Positions 1 through 48,052 of a DNA stretch of 48,052 nt are shown piece after piece. Within the stretch, counting starts at the first letter, position 1. Each line of letters starts with the position of its first letter. Made by a program: the position numbers and the translations under genes. Under the pieces are notes generated by a model that worked only from the letters and a program-made list of their open reading frames with translations, ran no database searches and was not told where the DNA came from. The stretch comes from Acidobacteriota bacterium. Its GTDB lineage: Bacteria > Acidobacteriota > Vicinamibacteria > Vicinamibacterales > UBA2999. The stretch covers positions 1 to 48,052 of the forward strand of contig JAQBVV010000007.1 in NCBI GenBank assembly GCA_027622905.1, read 5' to 3'.

Positions 1-107
1 AGCAACGCAGCCCGGTGGGATGCATCGGTGGCCACGACGAGCAAGTTATTCCTGCCCGGGTCCTTAGTCGTCTGATTCCGCGAAGAGCAACGCCGCTCGA
101 CGAAGCC

Positions 108-1133
108 TCAAGGGCCACCTGGACTGGCGTCATAGATATCCACGAGTCGGTTGAAGAACGCCTCCGCAATGAGAGCGAACCCCTCGGCCGTCGGATGAAG
201 ATCGTCGTCGCCAAGACACGACAGGACCAGCGACCCCGCCCCGATGCACTGCCCGACACTGATGGTCTGATGGACGTCCACCAGTGGCACGTTCTGCCGG
301 ATGGCGATCTGGCGGATGAGGTCGTTATAGGGAATCACCATCGACTCCGTGTCGCGCCCGGTCCGCTGGGGCGGAATGGTCGCGAGGATCGGGGCGACAC
401 CACGCTCCCTGGCGCTTCGGACCATCGTCTCGATCGCGGCCGCCCCCAGGGCCCCCGGGCTCAACGACGTGGGACTCAGGTCGTTTGTGCCCTCCATGAG
501 CAGCACGACATCGGGCTGCAGTCTGCCGAGTTCGCTCTGAAAGCGAGAAACCGCCTGGGCCGCACGCTCTCCCCCTACCCCTGAATTCGTGACCCGCGCT
601 GCCTGCCCACCATACCGTTGTGCCAGGAGCTCGCTGAGCCGGGCCGGATAGGACCGATTGGGCTCCAGCTGTACGGACGTCGGAATCACGGAAGACGTGA
701 CCCCGGCGGTCAGGCTGTCGCCAAACGCCACGATGCTGCTGATGGGGGCGACGCTCACCGTTAGGGAGCAACGCGCCGTCGGTTGCAGCTCGTCTCGACC
801 GGTGCATGTGACCTGAGTGGTCCCGATCGGAAACGACGAGCCCGAGGCCAGGCTACATTCGGTCGTGACCGGCGCGAGCCCGCCCTGCACCGTCGGAACC
901 CCGTACTGCACCTGCACCGGCCCACCACCGAGCGACTGCCGCGAGACGTTCGCCGCGCACGCCAGCGAGAGCCCCTGCACCTCGGCGCCCGGGAGGGGCG
1001 TTGGAGCCAGCGGCGTGGGGGACGTGTCGCCACACCCGGCCACGAGCGCCAGGCCGCCACACACAGCGATGGCAGTCCGGTAGCCGACTGCCGTGAACGC
1101 GGAACGCATCGTGTCAGGCGATCTCATCATCAT
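108..1133 (-). CDS. Secreted SGNH/GDSL-type esterase lipoprotein with HYR-like domain
   Basis: 341 residues. The N-terminus has a hydrophobic stretch followed by a lipobox-like LVAGC (Cys34), so it is probably an outer-membrane or periplasmic lipoprotein, followed by a Pro/Thr-rich linker. Residues about 55-130 look like a HYR (immunoglobulin-like) domain, with the typical FPIGTTQVTC core. From about 133 to the end is an SGNH hydrolase: block I IVAFGDSLTAG (catalytic Ser), block III GTNDLS, and block V DDDLHPTAEG with the Asp-x-x-His pair. Such enzymes hydrolyse ester bonds in lipids or acylated glycans; the substrate cannot be told from sequence. It is divergent from the Na/Pi transporter. 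A TATAAT hexamer lies on the minus strand at 1173-1178, about 40 bases before the start. Several ATG codons cluster at the start, so the exact first residue is uncertain. Confidence 0.88.
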   Translation of the reverse strand: MMMRSPDTMRSAFTAVGYRTAIAVCGGLALVAGCGDTSPTPLAPTPLPGAEVQGLSLACAANVSRQSLGGGPVQVQYGVPTVQGGLAPVTTECSLASGSSFPIGTTQVTCTGRDELQPTARCSLTVSVAPISSIVAFGDSLTAGVTSSVIPTSVQLEPNRSYPARLSELLAQRYGGQAARVTNSGVGGERAAQAVSRFQSELGRLQPDVVLLMEGTNDLSPTSLSPGALGAAAIETMVRSARERGVAPILATIPPQRTGRDTESMVIPYNDLIRQIAIRQNVPLVDVHQTISVGQCIGAGSLVLSCLGDDDLHPTAEGFALIAEAFFNRLVDIYDASPGGP

Positions 1134-1404
1134 TCGGACCGGGCCGAACGCCAGGGGCGGGAACCGGCTGAAATTATAGGGGACAACGAGGATAACGAGT
1201 CAGGACGCCGGGAACGCCGAGGGCGGCGATGGCTGAACTCTGTGGTGACCAAAGCGAGGTTGCGGGAAACGATCGCGGCATTTCGGGTGCTCAGTAGGGT
1301 CGTGCGAAGGGGCACAGCTACTGCCCCCTCGACGCGACCAGGGCTCCGGATGCCGGGCATCACACCCCGAGGTCGCGATTCCTCGCATAATCCACGATAG
1401 CCGC

Positions 1405-3030
1405 ATGTGGATTCCGTCTCTTGAGTTCGCCCTCGGAGGCATCGGTCTGCTTCTGCTCGGGATGAGCATGCTGACCGACGGCCTGAAGCTTGCCGCCGGG
1501 AACGCCCTTACTGGCTGGCTCGATCGATCGACGGCGACACGACTTCGCGGGCTGGCGACTGGATTCGCGCTGACCGCGCTGGTGCAGTCGTCGAGTGCGG
1601 TCACGGTTGCCACGATCGGGTTCGTCAACGCCGGCCTGCTCACTCTCTCTCAAGCGGCGTGGCTCATTTTTGGCAGCAACGTCGGCACCACGGTCACCGG
1701 ATGGCTGGTGAGCCTGGTGGGACTGGATCTGAACATCGACGCATGGGCCCTTCCCCTGGTGGGGCTCGGAACGCTCGCCAGGCTCTTTCGTCCGCACGAT
1801 CGGCTCGCCGCCGTCGCGACGGCGGTTGCCGGGTTCGGCCTGCTGTTTCTGGGACTGTCGTTCCTGAAGTCGGGATTCGCCGACATCGGTGAGCACTTCG
1901 CACAAGTCGCGTTCAACGTTGTCGGTGTGCAGGGGGTTGTCTATTCCCTGCTGATCGGTGCCGCCTTGACGGCAGTCACGCAATCCTCAAGCGCGGCCAT
2001 CGCCGTCATCATCTCGGCACATGCGCAGGGGGTCGTCGGGGATGTGATTGGCGCCTCCCTGGTCATCGGGGCCAATGTCGGCACGACGGCGACGGCGCTG
2101 CTCGCATCGGTTGGTGCGACGACCGCCGCCAAACGCCTGGCACTCCTGCATGTCATCTTCAACGTGCAGACGGCGCTCGTTGCGGTGGTGCTTCTTGTAC
2201 CGCTGTTGCAGTTGCTCGCCACCGTGCGCTCGACGCTCGGAGCCGGTGACGAATCGGCTGTCACGCTGGCGATATTCCACACCGTCTTCAATATTGTCGG
2301 CGTCCTGCTCATGTGGCCGCTTGCCGCCCCGGTGTCCCGCTGGGTGAGCACACGCTTCACGAGTGGCGAGGGGCTCGTCGGCCAGCCACGCTACCTCGAT
2401 GATTCGGCGCTGGCCGTCCCGGAAACCGGCGCGCGCGCTGCCGCCCTCGAAATGGGGCGGGCAAGCAGCATGCTGATCGCGGCCGTCTCGGGGTTGCTGC
2501 ATGGCACGCCGCGGGAACGGGTCTCGCTGCAACTGACCGAGAGCGAGGCGTTGTTTACGCGCATCGGCGAGTTCGTCCAAAGACTTAATCGAACGACCAT
2601 GTCGAAAGACTTGAGCGCGGCCGTCATCGAGGTACTGGGGGCGCTGGTTCGGTTTCGTTCGACGCTGATGATGGTGCGGGACTGGCTCTCGCTCAAGCGG
2701 ATCGAGGACGACATTCGGATGTTGCCACAGCCACTCGTGGCGACACTCGATACCATCTTCCGCGCCTCTGATGCCGAGTCTCCGGAGTTCGATCCAGCCG
2801 CGAGCCGCCACCATGCCAGCGAGTTCAAGGCACAGCGACGCGAACATCGGGATCTGTTGATCGAGGAGGCAGCACAGGGGAAACGGTCGGTGGACGACGC
2901 GACCCGTGTGCTTCCGTATCTGGTCGAGCTCGGCGAACTGACAAGCGAGCTCTCGAAAGCGGCGAGCGCGCTTCACGCGGCAAGGACAGACAAGAAAGTA
3001 CCGCAGGCTCCGCAACGTGAGGAGTCGTGA
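1405..3030 (+). CDS. Na+/phosphate cotransporter family protein with C-terminal PhoU-like domain
   Basis: 541 residues. Residues 1-320 are a polytopic membrane domain with two inverted Na/Pi cotransporter repeats. Each carries the family's QSSSA signature (ALVQSSSAVTVATIGFV and VTQSSSAAIAVIISA) and a GANVGTT/GSNVGTT motif. Residues about 340-530 are soluble, charged and helical, as in the PhoU-like regulatory tails of the NptA/YjbB family. It should move phosphate (or another anion) across the inner membrane with sodium. It is a single-gene unit, divergent from the SGNH lipoprotein and convergent with pckA. There is no clear Shine-Dalgarno, and a CATAAT hexamer lies only 13 bases upstream of the ATG, suggesting a very short or absent leader. 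Confidence 0.92.
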   Translation: MWIPSLEFALGGIGLLLLGMSMLTDGLKLAAGNALTGWLDRSTATRLRGLATGFALTALVQSSSAVTVATIGFVNAGLLTLSQAAWLIFGSNVGTTVTGWLVSLVGLDLNIDAWALPLVGLGTLARLFRPHDRLAAVATAVAGFGLLFLGLSFLKSGFADIGEHFAQVAFNVVGVQGVVYSLLIGAALTAVTQSSSAAIAVIISAHAQGVVGDVIGASLVIGANVGTTATALLASVGATTAAKRLALLHVIFNVQTALVAVVLLVPLLQLLATVRSTLGAGDESAVTLAIFHTVFNIVGVLLMWPLAAPVSRWVSTRFTSGEGLVGQPRYLDDSALAVPETGARAAALEMGRASSMLIAAVSGLLHGTPRERVSLQLTESEALFTRIGEFVQRLNRTTMSKDLSAAVIEVLGALVRFRSTLMMVRDWLSLKRIEDDIRMLPQPLVATLDTIFRASDAESPEFDPAASRHHASEFKAQRREHRDLLIEEAAQGKRSVDDATRVLPYLVELGELTSELSKAASALHAARTDKKVPQAPQREES

Positions 3031-3149
3031 AATGGTGCGCCCTGAGGCGCCTAACCCCTTTACCGTTTGGGGCACCGGAGAGCGGGTCGCGTAGCCCGCA
3101 CCCACCCGGCTGTCGCTGCAACGCTACGCCGCGGATCACTTCCGCGAAC

Positions 3150-3190
3150 CCCCTCCGACTGGCTCAGCGCAACGCGCTGACCCGAGCGAG
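3150..3190. other. Hairpin between convergent transporter and pckA genes
   Basis: Within the 239-base gap between the two convergent genes, a short perfect hairpin CAGCGC-aac-GCGCTG occurs near 3166-3180. It could help end transcription from either side, but there is no U-tract on either strand, so it is not a convincing intrinsic terminator. Confidence 0.25.
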
Positions 3191-3269
3191 TGCGCTCTTC
3201 ACATCCTTGCGGGTCTCGCCGCATAGCGCAGCCTGACCGGCGGGTATCGCGTCACCGGCGGGCCGCCGC

Positions 3270-4850
3270 TCAGGCCGCCGGACCGGCCTCGCGCACCGCC
3301 ACGCTCACCCCGTCGGCGTAAGCCTTGAAATTGTTGCGGAAGAGCGTTGCGAGCTTCCTGGCCATCTCGTCGTACTTGCCGGCATCGCTCCAGGTCGCCC
3401 TCGGCACCAGGATCTCCTTCGGCACGCTCGGGCACTCCGTCACCATGGTGAGGCCGAAGAACGGCTCGCGCGCGGTCGGCGCGGTCGCCAGCGCGCCCTC
3501 GTGGATCGCGTCCAGGATGGCGCGCGTGTACGACAGCTTGACGCGCTTGCCGACGCCATATGGCCCGCCGCTCCAGCCGGTGTTGACGAGCCAGACGCTG
3601 GCCTTGTGCGTGCGGATCCTCTCCGACAGCAGGCCGGCGTACTTGCCCGGGTGCCAGACGAGGAACGGGCCCCCGAAGCAGGGCGAAAAGGTCGCCTGCG
3701 GTTCGGTGACGCCGACCTCGGTCCCGGCCACCTTCGCCGTGTATCCGCTGATGAAGTGGTACTCGGCCTGCTCCGGCGTAAGCCGGCTGACGGGCGGCAG
3801 CACGCCGAAGGCGTCGCAGGTGAGGAAGATGACGTGGTTCGGGTGCTCGGCGACACACGGAATGCGGATGTTCGAGATGAACTCGATCGGATACGCGCCG
3901 CGCGTGTTCTCGGTGATGCTGCTGTCGGCGAAGTCGACGTGGTTGTCCGACTCGTCGTACACCACGTTTTCGAGCACGGCGCCGAATCTCAACGCGTCGA
4001 AGATCTCCGGCTCCGCGTCTCGCGTCAGATAGATGGCCTTCGCGTAGCAGCCGCCCTCGATGTTGAAGATGCCCTTGTCGGTCCAGCAGTGCTCGTCGTC
4101 GCCGACGAGCTGCCGCTTGGGATCGGCCGAGAGCGTGGTCTTGCCCGTGCCCGAGAGGCCGAAGAGGACCGACGACACGCCGGTCTTCGGGTCGGCGGTG
4201 GCCGAGCAGTGCATCGACAGCACGCCCCGCTTCGGCATCAGATAGTTCATCAGGGTGAAGACCGCCTTCTTCATCTCACCCGCGTACTGCGTGCCCAGGA
4301 TGACCACTTCCTGCCGCTCGAGGCTCAGGTCAACGCTGGTCTTCGAGGTCATGCCCGTCGTGTACCGATTGGCCGGAAACGCCCCCGCGTTCAGGATCAC
4401 GCAGTCGGGTTCCCCGAAGTGCGCCAGTTCCTCGGGCGTGGGGCGAATCAACATGTTGTGCATGAAGAGCGCGTGGTACGGGCGGGCGCAGATCACGCGG
4501 ACCTTCAGGCGATAGTCGGGATCCCAGCCGGCGAACGAGTCCACGACATAGAGCTCGTGGCAGGTGTTCAGGTAGTCGATGGCCCGCTCGCGGTTGACGA
4601 AGAAGGTCGACTCCTCGATGCCGATGTTGACTGGCCCCCACCAGACGTCGCCGGATGACGTGTCGTGCTTGACGACCCGTTTGTCTTTGGGGGAGCGGCC
4701 GGTCTTGTCGCCGGAGTACGCGATCAGGGCGCCGGTGTCGGAAAGGGTCGCGCGGGGATCGCGCAAGAACGCCTTCTGGTAGAGCGCCGGCGGCGAGGCG
4801 TTCCGGTGCACGGTCTGGACATCAATCTCGTACTTACGGAGGTCAAACAT
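3270..4850 (-). CDS. pckA: Phosphoenolpyruvate carboxykinase (ATP)
   Basis: 526 residues, full family length. It catalyses ATP-dependent decarboxylation of oxaloacetate to phosphoenolpyruvate in the cytosol, the first committed gluconeogenic step. The kinase-1a P-loop FGLSGTGKTTLSADP is at about residues 228-242, followed by the metal/ATP-binding GDDEHCW and the FNIEGGCYAKAI segment. The substrate-binding TGRSPKDK and YAGEMKK regions are also present, as is SGYTAKVAGTE near residue 370. The start is supported by AGGA six bases before the ATG. It stands alone between the convergent phosphate transporter and the upstream globin gene, with about 200 bases of leader in which I see no defined regulatory element. 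Confidence 0.97.
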   Translation of the reverse strand: MFDLRKYEIDVQTVHRNASPPALYQKAFLRDPRATLSDTGALIAYSGDKTGRSPKDKRVVKHDTSSGDVWWGPVNIGIEESTFFVNRERAIDYLNTCHELYVVDSFAGWDPDYRLKVRVICARPYHALFMHNMLIRPTPEELAHFGEPDCVILNAGAFPANRYTTGMTSKTSVDLSLERQEVVILGTQYAGEMKKAVFTLMNYLMPKRGVLSMHCSATADPKTGVSSVLFGLSGTGKTTLSADPKRQLVGDDEHCWTDKGIFNIEGGCYAKAIYLTRDAEPEIFDALRFGAVLENVVYDESDNHVDFADSSITENTRGAYPIEFISNIRIPCVAEHPNHVIFLTCDAFGVLPPVSRLTPEQAEYHFISGYTAKVAGTEVGVTEPQATFSPCFGGPFLVWHPGKYAGLLSERIRTHKASVWLVNTGWSGGPYGVGKRVKLSYTRAILDAIHEGALATAPTAREPFFGLTMVTECPSVPKEILVPRATWSDAGKYDEMARKLATLFRNNFKAYADGVSVAVREAGPAA

Positions 4851-5050
4851 CCTGGTTCCTTTCGATGGGTCGTATCACCTCGCCCCTTGCCCGCCGCAGT
4901 GAGGCGCGGCAGCCACCACGGTCAGGGAGCGATGGACGATCTGAGAACTGGCGGCCAGAGCGCTGGACCAGGCGCCGGTCGAACTGGTGGGCGGTCACGT
5001 TCGTGCAGAATCTTATCAATTTGCAGCCTCCCCCTGCCCTTTGCCGTTCG

Positions 5051-5455
5051 CTAGTACCTGGATTTCATGAACGCGATTCCAGGCTCCAATCCTAGACGCC
5101 AGACTCTCTCGACGCCCTCGTCGAACAACGGATCGAATTGCTGAACGGCCTGAACCAAGCAGTCGAGCCACAGGTCGTACAGTTCTGGCCGTATATCCAT
5201 CTCCGTCCTGCTGTGAAGCTTGGCTACGCGCTCAAGATCCGAGAGCATCTCCGATGAGCCGCTGCTGGCCAGCATCATGAGGTACAGCGAACCCTTGAGC
5301 ATTCTGACCTGTACCCGAAAATCCGTGTGTGCGAACTTCCTTGTGACTTCGTCGGATGAGGCGAGGAAGAGTTCATAGAAGCGATTCAGAAACTCAGGCG
5401 TCCTCAAACATCGTCCAAGGCTGTCGTTGAACAGCTCCGCGTCCTGTGCATCCAT
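5051..5455 (-). CDS. Small single-domain globin
   Basis: 134 residues from the chosen ATG; an in-frame extension of 39 residues to 5572 exists but reads unlike protein and would pass the normal globin N-terminus. The pattern is a globin fold: helix A/B RFYELFLASS, KFAHTDFRVQ, a hydrophobic E-helix LKGSLYLMMLA, then the F-helix with probable proximal His81 in AKLHSRTEMDIRPELYDLW, and a G/H helix pair. It probably binds haem and acts in O2 or NO handling or sensing; there is no attached output domain. It is followed on the same strand by pckA after about 200 bases, with no sign of coupling. Start uncertain. Confidence 0.75.
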   Translation of the reverse strand: MDAQDAELFNDSLGRCLRTPEFLNRFYELFLASSDEVTRKFAHTDFRVQVRMLKGSLYLMMLASSGSSEMLSDLERVAKLHSRTEMDIRPELYDLWLDCLVQAVQQFDPLFDEGVERVWRLGLEPGIAFMKSRY

Positions 5456-5652
5456 GCCGTGTGTCGATGGTAGTTCCTCATGAAGAGCGAGAGCACTCCA
5501 AATGCGTGCCACCCATGCCATGGGATTGCACATGAGCGAATTTGGTGCGCCCTGCTCGCCTTCGCTCCGCAAGAGCTACGGCGAACCACAGGCACCCCCA
5601 CACACATCTCGCCATAGCTCGCGCCTGAGTTGTACTCGCGAGCGGAGGCGGA

Positions 5653-5729
5653 TGGTGCGCCCTGCAGGATTCGAACCTGCGACCTCCCGGTTCGTAGCCG
5701 GACGCTCTATCCAACTGAGCTAAGGGCGC
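5653..5729 (-). tRNA. tRNA-Arg (anticodon ACG)
   Basis: On the minus strand the cloverleaf is complete: acceptor GCGCCCT pairs with AGGGCGC, D-arm GCTCAGTTGGATAGAGC, anticodon stem TCCGG/CCGGG enclosing the loop CTACGAA (anticodon ACG, read as ICG after deamination), and T-arm CAGGTTCGAATCCTG. The discriminator is A at 5656 and the 3' CCA is encoded in the DNA (5653-5655). Confidence 0.97.
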
Positions 5730-5760
5730 GACGAGGACACGCGCGGGTGACGCTCTTAGA

Positions 5761-5861
5761 GCGTTTTTCGATTCGGTGGAGACCGAAAAACGCGGGTAAG
5801 CGCTTTTCGAAACGGCCCGGCCCCTGCGAGAAGCCCTGGCCGAAACGAAAAGCGCTCTAGG
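5761..5861. repeat. Double-hairpin interspersed repeat, copy A
   Basis: A 101-base element nearly identical in its first half to the one at 28867-28967. It contains two consecutive hairpins built from versions of the same 10-12 base word: GCGTTTTTCG pairs with CGAAAAACGC (5761-5792), and AGCGCTTTTCG pairs with CGAAAAGCGCT near the right end. With the flanking TAGA, the outer ends form imperfect terminal inverted repeats TAGAGCG(T/C)TTTTCG. It lies between tRNA-Arg and moaB, in non-coding DNA. Confidence 0.85.
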
Positions 5862-5945
5862 AGGGTCGAGCGAGAGCGCGCAAGCGGAAACTATAGCATG
5901 CGGCCCAGGAGCGCACGACGGAGCGGGACGCCTCGGGGCGCGACC

Positions 5946-5951
5946 TATAAT
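5946..5951 (+). promoter_or_regulatory. Candidate -10 element for the moaB operon
   Basis: A perfect TATAAT lies 20 bases before the GTG start of moaB. No good -35 hexamer is seen at the right distance. The implied leader is about 14 bases. Confidence 0.45.
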
Positions 5952-5971
5952 CGGGTCGTGGGAACAGCATC

Positions 5972-6487
5972 GTGAGCCACCTCGAACACAAAGCGCTGGC
6001 ACCCACCTTGGTCTCCTGCTCGGTGCTCACGGTGAGTGATTCACGCACCCCGGAGACGGACACGAGCGGCCGTGCGATCCGGCAACTACTCGAGGATGCC
6101 GGCCACGTGATCATCAGCCACGCAATCGTGAAGGACGAACCGGAGCAGGTCGCCTCGTACGTGCGCGCACGCGTCGCCGACCCGTCCACGCAGGTCGTGA
6201 TCACCACCGGCGGCACGGGCATCACGGCACGCGACGGTACCTTCGACGCGATCGATGCCATGCTCGAGAAACGGCTCGACGGATTTGGCGAGCTGTTCCG
6301 GATGCTGAGCTTTCAGGAGATCGGTGCCGCCGCCATGCTGAGTAGAGCCACGGCCGGTACGGCGTCGGCAAACGGGTTGTCGATGGCGATCTTCGTCCTG
6401 CCTGGCTCCGAGGCCGCGGTGCGCCTCGCGATGACGCGCCTGATCCTCCCCGAGCTGGGGCACCTCGCCCAGCAGTTGCGCGCATGA
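5972..6487 (+). CDS. moaB: MogA/MoaB family molybdenum cofactor biosynthesis protein
   Basis: 171 residues with a GTG start. MoaB/MogA proteins adenylylate molybdopterin before molybdate insertion, in the cytosol. The family core is clear: VLTVSDSRTPETDTSGRAI near residue 18, the TTGGTGITARDGTFDAI loop that binds the pterin/nucleotide at about 85-102, and FGELFRMLSFQEIGAAAMLSRA with the conserved Ser/Arg. The final PGSEAAVRLAM segment is also standard. The stop overlaps the moeA start by four bases (ATGA), so the two are translationally coupled parts of one operon. A -10-like TATAAT lies 20 bases upstream. Confidence 0.93.
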   Translation: MSHLEHKALAPTLVSCSVLTVSDSRTPETDTSGRAIRQLLEDAGHVIISHAIVKDEPEQVASYVRARVADPSTQVVITTGGTGITARDGTFDAIDAMLEKRLDGFGELFRMLSFQEIGAAAMLSRATAGTASANGLSMAIFVLPGSEAAVRLAMTRLILPELGHLAQQLRA

Positions 6488-7704
6488 CGACTCGCATGCG
6501 CCCGCTGGGGGAGACGATCTCGCTGGAGGAAGCGCGCGCCAGGATCGAGGCCGCGGTGCGCCCGATCGAGAGGACCGAACGCGTGCCGCTGGCGGACGCG
6601 GCTGGCCGCGTGCTCGCCGAAAGCCTCGTGGCAACCGCCGACGTGCCGCCGTTTGCCCGCGCGGCGATGGACGGCTACGCCGTCCGCGCCGAGGACTCCA
6701 CCGGCGCCACCCGCGAGCAGCCGCGCACGTTCACCCGGATCGAAACGTTGTTCACCGGCCAGGTCGCCCGGAAAACGGTCGGACCCGGGGAGTGCATCGA
6801 GATCGCGACCGGAGCGCCGATGCCGGACGGTGCCGACGCGGTCGTCATGGTGGAAGAGACCGACGGCGAAGCGTCCGGTGCAGTGAGGGTGTTCTCGGCG
6901 GTGTCGCCACGCCAGAACGTGGGCCCGCAGGGGGCGGACATCCGCCAGGGGCAGCAGATCCTCTCGGAGGGCACGACGCTCACGCCAGGCCGGATCGGAG
7001 CAGCAGCGGCGCTCGGCCGCTCTGAGGTCGCGGTATACGCCCGCCCACGTGTCGCGATCCTCTCCACCGGCAACGAGATTGTCGAACCGGGCACGGGCCT
7101 GGAACCCGGCCAGATCTACGACATCAACAGATTCACGCTGGCCGCCGTCGTCGCCGCACACGGCGGAGAGCCGGTCCCCTACCGGACGGCCCACGACACG
7201 ATCGAGGCGCTGTCCGACGCGCTGGACACCTGTCTTAAGGACGATCTGCTCGTGTTCTCGGGTGGCAGCTCCGTCGGCGAGCGCGACCTCATTCTTGACG
7301 TCCTGGCATCGCGGGGCGAGGTGATCTTCCACGGCATCGCGGTCAAGCCAGGCAAGCCCACGGCCTTCGGCCGGGTCTCAGGGAAGCTCTTCTTTGGCAT
7401 GCCCGGCTATCCGACGTCGTGCCTGTCAAACGCGTATATCCTTCTTGCGCCTGCACTTAGAAGAATCGCCAGGCTCTCGCCGGACATCGTCAGGTCGATC
7501 GCGCTGCCGCTCAGCCAGCGGATCGCCTCGACGCCGAACCGGCATCAGTTCTATACCGTCCGGCTCGTTGACGGGGCGGCCCAGCCGGCCTTCAAGGCGT
7601 CGGGCGACATCACCAGCATGTCGCTGGCTGACGGATACATCGAGATTCCCGCCGGCAGCGGCGGGGTCGAGCAGGGGGAGGTTGTCGAGGTGAGACTATT
7701 TTGA
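6484..7704 (+). CDS. moeA: Molybdopterin molybdenumtransferase MoeA
   Basis: 406 residues, full length. It inserts molybdate into adenylylated molybdopterin to give the finished cofactor. Recognisable parts are the N-terminal [11 protein letters not shown] and [17 protein letters not shown] segments, [20 protein letters not shown], the MogA-like domain with [14 protein letters not shown] at about 192-205 and GGSSVGERD, then [10 protein letters not shown] and [16 protein letters not shown]. The C-terminal domain IV ends with an [17 protein letters not shown] segment. It overlaps moaB by four bases and the next gene by four bases (TTGA). The genome therefore makes a molybdoenzyme, though none is encoded in this window. 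Confidence 0.95.
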
Positions 7705-8099
7705 CCAGCTCGCTGGAACGGATCGCCCAGGCGGTCGGCGTGCCGGACGCCCGGCGTCACATCTTTCTCTGCTGCGACCAGGCCAAGCCGAAATGCTGCG
7801 ATGCGGCGCGGGGCATGGCCGCCTGGGACTTTCTGAAACGGCGCCTCAAGGATCTCGGGCTCTCGGAGCGGGGCGGCATCCTTCGCACCAAGGCCAACTG
7901 CCTGCGCATCTGCGAAGGCGGTCCCATCGCGGTCGTCTATCCGGAGGGCGCCTGGTATGCCGGATGCGACCCGCCGGTGCTCGAAGCGATCATCCAATCC
8001 CACCTGATCGGCGGTAAAGTAGTGGAAGAGCATGTCATCACGTCGCGCGTCCTGCCGATTGTCGAGTCGACGCCCCCTGCAACACCCGTCAACGAGTGA
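7701..8099 (+). CDS. Thioredoxin-fold [2Fe-2S] ferredoxin
   Basis: 132 residues, starting at TTG that overlaps the moeA stop (TTGA). Residues 20-110 match the thioredoxin-like [2Fe-2S] ferredoxin family (also the fold of the NuoE C-terminal domain): [14 protein letters not shown] supplies the first cysteines, and [24 protein letters not shown] supplies the second pair and the conserved GP-x-V-V-YPEG-x-WY block. It should carry single electrons at low potential in the cytosol. It belongs to the Moco operon by coupling but lies just 104 bases before the korAB-nuo operon, so it could serve either. Confidence 0.85.
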
Positions 8100-8105
8100 T
8101 ATAAT
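8097..8105 (+). promoter_or_regulatory. Extended -10 promoter for the kor-nuo operon
   Basis: TGATATAAT is an extended -10 element (TGn plus perfect TATAAT) overlapping the stop codon of the ferredoxin gene. The hexamer CTGCAA 17 bases upstream is only a weak -35 (3 of 6). Transcription would start near 8112, giving a leader of about 90 bases before korA. Confidence 0.55.
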
Positions 8106-8203
8106 TCCCCGGTTTCGGACCTTTACATATTCATATCCGTCAGCCAACCAGTCCCACTCTCCTCCGCCACGATCAGGATGAGCCGCGGAGCAGGATAGAA
8201 ACA

Positions 8204-10042
8204 ATGTCAGTGATCGACGTCGCCGTTCAGGAGTCTGTTCCCAAGCCACGCACCGAGCGTATCGTCAACGATTTCTCGATTCAGATTGCCACCGTCAACG
8301 GATCCGGCAGTCAGACCGCCAACACGGTCCTCCTGCGGTCCATTTTTCAAATGGGCGTCCCCGTCTCGGGGAAGAACATGTTCCCGTCGAACATCGCCGG
8401 CCTGCCCACGTGGTACACGATCCGCGCCAGCGCGAAGGGCTACATCGGCCGCAAGAAGGAAGTCGACGTTCTGATCGCGATGAATGCCGAGACGGCGAAA
8501 GAGGACGCGCTCACGCTGCGACCGGGCGCCGCCGCCATCTACGACGCGCCGCTGAAGCTCAACGAGCTCCGCGACGATGTCGTGTTCTATCCGGTGCCGT
8601 TTGACAAGATCGTCACTGCGATCACAACGGACGCCAAGCTCCGCCGACTCGTCAAGAACATGATCTACGACGGCGTCATGGCGCGGCTGCTGTCGATCGA
8701 CATGTCGCAGATGGAGAAGGCCCTCAGGAAGCAACTCGGCAAGAAGGAGAAGGCGATCATCCTGAACCTCGCCGCGTTGAAGGCCGGCTACGAATACGCG
8801 GAAGCCAATTTCGAGAAGCAGGATCCGTTCGTCATCGAGCCGATGGACAAGACCAACGGCATGATCCTGATCGAGGGCAATGCCGCGGCGGCCATCGGCT
8901 GCCTGATGGCGGGAGTGACCTTCGTCGGGTGGTATCCGATCACCCCGTCGTCCTCCTTGCCGGAATCCCTGATCGACTACCTGAAGAAGTACAGGCGCGA
9001 TTCGGAGACGGGCAAGGCCACCTACGCGGTGATCCAGGCCGAAGACGAAATCGCCTCGCTGGGCATGGTCATCGGCGCCGGCTGGGTGGGCGCGCGGGCG
9101 ATGACCTCGACGGCAGGACCAGGCATCTCGTTGATGGCCGAGTTCACCGGGCTCGGCTACTACGCCGAGGTCCCGGCGGTGATCTTCGACGTCCAGCGCG
9201 TGGGCCCGTCAACCGGCCTGCCGACCAGAACCGCGCAGCCGGACATCCTGTCCACCGCCGTCCTCTCCCACGGCGACACCAAGCATCCAATGCTCCTCCC
9301 CTCGTCAGTCGAGGAGTGCTACACGATGGCCATGGACGCCTTCGACCTGGCCGAGCGACTGCAGACACCCGTGTTCGTCATGTCTGATCTCGACCTGGGC
9401 ATGAACAACTGGATGGCGCGCCCGTTCACGTACCCGACCAAACCGCTGGACCGCGGCAAGCGACTGGACGCCGACACGCTCAAGCGCCTCGGCACATTCG
9501 GGCGCTACCGGGACGTGGACGGAGACGGCATCCCGTATCGCACCATCCCCGGCGACGGCATGCCGGCGTACTTCGCCCGCGGTTCCGGGCACAACGAAGA
9601 TGCCCAGTACAGCGAGCGGGCCGACGACTACGCCAACAACCTCGACCGACTTGCCCGCAAGTTCGAGACGGCGCGCACGCTGGTGCCGAAACCGGAGATC
9701 GATATCGTCGAGGGCAGCAGCATCGGTCTCATCGCGTACGGCACGACGCACTGGGCGGTTGTCGAATCGCGCGATCAGCTCACGGCTGACGAGGGCATCA
9801 CGACGTCGTACTTCCGGCTGCGCGCGTTTCCGTTCACACCGGAGCTTGGCGAGTTCATCGATCGCTGCGATCGCGTCTACGTGATCGAGCAGAATCGTGA
9901 TGCGCAGATGCGGACGCTGATCGGGATGGAGTGTACGCCCGCCCGGTTTGCGAAACTTCGCAGCATCCTTCACTATGCCGGCCTGCCCATCGATGGCCAG
10001 TCGGTGACCACGGACCTCTTGGCACAGGAGCGCGACGCGTAA
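8204..10042 (+). CDS. korA: 2-oxoacid:ferredoxin oxidoreductase, fused gamma-alpha subunit (KorA type)
   Basis: 612 residues. Residues about 24-195 are the gamma domain (IATVNGSGSQTANTVLLRSI, PSNIAGLPTWYTIR). Residues about 220-610 are the alpha, pyrimidine-binding domain, with the signature YPITPSSSLPE starting at residue 244, EDEIASLGMVIGAGWVGARA and TSTAGPGISLMAEF. Together with KorB it oxidises a 2-oxoacid (probably 2-oxoglutarate) with CoA to the acyl-CoA and reduces ferredoxin. An AGGA lies eight bases before the ATG. First gene of the operon that continues into complex I. Substrate assignment to 2-oxoglutarate rather than another 2-oxoacid is by overall resemblance. Confidence 0.92.
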   Translation: MSVIDVAVQESVPKPRTERIVNDFSIQIATVNGSGSQTANTVLLRSIFQMGVPVSGKNMFPSNIAGLPTWYTIRASAKGYIGRKKEVDVLIAMNAETAKEDALTLRPGAAAIYDAPLKLNELRDDVVFYPVPFDKIVTAITTDAKLRRLVKNMIYDGVMARLLSIDMSQMEKALRKQLGKKEKAIILNLAALKAGYEYAEANFEKQDPFVIEPMDKTNGMILIEGNAAAAIGCLMAGVTFVGWYPITPSSSLPESLIDYLKKYRRDSETGKATYAVIQAEDEIASLGMVIGAGWVGARAMTSTAGPGISLMAEFTGLGYYAEVPAVIFDVQRVGPSTGLPTRTAQPDILSTAVLSHGDTKHPMLLPSSVEECYTMAMDAFDLAERLQTPVFVMSDLDLGMNNWMARPFTYPTKPLDRGKRLDADTLKRLGTFGRYRDVDGDGIPYRTIPGDGMPAYFARGSGHNEDAQYSERADDYANNLDRLARKFETARTLVPKPEIDIVEGSSIGLIAYGTTHWAVVESRDQLTADEGITTSYFRLRAFPFTPELGEFIDRCDRVYVIEQNRDAQMRTLIGMECTPARFAKLRSILHYAGLPIDGQSVTTDLLAQERDA

Positions 10043-10085
10043 CCGGCGGCCCCAGGCCCCGGAGAAGACACATAGGAATAGAACG

Positions 10086-11141
10086 ATGGCTACAACACCA
10101 GTACCGCCGAAGCCCGCACCGAAGAAAAAGGTCAATCGTATCGGCCTCGAGCCTGTCGACTATCGCGGGAGCAAGACGACGCTCTGCGCCGGATGCGGAC
10201 ACAACGCGATCACCGAGCGCATCATCGACTCGTTCTACGAGCTTGGTATCGATCCGACGCAGGTCATCAAGCTCTCAGGCATCGGCTGTTCCAGCAAGGC
10301 CCCCGCGTATTTCCTGAACAGCGCCCACGGCTTCAACTCGGTGCACGGGCGCATGCCGTCGGTCGGCACCGGTGCCGCGGTCGCCAACCGGAAGCTCATC
10401 GCGATCGGCGTCAGCGGCGATGGCGATACGGGCGCGATCGGGATCGGGCAGTTCGTGCATCTCATGCGGCGCAACCTGCCGTTCCTGTACATCATCGAAG
10501 ACAACGGCTGCTACGGCCTGACGAAGGGCCAGTTCTCGCCGACCGCGGACCTGGGTTCCACGCTGAAGACCGGCGTGATCAATGACCTGCCGCCGATCGA
10601 CACCTGCGCGCTCGCCATCGAACTGGGTGCCTCCTTCGTGGCCAGATCGTTTTCCGGCGACTCCAAGCAGCTCAAGGCCCTTCTGAAATCGGCGCTGAGC
10701 CACCGCGGCACGGCCATGATCGACGTGATCTCGCCGTGCGTGACGTTCAACGACCACGTCGGGTCCACCCGGAGCTACGCCTACGTCAAGGAGCATGGAG
10801 AATCGCTCAGCGACGTCAGCTTCGTGCCGTATTTCGAGGACATCACGGTCGACTACGACCCCGGCACGACCACGCAGGTGACGCTGCACGACGGATCGAA
10901 AGTGATGCTCAGCAAGCTCTCGGAGGACTACCACCCGACCGACAAGGTGAGCGCGCTGCGCCTGCTGCACGAGTCCGCGTCCAGAGGCGAGTACGCGACG
11001 GGGTTGATCTACGTGGAGCCGGACAAGCAGGACTTCATCGACCTGCTCGGCATCGTCGATGAGCCGCTGTCCATGCTCGAGGAGTCGCGGACCCGGCCGA
11101 GCGAAGCGGTGCTGGACGAAATCATGGAGAGCTTCCGATAG
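10086..11141 (+). CDS. korB: 2-oxoacid:ferredoxin oxidoreductase beta subunit (KorB type)
   Basis: 351 residues. This is the thiamine diphosphate and iron-sulfur subunit that pairs with KorA. CAGCGH (Cys34 and Cys37) begins the cluster/TPP region, IGCSSKAP follows, then the TPP-Mg motif GDGDTGAIGIGQF near residue 111 and EDNGCYGLTKGQFSPT near residue 138. The C-terminal third is the usual helical tail. It starts 43 bases after korA with AGGA upstream of the ATG and ends 16 bases before nuoA, which puts ferredoxin reduction and complex I in one transcript. Confidence 0.93.
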   Translation: MATTPVPPKPAPKKKVNRIGLEPVDYRGSKTTLCAGCGHNAITERIIDSFYELGIDPTQVIKLSGIGCSSKAPAYFLNSAHGFNSVHGRMPSVGTGAAVANRKLIAIGVSGDGDTGAIGIGQFVHLMRRNLPFLYIIEDNGCYGLTKGQFSPTADLGSTLKTGVINDLPPIDTCALAIELGASFVARSFSGDSKQLKALLKSALSHRGTAMIDVISPCVTFNDHVGSTRSYAYVKEHGESLSDVSFVPYFEDITVDYDPGTTTQVTLHDGSKVMLSKLSEDYHPTDKVSALRLLHESASRGEYATGLIYVEPDKQDFIDLLGIVDEPLSMLEESRTRPSEAVLDEIMESFR

Positions 11142-11157
11142 TGTCGGGAATCAGCCG

Positions 11158-11511
11158 ATGACCGGCTATCTGCCGGTCGTCATCTTTCTTGGTCTCATCG
11201 TCGGGTTTGCCGTCGTATCGCTGGCCGCTGCGAGCCTGTTGCGCCCATCGCGCCCGTTCGCGGAGAAGCTGGTCAGCTACGAGTGCGGCGCCGAGCCGGT
11301 CGGCGACGCATGGGTGCAGTTTCCTGTCGGTTTTTACCTCGTCGCGCTGCTCTTCATCGTCTTTGACGCGCTCGCGGTGTTTCTGTTCCCGTGGGTGCTG
11401 GCGCTTCGCGGACTCGGCATGTGGGGCATCTGGACGATGATGGGCTTCCTGTCCATCCTGTCGCTGGGCTGGTTCTACGCCTACCGGGAGCGAATTCTCG
11501 AGTGGCAGTAA
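11158..11511 (+). CDS. nuoA: NADH-quinone oxidoreductase subunit A
   Basis: 117 residues, three membrane helices. I chose the ATG giving [12 protein letters not shown], 16 bases after korB; the open frame runs further upstream into korB but that part is not NuoA-like. The conserved loop [39 protein letters not shown] carries the subunit's Cys and the Glu/Asp of the membrane helix, here written only by its landmarks. NuoA helps form the quinone-reduction gate with NuoH and NuoD. It overlaps nuoB by ten bases. Confidence 0.93.
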
Positions 11512-12143
11512 AGCCGCCTCCCACGCCGGAAATCCCGGTTCCCGTCTGGAGGAACTTCAAGGATCTCCAGGAATGGGAGACCCTGCATCAGACACGTCCC
11601 GAAGGCGACAAGCACTCGGCCGCGTTCGAGGCGGTCACCGAGGGGATCCACAGCTTTCCCGGTGGCTTCGTCCTGACCACGGCCGCCGACTCCTTCTTCA
11701 ACTGGGCCCGCAAGTCCTCGGTCTGGCCCGTGACGTTCGGCCTGGCCTGCTGCGCCATCGAGATGATGGCCACGTTTGCCTCGCGCTTCGACGTCGAGCG
11801 CCTCGGGATGGTGCCATGGGCGTCGCCGCGGCACTCCGACCTGATGATCGTGTCCGGCACGGTGACCATCAAGATGGCGCCGATGCTCAAGCGCATCTAC
11901 GATCAGATGCCGGACCCTAAGTGGGCGGTGTCGATGGGTTCGTGTTCGAACTCAGGCGGCCCATTCAGGCACGGGTATTTCGTGGTCAAGGGCGTCGACC
12001 GCGTGATCCCGGTGGACGTCTACGTGCCGGGGTGTCCACCGCCGCCTGAATCGCTGCTCAACGGGCTCCTGCTGCTGCAGGATCAGATCTCGCACTTCCA
12101 CCGCACCGGCCAGCGGGCGGCACCGAGTCCAAAGGTCGACTGA
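11502..12143 (+). CDS. nuoB: NADH-quinone oxidoreductase subunit B
   Basis: 213 residues from a GTG that overlaps the end of nuoA by ten bases; longer in-frame starts exist only inside nuoA. NuoB holds cluster N2, the last iron-sulfur centre before quinone. Ligands are visible in [19 protein letters not shown] and VPGCPPPPE. The family blocks [30 protein letters not shown] and [14 protein letters not shown] are intact. The first 40 residues are a less conserved Pro-rich lead, so the true start could be slightly internal. Four bases separate it from nuoC. Confidence 0.93.
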
Positions 12144-12147
12144 GATC

Positions 12148-12600
12148 GTGACCTCCGAGCACGCCACCACACTGATCGGCGAACGCTTCGGCTCGGCACA
12201 GGTCGAGAACGGGCCACCGCTGACGGTCACGCTCCCCGTCGACGCCTGGCTGCCGTTCGCGCAGTTTGCCAAAGACGAGTTGCGCTGCCGGTACTTCTCG
12301 TTTCTGACGGCTGTCGACTGGAAGGACCAGGGACTGGACGTCGTGCTGAAGATCGATAACGTCGACGACAACCTGTCGCTGATCGTCAAGACTCGCCTCG
12401 AACCCGGTGTGTCGTCGTGCCCCTCGTTGACGCCCCTGTATCGCGGCGCCAACTGGATGGAGCGCGAAGCGTACGACATGTTCGGGATCGTCTTCGAGGG
12501 TCATCCCGATCTGCGACGCATCCTGCTGACCGACGACTGGGAGGGACATCCCCTCCTGAAATCGTACGCGGTCGATACCCCGCATCCCCCGTATCGATGA
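12148..12600 (+). CDS. nuoC: NADH-quinone oxidoreductase subunit C
   Basis: 150 residues with GTG start. This is the 30-kDa-type peripheral-arm subunit; the tail shows its signature YRGANWMEREAYDMFGIVFEGHPDLRRIL followed by DDWEGHPLLKSY. It is separate from NuoD rather than fused as in enterobacteria. The stop overlaps the nuoD start by four bases (ATGA), indicating translational coupling. Confidence 0.94.
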   Translation: MTSEHATTLIGERFGSAQVENGPPLTVTLPVDAWLPFAQFAKDELRCRYFSFLTAVDWKDQGLDVVLKIDNVDDNLSLIVKTRLEPGVSSCPSLTPLYRGANWMEREAYDMFGIVFEGHPDLRRILLTDDWEGHPLLKSYAVDTPHPPYR

Positions 12601-13757
12601 GTTCCGCCACGCCCACCCGCGTCGAGCTCGACTACGCCGGTAGCGAGCGGCTCACCATGAACATGGGGCCGCAGCATCCGTCAGCCCACGGTGTCTTCAG
12701 GGCCGTGCTGACGCTCGAAGGTGAGACGGTGATCGACGTCGACGCGGTCATCGGCTACCTGCACCGCTGCCACGAAAAGCTCGCCGAGACACTCACCTAC
12801 GCGCAGTACCCGTCCATCGCCTCGAAGACGGACTACGTCGCGGCGATGACCAGCGAGTTTGCCTACGTGCGGGCGGCGGAGATGATCGGCAAGATCGAGG
12901 TACCGCAACGCGCCGAGTACCTGCGCGTGCTGGTATCGGAACTCCAGCGGGTCGCGTCCCACCTGCTCTGGCTCGGCACGTGGTGCATGGACATGGGCGG
13001 CGCGCTCGGCGGTGGCGCGACGATCTTTCTGTACACCATCCGCGAGCGCGAACTGATCCTGGACCTGTTCGAATCGCTGGTCGGCGCCCGCCTCCTGTAT
13101 GGATTCTTCCAGGTTGGCGGCGTGCGGTACGACCTGCCGGATGGATGGGCGGCCTCGTGCCTCGAGACGGTCGACGTGCTCGACGGCCGGATCAGCGAGT
13201 ACGAGCGGATGCTCGAGGACAACCCGTTCTTCATGGCGCGCGCAGAGGGTGTCGGCGTCATCTCGCGTGAACTCGCCGAGGATGTGGGGATCTCCGGACC
13301 GCTGCTGCGGGGCTCCGGCGTGGCCTACGACCTTCGTCGCGCAGAGCCCTACTCCGTCTACGGGGATCTGGACTTTGTCGTCCCGGTCGAATCGAGCGGG
13401 GATTGCCTCGCCAGGTACCGGGTGCGGATGGTCGAGTTCCGCGAATCATTGAAGATCGTGCGGCAGGTGCTGGACACGCTGCCCGCGGGTCCTGTCTCGT
13501 CTCGACCGGGTTTGAAGTCGGTCGCGCAGACGCGCATTCCGAAGGGCGAGGCGTACGCACGCATCGAAGGGGCGCGCGGCGAGGTGGGCTGCTACCTGAT
13601 CGCGGATGGCAGCGCGAAGCCGTATCGCATGAAATGGCGCGGCGCATCGTTCTCGAATCTCGCGGTGCTGCCGCACATCATTCCCGGCCACAAGGTGTCC
13701 GACATCGTGGCGATCATGGGATCGGTCGATCCGGTGTTCGGAGAGGTGGATCGCTGA
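12597..13757 (+). CDS. nuoD: NADH-quinone oxidoreductase subunit D
   Basis: 386 residues from the ATG overlapping the nuoC stop. This 49-kDa-type subunit forms the quinone site with NuoB. Landmarks are MNMGPQHPSAHGVFR at about residue 19 (quinone-site His), GYLHRCHEKLAE, RELILDLFE, the PLLRGSGVAYDLRR segment, GEAYARIEGARGEVG and the C-terminal GSVDPVFGEVDR. An upstream in-frame extension to 12417 lies within nuoC and is a shadow. Confidence 0.95.
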   Translation: MSSATPTRVELDYAGSERLTMNMGPQHPSAHGVFRAVLTLEGETVIDVDAVIGYLHRCHEKLAETLTYAQYPSIASKTDYVAAMTSEFAYVRAAEMIGKIEVPQRAEYLRVLVSELQRVASHLLWLGTWCMDMGGALGGGATIFLYTIRERELILDLFESLVGARLLYGFFQVGGVRYDLPDGWAASCLETVDVLDGRISEYERMLEDNPFFMARAEGVGVISRELAEDVGISGPLLRGSGVAYDLRRAEPYSVYGDLDFVVPVESSGDCLARYRVRMVEFRESLKIVRQVLDTLPAGPVSSRPGLKSVAQTRIPKGEAYARIEGARGEVGCYLIADGSAKPYRMKWRGASFSNLAVLPHIIPGHKVSDIVAIMGSVDPVFGEVDR

Positions 13758-13760
13758 ACC

Positions 13761-14741
13761 ATGCCTGAGTGGCTGCTGCCCGTCATCGCGCCATTCGTCG
13801 TGTTGAACGCGATCATCGGCATCGTCACCTACGTGACGCTGCTCGAGCGCAAGTTCGCTGCGCGCATGCAGTCACGCATCGGTCCCTATCGCGTGGGCCC
13901 GCACGGATTGCTGCAGCCCATTGCGGATGCGATCAAGCTGATGATGAAAGAGGACATCGTGCCCACGGCGGCCGATCGACCGGTCTACAACCTGGCCCCG
14001 ATCGTCTTCCTGGCTCCGTGCATGTTCATCTTCGCCACCATCCCGTTCGCGCCCGGGCTTGGCGTCGCGGACCTGAACATCGGCATCCTGTTCTTCCTGG
14101 CGATCTCGGCGATGGAGATCGTCGGCCTGTTCATGGCCGGCTGGGGTTCCAACAACAAGTACGCGCTGCTGTCGGCGATGCGCGCGGTCAACCAGGTGAT
14201 CTCCTACGATCTTCCGTTCATCTTCTCGGCGCTGACGCCGGTCCTGCTGGCGGGCTCGTTGCGGCTCTCCGACATCGCGATGGCACAGGAGGGGCTCTGG
14301 TTCGTCTTTTATCCCGTGCTCGGCCAGCTGGCGTTCGTCCTCTTCATCGTCTCGACGGTGGCGGCTGAGAATCGCGCGCCGTTTGACATCCTCGAGGCCG
14401 AGTCGGAGCTGGTGGCCGGTTTCCGCGTTGAGTACTCGGGCATGAAGTTCGCGCTGATCCAGCTCGGGGAGTACGCGCACATTCTTGGCGCCTCGTTCCT
14501 CGGCGCCCTGCTGTTCCTCGGTGCGTGGTCGGGGCCAGGGCCCGAGTGGCTCGGCCCGGTCTGGTTCCTGATCAAAGCGATGTGCGTCTTCCTGCTGGTG
14601 ACCTGGGTCCGCTGGAGCTTCGTCCGGATCCGCGTGGATCAGATCCTGGCGCTGTCGTGGAAGGCGCTGTTGCCGATGACGTTGCTCCTGCTGCTGGCAA
14701 CCGCGTTTGTCGTCGTCTGGAGGCACAGTGGCGTCGCCTGA
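13761..14741 (+). CDS. nuoH: NADH-quinone oxidoreductase subunit H
   Basis: 326 residues, about eight membrane helices. It links the peripheral arm to the membrane arm and lines the quinone channel. Seen are LLERKFAARMQSRIGPYRVG, LLQPIADAIKLMMKEDIVP and AENRAPFDILEAESELVAGF with EYSGMKFALIQLGEY. It starts three bases after nuoD. The C-terminal WVRWSFVRIRVDQILALSWK is standard. Confidence 0.95.
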   Translation: MPEWLLPVIAPFVVLNAIIGIVTYVTLLERKFAARMQSRIGPYRVGPHGLLQPIADAIKLMMKEDIVPTAADRPVYNLAPIVFLAPCMFIFATIPFAPGLGVADLNIGILFFLAISAMEIVGLFMAGWGSNNKYALLSAMRAVNQVISYDLPFIFSALTPVLLAGSLRLSDIAMAQEGLWFVFYPVLGQLAFVLFIVSTVAAENRAPFDILEAESELVAGFRVEYSGMKFALIQLGEYAHILGASFLGALLFLGAWSGPGPEWLGPVWFLIKAMCVFLLVTWVRWSFVRIRVDQILALSWKALLPMTLLLLLATAFVVVWRHSGVA

Positions 14742-15366
14742 GTTACAGAACGTCGCCGACGTTCGCGCGCTGCGCGACGCGCGCCGAACGGGCGGCACGA
14801 ACGTGCCTGCCCTCGTGCGCGCTGTTCTCAGCGCCATGCGGATGACGCTGGTCAACCTGTTCCGGAAGCCGGTGACGGTCCACTATCCAACCACGCAGCG
14901 ACCCTACCCGGATCGCTACCGGGGGCTGCTGGCTCTTGTGTACGAAGAGGACACGGGGGAAGAAGCCTGCATCGGTTGCCGGCTGTGCGAGTTCGTCTGT
15001 CCTCCCGCCGTAATCAAGGTCGAGATACAGAAGGGCGAGAAGCGGAACTACGCGAAGGCCTTCACGCTCGAGTTGTATGCCTGCGAGTTCTGTGAGCTCT
15101 GCGTGCAGGTCTGCCCGACCGACGCCATCGTCATGATGAAGTCGTTCGACATGGCGACCTCCGACCGCCGCGAGCTCCTCCTCGACAAGGATCGCCTGCA
15201 TACGATCGGCCTGCAGCACGAGCAGTCGTGGGCGACCGGCAACCGGCTGCGCGACATGCAGGGCCCGCCGAAGCTGGCGCGACCCGAGAAGCCAGCGGCC
15301 CCCAAGGCAGCGGCGCCGAAAACACCACCGCCGCCGGCAGAACCGAAGGCAGGAGTCCAGGCATGA
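14728..15366 (+). CDS. nuoI: NADH-quinone oxidoreductase subunit I
   Basis: 212 residues from a GTG inside the end of nuoH; GGAGG five bases upstream supports this start. Two [4Fe-4S] motifs of the ferredoxin type, CIGCRLCEFVCP and CEFCELCVQVCP, carry clusters N6a and N6b. The last 30 residues are a Pro/Ala/Lys-rich tail (for example PKAAAPKTPPPPAEPK) that is not part of the usual subunit and is probably disordered. The stop overlaps nuoJ by four bases. Confidence 0.93.
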   Translation: MASPELQNVADVRALRDARRTGGTNVPALVRAVLSAMRMTLVNLFRKPVTVHYPTTQRPYPDRYRGLLALVYEEDTGEEACIGCRLCEFVCPPAVIKVEIQKGEKRNYAKAFTLELYACEFCELCVQVCPTDAIVMMKSFDMATSDRRELLLDKDRLHTIGLQHEQSWATGNRLRDMQGPPKLARPEKPAAPKAAAPKTPPPPAEPKAGVQA

Positions 15367-15857
15367 CAGGTGAAGCACTCGGGTTCTACTGTCTGTCGGC
15401 CGTGCTGGTCGGTTCGGCGCTTGCGGTGGTCTTGACCAAGAACCTGTTCCACGCGGTCCTGTGGCTGGCACTGGCCCTCACGGGTACGGCCGGGATTTTC
15501 CTGCTCCTCGACGCCGAATTTCTGGCGGCGGTGCAGCTCCTGCTCTACGCCGGTGGCATCGTCACCGTCGTGGTGTTCGCGATCGTCGTGACCGAGCGCC
15601 TGGTCGGCGAGCGCATCAGTCAGACGAGCCGGCACATTGCCAGTGGCGCCGCCGTCTCGATCGTGCTGGCAGGCCTTGTGGTCAAGGCCATCATGGCCGG
15701 TCCGCTCACGTCCATCAGAACGCCGATGACCGGGGATGTGACCGCGCTCATCGGCGAGACGGTGCTCACCCGATTCGTATTGCCGTTTGAACTCCTGGCC
15801 CTGGTGATGCTGGCCGGGTTGATGGGCGCGATCTACTTCGCGAGACCCGAGGACTAG
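15363..15857 (+). CDS. nuoJ: NADH-quinone oxidoreductase subunit J
   Basis: 164 residues, five predicted membrane helices, starting at the ATG overlapping the nuoI stop. The helix with the conserved VQLLLYAGGIVTVVVFAIV segment (pi-bulge helix of this subunit) and the N-terminal NLFHAVLWLALALTGTAGIF are intact. Membrane-arm subunit between NuoA/K and NuoH. Confidence 0.92.
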   Translation: MTGEALGFYCLSAVLVGSALAVVLTKNLFHAVLWLALALTGTAGIFLLLDAEFLAAVQLLLYAGGIVTVVVFAIVVTERLVGERISQTSRHIASGAAVSIVLAGLVVKAIMAGPLTSIRTPMTGDVTALIGETVLTRFVLPFELLALVMLAGLMGAIYFARPED

Positions 15858-15867
15858 CGATTCGCCC

Positions 15868-16167
15868 ATGGGACTCCAGGCTTATCTCACGCTCGCGGCC
15901 ATCGTCTTCTGCATCGGCCTCTTCGGCGTCATCACGCGCCGTAACACCATCAGCATCCTGCTGGGTATCGAGCTGATGCTGAATTCGGTCAACATCAACC
16001 TCGTCGCGTTCTCCCGCTTCAGCGGTGACGTGACCGGCATGGTCTTCGCGGTATTCACCATTTGCATCACGGTGACCGAGGCCGCGCTCGGTCTCGCGAT
16101 CGTGATCCTGCTGTTCCGCGTCCGCCGCACGGTGACGGCCGACCAACTGGATCTCCTCAAGGGATGA
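15868..16167 (+). CDS. nuoK: NADH-quinone oxidoreductase subunit K
   Basis: 99 residues, three membrane helices. Both conserved glutamates of the proton path are visible, in LLGIELMLNSVNIN and in VTEAALGLAIVILLFR. Starts ten bases after nuoJ and overlaps nuoL by four bases. Confidence 0.94.
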   Translation: MGLQAYLTLAAIVFCIGLFGVITRRNTISILLGIELMLNSVNINLVAFSRFSGDVTGMVFAVFTICITVTEAALGLAIVILLFRVRRTVTADQLDLLKG

Positions 16168-18020
16168 TGACTGGCGACGGCATGTTCGCGCTCGCTGCGT
16201 TGCTGCTGCACGCACTCGGCTTCCTCGTGGTCGCGCTGGTGGTGCCCTTGCGGCGGCTCGGCCGACCGGCGGCGTACTTCTCGATCCTCTGTGCGGTCGG
16301 CTCCCTGGCCTCGGCCCTGATCGCCTGGCAGCGCCACATCGGTGGTACGGCCTCGCGCCTCGTGTGGGCGTGGCTACCGGCCGACGGACAGACGCTGACA
16401 AGCGTCGGCGTGCTCGCCGACGCCGAGTCGACCATCATGCTCACGCTCGTCGCGCTGGTGGCCTGCCTGGTGCAGGTCTACTCGCTCGGATACCTCAGCG
16501 ATGAGCCGCCGGCGGCGCTTGGCCGGTACTACGCGTATCAGTCACTGTTCGCCTTCTCGATGATGGGCCTGGTGCTCGCGCCCAACTTCGTCCAGCTGTT
16601 CATCTGCTGGGAGCTGGTCGGCCTCTGTTCGTATCTGCTGATCGGCTTCTACTATCAGAAGCCCGAGGCGGCGCGCGCCGCCGTCAAGGCCTTCTGGATC
16701 ACCAAGGCCGGTGACGTCGGACTGCTGATCGGCATCGTGCTGTTGTGGCACCAGTCAGGCACATTCGATCTGCTCGAAATGCAGGGGCTCGTTGAGAGTG
16801 GCGCGCTGCCGCTGGCTGGACTTTCGCTCATCACCTTCTGTATCTACCTCGGCGCCGTCGGCAAGTCCGCGCAGTTTCCCTTGCACGTGTGGCTGCCGGA
16901 CGCCATGGAAGGGCCGACGCCGGTGTCCGCGCTCATCCATGCGGCAACGATGGTCACCGCCGGGGTGTACCTGCTCTTTCGAACGGAGTGGCTCTTCGCG
17001 CTCACACCGGATGTGCTGGCCCTGGTCGCCTGGGTCGGCGCCGGCACGGCGCTGCTGGCGGCCATCCTGGCGTGCGCGCAGGACGACATCAAACGCGTCC
17101 TCGCCTACTCGACCGTCTCGCAGCTCGGGTACATGATGACGGCGATCGGCGCGGGCTTTGCCACCGCCGGCTTCTTCCACCTGCTCACGCACGGGGTGTT
17201 CAAGGCGCTGCTCTTCCTCGGTGCAGGCGCCATCATTCACGCGGTCCACAGCAACAACCTGCCCGACATGGGTGGCCTCGCGCGTCGGATGCCGCAGACC
17301 GCGATCATCTTTCTGATCGGCACCCTGTCACTGGCGGGCATTCCGCTGTTCGGTGGATTCCTCTCGAAGGAGGAGATCCTCGGCGCGGTCTGGGCCGGCG
17401 GCATGACCGGACCGTTCGTCATTCTCCTGGTGGTGGCGTTCCTCACGGCGTTCTACATGTTCCGCGTGGTGTTCCTGGCGTTCTTCGCCACGCCAGCCGC
17501 GCACGATACCCACCCGCACGATCCGCCGATGGCGATGGCGCTGCCGCTCTGGATCCTCGCTGTGCTGTCGTTCGGGATCGGACTCTATTTCACCGTCGCT
17601 GGGCCGGCGCTCCCCTTCGGCCCGGCCGAGGCGGCAGCCCACGGTCCAGCCTGGTTGATGCCCGTCGCGGTCGGTTCGGCCGTGGGCGGAATCCTGCTCG
17701 CGTGGCTCACCTATCAGCGGCGGATCATTGACGCGGGCGCATTGGCCGCGGCCTTCGGACCGCTGCGCACCGCGGCGCAGAAGCGCTTCTGGATCGACGA
17801 CGTGTTCGAGGCGGCCTACGGAGTCGTGCTGCTGGGATTCTCGCGCGCGATCGGATGGTTCGACCGCTATCTCATCGATGGCGTGCTCAACGTCGTCAGC
17901 GCCTGGACGCTGACCTCCGGCGACGATCTGAGAACGATGCAGACCGGCAGGGTGCAGGACTACGTGTACGGCGTCGCGGTCGGGCTCATGATTCTCCTCC
18001 TCTGGGTGCAGTTGGCATGA
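16164..18020 (+). CDS. nuoL: NADH-quinone oxidoreductase subunit L
   Basis: 618 residues, the distal antiporter-like proton pump with its long C-terminal lateral helix. The start is the ATG overlapping the nuoK stop (a second ATG follows directly). Motifs are WELVGLCSYLLIGFYY (pump Glu), SAQFPLHVWLPDAMEGPTP, SALIHAATMVTAGVYL, and DDIKRVLAYSTVSQLGYMM; the lateral helix and last membrane helix follow residue 560. Frames upstream of 16164 lie in nuoK. Confidence 0.95.
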   Translation: MMTGDGMFALAALLLHALGFLVVALVVPLRRLGRPAAYFSILCAVGSLASALIAWQRHIGGTASRLVWAWLPADGQTLTSVGVLADAESTIMLTLVALVACLVQVYSLGYLSDEPPAALGRYYAYQSLFAFSMMGLVLAPNFVQLFICWELVGLCSYLLIGFYYQKPEAARAAVKAFWITKAGDVGLLIGIVLLWHQSGTFDLLEMQGLVESGALPLAGLSLITFCIYLGAVGKSAQFPLHVWLPDAMEGPTPVSALIHAATMVTAGVYLLFRTEWLFALTPDVLALVAWVGAGTALLAAILACAQDDIKRVLAYSTVSQLGYMMTAIGAGFATAGFFHLLTHGVFKALLFLGAGAIIHAVHSNNLPDMGGLARRMPQTAIIFLIGTLSLAGIPLFGGFLSKEEILGAVWAGGMTGPFVILLVVAFLTAFYMFRVVFLAFFATPAAHDTHPHDPPMAMALPLWILAVLSFGIGLYFTVAGPALPFGPAEAAAHGPAWLMPVAVGSAVGGILLAWLTYQRRIIDAGALAAAFGPLRTAAQKRFWIDDVFEAAYGVVLLGFSRAIGWFDRYLIDGVLNVVSAWTLTSGDDLRTMQTGRVQDYVYGVAVGLMILLLWVQLA

Positions 18021-18030
18021 GGGCCCGCGC

Positions 18031-19566
18031 GTGACCGGTCTTCCGATCCTCTCCATCATGACGTGGGCGCCGTTCGTGGCGGCGCTCGTCATCATGTTCG
18101 CCGCGCGGCATCGGCCGCTGCTGGTGCGATGGGTGTCGCTGGCCGGCGCCACCGTGTCCTTGATCGCATCGCTGTGGATCTACTGGGCCTACGACTACGA
18201 CCTGGCCGGATTCCAGTTCCACGAGGAGATCGTGCTCGTGCCGTCGCTGGGAATCTCGTATCTCCTTGCGGTGGACGGCATCAGCGTGCTGATGTCGGTG
18301 CTGACCTCGATCATCATCTTCGCGGGTGTCTTCGCGTCGTGGACGGTGAAGGAGCGCAGCCAGGAGTTCTACGCGCTGCTGCTCATCCTGACAACCGGGG
18401 TGTACGGGGTCTTCGTCTCGCTCGACCTCTTCGTCTTCTTCCTGTTCTACGAGATCGCCGTGCTGCCGATGTATCTGCTCATCGGCATCTGGGGCTCATC
18501 GGGCGAAGTGCTGCCGCAGGGCATCTTCGGCTGGGCCATGGGCCGCACCGGCGTGGGCACCAAAGAGTACGCGGCGATGAAGCTCACGCTGTATCTGCTC
18601 TTCGGATCGGCGTTCATCCTCGTCGGCATCCTGGCGCTGTACGTCGCCGGCGGCTCGCAGTCGTTTTCGTTTCTCACCTTCGAAGCGATGCAGATCGCGC
18701 CAGCCCTGCAGACGTGGGTCTTCCTCGCCTTCTACGTCGGCTTCGGTATTCTCGCCGGCATCTGGCCACTGCATACCTGGTCGCCTGACGGCCATGCGTC
18801 GGCGCCGACGGCGGTCTCCATGCTCCACGCCGGCGTGCTGATGAAGCTCGGCGCGTACGGCGTCGTGCGTCTGGGCATCGGACTCCTTCCGGACGCGGCC
18901 GTGGAGTGGGCCTGGCTGGTCGGCACGATCGCCTGCATCAACATCGTCTACGGCGCGCTGAGCGCGATGGCGCAAAAGGATCTGAAGTACGTCATCGCCT
19001 ACTCGTCGGTGTCGCACATGGGCGTCGTGATGCTCGGCGCCGCGACGCTGACGGTCAACGGCCTGAACGGCTCGGTCTTCCAGATGTTCGCCCACGGGAT
19101 CATGACCGGCCTGTTCTTCGCACTGGTCGGCCTGGTGTACGAGAAGGCGCACTCCCGAGAGATCTTCAAGATGGGCGGCTTCGCGACGATGATGCCGGGC
19201 ATTGCCATCGCCTTCACGATCGGTGGCCTGTCGTCGCTCGGGTTGCCGGCGACCGCCGGTTTCGTGGCCGAGTTCCTGACCTTTCTCGGGACATGGAGCT
19301 CGGACTACCGCTGGTGGCTGTTCCCGGCGGTGATCGGCGCATTCCTGACCGCGATCTACGTGATGCGCGTCACGAAGCAGATCTTCTGGGGACCGAAGAG
19401 CAACGACCCACGCTTTCAGCTCTTGCCGGACGCGCAGGGCACGGAATGGGCGGCCCTTGGCATCCTGGTGTTCGTCCTGATCCTCTTTGGTCTGGTACCG
19501 GGCCTGGCAATCGGCCCGATTGACACGGCCACGGGGCCACTCCTGTTGAGGCTGACGGGCCAATGA
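18031..19566 (+). CDS. nuoM: NADH-quinone oxidoreductase subunit M
   Basis: 511 residues with GTG start ten bases after nuoL. Antiporter-like membrane pump. Seen are FVFFLFYEIAVLPMYLLIG (pump Glu), GIWPLHTWSPDGHASAPTA, AGVLMKLGAYGVVR and KDLKYVIAYSSVSHMGVVM, followed by GLSSLGLPATAGFVAEFL. The stop overlaps nuoN by four bases. Confidence 0.95.
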   Translation: MTGLPILSIMTWAPFVAALVIMFAARHRPLLVRWVSLAGATVSLIASLWIYWAYDYDLAGFQFHEEIVLVPSLGISYLLAVDGISVLMSVLTSIIIFAGVFASWTVKERSQEFYALLLILTTGVYGVFVSLDLFVFFLFYEIAVLPMYLLIGIWGSSGEVLPQGIFGWAMGRTGVGTKEYAAMKLTLYLLFGSAFILVGILALYVAGGSQSFSFLTFEAMQIAPALQTWVFLAFYVGFGILAGIWPLHTWSPDGHASAPTAVSMLHAGVLMKLGAYGVVRLGIGLLPDAAVEWAWLVGTIACINIVYGALSAMAQKDLKYVIAYSSVSHMGVVMLGAATLTVNGLNGSVFQMFAHGIMTGLFFALVGLVYEKAHSREIFKMGGFATMMPGIAIAFTIGGLSSLGLPATAGFVAEFLTFLGTWSSDYRWWLFPAVIGAFLTAIYVMRVTKQIFWGPKSNDPRFQLLPDAQGTEWAALGILVFVLILFGLVPGLAIGPIDTATGPLLLRLTGQ

Positions 19567-21023
19567 CGTTCTCGCCCGGTATGCCGCTCGTCGTCGAGGT
19601 CGCGCTGTTCGCGCTTGCGGTCATCGTGCTGCTTGCGGGGATCATCCGTCCGACCCCTCGTGGGTACGCCGATGCAGACGCGCCCAGCGCACCAGCAGGC
19701 ACGACCGTCGGGTGGGTCACGCTGGTGGGCCTGCTCGCGATCTTCGGCCTGACGTTTCTGGCGACCGAGGGCGAGTCGCTGTTGCGCGGTGCCTTCGTCC
19801 AGGATGGCCTGGCGATCTTCGCCAAGCGGCTCTTTCTCGGATCGGCGGCCTTGAGCGTCCTGGGCTCGCTGACCATCAGGCACGACGCCTTCACCCGACG
19901 GGCGAGCGAGTATCACTTCGCGCTCGTCGTCTCCGTGCTGGGCATGTCGGTGCTGGCGTCCGCCCGGGAACTCATCCTGCTGTTCGTGGCGTTCGAGCTG
20001 ATGTCGATCCCGCTGTTCCTGCTCACGGGCTTCCTCAAGCGCGACGCCGTGGCTCCTGAAGCGGCGATGAAGTTCTTCCTCGTCGGCACGGCCTCCTCGG
20101 CCGTGATCGTCTACGGCATGTCGTTTGTTTACGGCGTGGCTGGAAGCACCTCGATGGACGCGATACCGGCCGCGATGGCGGGCGGCCATCCGCTCATGAT
20201 GCTGGGCATGGCGCTGCTGCTGGCCGGACTTGGATTCAAGATCGCCGCCTTCCCGTTTCACATGTGGGCGCCGGACACGTACGAGGCCGCCAACACGCCG
20301 TTTGTCGCCTGGCTCTCGGTGGCTCCGAAGGCCGCGGGCTTTGTCGCGATCATTCGCCTGTTTCTCGAAGGCGTGGGAGACGCGGCGCTGGTCTGGATTC
20401 CCGCGATCTCGGTGCTGGCCGGGATGACGATCGTCACCGGCAACTTCATGGCGATCCCGCAGCAGAACATCAAGCGGATGCTCGCCTACTCGGGCGTGGC
20501 GCACATCGGCTACATGCTGGTCGGGCTGGCCGCGCTGTCCAGCTCCGGCGTCGGCATGATGCTCTTCTATCTGGTGGCCTACGTGTTCGGCAACATGGGC
20601 GCGTTCCTGGTGGTCGAGGCGGTTGCGCAGTCGGAGCAGTCCAACGACATCGACGCCTACCGCGGCCTCCACCACCGCTCGCCGCTCCTGGCGCTGGCGA
20701 TGCTGATCTTCCTGCTGTCGCTTGGCGGGATTCCGTTTGTCGCCGGCTTCTGGGCCAAGCTCTACGTCTTCTGGGCCGCGATCGAACGCGGCCTCTACGG
20801 CCTCGTCTTCCTGGGCGCCGTGCTGACCGTCGTCGCGCTGTACTACTACCTCCAGGTGGCCCGGCAGATGTACATCGAAAAATCACAACACCCGAACCCC
20901 GTGCCGATCCCGACGCCGCTGGCCGCTGCGATCGTCGCGTGCCTCATCGGTGTCGTCGGCATGGGCGTCTACCCCGGACCGTGGGTCGCCATGGCCATGC
21001 GCATCGCCGACACGCTGTTCTAG
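19563..21023 (+). CDS. nuoN: NADH-quinone oxidoreductase subunit N
   Basis: 486 residues, third antiporter-like pump. Motifs are LFVAFELMSIPLFLLTGFLK, GFKIAAFPFHMWAPDTYEA and QQNIKRMLAYSGVAHIGYML, then SLGGIPFVAGFWAKLYVF. It ends the operon; directly after it begins a non-coding patch with toxin-antitoxin debris. With it the set is A, B, C, D, H, I, J, K, L, M, N: eleven subunits with no E, F or G. Confidence 0.95.
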   Translation: MTFSPGMPLVVEVALFALAVIVLLAGIIRPTPRGYADADAPSAPAGTTVGWVTLVGLLAIFGLTFLATEGESLLRGAFVQDGLAIFAKRLFLGSAALSVLGSLTIRHDAFTRRASEYHFALVVSVLGMSVLASARELILLFVAFELMSIPLFLLTGFLKRDAVAPEAAMKFFLVGTASSAVIVYGMSFVYGVAGSTSMDAIPAAMAGGHPLMMLGMALLLAGLGFKIAAFPFHMWAPDTYEAANTPFVAWLSVAPKAAGFVAIIRLFLEGVGDAALVWIPAISVLAGMTIVTGNFMAIPQQNIKRMLAYSGVAHIGYMLVGLAALSSSGVGMMLFYLVAYVFGNMGAFLVVEAVAQSEQSNDIDAYRGLHHRSPLLALAMLIFLLSLGGIPFVAGFWAKLYVFWAAIERGLYGLVFLGAVLTVVALYYYLQVARQMYIEKSQHPNPVPIPTPLAAAIVACLIGVVGMGVYPGPWVAMAMRIADTLF

Positions 21024-21034
21024 TGGCCGACCAG

Positions 21035-21170
21035 CTACGGCACCAACTGCCGCGGCAGTTGCTCATCGAGTAGTATGCGCACGGGCACTCACGGCTTCGT
21101 GAGCTGCTTCCAGCGAGGCGACCGCTTGCTCTCGCGACACCGTCGGAAACGAGTCGAGATCAACGGCACT
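21035..21170 (-). pseudogene. Relic of a DUF433/DUF5615-type toxin-antitoxin pair
   Basis: On the minus strand a frame ending at 21063 reads DLDSFPTVSREQAVASLEAA and on to a stop, which resembles the C-terminus of DUF433-type antitoxins. Overlapping it, a GTG at 21082 opens VRILLDEQLPRQLVP, which matches the first residues of DUF5615 PIN-like toxins, then hits TAG at 21035 just beside the nuoN stop. The antitoxin's N-terminal half is not recognisable upstream and the toxin stops after 15 residues, so both are remnants. A perfect 16-base palindrome at 21045-21060 lies in the toxin piece. Confidence 0.6.
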
Positions 21171-21399
21171 TGATCTCTCAATTGCACAGTGCCTTACCGC
21201 CTCACGGACGGAGGTTGTCGAGTTGAATAGCCCGTTCTGGATAGCACGGATACTTCCGTGCGCGTCGCTGGATATCCGAGCTTACTGAATCGCGCCGTCA
21301 CCGCCGCGCTGCCTGGACGCCGGAGGAGGGTGGGGTGGCGGCGATCACCACGCCACGCCAGACGTTCACCTCGGGCTGCTCGCTGGTAAGCGGCCGGCG
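21171..21399. other. Non-coding stretch downstream of the nuo operon
   Basis: No convincing gene. A perfect hairpin GCACGGA-tact-TCCGTGC at 21244-21261 is the only clear structure; it lacks a U-tract, so a role in ending the nuo transcript is possible but unproven. Confidence 0.4.
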
Positions 21400-22464
21400 T
21401 CAGCGACCCATCGCGGCGAGTCGCGCTCTGCCGCACTCGATCACGATGGACATCCACCGATCGAACCGCTCGGGGCTGTAGAGGTACGGGTTCGGCCCCG
21501 TCGGGTTGTTCCGAATGGTTTCCAGCAGTGCGAAATCATCCTGGAGACCGCCGGCGTGGAAGTTGATCGCCGCTTCGACCTTCAGCGGTCTCGCGAACTC
21601 CTCGAAGACGTGCTCGAACTGCTCGAGCGATGCCCGCGTCGGCATCTGCGTGGCGGCAAACGTCATCACCGTATGCGGCGTACCGTTCTGCGTGACCGGC
21701 ACGATCACCCCGAGCGACCCCGGTGTATGGCCAGGAAGATTGACGAGCGTCACCGTGGTGTCACCCAGTGTGAGCGTCTGGCCGTCAGCCGCGTCCATGT
21801 CTGGCGTCGCCAGCGGCCTGTCCGGTCGTGCTGCGGGCAGAATCAGCGCAGAGTCCAGAGGGGGCATGACCACCTTGGCTCCGTAGGTACGCTGGAGGTA
21901 CAACGCGCCCCCGGTGTGGTCGGACTGTCCCGGATGTCCGTGCCCGAGGATGATGTACTTGATCTGCGCCGGGTCGAGGCCCACCTTCTCCATGCTGGGC
22001 ACGATCACGTCGCGCGCCTCCTCGGTGCTGTTCAGCGTATCGAGCAGGATGATGCCGTCGCTGGTCGTGATCGCCCAGGCGTTCTGGGAACTCATCCCGA
22101 TGAAGTACATGTTGTCGAACACCCGCGTTGGTTCGATGGTGTAGTTCTCGATCGGGGGGAGCCCCGCCGCCTGCCTCGCCAACGCCAGGCGCAGCGGGCC
22201 GGTGGCGGTGCAGAAGCTCTCCGCTTGCGGGACAAGATCAGAGCCGGCCAGCGTCATCGCGGTGGCGACGCGACGCTGTGCCTCGGCCGACGCCACCCAT
22301 TGTTCCTGTGTCGGGACCGTCTGAGGCCCGCCACCCCGGCCGCCACGGCCCTGGGCATGGGCGGGTTCCTGTACGATGGCCGCCAGGCAGGCGCCAGCGA
22401 CTATTGCCGTTGCGGCGACGCCAAACCCGCGGCCACAGCGTGACATGTTCCAGCTCATCTTCAC
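21400..22464 (-). CDS. Secreted metallo-beta-lactamase-fold hydrolase
   Basis: 354 residues from the GTG at 22464, placed just after GGGAGGG; an ATG six bases later is equally possible. An N-terminal signal peptide (hydrophobic core ending near PAHAQG) suggests export. The fold is class B3-like: DGIILLDTLNS, a zinc motif H175-G-H-P-G-Q-S-D182-H183, GHTPGS and a late NFHAGG histidine. The normal motif is H-x-H-x-D-H; here three extra residues separate the second His from Asp-His. It may hydrolyse lactams, lactones or other esters; no substrate can be assigned. It stands alone between the TA relic and higBA. Confidence 0.82.
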   Translation of the reverse strand: MKMSWNMSRCGRGFGVAATAIVAGACLAAIVQEPAHAQGRGGRGGGPQTVPTQEQWVASAEAQRRVATAMTLAGSDLVPQAESFCTATGPLRLALARQAAGLPPIENYTIEPTRVFDNMYFIGMSSQNAWAITTSDGIILLDTLNSTEEARDVIVPSMEKVGLDPAQIKYIILGHGHPGQSDHTGGALYLQRTYGAKVVMPPLDSALILPAARPDRPLATPDMDAADGQTLTLGDTTVTLVNLPGHTPGSLGVIVPVTQNGTPHTVMTFAATQMPTRASLEQFEHVFEEFARPLKVEAAINFHAGGLQDDFALLETIRNNPTGPNPYLYSPERFDRWMSIVIECGRARLAAMGR

Positions 22465-22644
22465 GGTACCCTCCCCTTCTACGCCCACCTCTCCCACAAC
22501 TCGCGCATCCTAACACTCCGGGCGAGCCACTCCAATCGAGGGCCTGCGTAGACTCTTATGCCGCGACGAACTCCACAAGAAACGCTGTTGGTGTGTGGAG
22601 TTCCACGACCGTGCCGAGGTCGCCCCGACGCAGCCCTTGGTCCG

Positions 22645-22673
22645 TTGCTGCCTGTAACCACATGGGTTACACT
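22645..22673 (+). promoter_or_regulatory. higBA promoter with overlapping inverted-repeat operator
   Basis: TTGCTG and TACACT are separated by 17 bases, a fair sigma70-type promoter. Between and over them lies TGTAACC-acatg-GGTTACA (22653-22671), a perfect 7+7 inverted repeat that is the natural candidate for the HigA/HigBA binding site. The start of transcription would fall at or within a base or two of the GTG at 22681, so higB may be read from a leaderless message. Confidence 0.6.
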
Positions 22674-22680
22674 AATACGT

Positions 22681-22962
22681 GTGGCGATCAAGAGCTTTCG
22701 GCACAAAGGGCTCGAACGCTTCTTCGCCACCGGGAACAGGCGGGGCATCCAGGTGAAACACGCCGACCGCCTTCGGCTGATCCTGGGCCGCTTGAACGCA
22801 GCGGCTGACCCACGCGACCTGAGCCTGCCGGGCCTGGATCTGCACGAGCTACAGGGTGCCCGGAAGGGGACTTGGGCGGTGAAGGTGAGCGGCAACTGGA
22901 GGCTTACGTTCACGTTTGCCGACAAGGAGGCCGAACGCGTCGACTACGAGGACGATCACTGA
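22681..22962 (+). CDS. higB: HigB family mRNA interferase toxin
   Basis: 93 residues from the GTG at 22681; the open frame upstream carries no related sequence and contains the promoter. It fits the RelE-superfamily HigB/killer type: IKSFRHKGLERFFATG at the N-terminus, then LHELQGARKGTWAVKVSGNWRLTF and a terminal acidic DYEDDH. Such toxins cut mRNA at the ribosome. Toxin-first order with the antitoxin nine bases downstream is typical for higBA. Confidence 0.9.
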   Translation: MAIKSFRHKGLERFFATGNRRGIQVKHADRLRLILGRLNAAADPRDLSLPGLDLHELQGARKGTWAVKVSGNWRLTFTFADKEAERVDYEDDH

Positions 22963-22971
22963 GATCGAATC

Positions 22972-23322
22972 ATGAAAATGCACAACCCACCACACCCAGG
23001 TGAAGTACTGCTGGAACTGTGCCTGAAGCCGTTGGCACTGACGATCACGGAGACCGCCGCAGCGCTGGGGGTGAGTCGCAAGACGCTCTCAAGCATCCTG
23101 AATGGCCGTGGCGGGATTAGCCCGGAGATGGCGATACGGTTGTCGGTGGCCTTTGGCACGACCGCCGAGAGTTGGATGAATCAGCAAGTGCAGTACGACC
23201 TCTGGCATGCCGAGCGGAAGCGGAAGAAGCTCCGCGTCGCGAAGCTGTCTGCCGCCCGAGTGGGAACCGGACACCGGACGAGGGTGGCGCGGCGGGGGTC
23301 ATCACGAGCTGGTGTAGAGTAG
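22972..23322 (+). CDS. higA: HigA family antitoxin, XRE-type DNA-binding protein
   Basis: 116 residues. The N-terminus [19 protein letters not shown] is the HigA hallmark, followed by a helix-turn-helix ([20 protein letters not shown], about residues 25-45) and [18 protein letters not shown]. It neutralises HigB and represses the promoter through the inverted repeat at 22653. The family usually ends near residue 100; here a basic tail rich in Arg/Lys/Gly follows and may be a drifted extension. Two ATGs, at 22972 and 22978, are both usable. Confidence 0.9.
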
Positions 23323-23347
23323 GCGCCAGGCTCCTGGAGGACACATC

Positions 23348-24007
23348 ATGCGCTCGATCGCAGCCCTGTCGATTGTGTTGATTCTCTCTCTCGCGGCACC
23401 CGCCTTTGCGCAGGAATGGACCGAGTTCCGCAGCCTCGACGACGGCTTCACCCTCAATTTTCCTGGCCAGCCCGGCGTGGAGCAAACCACCTTCGTGTCC
23501 GAGTTCAACTACACGCTGCCGGCACGCGTGTACAGCGCCGAGCGTGGGCGTGAGCGTTATTCGATGACCGTCGTCGACTACAGCGGGATCGAGCAGATGG
23601 GTGAGGAGCGAGCCAGCGCGTGCCCGGCGGCTGCCGAGCCGTGCCACGGATCGCCCACCACCGGCCCGGGCTACTGGAGGATGGACATCGGGGGCGCCAT
23701 CGTTCACGCGACCTGGACGTATTTGCAGCGCGACGTCGAGCTCACCCACATGACGTGGACCTCGATGGATCTGGTCGAAGGGCAGCAGCTTCAGCTCACG
23801 AACAACGCCGACGAGTCACGGACGTTCGTCCATATTTCCATGCACATGCACAAGCTGTATCTGCTCGAAGGCACTGTGCCCGCCGGCTACCCCCCGCCCG
23901 GGCTGTTTCAGCAGTCGATGGGGTACGTGGACGCGGACGGCAACAGGGTTCGCTACCAGTACATGTACAACGACCGGTTTCCGCCACCGCCCCGGACCGG
24001 CCGGTAG
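23348..24007 (+). CDS. Secreted protein of unknown function, paralogue of 24053-24793
   Basis: 219 residues with a clear signal peptide cleaved after AFAQ. GGAGG seven bases before the ATG supports the start. The mature part contains DGFTLNFPGQPGVEQTTFV, RVYSAERGRERYSMTVVDY, LVEGQQLQLTN, ESRTFVHISMH and LYLLEGTVPAGYPPPGLFQQ. The same blocks recur in the gene lying tail-to-tail with it. I do not recognise a named family; the pattern is that of a small beta-rich periplasmic or secreted domain seen in acidobacteria. Cys pairs in the middle may form a disulfide. Confidence 0.8.
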   Translation: MRSIAALSIVLILSLAAPAFAQEWTEFRSLDDGFTLNFPGQPGVEQTTFVSEFNYTLPARVYSAERGRERYSMTVVDYSGIEQMGEERASACPAAAEPCHGSPTTGPGYWRMDIGGAIVHATWTYLQRDVELTHMTWTSMDLVEGQQLQLTNNADESRTFVHISMHMHKLYLLEGTVPAGYPPPGLFQQSMGYVDADGNRVRYQYMYNDRFPPPPRTGR

Positions 24008-24052
24008 GCGTGACAACCAGCACGCCTCGATCGCCCGACTACGGAGCCACCA

Positions 24053-24793
24053 TCATCTGACACCACCAACCGTGGCGCTCGCGCCCGCGGGGCCCGCTGC
24101 TCCTCCACGACCGCGGAGTGGCGGTGCCGGGTACGTTCCCAGACCGTGGAATTCGTTGGAGTAGATCGTTTCATAGCGAAGCCCGTTCCCGTCCTCATCG
24201 ACGAATCCCAGAGACTGTTGAAACAGACCCGGTTCCGGGTACCCCTTCGGGACGGTCCCCTCGGCAACGTAGAGATGGTTGTCGTGCATGAAGATCGACA
24301 CGAACGTACGGGATTCATCTGCGTTGGTCAGTTGCAGCGTCTGTCCCTCGACGAGATCCGTGAACGCCCACGTGTAGTCCGTCACCGTGGCATCCCGCTG
24401 AATGAACTTCAACGAGGCGTAGATGAGTGCGCCCCGTATGTCCTGAAACGCGTATCCGGGACCGATGACACCGAACAGGAGGCCCGCTGTCTGGCCCAGG
24501 CAGGTCTCGGCCCCAGGCAGACACGCCTGGCTTCTCTCCAGACCCTGCTGCTCGATGCCGTTGTAGTCGATCGCGGTCATCGAGTAGTGCTCACGACCCC
24601 GCGCGACGGTGTACACATTCGCCGGCAGGTTGTACCCCTGCTCCGACACCCACGTCGTCGCCGTCACGGTCGGCTCACCAGGAAAGTTGATCTTGAAGCC
24701 ATCCTCCGTGTTCACGTACAGGCTCCATTCCTGCGCGACGACGGATCCAGACAGCGACACGACCAAGACCATGACCAGCAGCGGTACGCGCAT
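24053..24793 (-). CDS. Secreted protein of unknown function, paralogue of 23348-24007
   Basis: 246 residues from the second of two adjacent ATGs, seven bases after GGAGG. Signal peptide with cleavage near VVAQ. The mature region mirrors its neighbour block by block: DGFKINFPGEPTVTATTWV, VYTVARGREHYSMTAIDY, LVEGQTLQLTN, DESRTFVSIFMH, LYVAEGTVPKGYPEPGLFQQ. It differs by an insertion after the Cys pair and a Gly/Ala/Pro-rich tail. The pair is convergent with about 45 bases between, indicating an inverted duplication. Function unknown. Confidence 0.8.
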   Translation of the reverse strand: MRVPLLVMVLVVSLSGSVVAQEWSLYVNTEDGFKINFPGEPTVTATTWVSEQGYNLPANVYTVARGREHYSMTAIDYNGIEQQGLERSQACLPGAETCLGQTAGLLFGVIGPGYAFQDIRGALIYASLKFIQRDATVTDYTWAFTDLVEGQTLQLTNADESRTFVSIFMHDNHLYVAEGTVPKGYPEPGLFQQSLGFVDEDGNGLRYETIYSNEFHGLGTYPAPPLRGRGGAAGPAGASATVGGVR

Positions 24794-24854
24794 CATCTTC
24801 CCTCCCACCAGCCGCCAACGATCCTCGATCGACGTTCCAGATCGCGCGGCGACG

Positions 24855-25850
24855 TCACGGCATGCGGAATGTCGTGATGTCCTTCGACATTCTGTCCATG
24901 CCGCAGCCATGGGCACCACCCATGACGTAGCCCACATTGTCGAGCGTCGTGCCGTACGCCGCGTGACGGCCGATCGGCATCGGCGACAGCATCGTCCACC
25001 TGTCGGTTGTCGGGTCGTACATCTCGGCATCGTTGAACGTCAGGCGCGCCTGGGGCTGAGGATCCTTGCACTCGCCGCCGGCATAGAACAGTCGCCCGTC
25101 GATGACGAACGACACGCCCGCGCTGCGCGCCACGTTCAATGGACCACCCACGCTCCAGGTGTTCGTCGCGGGATCGTAGATGTCATGTCTGGTCGTGTTA
25201 TCCACGGTCGCGCCGAAGCGTCCGCCAAACACATGCACCTTTCGATTCAGCGCGGCGATGCCCAGATGGTCGCGCGCGCCGGGGAGCGGCGCCAGCAGCG
25301 TCCAGGTATTGGTCACCGGGTCGTAGACCTCGTTGGTGTCCACGGTCTGCTGATCGGGATTGCGTCCACCGACCGCGTACACCTTGCCGTCCACGACGAC
25401 TGCTCCGGGCGCGCCGCGCGGAGCGGAAAGCGGCGCCAGCGCACGCCACGTGTCGGTGGCCGGATCGTATTCGTAGACGTTGGTCACCGCGCCGCCGTGC
25501 GCGCCGAACTGGAAGCCGCCAACGACGATGATCTTCCCGTTCACGACCGTCGAGCCGGCGTGTGACGTGACCTGCGGCATCAGCGCTGCCTCCCGCCATG
25601 TCCTGGTGACCGGGTCGTACTCCTGATTCAACGAGTTGGCGTTCACGCCGCGCATCTGACCGCCGATCACGTAGAGCTTTCCGCCCGCTGCCGCAAGTGT
25701 GATCTCGGACCGCTCGTATGGCATCGATCCAATCGATGTCCAGGTGCCCGCACCCTGGGCCGCACCCTGAGCCAGCGTCGGGATCGGCATCGAGCTGACG
25801 AGCAGGGCGAGGGACGCGCCAAGAACGAAACGCGCGCGAAAGAGAAGCAT
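24855..25850 (-). CDS. Secreted Kelch-repeat beta-propeller protein
   Basis: 331 residues from the ATG five bases after GGAGG; the longer frame to 25919 is not used. A signal peptide precedes five to six Kelch repeats, each with the GKLYVIGG / YDPVTRTW pattern (for example GKIIVVGG with YDPATDTWRALAPL, GKVYAVGG with YDPVTNTWTLLAPL). Kelch propellers bind proteins or sugars; no catalytic residues are evident. It lies upstream of the secreted paralogue on the same strand with about 60 bases between, so they may be co-transcribed. Confidence 0.9.
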   Translation of the reverse strand: MLLFRARFVLGASLALLVSSMPIPTLAQGAAQGAGTWTSIGSMPYERSEITLAAAGGKLYVIGGQMRGVNANSLNQEYDPVTRTWREAALMPQVTSHAGSTVVNGKIIVVGGFQFGAHGGAVTNVYEYDPATDTWRALAPLSAPRGAPGAVVVDGKVYAVGGRNPDQQTVDTNEVYDPVTNTWTLLAPLPGARDHLGIAALNRKVHVFGGRFGATVDNTTRHDIYDPATNTWSVGGPLNVARSAGVSFVIDGRLFYAGGECKDPQPQARLTFNDAEMYDPTTDRWTMLSPMPIGRHAAYGTTLDNVGYVMGGAHGCGMDRMSKDITTFRMP

Positions 25851-26187
25851 GTCAACCTCCAGGAGGGGTAAGAGGGACGGCGAGACATGGTTATACACCG
25901 ACTTCGATGCCACGGCCACACTTCCTCACACGACCGTCCGTGGTCTCGCGAGAGTGGTCAATTTCGCCTTTGCCCACATGGGCCTTCGGCAATTGGTCGC
26001 GCAGGCGATCTCATATCTGAACCGCTGCTCGCTGTTGGAGAGCCGTCGACGATCCAGAGGCATTACAAGATCGGTACCTCATTTACATTTTCGGCACTAC
26101 GGCCCACCGGAGTCTGCACAAGAACTGCCCGGTTCGGGAGGCGGAAGCTGACGACCCTGGCGGCATGAGACTTGCCAGCCGTGGTAC
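25851..26187. other. Divergent intergenic region between Kelch and GGDEF/EAL genes
   Basis: Less GC-rich than its surroundings. On the minus strand GTGTATAACC near 25890 could be a -10 for the Kelch gene. The nonamer GGCGGCATG occurs twice near the right end. No gene is supported. Confidence 0.35.
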
Positions 26188-28746
26188 ATGCGAGGTACAG
26201 GCGCTCGACTCGGCGGCATGGTTCCGTCGTCAGGCACGTATTCGGTCCAGCGTAGACGCAGCTTCACCTCGCTTCCTGTACTCGCGCGTTTCTACATCGC
26301 CTCGGTGATCGTGGTCGGCGCGGCAATCCTCTGTCTCACGTTGCCCTCGATCGATGTCACGCCCGTCGTCTTGGCGGTGGCGGCCACGGCCGCGCTCACC
26401 TCATCAGTCAGCCCCCCGCTCCCCAGGATGAAACGCGGCGCCACGCTGTCGGTGGCATACATCGTCACCTTCGCATCGCTGCTGACGCTCGGGGCTGACG
26501 CGACGACGCTGGCTGCTGTGGCGGGGGCCATCAGTCAATCGACCTTCTTTCAGAAACAGGTACGACAGCTCTACCGAATCCTCTTCAACATCGCCTGCCT
26601 TGTCATCACGGTGCAGGCCGCCGGCCTCACGTGGACGGTACTCGGCGGCGTGACCGGGGGGCCCACATGGCCGCAGACCCTGACCCCTCTGATTGGTGCC
26701 ACACTGTGCTACTACCTCGTCAACACCGGCATGGTCGCCACGACGCTTGCCCTGTGCACGTCCCGACCATTCGGCCGGACGTGGCGAGAGAATTTTCTCG
26801 GAACCAGCCCGAGCTACCTTATTGGCGCGGCCGTTGCGACCGCGATCAGCGAGAGTGTCGTCCTCGGGTACTGGGAGTTGATCCCCGTCATTGCCGTACC
26901 CGCCGCACTGGCCCTGTGGACTCATAAGGTCCAGACCGAATCCAGCCTGGCCCTCCAGCGCAGCGAGGAGCGATATGCCCTTGCGGCGGCCGGGGCCAAC
27001 GATGGCGTCTGGGACTGGGACCTGGCGAGCGGGAACATCCATCTGTCCGATCGGTGGCGGTCGATGATGGGACTGACGGCGCCCTCCTCCACCAGCACAC
27101 TCGACGAATGGCTGGATCGAATTCACCCGGACGATCGCAATCCTTTCACCGCGACGCTGCAGGCCCACGTCGCCGGTGAGACCGAATACCTCGCGCACGA
27201 GCACCGGGCACTGCATGCCGACGGGACACGTCGATGGGTGCTCTGCCGCGGCGCCGCCGTGCGGGGCCCCGATGGAAGGGCATCCCGCGTTGCCGGTTCG
27301 CTCACTGACATCACCGAGCGGAGGCAGGCGCAGGAGAGCTTGCGGCGCGCGGCGCAGCAGGACGCCCTCACGGGCCTTCCGAATCGGGCCCTCTTCATGG
27401 AATTGCTTCGGCAGGCACTCGGTCCCGACCGGCGACACCCGGATCCAAGGTGCGCGGTGATGTTCGTCGACCTCGACGGCTTCAAGATCGTCAACGATAG
27501 CCGCGGCCACTTCATCGGCGACGAACTGCTCGTGGTGACCTCGAAACGGCTGCTCGCCTGCGTGCGCGACGTCGATACCGTCGCCAGGCTCGGCGGGGAC
27601 GAGTTCACGATCCTCCTGCCGAACCTCACGCGCGCGAGCGAGGCCGCCGACATCGCGCGGCGGATCCAGGAGGCCGTGGGGACGCCCGTGTCGCTCGGCG
27701 GCCGGGACGTCGCCGTCTCAGCAAGCATCGGCATCGCGATGAGTTCAGCCAACCAGAATGATCCGATCGCCGTCATGCGCGACGCCGACGCGGCCATGTA
27801 CAAGGCCAAGGCCGCCGGTAAAGCGCGCCACGCGTTCTTCGATGACGAGATGAGCAGGCAGACTCGCGATCGGTTCGCGTTCGAGGACGACCTGCGCCTG
27901 GCCATCGAGCGGGATGAGTTGTCGGTCTGCTACCAGCCAACCGTGAACGTGACGACGCACGAACTGATCGGGTTCGACACCCTGGTCCGATGGACTCGCG
28001 CAGGACACGAGGTGACCCCGGCGGCGTTCATTCCAGTGGCGGAAGCGATCGGCATCATGGAGGAGATCGGGAACTGGGTACTCCGGACGTCGTGCGAACA
28101 CCTCGGACGTCTCCGGCGGACCTTCCCCAACGCTCGCTTCCTGAATGTGGCTGTCAACGTCTCCAGAGTCCAGTTGACGGCGCCATCTTTCGTCGGCTCC
28201 GTCCGGGCTACCCTCGCCTCGACCGGCTTGCCGCCGGACGCGCTGCGCATCGGAATCACGGAGGCGACGTTTACCAGCAACCCCGAGACCGTGGAATCCG
28301 TGCTGCACCACCTGCGCGCGATCGGGATCAGGATCTGCATCGACGACTTCGGTACCGGATCCTCTGTGCTCGGCCATCTCCACAGGGCACCAGTGGATGT
28401 CATGAAGATCGACCGCTCGTTCGTGTCGGGTCTGACGGATACCGATCGGCCGGCGATGGTCGAGAGTATCCTCGCGATCGCCGACACGCTCAATACCACG
28501 GTGATTGCGGAGGGCGTGGAATCCGAGGCGCAGCTGCGTGAACTGACGAGGCTGGGCTGCCAGTTCGCGCTGGGCGTTCTCTTCTTCAAGCCCATGTCCG
28601 TGCAGGAGGTCGAAACGTTTCTCGCGGGAACGCAGTTTCGGGCAGCTGACAGCACTACGCGCAAGCCCGCGGTTGCCGTCACCGTCGAGCCCGCGGGGAC
28701 CAAGGACGATGACCTCGGCCCGGCACGCGACGTGACGGTGCACTGA
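26188..28746 (+). CDS. Membrane PAS-GGDEF-EAL protein with altered EAL motif
   Basis: 852 residues. Residues 28-245 hold about seven membrane helices. A PAS domain follows at about 256-376 (DGVWDWDLASGNIHLSDRW). The diguanylate cyclase domain has ARLGGDEFTILLPN at about 467-480 with an inhibitory RxxD site (RDVD) five residues ahead. The C-terminal EAL-type domain reads FDTLVRW at 596-602 where EALVRW is expected, so the metal-binding Glu is Asp; NVAVNVS, ITEATF, DDFGTGSS, KIDRSFV and AEGVE are present. Likely a c-di-GMP cyclase whose phosphodiesterase is weak or used for binding. Start uncertain (ATG at 26188 or 26218), with no good Shine-Dalgarno at either. Confidence 0.88.
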   Translation: MRGTGARLGGMVPSSGTYSVQRRRSFTSLPVLARFYIASVIVVGAAILCLTLPSIDVTPVVLAVAATAALTSSVSPPLPRMKRGATLSVAYIVTFASLLTLGADATTLAAVAGAISQSTFFQKQVRQLYRILFNIACLVITVQAAGLTWTVLGGVTGGPTWPQTLTPLIGATLCYYLVNTGMVATTLALCTSRPFGRTWRENFLGTSPSYLIGAAVATAISESVVLGYWELIPVIAVPAALALWTHKVQTESSLALQRSEERYALAAAGANDGVWDWDLASGNIHLSDRWRSMMGLTAPSSTSTLDEWLDRIHPDDRNPFTATLQAHVAGETEYLAHEHRALHADGTRRWVLCRGAAVRGPDGRASRVAGSLTDITERRQAQESLRRAAQQDALTGLPNRALFMELLRQALGPDRRHPDPRCAVMFVDLDGFKIVNDSRGHFIGDELLVVTSKRLLACVRDVDTVARLGGDEFTILLPNLTRASEAADIARRIQEAVGTPVSLGGRDVAVSASIGIAMSSANQNDPIAVMRDADAAMYKAKAAGKARHAFFDDEMSRQTRDRFAFEDDLRLAIERDELSVCYQPTVNVTTHELIGFDTLVRWTRAGHEVTPAAFIPVAEAIGIMEEIGNWVLRTSCEHLGRLRRTFPNARFLNVAVNVSRVQLTAPSFVGSVRATLASTGLPPDALRIGITEATFTSNPETVESVLHHLRAIGIRICIDDFGTGSSVLGHLHRAPVDVMKIDRSFVSGLTDTDRPAMVESILAIADTLNTTVIAEGVESEAQLRELTRLGCQFALGVLFFKPMSVQEVETFLAGTQFRAADSTTRKPAVAVTVEPAGTKDDDLGPARDVTVH

Positions 28747-28866
28747 CGCGAGTCCGTGCAAGGCCGCCTGGCCAGCAGCGCCCGTCGGCCGGTCGCTGAT
28801 CGGCGCCTTGGCCATCGGCCAGCTTGGTCCACGCGGAGTTCCGAGTCCCACGCACGCATCACCGGG

Positions 28867-28967
28867 GCGTTTTTCGATTCGGTGGAGACCGAAAAACGCG
28901 GGAAGCGCTTTTCGAAAAGGCCTGGCCCCTGCCAGAAGGACTAGACCGGTACGAAAAGCGCTCTAGG
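28867..28967. repeat. Double-hairpin interspersed repeat, copy B
   Basis: 101 bases matching copy A at 5761-5861. The first 36 bases are identical; a one-base deletion and scattered changes follow, concentrated in the loop of the second hairpin. Both hairpins are kept (GCGTTTTTCG with CGAAAAACGC; AAGCGCTTTTCG with CGAAAAGCGCTCT). It sits between the GGDEF/EAL gene and the DUF6152 gene. Confidence 0.85.
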
Positions 28968-28991
28968 TGGCAGGCAATCGTGGTGCCGATC

Positions 28992-28997
28992 TAGAAT
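28992..28997 (+). promoter_or_regulatory. Candidate -10 element abutting the DUF6152 start
   Basis: TAGAAT ends six bases before the ATG at 29004. There is no Shine-Dalgarno. If used, transcription would begin at or next to the A of the ATG, giving a leaderless message. Confidence 0.35.
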
Positions 28998-29003
28998 CTC
29001 CGC

Positions 29004-29414
29004 ATGCGAGGCTGGACTTTGGGGGTTGCCGCCGCGTTGATCCTCGGCGGAGCATCGACTCAGGCACATCATTCGGTCGCCGGGGCCTATGACGACACCC
29101 AGGAGGCCACGATCGACGGCGTGATTACCGGGTTCCGGTTCGTCAATCCGCACCCATTCGTCACAGTCACCAGAGCCAGCGACGGCGAATCCTGGCGCCT
29201 CGACATGGATAACCGCCGCGAGTTCGATGCCATCGGATTTGCCGCCGACGACCTCAGCCTGGGCGATCGCGTTGTCGTCGACGGGATTCTGGCCAGACGA
29301 GACGCCAACCGCCTGTACGTCATGCGCCTGGAGCGTCCAGCCGACGGATTTGGCTTTGAACAGATCGCGAACCGTCCCCAGCTCCTAGGGCCTCGGTCCG
29401 GCATCGACCGGTAG
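29004..29414 (+). CDS. DUF6152 family periplasmic protein
   Basis: 136 residues with a signal peptide ending before AHHSVAGAYD. The AHHS start of the mature chain, GVITGFRFVNPHPFVTV and the closing GDRVVVDGILARRDANRLYV block are the marks of the DUF6152 family, small exported beta-barrel proteins of unknown role common in acidobacteria and proteobacteria. Histidines at the mature N-terminus could bind metal (inference). The propeller gene begins nine bases downstream, so they are probably co-transcribed. Confidence 0.8.
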   Translation: MRGWTLGVAAALILGGASTQAHHSVAGAYDDTQEATIDGVITGFRFVNPHPFVTVTRASDGESWRLDMDNRREFDAIGFAADDLSLGDRVVVDGILARRDANRLYVMRLERPADGFGFEQIANRPQLLGPRSGIDR

Positions 29415-29423
29415 CCTCCTCAC

Positions 29424-31244
29424 ATGCAAGACACCGACAACCGCGGCTGGCGAAGGCCCTCGCTGTGGGTCACAGGATCCGTGCTGGGCATCGTCATCGC
29501 CGGCGTCAGCATGCGGATGTTGATGGCGCCAGCCCTGCCGGCAACCACTCGATTCGCCGTCGTCCATCCTGGCGACGAGTTGATCGGCAGTCCCGTGGAT
29601 GCGGACGTCGTGCTGTCTTCGGATGGCGCGCGCATCGTCTACGTGGCCGGCTCGGGCGGCGCGACGGTCGGGAGACTGTACGCGCGCGCCCTCGACGAAT
29701 CGGAGCCCACGTTGCTGGCCGAATCCGCCCGCGCACCCTTTCTGTCACCAGACGACCAGTGGGTCGGATTCATGTCTGGCGACGAAGGCACCTGGATGAA
29801 GGTCTCCATCACGGGAGGCCCGGCCCAGCGAATTGGCGGACCAGGCGGGGGCACCCGGGGAGCAACGTGGGGACCGGACGATACGATCGTGTTCTCAGCC
29901 ATCGAGGACTCGACCGGACTGTTCAGTATCTCCGCCGGGGGAGGCGAGGCCGACATCCTGACGACACCAGACGCCGCAAACGGAGAGGTCAGCCACGTCT
30001 TTCCAGCGTTTCTTCCCGACGGACGCGCATTGCTCTTCACGATCACGGGCAACCAGGGACCCGCCTCTTCGAGGATCGCGCTGCTGGACATGGAGACCGG
30101 CGAGTACCGCACGATCATCGCCGGGGCCGGCCAGGCTCGATACGTGTCGTCGGGACACATCGTCTACGGCGTCAATGGTGCGCTGCACGCGGTGCCCTTC
30201 GACATCGATGCTCTCGAAGCGCGCGGCGCGCCGACGCCGGTTCTCGACGGCGTCAGGACGAAGCCAAGCGGAGCGGCCAGCTTCAGCGTGTCCTCGAATG
30301 GTGCGCTCGCCTACCTCCCGGGCGGTGCGTCAACGACCCCTGTTCGACAGATCGTCTGGGTCGATCGCGACGGAACCGAGGAGGTGCTTGCGGCCGAGCC
30401 GAGAGGCTATGAGTACGTGCGGATCTCCCACGACGGACGGCGCGTCGCGGTCGACGAAGCCAACCAGGGCGGCGACATCTGGGTGTGGGATTTCGAGACC
30501 GACACGTCCGTCCGGCTGAGCGTCGCCGACGGATCCGAACAGTATGCCGTCTGGACGTCGGACGACACACGGATCGCGTCGTCGAAATCGGCCTCGAACA
30601 TCGTCTCGTGGAAGGCGTCGGACAACTCGGGCGACGTGGAGGTCATCACCCCCCCCATGGGCAACGGCACGCAGAGCGTCAGTCCGTACTTCTTCACTGG
30701 AGACGATCGGTCGCTCGTGTTCAGGGAGCAAGCCCATCCAGACACCGGCGACAACATCGGCATCATTTCCCTGGAGGCCGGCTCGGAACCGGCGTGGCTG
30801 CTGGCTGGCGAGTTCGACGAGCGAAACGCGGAACTCTCGCCAAACGGTCGATGGATGGCGTACCAGTCGGATGAATCGGGACAGTTCGAAATTTACGTGC
30901 GTCCGTTTCCCAACGTGGAGGACGGCCAGTGGAAGGTGTCCGCAGTCGGCGGACTGAAACCACTGTGGGCCCGAAACGGTCTGGAGCTGTTCTATCTTGA
31001 ACCTGGCGCCCCGGCGCGCATGATGGCGGTCCCCGTGCAGACCGACACCGCGTTCGCGCACCAGGACCCACAGGCATTACTGGAGTGGCCCTACTTCGGA
31101 GGCACGGAGGGCAGGGCCTACGATGCCTCGGTCGATGGTCAACGTTTCCTCACGGTGGTCCCCGTTCAAACAGAGCAGGCACCGCCCCCTCAGATACAGG
31201 TTGTCCTGAACTGGTTCGACGAGCTCACCGAGGCGGTGCCGTAG
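29424..31244 (+). CDS. Membrane-anchored TolB/WD40-like beta-propeller protein
   Basis: 606 residues. One membrane segment at about 12-32 is followed by a large external region with repeated TolB-type blades (SSDGARIVYVAG, LSPDDQWVGFMS, FPAFLPDGRALLFT, LSPNGRWMAYQSDESGQFEIY, PFPNVEDGQWKVS). The arrangement matches the extracellular half of acidobacterial Ser/Thr protein kinases, but no kinase domain precedes it, so it is a stand-alone propeller. It may bind ligands or partner proteins in the periplasm. Position nine bases after the DUF6152 gene suggests one transcript. Confidence 0.85.
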   Translation: MQDTDNRGWRRPSLWVTGSVLGIVIAGVSMRMLMAPALPATTRFAVVHPGDELIGSPVDADVVLSSDGARIVYVAGSGGATVGRLYARALDESEPTLLAESARAPFLSPDDQWVGFMSGDEGTWMKVSITGGPAQRIGGPGGGTRGATWGPDDTIVFSAIEDSTGLFSISAGGGEADILTTPDAANGEVSHVFPAFLPDGRALLFTITGNQGPASSRIALLDMETGEYRTIIAGAGQARYVSSGHIVYGVNGALHAVPFDIDALEARGAPTPVLDGVRTKPSGAASFSVSSNGALAYLPGGASTTPVRQIVWVDRDGTEEVLAAEPRGYEYVRISHDGRRVAVDEANQGGDIWVWDFETDTSVRLSVADGSEQYAVWTSDDTRIASSKSASNIVSWKASDNSGDVEVITPPMGNGTQSVSPYFFTGDDRSLVFREQAHPDTGDNIGIISLEAGSEPAWLLAGEFDERNAELSPNGRWMAYQSDESGQFEIYVRPFPNVEDGQWKVSAVGGLKPLWARNGLELFYLEPGAPARMMAVPVQTDTAFAHQDPQALLEWPYFGGTEGRAYDASVDGQRFLTVVPVQTEQAPPPQIQVVLNWFDELTEAVP

Positions 31245-31282
31245 ACGAGGCTTGCGCCTCACCGGATCACCTGACCTGCACG

Positions 31283-31756
31283 ATGGATTTCTACCTATGG
31301 CTCGAAGGGCAGACGCTCTCAACGTGGGTGCGGGAGTCACCCGCGATCTGGGGCTACCCGACCATTCTGATGCTGCACACGCTTGGCATGGCAGTGCTCG
31401 TGGGCACGAGCGCGGTCGTCAGCTTGCGCGTCATTGGCGTCGGCCGCACCATTCCGCTCGCGCCGCTACGCGGGCTGTTTCCAGTGGTGTGGGCGGGAGG
31501 CGGGTTGAGCTTCGCGACCGGGGCTCTGCTGTTCGGCGCGGACGCCAGTACCCGGGGTACGCAGGGACTGTTCTTTGCCAAGCTCGCGATCGTGGCGACG
31601 GGCATCGTGACGGTGGCACTGACCAGGCGCCACGTCTTCGGAGAGATCGCCGAACCCGCCGTCGTGAGCCAGACCGCGCGACGCCTGGCCTTCGTGTCGC
31701 TCCTCGCCTGGGTCGCCGCGATCACGGCCGGGCGACTGCTGGCCTACGTCGAGTGA
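31283..31756 (+). CDS. Small polytopic membrane protein, DUF6644-like
   Basis: 157 residues from the ATG giving MDFYLWLEGQTL; upstream in-frame sequence overlaps the propeller gene and is not membrane-like. Four to five membrane helices. WGYPTILMLHTLGMAVLVGTS with a conserved His, then LRVIGVGR and FFAKLAI, recall the DUF6644 family of inner-membrane proteins. The same pattern recurs in the second half of the next gene. Function unknown; the in-membrane histidine could be a haem or metal ligand (inference). Confidence 0.72.
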   Translation: MDFYLWLEGQTLSTWVRESPAIWGYPTILMLHTLGMAVLVGTSAVVSLRVIGVGRTIPLAPLRGLFPVVWAGGGLSFATGALLFGADASTRGTQGLFFAKLAIVATGIVTVALTRRHVFGEIAEPAVVSQTARRLAFVSLLAWVAAITAGRLLAYVE

Positions 31757-31778
31757 TGTCAGCGCACGCCCAGCGCAC

Positions 31779-32717
31779 ATGCCAGACGTGACCTCGCCGC
31801 ATCTCCACCTCCTGATGAACCACCTTCCGGTGATCGGCACCATGGTTGGTCTTGGCCTGTTACTCCTGGCCTTTCTCAGGCGGAGCGACGACCTGCTCCG
31901 GGCGAGTCTCGAGTTGTTCTTCCTCATCGCGCTCGCGTCCCTGCCGGTGTACGTGACCGGTCTGGCCGCCCAGGAAGCGCTCCTGGGCCGACCGGATGTG
32001 TCGGCGACCGCCATCGCTGCTCACCACAATGGCGCGCTCGTCGCCTTTGCCTTCGTGGAGATCACCGGCGCCATCGCGTGGCTGGCCCTCTGGCAACGTC
32101 GTCGGCTCACGCGGCCGGCCGGCTGGACCTCACCCACGATCGTCGTCCTGGCCATCGTGACGCTGGTGCTGATGGCCGGTGCCGCCAGTGCGGGCGGTGA
32201 GATCCGCCATCCCGAGATCAACGTGAACCCGACCGATGCGGCGCGAGCCGGATGGATCACCGCCGCCGCCGTTCAGGACTTCGTGATCAGCAGCCCCTGG
32301 GTCTGGCCAACGGCCGAGGTGCTGCACTTCATCGGACTGTCACTGCTCGTCGGCGTGCTGCTGGTCGTGAACCTGCGAGTCATGGGCGGGCTTCAGGCGG
32401 CGTCCTTCGCGTCGCTGCATCGGCTGTTGCCGTGGGCCGTCCTCGGTTTCGGCGTGAACCTGGTGACCGGAACACTGTTTCTCATCGCCATGCCGGAACA
32501 GTTCGTCACCAGCGGCCCATTTCTCTGGAAGATGGCCTTTCTGATGATCGCGGGTGCCGAGCTGCTCTATTTGACGGTGTTCGACCGGCTGTGGGCGATC
32601 GGGGCGGGAATGGATGCGGCGGGACTGGACAAAGCGATCACGGCGTCGGCTGTCTGTGCGTGGCTCGGGGTCATCTATTGCGGCCGGATGCTGCCGTTCA
32701 TCGCGGGCGGGTACTGA
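31779..32717 (+). CDS. Two-part polytopic membrane protein (N-terminal DUF2231-like, C-terminal DUF6644-like)
   Basis: 312 residues, eight to nine helices. The first 130 residues (HLHLLMNHLPVIGTMVGLGLL, GLAAQEALLG, AHHNGALVAF) carry membrane histidines in the manner of DUF2231-type proteins. From about 165 on, SPWVWPTAEVLHFIGLSLLV, LRVMGGLQ, LLPWAVLGFGVNLVTGTLF and WKMAFLMIAGAELLYL parallel the preceding gene. It follows that gene by 22 bases and its stop overlaps the next start. The three together look like one membrane complex, role unknown. Confidence 0.72.
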   Translation: MPDVTSPHLHLLMNHLPVIGTMVGLGLLLLAFLRRSDDLLRASLELFFLIALASLPVYVTGLAAQEALLGRPDVSATAIAAHHNGALVAFAFVEITGAIAWLALWQRRRLTRPAGWTSPTIVVLAIVTLVLMAGAASAGGEIRHPEINVNPTDAARAGWITAAAVQDFVISSPWVWPTAEVLHFIGLSLLVGVLLVVNLRVMGGLQAASFASLHRLLPWAVLGFGVNLVTGTLFLIAMPEQFVTSGPFLWKMAFLMIAGAELLYLTVFDRLWAIGAGMDAAGLDKAITASAVCAWLGVIYCGRMLPFIAGGY

Positions 32718-32809
32718 TGGGCTTCATGCTCACGGTCGGTGCCGTCGTCATCCTCGTCGTCGCACTGATCGGAACGATCGGCGTACTGATCGACCGCGAC
32801 ACCAGGTAG
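32717..32809 (+). CDS. 30-residue single-pass membrane protein
   Basis: The ATG shares one base with the preceding stop (TGATG), a classic reinitiation arrangement. The product is MGFMLTVGAVV followed by a hydrophobic helix and the charged end IDRDTR. Its size and topology are those of small accessory subunits of membrane complexes. Too short for a family assignment; support is the overlap and the clean helix-plus-charged-tail pattern. Confidence 0.5.
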   Translation: MGFMLTVGAVVILVVALIGTIGVLIDRDTR

Positions 32810-32902
32810 CGCAGCCTGGTGCGTCTGTGGGGATGACGCGCGTGAACCGCTCCACGGCGATCACCGGTGCTTCCGAGATCGATCGATGAAGAAGGACACT
32901 CG

Positions 32903-33739
32903 ATGACGACACGCTCGAACCCGCTGGCCATCTTCTCGCCCGCACTCTTCAAGGGACGCACCGCGCTTGTCACCGGTGGAGGCCGCGGCATCGGCCGGCA
33001 CGTGGCGATGGCGTTTGCGCGTCTGGGGGCGAACGTCATCATCGCGGGCCGTACGCAGGAGGATCTGAACCCGACCGCTGTGGAGATCAGAGCGTCCGGC
33101 GTCGACTGCCTCGCGGTGGCCACCGACATCCGCGACACCGGTGCCGTCGATTCCCTGGTCGAGAAGGTCCTCGAACGCTTCGGCGCTATCGACGTTCTCA
33201 TCAACAACGCAGGCGGACAGTACCCGGCGGCCCCTTCGGCGATCACGGACAAGGGCTGGCGGGCCGTCATCGATCTGAATCTCAACGGCACATGGAACAT
33301 GTGCAGCCGCGTTGGTCCTCACATGACGGCACGAGGCGCGGGGGCGATCGTCAACGTCGTGCATATCTATGCGCTCGAGCGAGGCGGTGCCCCGTTCGCG
33401 CACTCGGGCGCGGCGCGAGCAGGGGTGGTGAACCTGACCAAGTCCCTGGCCTACTACTACGCACGCCACGGCGTCACGGTGAACGCCCTGGCCCCGGGGT
33501 TCGTGTCCACCGCCGGGCTGCGTGAGGCCGAGTTCAAGCAACTCCAGCACGACGACTACGAAGCCGCTGCCATACAGGACATTCCTGCACACCGGTTGGC
33601 CGATCCCGATGAGATCGCCGCTATCGCGATCTTTCTGTCCTCGCCGGGGGCCCGTTACATCAACGGCGCAACGGTTGTCGCCGACGGCGCCCTGTCGTTG
33701 AGCAACTGGACGCCCTGGATCGATCCAGAGACGCCGTAG
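32903..33739 (+). CDS. SDR family reductase with non-canonical active site
   Basis: 278 residues from the ATG eight bases after AAGGA. NAD(P)-binding TGGGRGIG is near residue 25 and NNAGG near residue 102. Where classical SDRs have Tyr-x-x-x-Lys, this protein has HSGAARAGVVNLTKSLA (H167-R172), so Tyr is Ser and Lys is Arg by alignment. This variant is shared by relatives of peroxisomal trans-2-enoyl-CoA and 2,4-dienoyl-CoA reductases, which suggests an enoyl- or dienoyl-CoA substrate. The C-terminal INGATVVADGALSL is typical. Followed by short tandem repeats and a terminator hairpin. Confidence 0.82.
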   Translation: MTTRSNPLAIFSPALFKGRTALVTGGGRGIGRHVAMAFARLGANVIIAGRTQEDLNPTAVEIRASGVDCLAVATDIRDTGAVDSLVEKVLERFGAIDVLINNAGGQYPAAPSAITDKGWRAVIDLNLNGTWNMCSRVGPHMTARGAGAIVNVVHIYALERGGAPFAHSGAARAGVVNLTKSLAYYYARHGVTVNALAPGFVSTAGLREAEFKQLQHDDYEAAAIQDIPAHRLADPDEIAAIAIFLSSPGARYINGATVVADGALSLSNWTPWIDPETP

Positions 33740-33762
33740 GGTCGGACCGGCCGGATCGACGC

Positions 33763-33832
33763 GGACCTGCTGTGAAGGACCTGCGGTGAAGGATCTACTG
33801 TTGAAGAAGCTGCCGTGAAGAGCCGCTGTGAA
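33763..33832 (+). repeat. Five degenerate tandem repeats of about 14 bases
   Basis: Units at 33763-33776, 33777-33790, 33791-33805, 33806-33819 and 33820-33832 follow the consensus GGACCTGCNGTGAA, each ending GTGAA or TTGAA. They lie in the gap between the SDR and superoxide dismutase genes, just ahead of the terminator hairpin. Confidence 0.75.
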
Positions 33833-33836
33833 GGGA

Positions 33837-33878
33837 ACGGAGGCGAACGCCAGCGGCCTGCGCAGGGCCCGCCTCCGT
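33837..33878. terminator. Hairpin between convergent SDR and sod genes
   Basis: A perfect 9-base stem ACGGAGGCG / CGCCTCCGT encloses a 24-base loop that itself contains the palindrome CCTGCGCAGG. Placed between convergent genes, it could stop transcription from both sides, although no U-run follows on either strand. Confidence 0.5.
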
Positions 33879-33883
33879 GAAGA

Positions 33884-34480
33884 CTAGAGCGCTTTGTTGA
33901 CTTCCGCCCAGTTCACGACGTTCCACCACGCCGCGATGTAGTCGGGACGTCGATTCTGATACTTCAGGTAGTAGGCGTGCTCCCAGACATCGAGCCCGAG
34001 GATCGCCGTCTTGCCGTCCATGTGCGGATTGTCCTGGTTGGGTGTGGTTGCGATCGCGACCTTGCCGCCGTCCTTCACCAGCCAGACCCAGCCGCTGCCG
34101 AACCGGCCGACGCCCGCCTTGCCCCACTGCTCTTTGAAGGCGTCGAAGCTGCCGAACGCCGCGTTGATGGCATCGGCGGCCTTGCCCGTCGGCGCGCCGC
34201 CGGCGTTAGGCGCCATCCATGTCCAGAATCGCGAATGGTTCCAGTGACCGCCACCGTTGTTGCGCACCGCGGTCCGCACATCTTCCGGGATGCTATTGAT
34301 GCCGCTGCACAGCTCGTCGAGACTCTTCGAGTGCAGTTCGGGATGCTTGTCGAGCGCGGCGTTCAGGTTGGTGACGTAGGCCTGGTGATGCTTCCCGTGA
34401 TGAATCTGCATCGTCTGCGCGTCGACGTGAGGTTCGAGGGCAGCAGCGTCATAGGGGAGCGTTGGAAGTTCGTGCGCCAT
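33884..34480 (-). CDS. sod: Superoxide dismutase (Fe/Mn family)
   Basis: 198 residues from the ATG preceded by GAGGAG; the longer open frame runs back into nadA sequence. It converts superoxide to peroxide and oxygen in the cytosol. Metal ligands are His27 region ([13 protein letters not shown]), [11 protein letters not shown], and Asp/His in [19 protein letters not shown]. GGGHxNH favours manganese or a cambialistic enzyme rather than the strictly iron type. Sixty bases separate it from the end of nadA, so it may be read from the same transcript. Confidence 0.95.
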
Positions 34481-34544
34481 GAATTCTCCTCGTACGCAGC
34501 GCGCCCCGTTGCGGGACGCCTGAACCAATGATGGTACTCGGAGG

Positions 34545-35681
34545 CTACTGGATAGACAACATCCGATCCAGCGCGACCCGTGTCCAGTGCTTCTGGTCGT
34601 CTGGCACCACGATCTGGTTGTGCACCCGCCCCTCCACGAGCTCCTCCAGAATCCAGAGCAGATGGTTCGGCGACACGCGGAACATGGTGGAACACAGGCA
34701 GCCGAAGCGGTCCAGCGACAGGACGGTTCGGTCCGGTGCCAGTGCATCCGCGAGACGATTCACGAGATGCACTTCCGTGCCGACGGCCCAGATGGACCCG
34801 ACCGGGCTGTCGGTGACGGTCTTGATGATGTACTCCGTGCTGCCGCAGTCGTCCGCGGCTTCGACGACCTCGAACGGCACCTCGGGGTGCACGATGACGC
34901 GTACGCCGGGATGCTGCGTCCGAATGGCTGCAATCTGCTGAACCGAAAAGCGCTCGTGGACCGAGCAGTGACCCTTCCAGAGGATCATCTTTGCCCGCGC
35001 CACCTGCTCCGGTTCGAGCCCACCGAACATTTCATGCGGGTCCCACACCACCATCTCGTCGAGCGCGATGCCCATCTTGTAGGCGGTGTTGCGTCCGAGG
35101 TGCTGATCCGGCAGAAACAGCACCTTGTCGCCACGCTCGAAGGCCCAGCGTAGCGTGGCTCCAGCGTTGGATGACGTACACACGGTGCCGCCGCGCTCTC
35201 CCACGAACGCCTTGATGGCCGCCGCCGAGTTGATGTACGTGACCGGCACGATGCCGGGAATCCCCATCTGCGTCAGTTCCTCCCAGCAATTTTCCAGCTG
35301 ATCGGGCGCTGCCATGTCTGCCATCGAGCACCCGGCGGCCAGATCTGGGAGGATGACCCGCTGATGCGGCGCCACGAGCACGTCGGCACTTTCGGCCATG
35401 AAGTGCACGCCGCAGAAGACGATGTAGTCCGCGTCCGCCCGTGAGGCTATGCCCCTGGCCAGCCGAAATGAATCCCCCGTCTGGTCGGCGAACTTGATCA
35501 CCTCGTCCCGCTGATAGTGGTGGCCGAGGATCAACAGACGCTGCGCGAGCGTCGCCCGCGCCACGGCAATCCTCGCATCCATCTCGGCATCCGACAGGCC
35601 CAGATACCGATCGGGAAGCGCCTGGCGCTCCGAGATGTGCGCCGCCTCGAATTCGTTCAGCAGCGGAATGGTGGAGGACAT
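34545..35681 (-). CDS. nadA: Quinolinate synthase NadA
   Basis: 378 residues from the ATG at 35681; an in-frame TTG at 35714 is a possible longer start. With NadB product iminoaspartate and dihydroxyacetone phosphate it makes quinolinate, the precursor of NAD. The three cysteine regions of the [4Fe-4S] enzyme are present: [31 protein letters not shown] with [12 protein letters not shown], and the late [16 protein letters not shown]. The dihydroxyacetone-binding [11 protein letters not shown] is near the N-terminus. No nadB or nadC neighbour. Confidence 0.95.
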
Positions 35682-35726
35682 GGCTTTGGTCAGCGCTTGT
35701 GAAACTTTTCGCAAAGTCGGGTTATT

Positions 35727-35770
35727 AAAAAGGCCAACACTCCATCCGGACGCTGGTCCGGAGGCGCTTG
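35727..35770 (-). terminator. Terminator-like hairpin in the nadA leader
   Basis: Read on the minus strand, a 7-base perfect stem TCCGGAC-cagc-GTCCGGA, extendable by imperfect pairing to GGTCCAA/TTGGCC, is followed by TTTTT (35731-35727). It could end the mqnE transcript upstream or act as an attenuator for nadA, because a TATAAT lies at 35782-35787 just before it. Confidence 0.4.
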
Positions 35771-35781
35771 GACCTGAAGAA

Positions 35782-35787
35782 ATTATA
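35782..35787 (-). promoter_or_regulatory. Candidate -10 element for nadA
   Basis: TATAAT on the minus strand, about 100 bases before the nadA ATG and directly ahead of the hairpin at 35727-35770. No clear -35 is seen. Confidence 0.35.
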
Positions 35788-35955
35788 ACGCGTGGCCAGT
35801 CTGCCCGGCGCGGCTTTCACTGCAATCTGGCGCGCGGTCGTGGCCCTCCCGCGAAACTGATGGCGGCGTGGTCCCTGAATCTGGAGGACTGGGTCTGCTT
35901 GCGGTTACCCGGGTCTACGCGCTCACGAAATCCGCGCAAACCGAATTCGCAGGAA

Positions 35956-37059
35956 TCAGCAGGAAATCGTCTCTTTGACGTTGTAAAAGGTATCTCGCTC
36001 GAGGGGCTCCCGGCCGGCCGCTCGAACGAGATCGGTCAGCTGGGTCATCGTCAAACCCTCAGGGGTCGGCGAACCAGCCATGTGATAAATCTTCTCTTCC
36101 TGGACAGTTCCGTCCAGGTCATCCACGCCGAACCAGAGCGCCGCCTGCGCCACGTCCACTCCGGTCGCAATCCAGAACGCCTTGATGTGGGGGATATTGT
36201 CGAGCATCAATCTGGCCACCGCATGCACCCTCAGCGTGTCAACGGCACTGGGCGCGGGGAGCTTCCGCATCTGGTTGTTGTCGGGGTGGAACGCCAGCGG
36301 AATAAACGCCTGGAAACCTCCGGTCTCGTCCTGCAGTTCCCGGGCGCGCAACATGTGATCCACGCGCTCTTCGAGCGTTTCGATGTGGCCGTAGAGCATC
36401 GTCACATTCGTGCGCATGCCGAGACCGTGCGCCGTTCGGTGGATGTCGAGATACCGCTCGGTGCCGCACTTGTCGTCGCAGATCTTGCGGCGCACGCGCT
36501 CCGCGAATATCTCGGCGCCCCCGCCAGGAAGCGAGTCCAATCCGGCCTCGATCAGCTCGCACAGGACCTGCGCGTCGCTCATCCCGTACAGATCGGCGAA
36601 ATACGCGATCTCCACCGCGGTAAAGCACTTCAGGTGAATGCCGGGTCGGATCTTCTTGAAACCCTGGAGCAGTTCCGTGTAGTAGCTGAACGGAAGGTCC
36701 GGATTCAGCCCGTTGACGATGTGCACCTCGGTCAGGGGTTGATCGGCGCGCCGCCGGAGCTTGTCCCATGCCTGTTCCAGCGTCATCGTGTACGCCGCAT
36801 CGTCGGACGGCTTCAAACGCGCAAACGAACAGAACAGACAGTTGGCCACGCAGACGTTCGTGGGCTCGAGACGGAGGTTGTAGTTGAAATAGGTTCGCGG
36901 ACCGTGGCGCTTCTCACGCTCGCGATTGGCGAGCGAGCCGACCGCCAGGAGATCAGGGCATTGGAACAGCCGGAGGCCATCGGCCTCATCGAGGCGCTCG
37001 CCCGCACTGAGCCGGTCATCGATGTCGGCCAGCCCGGCGGACTGAATCCGTGATTTCAC
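35956..37059 (-). CDS. mqnE: Aminofutalosine synthase MqnE (radical SAM)
   Basis: 367 residues with GTG start. It joins 3-[(1-carboxyvinyl)oxy]benzoate to adenosine using a radical, giving aminofutalosine in the futalosine route to menaquinone. The [4Fe-4S]/SAM motif CVANCLFC is at about residues 70-77 in EPTNVCVANCLFCSFARL. FGVDDLDGTVQEEKIYHMAG near residue 315 is the MqnE hallmark separating it from MqnC and CofH. A TAGAAT hexamer ends 16 bases ahead of the GTG. It diverges from the cobalamin riboswitch. It implies menaquinone as the respiratory quinone, matching the complex I operon. Confidence 0.9.
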   Translation of the reverse strand: MKSRIQSAGLADIDDRLSAGERLDEADGLRLFQCPDLLAVGSLANREREKRHGPRTYFNYNLRLEPTNVCVANCLFCSFARLKPSDDAAYTMTLEQAWDKLRRRADQPLTEVHIVNGLNPDLPFSYYTELLQGFKKIRPGIHLKCFTAVEIAYFADLYGMSDAQVLCELIEAGLDSLPGGGAEIFAERVRRKICDDKCGTERYLDIHRTAHGLGMRTNVTMLYGHIETLEERVDHMLRARELQDETGGFQAFIPLAFHPDNNQMRKLPAPSAVDTLRVHAVARLMLDNIPHIKAFWIATGVDVAQAALWFGVDDLDGTVQEEKIYHMAGSPTPEGLTMTQLTDLVRAAGREPLERDTFYNVKETISC

Positions 37060-37094
37060 GCCATTACCCCCACGAATTCTAGCGTGCTATACTC

Positions 37095-37225
37095 CGGCCG
37101 ACAACCGACACCGCCCGGGTGATTCAGGGGAAGTTGGGTGAAAAGCCCACACGGTCCCGCCACTGTGAGCGGATTCGATCGCACACGAATCCGCAAGTCA
37201 GAGAACCTGCCCCGGTCCATGTTCC
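37095..37225 (+). ncRNA. Cobalamin riboswitch
   Basis: The conserved core is readable: GGGTGAAAAGCCCACACGG, then the B12-box CCCGCCACTGTGAGC (about 37157-37170), and the closing AAGTCAGAGAACCTGCC (37195-37211), which matches the GTCAGGAGACCTGCC type. It precedes the cobalamin import operon and would lower its expression when adenosylcobalamin or related cobamides are plentiful. A TATACT at 37088-37093 could be its -10. Confidence 0.92.
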
Positions 37226-37230
37226 CGTTG

Positions 37231-37274
37231 CTCGCTCGCCTGGTCTTGCCTCCAGGCACTCTACAACGAGCGAG
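37231..37274 (+). promoter_or_regulatory. Expression-platform hairpin of the cobalamin riboswitch
   Basis: CTCGCTCG (37231-37238) pairs with CGAGCGAG (37267-37274) around an inner stem GCCTGG/CCAGGC. It lies between the aptamer and the AGGAAACG-ATG start of the ABC ATPase gene, so switching probably acts on this structure. No U-run follows, which favours control of translation or Rho-type termination over intrinsic termination. Confidence 0.5.
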
Positions 37275-37303
37275 TTCGGCGCGAAGGACGCCGATAGGAA
37301 ACG

Positions 37304-38128
37304 ATGCCTCTACAGGTCGAACGCGTTTCGTTCGGATACGACCCCACACACGACACATCAGACGAGTCGGCCCGATCCTTCTCGCTGGTCGACATGTCCC
37401 TGTCTGTCCAGCGCGGGTCGATCACGGGGCTCCTCGGCCCGAACGGCTGCGGCAAGACAACCCTGCTCAAACTGATGGCAGGCGTCCTGCGCCCGCAGAC
37501 GGGTGCGATCACGCTTCGCGGCCGCGCGATCGGCCGCATGCCGCGGCGTGAACTGGCCCGACAGATCGCTGTCGTCCCGCAGGAAACGCATCCGGCTTTC
37601 GACTACAGCGTCCTCGAGATGGTGCTCATGGGACGACACCCGTACCTCGGAGCCTTCCAGCTTGAAAGCCCGAAAGACGTGGCCCTGGCCTACGACTCGA
37701 TGTCGACCACCGGCACGGCCCACCTGGCCGAGCGCTCCTACATGACGCTCAGCGGTGGAGAAAAACAGCGGGTCGTGATCGCCAGTGCACTGACGCAGGC
37801 GCCCGATATCCTGCTCCTCGACGAACCGACGGCATCGCTTGATCTGGCCTACCAGATGGAGGTCGCGTCGCTGCTGCATCGACTCAATCGTGACAGTGGC
37901 GTCTCGATGGTGCTGGCGACGCACGACCTCAACCTGGCGGCGTCGCTGTGTGACTCCCTGGTGCTGGTCCGATCCGGGCGTGTCCTCGCCCACGGCCCGA
38001 CTCGCGATGTGCTGACCGCCGCGATGATCCGGCAACTCTATGATGTCGATGCAGACGTCCACGTGCACGAAGCGTCGGGCCACCTGACCGTGGTGCCCAT
38101 CCGGCACGTCTCCGGAGAAGCGCCGTGA
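37304..38128 (+). CDS. btuD: Cobalamin (cobamide) ABC transporter ATP-binding protein
   Basis: 274 residues, cytoplasmic ATPase of the FecE/BtuD class. Walker A GPNGCGKTTLLK at about residues 46-57, Q-loop VVPQETHPAF, signature LSGGEKQRVVIASAL and Walker B DILLLDEPTASLDL are intact, with ATHDLNLA as the switch. The gene is the first behind the riboswitch, which makes cobalamin rather than an iron siderophore the likely cargo. AGGAAACG precedes the ATG. Confidence 0.92.
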   Translation: MPLQVERVSFGYDPTHDTSDESARSFSLVDMSLSVQRGSITGLLGPNGCGKTTLLKLMAGVLRPQTGAITLRGRAIGRMPRRELARQIAVVPQETHPAFDYSVLEMVLMGRHPYLGAFQLESPKDVALAYDSMSTTGTAHLAERSYMTLSGGEKQRVVIASALTQAPDILLLDEPTASLDLAYQMEVASLLHRLNRDSGVSMVLATHDLNLAASLCDSLVLVRSGRVLAHGPTRDVLTAAMIRQLYDVDADVHVHEASGHLTVVPIRHVSGEAP

Positions 38129-38159
38129 TTCCCCTTCCCGGCGCCGCACCGGGCATGCC

Positions 38160-39206
38160 GTGACTGTCATGGAGTCAACACGCGTGCTGACCCGTGCGCG
38201 ACCGCGACCGATCCGAGCACGACTGGCCGTCACGCTGCTGGCCTACGGCGCGCTCGCGCTTGGCATGTGTCTGCTGGCGCCGCTGGTGGGTAGCACGTCC
38301 ATCAGTCTCGCCCGCGTTTTTGACCGTTCGATTCCATTCGCCGACAACGTGGACGCGCAGATCTTCTTCATTGCCCGGCTGCCCCGCGTGCTGGCGGGCG
38401 CGATCGTCGGTGCCGCGCTCGCCTCGGCAGGTGTGGTGTTGCAGGCGCTGCTGCGCAATCCTCTCGCGACGCCGTTTACCCTCGGCGTCTCCGCTGGCGC
38501 CGCGCTGGGGGCGATCCTGGCGATTTCCTTCGGCGCCGCGACCACCCTCGGCCCGCTGTCGCCGGTGCCACTCGCCAGCCTGGCCGGCGCATTTCTCGCC
38601 GCAGCCATCGTCTATGCCATGGCCACGCGGCCGGGGCGACCCATCTCGACATCGGTGCTGCTGCTTGCCGGCGTCACGCTGAACTCGTTTTTCTCAGCGC
38701 TGATCCTGTTCGTCCAGTACATGGGCGACTTTGCCGAGACCTACCGAACCGTTCGCTGGCTGATGGGCGACCTCGACGTCGGTGGATTCGGTCCGATCAT
38801 CGGCGCGCTGCCGCTGATCATCGTGGCGTTCGTCATCTTCGCGCTGCTGTCCTCGTCACTGAACGTGCTGAGTGTCGGCGCCGAGACGGCGGCAACCCGC
38901 GGCGTGGACGTGGGGCGCATACAGCGCCTGGCCTTCATCAGTTCCGCGCTCGCGACCAGTGCCGCTGTCTCACTTGCCGGACCCATCGGTTTCGTCGGCA
39001 TCGTCGTGCCGCACCTGGTACGTCTGATGGCAGGCGTGGACCACCGGATCGTGCTGCCGGCGGCGGCGCTGTTCGGTGCGGCGTTTCTGGTGGCGTGCGA
39101 CCTGGTGGCGCGAACGGTGCTTGCGCCCGTCGAAGTGCCGGTCGGCGTGGTCACGGCTTTGCTTGGAGGACCGTTCTTTCTATGGCTGCTCATCCGAAAA
39201 GGCTGA
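38160..39206 (+). CDS. btuC: Cobalamin ABC transporter permease (BtuC/FecCD family)
   Basis: 348 residues, about ten membrane helices. FecCD-family blocks include RLPRVLAGAIVGAALASAGVVLQALLRNPLATPFTLGVSAGAALGA in the first half (quoted landmarks RLPRVLAG and RNPLATPFTLG) and GPIGFVGIVVPHLVRLMAG, DHRIVLPAAALFGAAFLVACD near the end. The gene starts with GTG (ATG three codons later also usable) and overlaps btuF by 25 bases. Confidence 0.92.
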   Translation: MTVMESTRVLTRARPRPIRARLAVTLLAYGALALGMCLLAPLVGSTSISLARVFDRSIPFADNVDAQIFFIARLPRVLAGAIVGAALASAGVVLQALLRNPLATPFTLGVSAGAALGAILAISFGAATTLGPLSPVPLASLAGAFLAAAIVYAMATRPGRPISTSVLLLAGVTLNSFFSALILFVQYMGDFAETYRTVRWLMGDLDVGGFGPIIGALPLIIVAFVIFALLSSSLNVLSVGAETAATRGVDVGRIQRLAFISSALATSAAVSLAGPIGFVGIVVPHLVRLMAGVDHRIVLPAAALFGAAFLVACDLVARTVLAPVEVPVGVVTALLGGPFFLWLLIRKG

Positions 39207-40108
39207 TCCTCTTCGCCGCGGTCGTCGCCGCGACGATCGCAACCCCGGCGACCGCCGAGGCCCAGGCCGGTGCCGACAGGCAGGCGCCGGACACTCGGGT
39301 GGTCGACGACGGCGCGCCAGCCAGACGAATCATTTCGCTCGTGCCCGCCCTGACCGAGATGCTGTTTGCCATCGGGGCGGGTGCTCAGGTGATCGCCGTC
39401 AGCAGCTACGACGAGTTCCCGCCGGCGGTCGACACGTTGCCGCGGGTGGGCGCGCTGCTGGATCCAGACGTCGAACGTATCCTCGCGCTTCGCCCGGATC
39501 TCGTGATCACCTACGGGTCGCAAAGCGCGCTCGAGGCCCAGCTCTCCAGGGCGGGCGTCAGCACGTTTACCTATCGCCACAGTGGCGTGGCCGGAGTGCT
39601 TCAGGCGATGCGCGACCTTGGCGCGGCGACAGGTCTCGCGGCGTCGGCTGAGCTCGAGGCCCGCCGCATTCAGGCGCAACTCGATGCCGTGCAGTCGCGG
39701 GTCCGCTCCCGCCCCCGCCCGCGCACGCTGCTGGTATTCAGCCGGCAGCCGCAATCGCTGCAGCAGATGTACGTGAGCGGCGGCACCGGCTTCCTCGACG
39801 ACGTGCTCCGGATTGCTGGCGGCGACAACGTGTTCGGGGACGTCCCGCGGGAATCCGTGCAGCCCTCGCACGAAACCTTGCTCGTGCGCGCCCCCGAGAC
39901 GATCGTCGAGATCCACGCGACAGGCATGCTGGCAGCGCCGGACCTGGAAGGCGAGCGGATCGTGTGGTCGCGGCTGGCTTCGATCCCCGCAATTCGGGAC
40001 GGCCGGCTTCACTTCCTGGAGGGCTCGTATCTTGTGGTTCCCGGACCACGTATGGGACTGGCCGCCGAGGCGCTGGCGCGCGCGCTGCACCCGGAGGCCT
40101 TCGAATGA
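39182..40108 (+). CDS. btuF: Periplasmic cobalamin-binding protein BtuF
   Basis: 308 residues starting at the ATG inside the end of btuC. A signal peptide (hydrophobic stretch 8-24, cleavage near TAEA) is followed by a class III binding protein: RIISLVPALTEMLFAIGAGAQVIAVS, LRPDLVITYGS, SGGTGFLDDVLRIAGGDNVF and WSRLASIPAIRDGRLHFL. It delivers cobamide to BtuCD. Its stop shares ATGA with a 40-codon ORF. Confidence 0.9.
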   Translation: MAAHPKRLILFAAVVAATIATPATAEAQAGADRQAPDTRVVDDGAPARRIISLVPALTEMLFAIGAGAQVIAVSSYDEFPPAVDTLPRVGALLDPDVERILALRPDLVITYGSQSALEAQLSRAGVSTFTYRHSGVAGVLQAMRDLGAATGLAASAELEARRIQAQLDAVQSRVRSRPRPRTLLVFSRQPQSLQQMYVSGGTGFLDDVLRIAGGDNVFGDVPRESVQPSHETLLVRAPETIVEIHATGMLAAPDLEGERIVWSRLASIPAIRDGRLHFLEGSYLVVPGPRMGLAAEALARALHPEAFE

Positions 40109-40227
40109 CGATCCTGCTGTCGTGGCGAGAACATGCGCCCCTATCGCGAGGATCGGACTTCGTTCGCCGCGACGCAGGGACGACAGACCCAGCTGCCCCT
40201 GGTGGCGCGTCGACGGGAACGGCATGA
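40105..40227 (+). CDS. Possible 40-residue ORF linking the two btuF genes
   Basis: It overlaps btuF by ATGA at 40105 and the next gene by ATGA at 40224. The product begins MTILLSWREHAPLSRG and is polar, with a Gly/Thr/Ala-rich end. No family is recognisable. The double coupling could mean a real leader-like peptide or the remains of the next gene's lost N-terminus. Confidence 0.3.
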   Translation: MTILLSWREHAPLSRGSDFVRRDAGTTDPAAPGGASTGTA

Positions 40228-41123
40228 GCAGCTATCGCGGATTCCAGGGGCGCACAGCTCCCGAGGAACCTCGGGCGGTCTCTCGTGCCAGAGGAGCACC
40301 ACGACCGCCCGCCAGGCAGAAGCGAAATCCGCGCTATCCGTCGCGCATCGTGTGTCTCACTGAAGAGACCACCGAAACCCTCTACCTGCTCGGCCAGGGT
40401 GACCGCGTTGTCGGGGTCTCCGGCTACACGATCAGGCCTCCGGAGGCGCGTCGCAAGCCTCGCGTGTCAGCCTTCCTCAACGCGCGATTCAGCAAGATCG
40501 AAGCGCTGAAGCCCGATCTGGTGCTTGGATTCTCGGACCTCCAGGCAGACATCGCCGCCGAGCTCATCCGCCGTGGCTACCCGGTAACGGTCTTCAACCA
40601 GCGGAGCGTCGCCGAGATCCTGCAAATGATCCGCGTCCTGGGTGGCGCGGTCGGGTGCGCCGACGACGCCGAGGCCCTCGCGGCCAGGCTGGAACTCGAG
40701 ATCGACGCCGTTCGTGAGGCAACCTCCGGGTTGCCCCGACCGCGCGTGTTCTTCGAGGAGTGGGACAACCCCCTCATCTCAGGCATTCAATGGGTGGAGG
40801 AACTCGTCGAGATCGCGGGCGGCGCCCCGATCTTTCCGGAGCTTCGACAGGGAAAGATGGGACGGGACCGCATCGTCACGGCGGAAGAGGTGGTGCGTCG
40901 GGACCCCGAGGTCATCATCGCGTCCTGGTGCGGCAAGGCCGTGCGAAAAGAACGGATCGCGACGCGGGTCGGCTGGGCGAATGTCGCCGCCGTCCGTCAC
41001 GGACACATCCATGAAATCAAGTCAGCGCACATCCTGCAGCCAGGTCCGGCCGCGCTGACCGAGGGCCTCCGGCAACTGCACGACATCCTGACGCGGGTCA
41101 GGGCAACGTGTGCCACCGCGTAG
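40224..41123 (+). CDS. Second cobalamin-binding (BtuF-like) protein, no signal peptide
   Basis: 299 residues from the ATG that overlaps the preceding stop. Residues about 48-295 resemble substrate-binding proteins of the BtuF class: RIVCLTEETTETLYLLGQGDRVVGVS, LKPDLVLGFSDLQADIAAEL, LISGIQWVEELVEIAGGAP, WANVAAVRHGHIHEI. The first 47 residues are basic and Pro/Arg-rich, without a hydrophobic core, so export is not evident. It may be a cytosolic cobamide-binding protein, or the true start may be wrong. It ends the riboswitch-controlled operon. Confidence 0.8.
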   Translation: MSSYRGFQGRTAPEEPRAVSRARGAPRPPARQKRNPRYPSRIVCLTEETTETLYLLGQGDRVVGVSGYTIRPPEARRKPRVSAFLNARFSKIEALKPDLVLGFSDLQADIAAELIRRGYPVTVFNQRSVAEILQMIRVLGGAVGCADDAEALAARLELEIDAVREATSGLPRPRVFFEEWDNPLISGIQWVEELVEIAGGAPIFPELRQGKMGRDRIVTAEEVVRRDPEVIIASWCGKAVRKERIATRVGWANVAAVRHGHIHEIKSAHILQPGPAALTEGLRQLHDILTRVRATCATA

Positions 41124-41221
41124 CTCGACAACACCCGCTGGATCAACGCCGGACACCTCCCGAGCGAGCGCGCGCGCGATCGCCGCGGCACCAGGGCCAG
41201 TGGCTGAACGCCAGCGGCTGA

Positions 41222-41251
41222 TTGAGCTTCTCAAGAACCGGTGTCTATAAT
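41222..41251 (+). promoter_or_regulatory. Sigma70-like promoter of the acyl-carrier operon
   Basis: TTGAGC and a perfect TATAAT are separated by 18 bases. Transcription would start near 41258, about 65 bases ahead of the ACP gene. The -35 box is half of an inverted repeat TTGAG-ctt-CTCAA (41222-41234), a possible operator. Confidence 0.65.
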
Positions 41252-41322
41252 GGCCCGGGGGTTCACTCCGTGCGGCACCTTCCGGACCATCGGCGTCGGC
41301 GCCCGCTCGACCGGAGCAATTC

Positions 41323-41631
41323 TTGAGAGATAAACAGCAGATCATCGAATCGATTTACCGGGCGATCGATGAGTTCAACGTGCTCGTGCCGCCGCCCGCA
41401 CAGCTCGACAAGTCGCCGTCGACCGTGCTGTTCGGCGAACACGGGCGCCTCGACTCGCTGGGACTCGTGTCGCTGATTCTCGACGTCGAGGGTCAGGTCG
41501 AAGCAGACTTCGACATGTCGGTGTCTCTGACGAGCGAGCGAGCGATGTCTCGAGACACGAGCCCCTTCCGAAGCATCGATACACTGGCCGACTACATTTC
41601 GGAGCTCCTGGACGAGCAGCAGGGTGGCTAG
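41323..41631 (+). CDS. Acyl carrier protein
   Basis: 102 residues starting at TTG, six bases after GGAG. The phosphopantetheine-attachment Ser is in GRLDSLGLVSLILDVE at about residue 44. Helices before and after fit an ACP, but it is longer than FabD-pathway ACPs because of an insertion near LTSERAMSRDTSPF. It should carry an acyl group for the enzymes encoded directly downstream; the SDR start overlaps its end by eight bases. Confidence 0.85.
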   Translation: MRDKQQIIESIYRAIDEFNVLVPPPAQLDKSPSTVLFGEHGRLDSLGLVSLILDVEGQVEADFDMSVSLTSERAMSRDTSPFRSIDTLADYISELLDEQQGG

Positions 41632-42325
41632 CCCAAGGATCGTCCTCATCTCCGGTAGCCGCCGGGGTATCGGCGCGGGGCTGGTCAACTACTTTCTGGC
41701 GCTGGGCGATACGGTCGTTGGCTGCAGCCGGGGGCCGTCAGGCCTTTCTCACGAACAACACACCCATTTCGAACTTGACGTGGCTGACGAGCCGGCCGTG
41801 AAGCGGATGTTTCGTGACGTCCGTCAGGCTCACGGACGTCTTGACGTGCTGGTCAACAACGCGGGCGTGGCGTCGATGAATCACGCCATGCTGACTCCCG
41901 TCGACTCGGCCAGACAGGTTCTTGACACCAACGTGATCGGCACCTTTCTGATGTGCAGAGAGGCCGCCAAGCTCATGAGACGCGCGGGAGTCGGCCGCAT
42001 CGTGAACCTGTCCACCGTCGCTGTGCCGCTCAGGCTCGAAGGGGAAGCCCTGTATGCCTCATCGAAGGCCGCCGTCGAGATGCTCACACGGGTGCTCGCG
42101 AAGGAGTTCTCGGATTTCGGCGTCACGGTGAACGCCGTCGGCCCGTCCCCCATCAAGACCGATCTCGTCAAGGGCGTACCCCCGGACAAGATGGATGCGA
42201 TCATCGACCAGCAGCACATTCCCGAGTGGGCCAGTGTCAACGATGTGGCGAACATCGTGGAGTTCTTCGCCAGACCCGAGAGCCGGTTCGTCACCGGGCA
42301 GGTGATCTATCTGGGTGGATTCTGA
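41624..42325 (+). CDS. SDR family oxidoreductase, ketoacyl-ACP reductase-like
   Basis: 233 residues with GTG start overlapping the ACP gene. Cofactor motif SGSRRGIGAGL at about residue 10, NNAGVAS, catalytic Ser in NLSTVAV and the Tyr-x-x-x-Lys of ALYASSKAAVEML are all intact. It probably reduces a 3-oxoacyl group on the adjacent ACP, but another carbonyl on a sugar or acyl substrate is possible. The stop touches the next start with no spacer. Confidence 0.88.
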   Translation: MASPRIVLISGSRRGIGAGLVNYFLALGDTVVGCSRGPSGLSHEQHTHFELDVADEPAVKRMFRDVRQAHGRLDVLVNNAGVASMNHAMLTPVDSARQVLDTNVIGTFLMCREAAKLMRRAGVGRIVNLSTVAVPLRLEGEALYASSKAAVEMLTRVLAKEFSDFGVTVNAVGPSPIKTDLVKGVPPDKMDAIIDQQHIPEWASVNDVANIVEFFARPESRFVTGQVIYLGGF

Positions 42326-43693
42326 TTGTTCATTGATTTCCTGAGTGGCATCTTCCAGGAGTTTCGCGATCAGCCATGGATGATCTGGAAGAACAGCGAG
42401 CACACGTATGGCTCTCTCGGGCAACAGATCCTCACCTGGGGCCGGACGCTGGACGCTCAGGCGGTGGGGCCGGGGGACGTCGTCGCCCTCACCGGCGATT
42501 TCTCGCCCGGCTCGGTGGCCGCGTTTCTGGCCCTGGTCGAGCGACGGTGTGTCATCGTGCCTTTGACCGAGGCGGTCGCCAAGAAGCGCGATGAGTTCTT
42601 GAGCGTGGCGCAGGCGAACGTGTCGATCGCCTTCACCGGCGGCGATGCCCACGAGGTGGCGCGTCTCCCCGCAACACCGGATCATACGCTGTACGCCGAC
42701 CTCCGCGGTCGCGATCACCCGGGCCTGGTACTCTTTTCGTCTGGTTCGAGCGGCAAGAGCAAGGCGGCGGTACATGATCTCGTCCCGATGCTGGAGAAGT
42801 TCAAGCTCCGGAAACGCCGCATGCGCACGATCGCGTTTCTGTTGTTCGATCACATCGGCGGCGTCAACACGATGTTCTACACCCTCTCCAACGGCGGCAC
42901 GCTGGTCGTCGTGCCAGACCGTTCGCCCGACTCGGTCCTTGGTGCGATCGAGCGCCATGCCGTTGAACTGCTCCCCACGTCGCCGACCTTCATCAATCTC
43001 ATTCTCCTGAGTGAGGCGTATCGTCGTCACGACCTCTCCAGCCTGACCACCGTGACATACGGCACCGAGCCGATGCCGGACTCGACGCTGACGCGCTTCG
43101 CGGAGATCGCGCCCCACGTGAAGATGCAGCAGACCTATGGCCTCTCCGAGCTTGGCATCCTGCGCTCCAAGTCCCGGGACTCGCGTTCGACATGGGTCAA
43201 GATCGGCGGCGACGGCTTCCAGACACGGGTGGTGGACGGCATCCTGCAGATCCAGGCCGTCTCAGCCATGCTTGGCTACCTGAATGCGGAGAGCCCGTTT
43301 ACCGACGACGGCTGGTTCGACACGGGAGATCTGGTCACCGTGGATGGCGAGTACATGCAGATCCACGGCCGCCGCTCGGAATTGATCAACGTCGGGGGCG
43401 AAAAGGTCCATCCGGCTGAGGTGGAGAGTGTCATCGAAGGCTTGCCGTCGGTCGCCGAAGTCACCGTCTACGGCGAGAAGAATCCCATCGTCGGGCAGAT
43501 GGTGTGCGCCAGGGTAAGGAAGGCGGACGATACGCCCGACGGCGTTGTCCGCCGGGATATCAAGCAGCTCTGCGCACAACGGCTCGCGCGGTTCAAGGTT
43601 CCGGTGAGAATTACGTTTGCATCGGCACCCCAGCACAGCGCCAGATTCAAGAAACAGCGACATCATGGTGACGAGCCGCCGACGGTCTCGTAA
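42326..43693 (+). CDS. Acyl-AMP ligase (ANL superfamily adenylate-forming enzyme)
   Basis: 455 residues with TTG start directly after the SDR stop. AMP-binding motif LVLFSSGSSGKSKAAVHDL is near residue 133, then FDHIGGVNTMFY, the QTYGLSELG motif, GWFDTGDLV and the hinge/C-terminal block GRRSELINVGGEKVHPAEVE. The terminal Lys region reads SARFKKQR. It is shorter than typical acyl-CoA synthetases. It should activate a carboxylic acid as acyl-AMP and load it on the operon's ACP (inference from context). Its stop overlaps the next ATG by one base. Confidence 0.88.
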   Translation: MFIDFLSGIFQEFRDQPWMIWKNSEHTYGSLGQQILTWGRTLDAQAVGPGDVVALTGDFSPGSVAAFLALVERRCVIVPLTEAVAKKRDEFLSVAQANVSIAFTGGDAHEVARLPATPDHTLYADLRGRDHPGLVLFSSGSSGKSKAAVHDLVPMLEKFKLRKRRMRTIAFLLFDHIGGVNTMFYTLSNGGTLVVVPDRSPDSVLGAIERHAVELLPTSPTFINLILLSEAYRRHDLSSLTTVTYGTEPMPDSTLTRFAEIAPHVKMQQTYGLSELGILRSKSRDSRSTWVKIGGDGFQTRVVDGILQIQAVSAMLGYLNAESPFTDDGWFDTGDLVTVDGEYMQIHGRRSELINVGGEKVHPAEVESVIEGLPSVAEVTVYGEKNPIVGQMVCARVRKADDTPDGVVRRDIKQLCAQRLARFKVPVRITFASAPQHSARFKKQRHHGDEPPTVS

Positions 43694-44805
43694 TGCCAGA
43701 TCCGCGCATCGTCAGCTACACCCTCCAGCAACTGATCGACGACCCGGACGCGCTTGCGGCCTACGACGACCCCGGGGGGTACCTCGGTGAGTCCGGCCCT
43801 CGCTGGCTCGAGTTCCTCCGCGGGAATCCTCGAGGGAGACCGGACGACCTCGCGATCGTGTTGACCATCGTTGGCAATCGCGTCGTCGGCAGCCTGCGAT
43901 CGATTCCCGTCGAGTTGCGCATCGACGGCCAGACGATCCGGAGCGCCGCGCTGCGTGCGTTCTTCCTGGACGCTGAATGGCGCGGTGGCGGCGCGGGCGG
44001 CCTGATGCTCCTTCGCGCGTTGAGTACCACGCGTTCAGCGATCGCGGCCGGAGGACCGAGACCGGAAACCGTCGCGCTGTACACCGGGGCGGGCTTCACG
44101 ACCCTCGGTCCGTTGTCGCGCCAGGTGTACTTCAACTCGACGCGGCCACTCATCGCGACGGCGTGCCGGGGTCTCCCGTTCGTACCACGGGTCTCGACGC
44201 TCCTTGATCCGATCGTCGGGCTCTACTATCGCGCACGTTCGCGCCCATCGGATCCGCGGATCCAATTCACGGCTGTCGAGCGGTTCGCCGAGGATCTGGA
44301 CCGGCTGCTTGCGGCGCGATCCGATGACCACATGGTGCGCGAGTCCAGCGACCTGAACTGGGTGCTGCAATACAGTCGAGGCGTGTCCGCCTACGAGATA
44401 CGGGATGGCGACGCCCTCGCCGGGTATTGCCTGATCCGGACCGAGGATCGGGCAGCGACGACGGTACCTCTCCGGTTACCTCCGATGCGCGTCACGTCTG
44501 TCCTGGATTTTCACGTCGCCGGTCCTGAGCCGAAGATGCTGGACCAGCTCGTGCTGCATGCGGTCGCGTGCTCGAAGGCCGACAGAGCCGAGGTGCTGGA
44601 GATTCAGACCAATCGACCGGATCTCCTGCGGTGCCTCAAGAACACGGGATTCGTCCGGGCGGGCGGCTACAAGGTACTCCTCAGGACACCCCCGAACGTG
44701 CCCGCTGATCCCGCCCGCTGGCGCATGGCCGAGGCGCAGGGTGACGTCCTGTTCTCCGCCCTGCATGTCACCCGACCGCCGGCGCCGGTCACCCCGGCAA
44801 TATGA
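43693..44805 (+). CDS. Two-domain GNAT-type acyltransferase
   Basis: 370 residues. The N-terminal half has a GNAT acyl-donor loop in FFLDAEWRGGGAGGLMLLRAL (from about residue 90), followed by LYTGAGFTTLGPLSRQ. The C-terminal half repeats the general fold (AYEIRDGDALAGYCLIR, VLEIQTNRPDLLRCLKNTGF) with a poor donor loop. It may move the acyl group from ACP to an amine. Both flanking genes overlap it by one and four bases, placing it firmly in the operon. Family name not recognised beyond GNAT-like. Confidence 0.7.
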   Translation: MPDPRIVSYTLQQLIDDPDALAAYDDPGGYLGESGPRWLEFLRGNPRGRPDDLAIVLTIVGNRVVGSLRSIPVELRIDGQTIRSAALRAFFLDAEWRGGGAGGLMLLRALSTTRSAIAAGGPRPETVALYTGAGFTTLGPLSRQVYFNSTRPLIATACRGLPFVPRVSTLLDPIVGLYYRARSRPSDPRIQFTAVERFAEDLDRLLAARSDDHMVRESSDLNWVLQYSRGVSAYEIRDGDALAGYCLIRTEDRAATTVPLRLPPMRVTSVLDFHVAGPEPKMLDQLVLHAVACSKADRAEVLEIQTNRPDLLRCLKNTGFVRAGGYKVLLRTPPNVPADPARWRMAEAQGDVLFSALHVTRPPAPVTPAI

Positions 44806-45518
44806 CGACGCTGCGCGCGCCACTCGAGGTGATCGTCAACGCCGATGACCTCGGCCTATCGAAACATGTCAACGCGGAGATATTCCGGTTGATCGACGCG
44901 GGTCGCGTCACCTCGGCGACGCTGATCGCCAACGGGCCCGCGATCGAAGAGGCGAGCCGGCGGACGCGCGACGTCCCCGGCGTATCGTTCGGGGCACACC
45001 TCAACCTCACCGAGTTCGCGCCGCTCACGGGCCCTCGGGGGCTCGGTCCGCTCGTGGACGCGGACGGGGGCTTCCTGGGAAACATTCGACGCGTGAAGAT
45101 ACGTGCCGCGCTCAGGCAGGCCATCCGGGCCGAGTGGAACGCGCAGATCGGCCGGCTCAGAGCGCTTGGCATCGACGTCAGCCACATCGACTCACATCAT
45201 CACGTCCACACGATTCCAGGCTTGTTCAGCACACTCAAGGCCGTTCAACGGGACTCTGGCATTCGCAGAGTCCGCATCAGCAAGAACGTCTTCGCCCGTC
45301 GCGAGCGTCCGGCGATGGGGCTGATCGCCAGGAAGGCGATCTGGAATGCAGCTCTGCGCAACTACGTCAGGACGAAGACGACCGACGCATTCACAGACCT
45401 GGCGACCATGATCGGCGGAACGCCAGGTGAGCGCCCGCCTGGCCGAACGCTTGAGCTGATGGTCCACCCGGGCAGCCCGGTCTTCGCGCCAGAAACCGCC
45501 GCCCTGGAAGGTGAGTAG
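44802..45518 (+). CDS. YdjC/ChbG-type carbohydrate deacetylase, truncated by an amber codon
   Basis: 238 residues to the TAG at 45516. The catalytic pattern of the ChbG/HpnK family is visible: VIVNADDLGLSKHVNAEIF, GAHLNLTE, HIDSHHHVHTIPGL (metal His cluster) and LELMVHPGSP. These enzymes remove N-acetyl groups from amino sugars or their oligomers or lipid-linked forms. Beyond TAG the same frame continues WRRFDYPISARSYLDI to TGA at 45567, which resembles the family's normal C-terminal strand. Thus a nonsense change or sequence error is likely; the core domain is complete. Confidence 0.82.
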   Translation: MTTLRAPLEVIVNADDLGLSKHVNAEIFRLIDAGRVTSATLIANGPAIEEASRRTRDVPGVSFGAHLNLTEFAPLTGPRGLGPLVDADGGFLGNIRRVKIRAALRQAIRAEWNAQIGRLRALGIDVSHIDSHHHVHTIPGLFSTLKAVQRDSGIRRVRISKNVFARRERPAMGLIARKAIWNAALRNYVRTKTTDAFTDLATMIGGTPGERPPGRTLELMVHPGSPVFAPETAALEGE

Positions 45519-45596
45519 TGGCGCCGCTTCGACTACCCCATCAGCGCGCGCAGCTACCTGGACATCTGACTTGAGGGTACGCCGAAGCGGGGACGG

Positions 45597-47132
45597 TCAG
45601 GCCGCCGGCTGCTCGCCCGCTCGCGTGGTGCCAGGCACCATGAGATCTGGCAGCGGTGGCGCCGCAAACATCTTCTGCAACAGCGAGAAGCCGAGCCCTC
45701 CCCACTTGGTCGCGCGAGACGCGCGGGCGCTGTCGGTCGACAAGCCTGTATTCCCGAACGCCTGGAGCATGACCTTGGACGCGACCACGAAGGCAATACG
45801 GCTCTTGTAGCTCTTGAGAATGTCAGACCGCCTCCAGGCGGCTCCCAGGCTGTAGAAATCGTTCCACACCTGCTGCGTGCCCTGGCGGATCTGCTCACCA
45901 GACATGACCGGGTGCGGGGTGAGCAGCTTCGGCCGCTTTCCCTGTGGAATCAGCCAGTGGCGCGACACCGGAATGCCATCCACCGTCGCCATGTTCTCAC
46001 CCTGCTCCCGCTCCCACTTCTCGAAATCCAGCGTGCCCGGGAACGGCGTCAACGTCACGAACTGCGCGAAGGCGATATCGGCTCGCTTGGCCAGCGAGGC
46101 TGTTGCCTCGAATGTGTGCGGACGGTCACTGGGGAGACCGAAGATAAACGAGCCGAGGATGTAGATCCCGTGCTTGCGGAACGTCTGCAAACGCTCCACC
46201 AGATCCTCGCCCGCCAGGTTGAAGTCCTTGTAGACGTCCTTCAAGCCTTCCGGGGTGACGGCCTCGACCCCGACCAGCGCACCTCGAATGCGCGCCGCCC
46301 GCATCGCGTCGAGAAATTCCGGATCCTCGGCGGATTCCATCGTGATCTGCGTAAAGAAGTTCAGGTCGCTCGGCAGCTCCGCCATCAGCGCCATCAGCTC
46401 GAAGCGCTCGTCCCGGAGCGCCTTCAGCTCGTTGTACCTGGTCTTGTCCGCACGGCGGGACGCCATCCTGAGATCCTCGAGCGTCACCGGGTAGAAGTTG
46501 TCGTCCGCCAGCGCGATGAAACGGAAGCCCATCCGCCGCAGCTCGACGATCTCTTCGATGACCGGGTGCACGTCGCGCTGACGCGGCTCCTGCCCATCGG
46601 TGCGCCACACCGAACAGAACGAGCAATGCTTGGGACATCCGCGGACGGTCTGTACTGTCGCCCACGCATAGCTCTCACGCTTCATCAGGTCCCAGCGCGC
46701 TTTCCTGAACTTGCCGGCGTCGATTCGTCCGCCGTTGTAGATCGGCTGCGGTGCGCCACTGACGCAATCCTCGATCACCTGCGCCCAGACATCGTCACCG
46801 TCGCCCTTCACGACGGCGTGCGCGCCGCCCCGTTCGAGCGCCTCCTCCGGAAACAAGGTCGGATGGCTGCCGCCGTACACCACCCACGCTCCTCGTGCAC
46901 GGGCACGCTGACCGAGTTCGTAACCGACCAGCGCGTTGCCCGTGTGAAGGCCAATGCCAACGACGTCGCCCTTCTCCAGCCTGTTCGTGTCGAACGGCTC
47001 CAGCGACTCGTCGCTCAGGATCGGATCACCCCATTTCGCGGGCGTGGATGCCGCAAGCACGAACATCCAGCGCGGGGTGATGAAAGCGGTCCCGAATGAA
47101 AAGTGACTTGGATTGACGATGTGTACGCGCAC
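45597..47132 (-). CDS. B12-binding-domain radical SAM protein
   Basis: 511 residues with GTG start five bases after AGGGAG. Residues 1-140 resemble a cobalamin-binding domain (VGIGLHTGNALVGYELGQRA, WVVYGGSHPTLFPEEAL), although the usual DxHxxG is not exact. Cluster-binding CPKHCSFC sits in VRGCPKHCSFCSVW at about residue 165. Downstream blocks FIALADDNFYP, LVGVEAVTPEGLKDVYKDFN and GSFIFGLPSD match the class that acts on lipids, hopanoids and tetrapyrroles. The reaction is unknown; radical methylation or C-C bond work is plausible. It converges on the acyl operon. Confidence 0.85.
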   Translation of the reverse strand: MRVHIVNPSHFSFGTAFITPRWMFVLAASTPAKWGDPILSDESLEPFDTNRLEKGDVVGIGLHTGNALVGYELGQRARARGAWVVYGGSHPTLFPEEALERGGAHAVVKGDGDDVWAQVIEDCVSGAPQPIYNGGRIDAGKFRKARWDLMKRESYAWATVQTVRGCPKHCSFCSVWRTDGQEPRQRDVHPVIEEIVELRRMGFRFIALADDNFYPVTLEDLRMASRRADKTRYNELKALRDERFELMALMAELPSDLNFFTQITMESAEDPEFLDAMRAARIRGALVGVEAVTPEGLKDVYKDFNLAGEDLVERLQTFRKHGIYILGSFIFGLPSDRPHTFEATASLAKRADIAFAQFVTLTPFPGTLDFEKWEREQGENMATVDGIPVSRHWLIPQGKRPKLLTPHPVMSGEQIRQGTQQVWNDFYSLGAAWRRSDILKSYKSRIAFVVASKVMLQAFGNTGLSTDSARASRATKWGGLGFSLLQKMFAAPPLPDLMVPGTTRAGEQPAA

Positions 47133-47286
47133 GAAATCTCCCTATGACAGCCCTGACCGGCCAACGTCGCCGCCGTGAATATCGCGTACAGACGCGGCCC
47201 TTAAGAGTAGCGCACTCTCGTCGCGAACTTCGCCCTCCTGGCACAAAAAGCGCTCCAGGACCATCCGAGCCCCTGACAACAGCCTG

Positions 47287-48052
47287 TTAGGGTCTGGCAG
47301 CCGGGCTGCCGCACGGCTCCAGCACGGTTGGCCGGGCGCGCGCGCCCGCTGCGCTGTCAGCGAAGTCAAGGGCAAGGGCGGCACCGAGTTGGCGTGTGTC
47401 CTGGCTCCCGACGCTGGCTGGCGACCACGTCCGCGACACACGCAATTCCAGGTCGATTCGCTCGTCCGCCAGCTGCGGCTGCAGGACGATGTCAACCGGA
47501 GTGGAATCGACCAGGGCTCCCTCAAATAGCACCTGGCACGGCGTGGCTATACGGAGTGATACCGGTCGTTCAGACGCATCAGGGTGCTGAATCCATGCGC
47601 GGACTGTCAGGTATGCTCCGCGTCTGACGAGGCCCAGGCGGGCTTCTTCGCGCGTCCACCTGAAATCTTCACCATCGGGACGTGTCTCCTCCTGATAGAG
47701 GCCTACGACGTAGTCACGGTTGGCGCGGGAGGCGCGTTCGGCGACGTCAAGGCTTCCTCTCGCCAGCACGACATGGCCGCCAGCGTACGCCACGGCCAAG
47801 GCCGCAACCACCATCCAGGCACCTGACAGCGACCGGCCTTCCCGGGACCACAGGGAAGCGACGGGGTCCGACCCGGCACAACCGAGCATCGCCACCAGCA
47901 GAAAGAAGGCCATCAGCACCACAGGGTCCTGCGTCGGCATACCCACGAGTGACACCATCCCGAGACCCACGACAAGCCCGCGCACCGTCGCAACGTGAGG
48001 CCCAGGTGCCCGTCGCGTAGCGCGCAGCGCCAGCCATACGACCGCGATGGAC
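47287..48052 (-). CDS. Polytopic membrane protein, O-antigen ligase-like (5' end outside window)
   Basis: The frame is open to the right edge, so the start is missing. The visible part begins in a membrane region: SIAVVWLALRATRR, GLVVGLGMVSLVGMPTQDPVVLMAFFLLVAML, then a further helix (WMVVAALAVAYAGG), quoted here by short landmarks. After about residue 110 comes a soluble beta-rich tail. The helix-loop GMPTQDPVVLM followed by FFLLVAMLGC is like the end of Wzy/WaaL-type O-antigen ligase proteins. This suggests a polysaccharide locus continuing beyond the window; assignment is tentative. Confidence 0.5.
   Translation of the reverse strand, partial: SIAVVWLALRATRRAPGPHVATVRGLVVGLGMVSLVGMPTQDPVVLMAFFLLVAMLGCAGSDPVASLWSREGRSLSGAWMVVAALAVAYAGGHVVLARGSLDVAERASRANRDYVVGLYQEETRPDGEDFRWTREEARLGLVRRGAYLTVRAWIQHPDASERPVSLRIATPCQVLFEGALVDSTPVDIVLQPQLADERIDLELRVSRTWSPASVGSQDTRQLGAALALDFADSAAGARARPTVLEPCGSPAARP

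Follow-up and report, generated by a model that had tools for sequence, protein, structure and literature searches.

The window, i.e. the whole stretch of 48,052 nucleotides that was analysed, represents an entire contig within a draft genome of 3.43 Mb that is 97% complete. Five genes of its forward strand (41323-45518) encode an acyl carrier protein (ACP), an SDR reductase, an adenylate-forming ligase, a protein that we read as a tandem GNAT-type acyltransferase and a YdjC/ChbG-type deacetylase (Table 1). The first-pass annotation had described five packed genes with zero or negative spacing under one shared promoter. The packing is borne out by the open reading frames, by their coordinates (intergenic spacings of -8, 0, -1 and -4 nt) and by a simple codon model, which gave a coding score for all five frames. 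The base composition of the cassette is about that of the contig. A single sigma-70-like site, which is the putative shared promoter, was found ahead of the first gene, and a TATAAT is likewise present upstream of the cassette in G016, the closest relative having these genes.

Table 1. Positions of the features of the cassette in the window.
Feature	Position	Strand	Characteristics
Promoter-like site TTGAGC-18-TATAAT (putative)	41222..41251	+	sigma-70-like, 10/12 match; 0.4 expected in shuffles
Acyl carrier protein (ACP), 102 aa, TTG start	41323..41631	+	LDSLG with Ser45; conservation in relatives
SDR reductase, 233 aa	41624..42325	+	SGxxxGxG at 10, YxxxK at 144; adh_short_C2
Adenylate-forming ligase, 455 aa, TmlQ/MupQ-type	42326..43693	+	AMP-binding and AMP-binding_C; motifs
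Tandem GNAT-type acyltransferase (as read here), 370 aa	43693..44805	+	R97xxGxG loop; distant relatives matching GNAT models
YdjC/ChbG-type deacetylase, 238 aa	44802..45518	+	PF04794; motifs NADD, AHLN, HIDSHHH, HPG
In-frame TAG of the YdjC gene	45516..45518	+	TGG in relative G016; TGA later at 45567-45569

The end of the unit had first been placed at 45569, which corresponds to a second stop (TGA), the first in-frame stop being the TAG of the YdjC gene. After this TAG the frame remains open for 16 codons that are still alignable to the G016 protein. With a single draft genome as its source, the TAG may reflect a wrong base call, incipient decay of the gene or a true loss of a short tail. Immediately upstream of the cassette (37304-41123) are found the genes of an ABC transporter ATPase, a permease and, side by side, two periplasmic binding proteins (PF01497), a set of the cobalamin/siderophore type. 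On the other side, a convergent B12-binding radical SAM gene (45597-47132, reverse strand) displays sub-threshold scores to several methyltransferase/cyclase families.

The first protein has no significant match in Pfam or NCBIfam and was identified as an ACP because of its DSLG motif (S45) and its conservation in relatives. The Ser of the LDSLG motif, the predicted phosphopantetheine site, is present in both the window and the G016 proteins, and the family is characterized by a long segment ending in SPFR ahead of the last helix. BLAST similarity with TacpD, the ACP of the thiomarinol set, is not significant (best E 0.099). The second protein matches the Pfam family adh_short_C2 (E 2e-48) and contains the glycine loop and the YxxxK motif. 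The SDRs of the cassettes constitute their own clade of 28 sequences (SH-aLRT 99), apart from FabG and from TmlS, so that orthology with TmlS/MupS was not found in this tree. The window genome encodes a separate FabG, so the housekeeping role does not fall to the cassette SDR.

The ligase matches the Pfam families AMP-binding (E 3e-33) and AMP-binding_C and includes the motifs SSGSSGKSK, YGLSE and DTGD and the C-terminal Lys region FKKQR. It is a member of the MupQ/TmlQ family: in a tree obtained with FastTree, TmlQ is nested among the cassette ligases in a clade of 26 sequences (support 1.0), apart from other adenylate-forming enzymes, and the window ligase shares 38% identity with TmlQ over 443 columns. 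The thiomarinol plasmid pTML1 carries a ligase-SDR-ACP-polyketide synthase set that we take to be TmlQ-TmlS-TacpD-TmpF, the record naming the ligase only "fatty acid-CoA ligase". Relatives of the ligase adjoin polyketide synthases in pTML1 as well as in Bradyrhizobium and Burkholderia. On a plasmid of Burkholderia stagnalis and on plasmids of Bradyrhizobium (L127 and L128), a large polyketide synthase and a hydrolase accompany a TmlQ-like ligase with its SDR and ACP, and these sets resemble the mupirocin starter cassette.

The fourth protein gave no significant direct match in Pfam or NCBIfam, the best direct Pfam hit being Acetyltransf_9 (E 0.089). Distant homologues of equal length were detected with E values from 1.6e-9 to 1e-5 per genome; among these relatives, L013, L016 and L018 match Acetyltransf_9/Acetyltransf_1 above the cut-off, L018 in both halves. 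The protein also contains an R97-x-x-G-x-G loop of the acyl-CoA/pantetheine type. Through these relatives and this loop it is placed in the GNAT superfamily, and we read it as a tandem GNAT. Two AlphaFold models of it are poor (mean pLDDT of 47 and 43), and the Foldseek matches of these low-confidence models, mostly N-myristoyltransferases in first place and other GNATs, nearly all with a TM-score below 0.3, were used in support only. The protein thus shares with Eis-like and N-myristoyltransferase-like tandem GNATs relatives that match GNAT models and fold matches of weak models, but it differs from them in forming its own rare subfamily and in its donor, presumed to be an ACP. Searches of 198 relatives, of 162 genomes from the order and of 301 from the phylum of L019 detected this subfamily in only three genomes, those of the window, G016 and L019. 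A scan of the genome contigs with the GNAT recovered no relative.

The fifth protein belongs to the YdjC deacetylases (Pfam E 3e-46; PF04794 with 159 bits against a cut-off of 29.7) and conserves the metal-ligand motifs NADD, AHLN and HIDSHHH. It has family and motifs in common with the chitooligosaccharide deacetylase ChbG/YdjC (7vi8), from which it differs by its operon context and by the C-terminal tail cut by the TAG. No obvious export signal was seen by eye, which would fit a cytoplasmic acyl-ACP donor. An HpnK-like deacetylase beside a B12 radical SAM gene could also suggest N-acylation of hopanoid glucosamine. The YdjC protein scores 103 bits to HpnK and the neighbour on the other strand 58 bits to HpnJ, but both scores are far below the curated cut-offs and the radical SAM gene is not beside the cassette in G016. 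This explanation appears extremely improbable, and a hopanoid acceptor was rejected as squalene-hopene cyclase is unmatched in the window genome and in G016, unless it was missed in assembly gaps.

In G016, which belongs to the same family, the five genes are found in the identical order, with identities of 69% (ACP), 71% (SDR), 71% (ligase), 61% (GNAT) and 62% (YdjC). The flanks differ from those of the window: cell-shape/RNase G-like genes are located on one side and a sugar dehydrogenase-like gene, which is on the other strand and is the sole sugar-related neighbour, on the other side. This synteny led us to reject a chance grouping of five genes. The first four genes are present in L019, a contig labelled Chloroflexi for which a binning error is possible (ligase 73% and GNAT 54% identity). 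There the neighbours of the cassette include three glycosyltransferases and a sugar transferase, i.e. it lies in a glycan gene cluster, and a search of the genome found no relative of YdjC. Contiguous ACP-SDR-ligase triplets were detected at 22 loci belonging to 12 phyla by their record labels; L118 (in part), L119 and L121, loci of very high GC content, are poorly gene-called and were left out of these counts. The cassette based on ACP, SDR and ligase is a real conserved unit, because its first three genes recur adjoining in about twelve phyla. Conservation of the neighbourhood in relatives, on which the first-pass annotation had staked its reading, is therefore wide for the first three genes; it does not extend to the whole set, as YdjC adjoins in two of the three genomes with this GNAT subfamily and the break between GNAT and YdjC in L019 is real.

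The glycan cluster of L019 also bears on another explanation, in which no glycan is decorated and the product is a small N-acylated signal or metabolite (N-acyl amine or N-acyl amino acid), the deacetylase trimming a precursor. The polyketide synthases beside the ligase relatives and the N-myristoyltransferases that come first among the matches of the GNAT models would agree with it. Against it stand the L019 cluster, the mean pLDDT below 50 of these models and the carbohydrate substrates of the YdjC and PF01522 families; we consider it improbable.

What follows the ligase is exchanged from locus to locus. The next gene encodes an AAC(3)-type acyltransferase (PF02522) in L020 and L025, a PF13302 GNAT in L117, a homologue of the window GNAT in L022, proteins of weak similarity in L021, L030 and L042, and a condensation-domain fragment in L024; no family assignment was obtained for the fourth gene of the triplets L023, L035 and L041. 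An AAC(3) protein (PF02522) is also encoded close to a cassette-type ACP in L115. A polysaccharide deacetylase of the NodB type (PF01522) immediately follows the fourth gene in L042 and L035; in L021 and L041 it is found a short distance away. As the core, an acyltransferase and a deacetylase recur with non-homologous parts, the thing that is kept is the reaction type. This recurrence with exchanged parts is the strongest functional argument, and it argues for the exposure of an amine followed by its acylation from ACP.

Two further observations concern such loci. In the same order as the window, the poorly gene-called locus L118 (6461-10879) contains a cassette-type ACP, in the vicinity of which a polysaccharide deacetylase and a GNAT-like protein whose tail reads RGDGDGP are encoded. 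Next to the cassette ACP and the acyltransferases of the AAC(3) type, L025 (10264-11415) and L115 (6161-7300) encode proteins that resemble each other, both of about 380 aa and with no match in Pfam, which possibly represent a further deacetylase family.

We propose that the operon probably encodes a cytoplasmic acyl-transfer cassette, by which an acid is loaded on ACP, reduced and moved to an exposed amine. The ligase would adenylate a short carboxylic acid and attach it to the phosphopantetheine group of its dedicated ACP, and the SDR would reduce the ACP-bound group to a hydroxyacyl. The YdjC enzyme would strip the N-acetyl from the acceptor, for which an amino sugar borne by a nucleotide, a lipid or a glycoside is most likely, and the tandem GNAT would then pass the ACP-bound hydroxyacyl on to the amine thus freed. 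The sequences show the gene order, the conservation, the motifs, the family membership of the parts and their recurrence with exchanged acyltransferases and deacetylases; we infer which acyl group and which acceptor are involved, that acyl-ACP is the donor and in what order the steps occur. Removal of an N-acetyl group and subsequent N-acylation from acyl-ACP is also the logic of LpxC/LpxD (lipid A) and of NodB/NodA with NodF. Those systems use other enzyme families, which are unmatched by the window proteins in profile searches, whereas the cassette has a dedicated ligase. Acid activation, holding on ACP, reduction, amine exposure and acylation had already been suggested from the first reading. 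This outline is supported by the exchanged acyltransferases and deacetylases and by the glycan cluster of L019; the sugar acceptor at this locus is presumed. FdtA likewise gives a glycan context to L120, a variant of the cassette that bears a KAS III gene, and this speaks for the proposed model.

Profiles of Pfam and NCBIfam detected no ketosynthase among the operon proteins, and the kinship of the ligase with TmlQ/MupQ, which the first-pass annotation did not mention, offers a possible answer to a reductase without ketosynthase. Walker and others, who treated both pathways in ACS Chemical Biology in 2020, reportedly found that the thiomarinol set converts succinyl-CoA into 4-hydroxybutyryl-ACP through a CoA/ACP double thioester. 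In the mupirocin system, MupQ, MupS and MacpD make 3-hydroxypropionyl-ACP from malonyl-CoA (PMC10098928). As in the cassette, a ligase from this family is combined in both sets with an SDR and an ACP, and they need no ketosynthase to yield their hydroxyacyl-ACP. They differ from the cassette in that its SDR falls in another clade, its ACP belongs to another family and its gene order is reversed, and their product goes to a polyketide synthase, not to an amine. As the SDR is outside the TmlS clade and the ACP is unlike TacpD, chemistry of the TmlQ type is not established for the whole set. The Mup/Tml mechanism is thus an analogy of moderate weight, the ligase belonging to the family and the set as a whole not. 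By this analogy we suggest, tentatively and with somewhat more doubt than conviction, that the acyl group is an omega-hydroxyacyl (3-hydroxypropionyl or 4-hydroxybutyryl) that, as with MupQ/TmlQ, forms without ketosynthase. In an Idiomarina O-polysaccharide an amino sugar carries a 4-hydroxybutanoyl amide, according to a title cited in PMC7281560 and PMC8074265.

The main alternative is a 3-hydroxybutyryl-like acyl group, which would be supplied as in the viosamine system: housekeeping fatty acid enzymes would provide acetoacetyl-ACP in trans, the SDR would convert it into 3-hydroxybutyryl-ACP, the GNAT would transfer the acyl group to an amino sugar, and the ligase would recycle or load free acid. 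The SDR belongs to a FabG-like superfamily, O-polysaccharides commonly contain 3-hydroxybutanoyl amides (PMC8074265), and L120 is a variant of the cassette with a KAS III (ACP_syn_III) near FdtA. As relatives of the L120 type carry KAS III and FdtA, supplies of the KAS III type and of the ligase type meet in one ACP family. This route nevertheless appears rather unlikely here. The operon is without ketosynthase, the FabG of the genome means that a dedicated SDR requires another reason, and the ligase is constant in the triplet but missing from the viosamine island (PMC3927599). That flagellin glycosylation island contains vioA, vioM, vioT, vioS (KAS III), vioB, vioR and acp and has neither a ligase nor a deacetylase (PMC3927599). 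Its likeness to the cassette consists of an ACP and an SDR that supply the hydroxyacyl amide of an amino sugar. It has in addition KAS III, VioB, an aminotransferase and a glycosyltransferase, and lacks the ligase, the tandem GNAT and the deacetylase of the cassette; conversely, no KAS III, VioB acyltransferase or aminotransferase is found beside the ACP and SDR in the operon. A close likeness to the islands of the viosamine type, with their KAS III, VioB, reductase and ACP (PMC3927599), in which the first-pass annotation saw the nearest known logic, is consequently not supported. Its statement that no described system has this exact set agrees with our literature search, in which no published glycan system combining ACP, ligase and deacetylase was found in the accessible literature; many subscription papers were beyond reach, so that this is no proof of absence.

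Some findings count against the proposed acyl-transfer cassette: within the window no glycosyltransferase or sugar-nucleotide gene adjoins it, no YdjC relative was found in the L019 genome, the fourth gene of L023, L035 and L041 is without family assignment, and the YdjC gene of the window contains an in-frame TAG (decay or sequencing error possible). Its most complete form would be a self-contained cassette with a core in a dozen phyla. Without ketosynthase it would turn a dicarboxylyl-CoA into omega-hydroxyacyl-ACP (3-hydroxypropionyl or 4-hydroxybutyryl) and transfer the acyl group onto freshly deacetylated amino sugars, the acyltransferase and the deacetylase being plug-in parts. Stated with all these details, the model is possible but doubtful. 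If it is true, a ligase family of antibiotic starter units would be linked with the decoration of surface glycans, and a route to hydroxyacyl amides of amino sugars would be suggested for loci with no ketosynthase gene nearby. The succession ACP-SDR-ligase followed by an acyltransferase would then constitute a genomic signature predicting such decorations in uncultured phyla.
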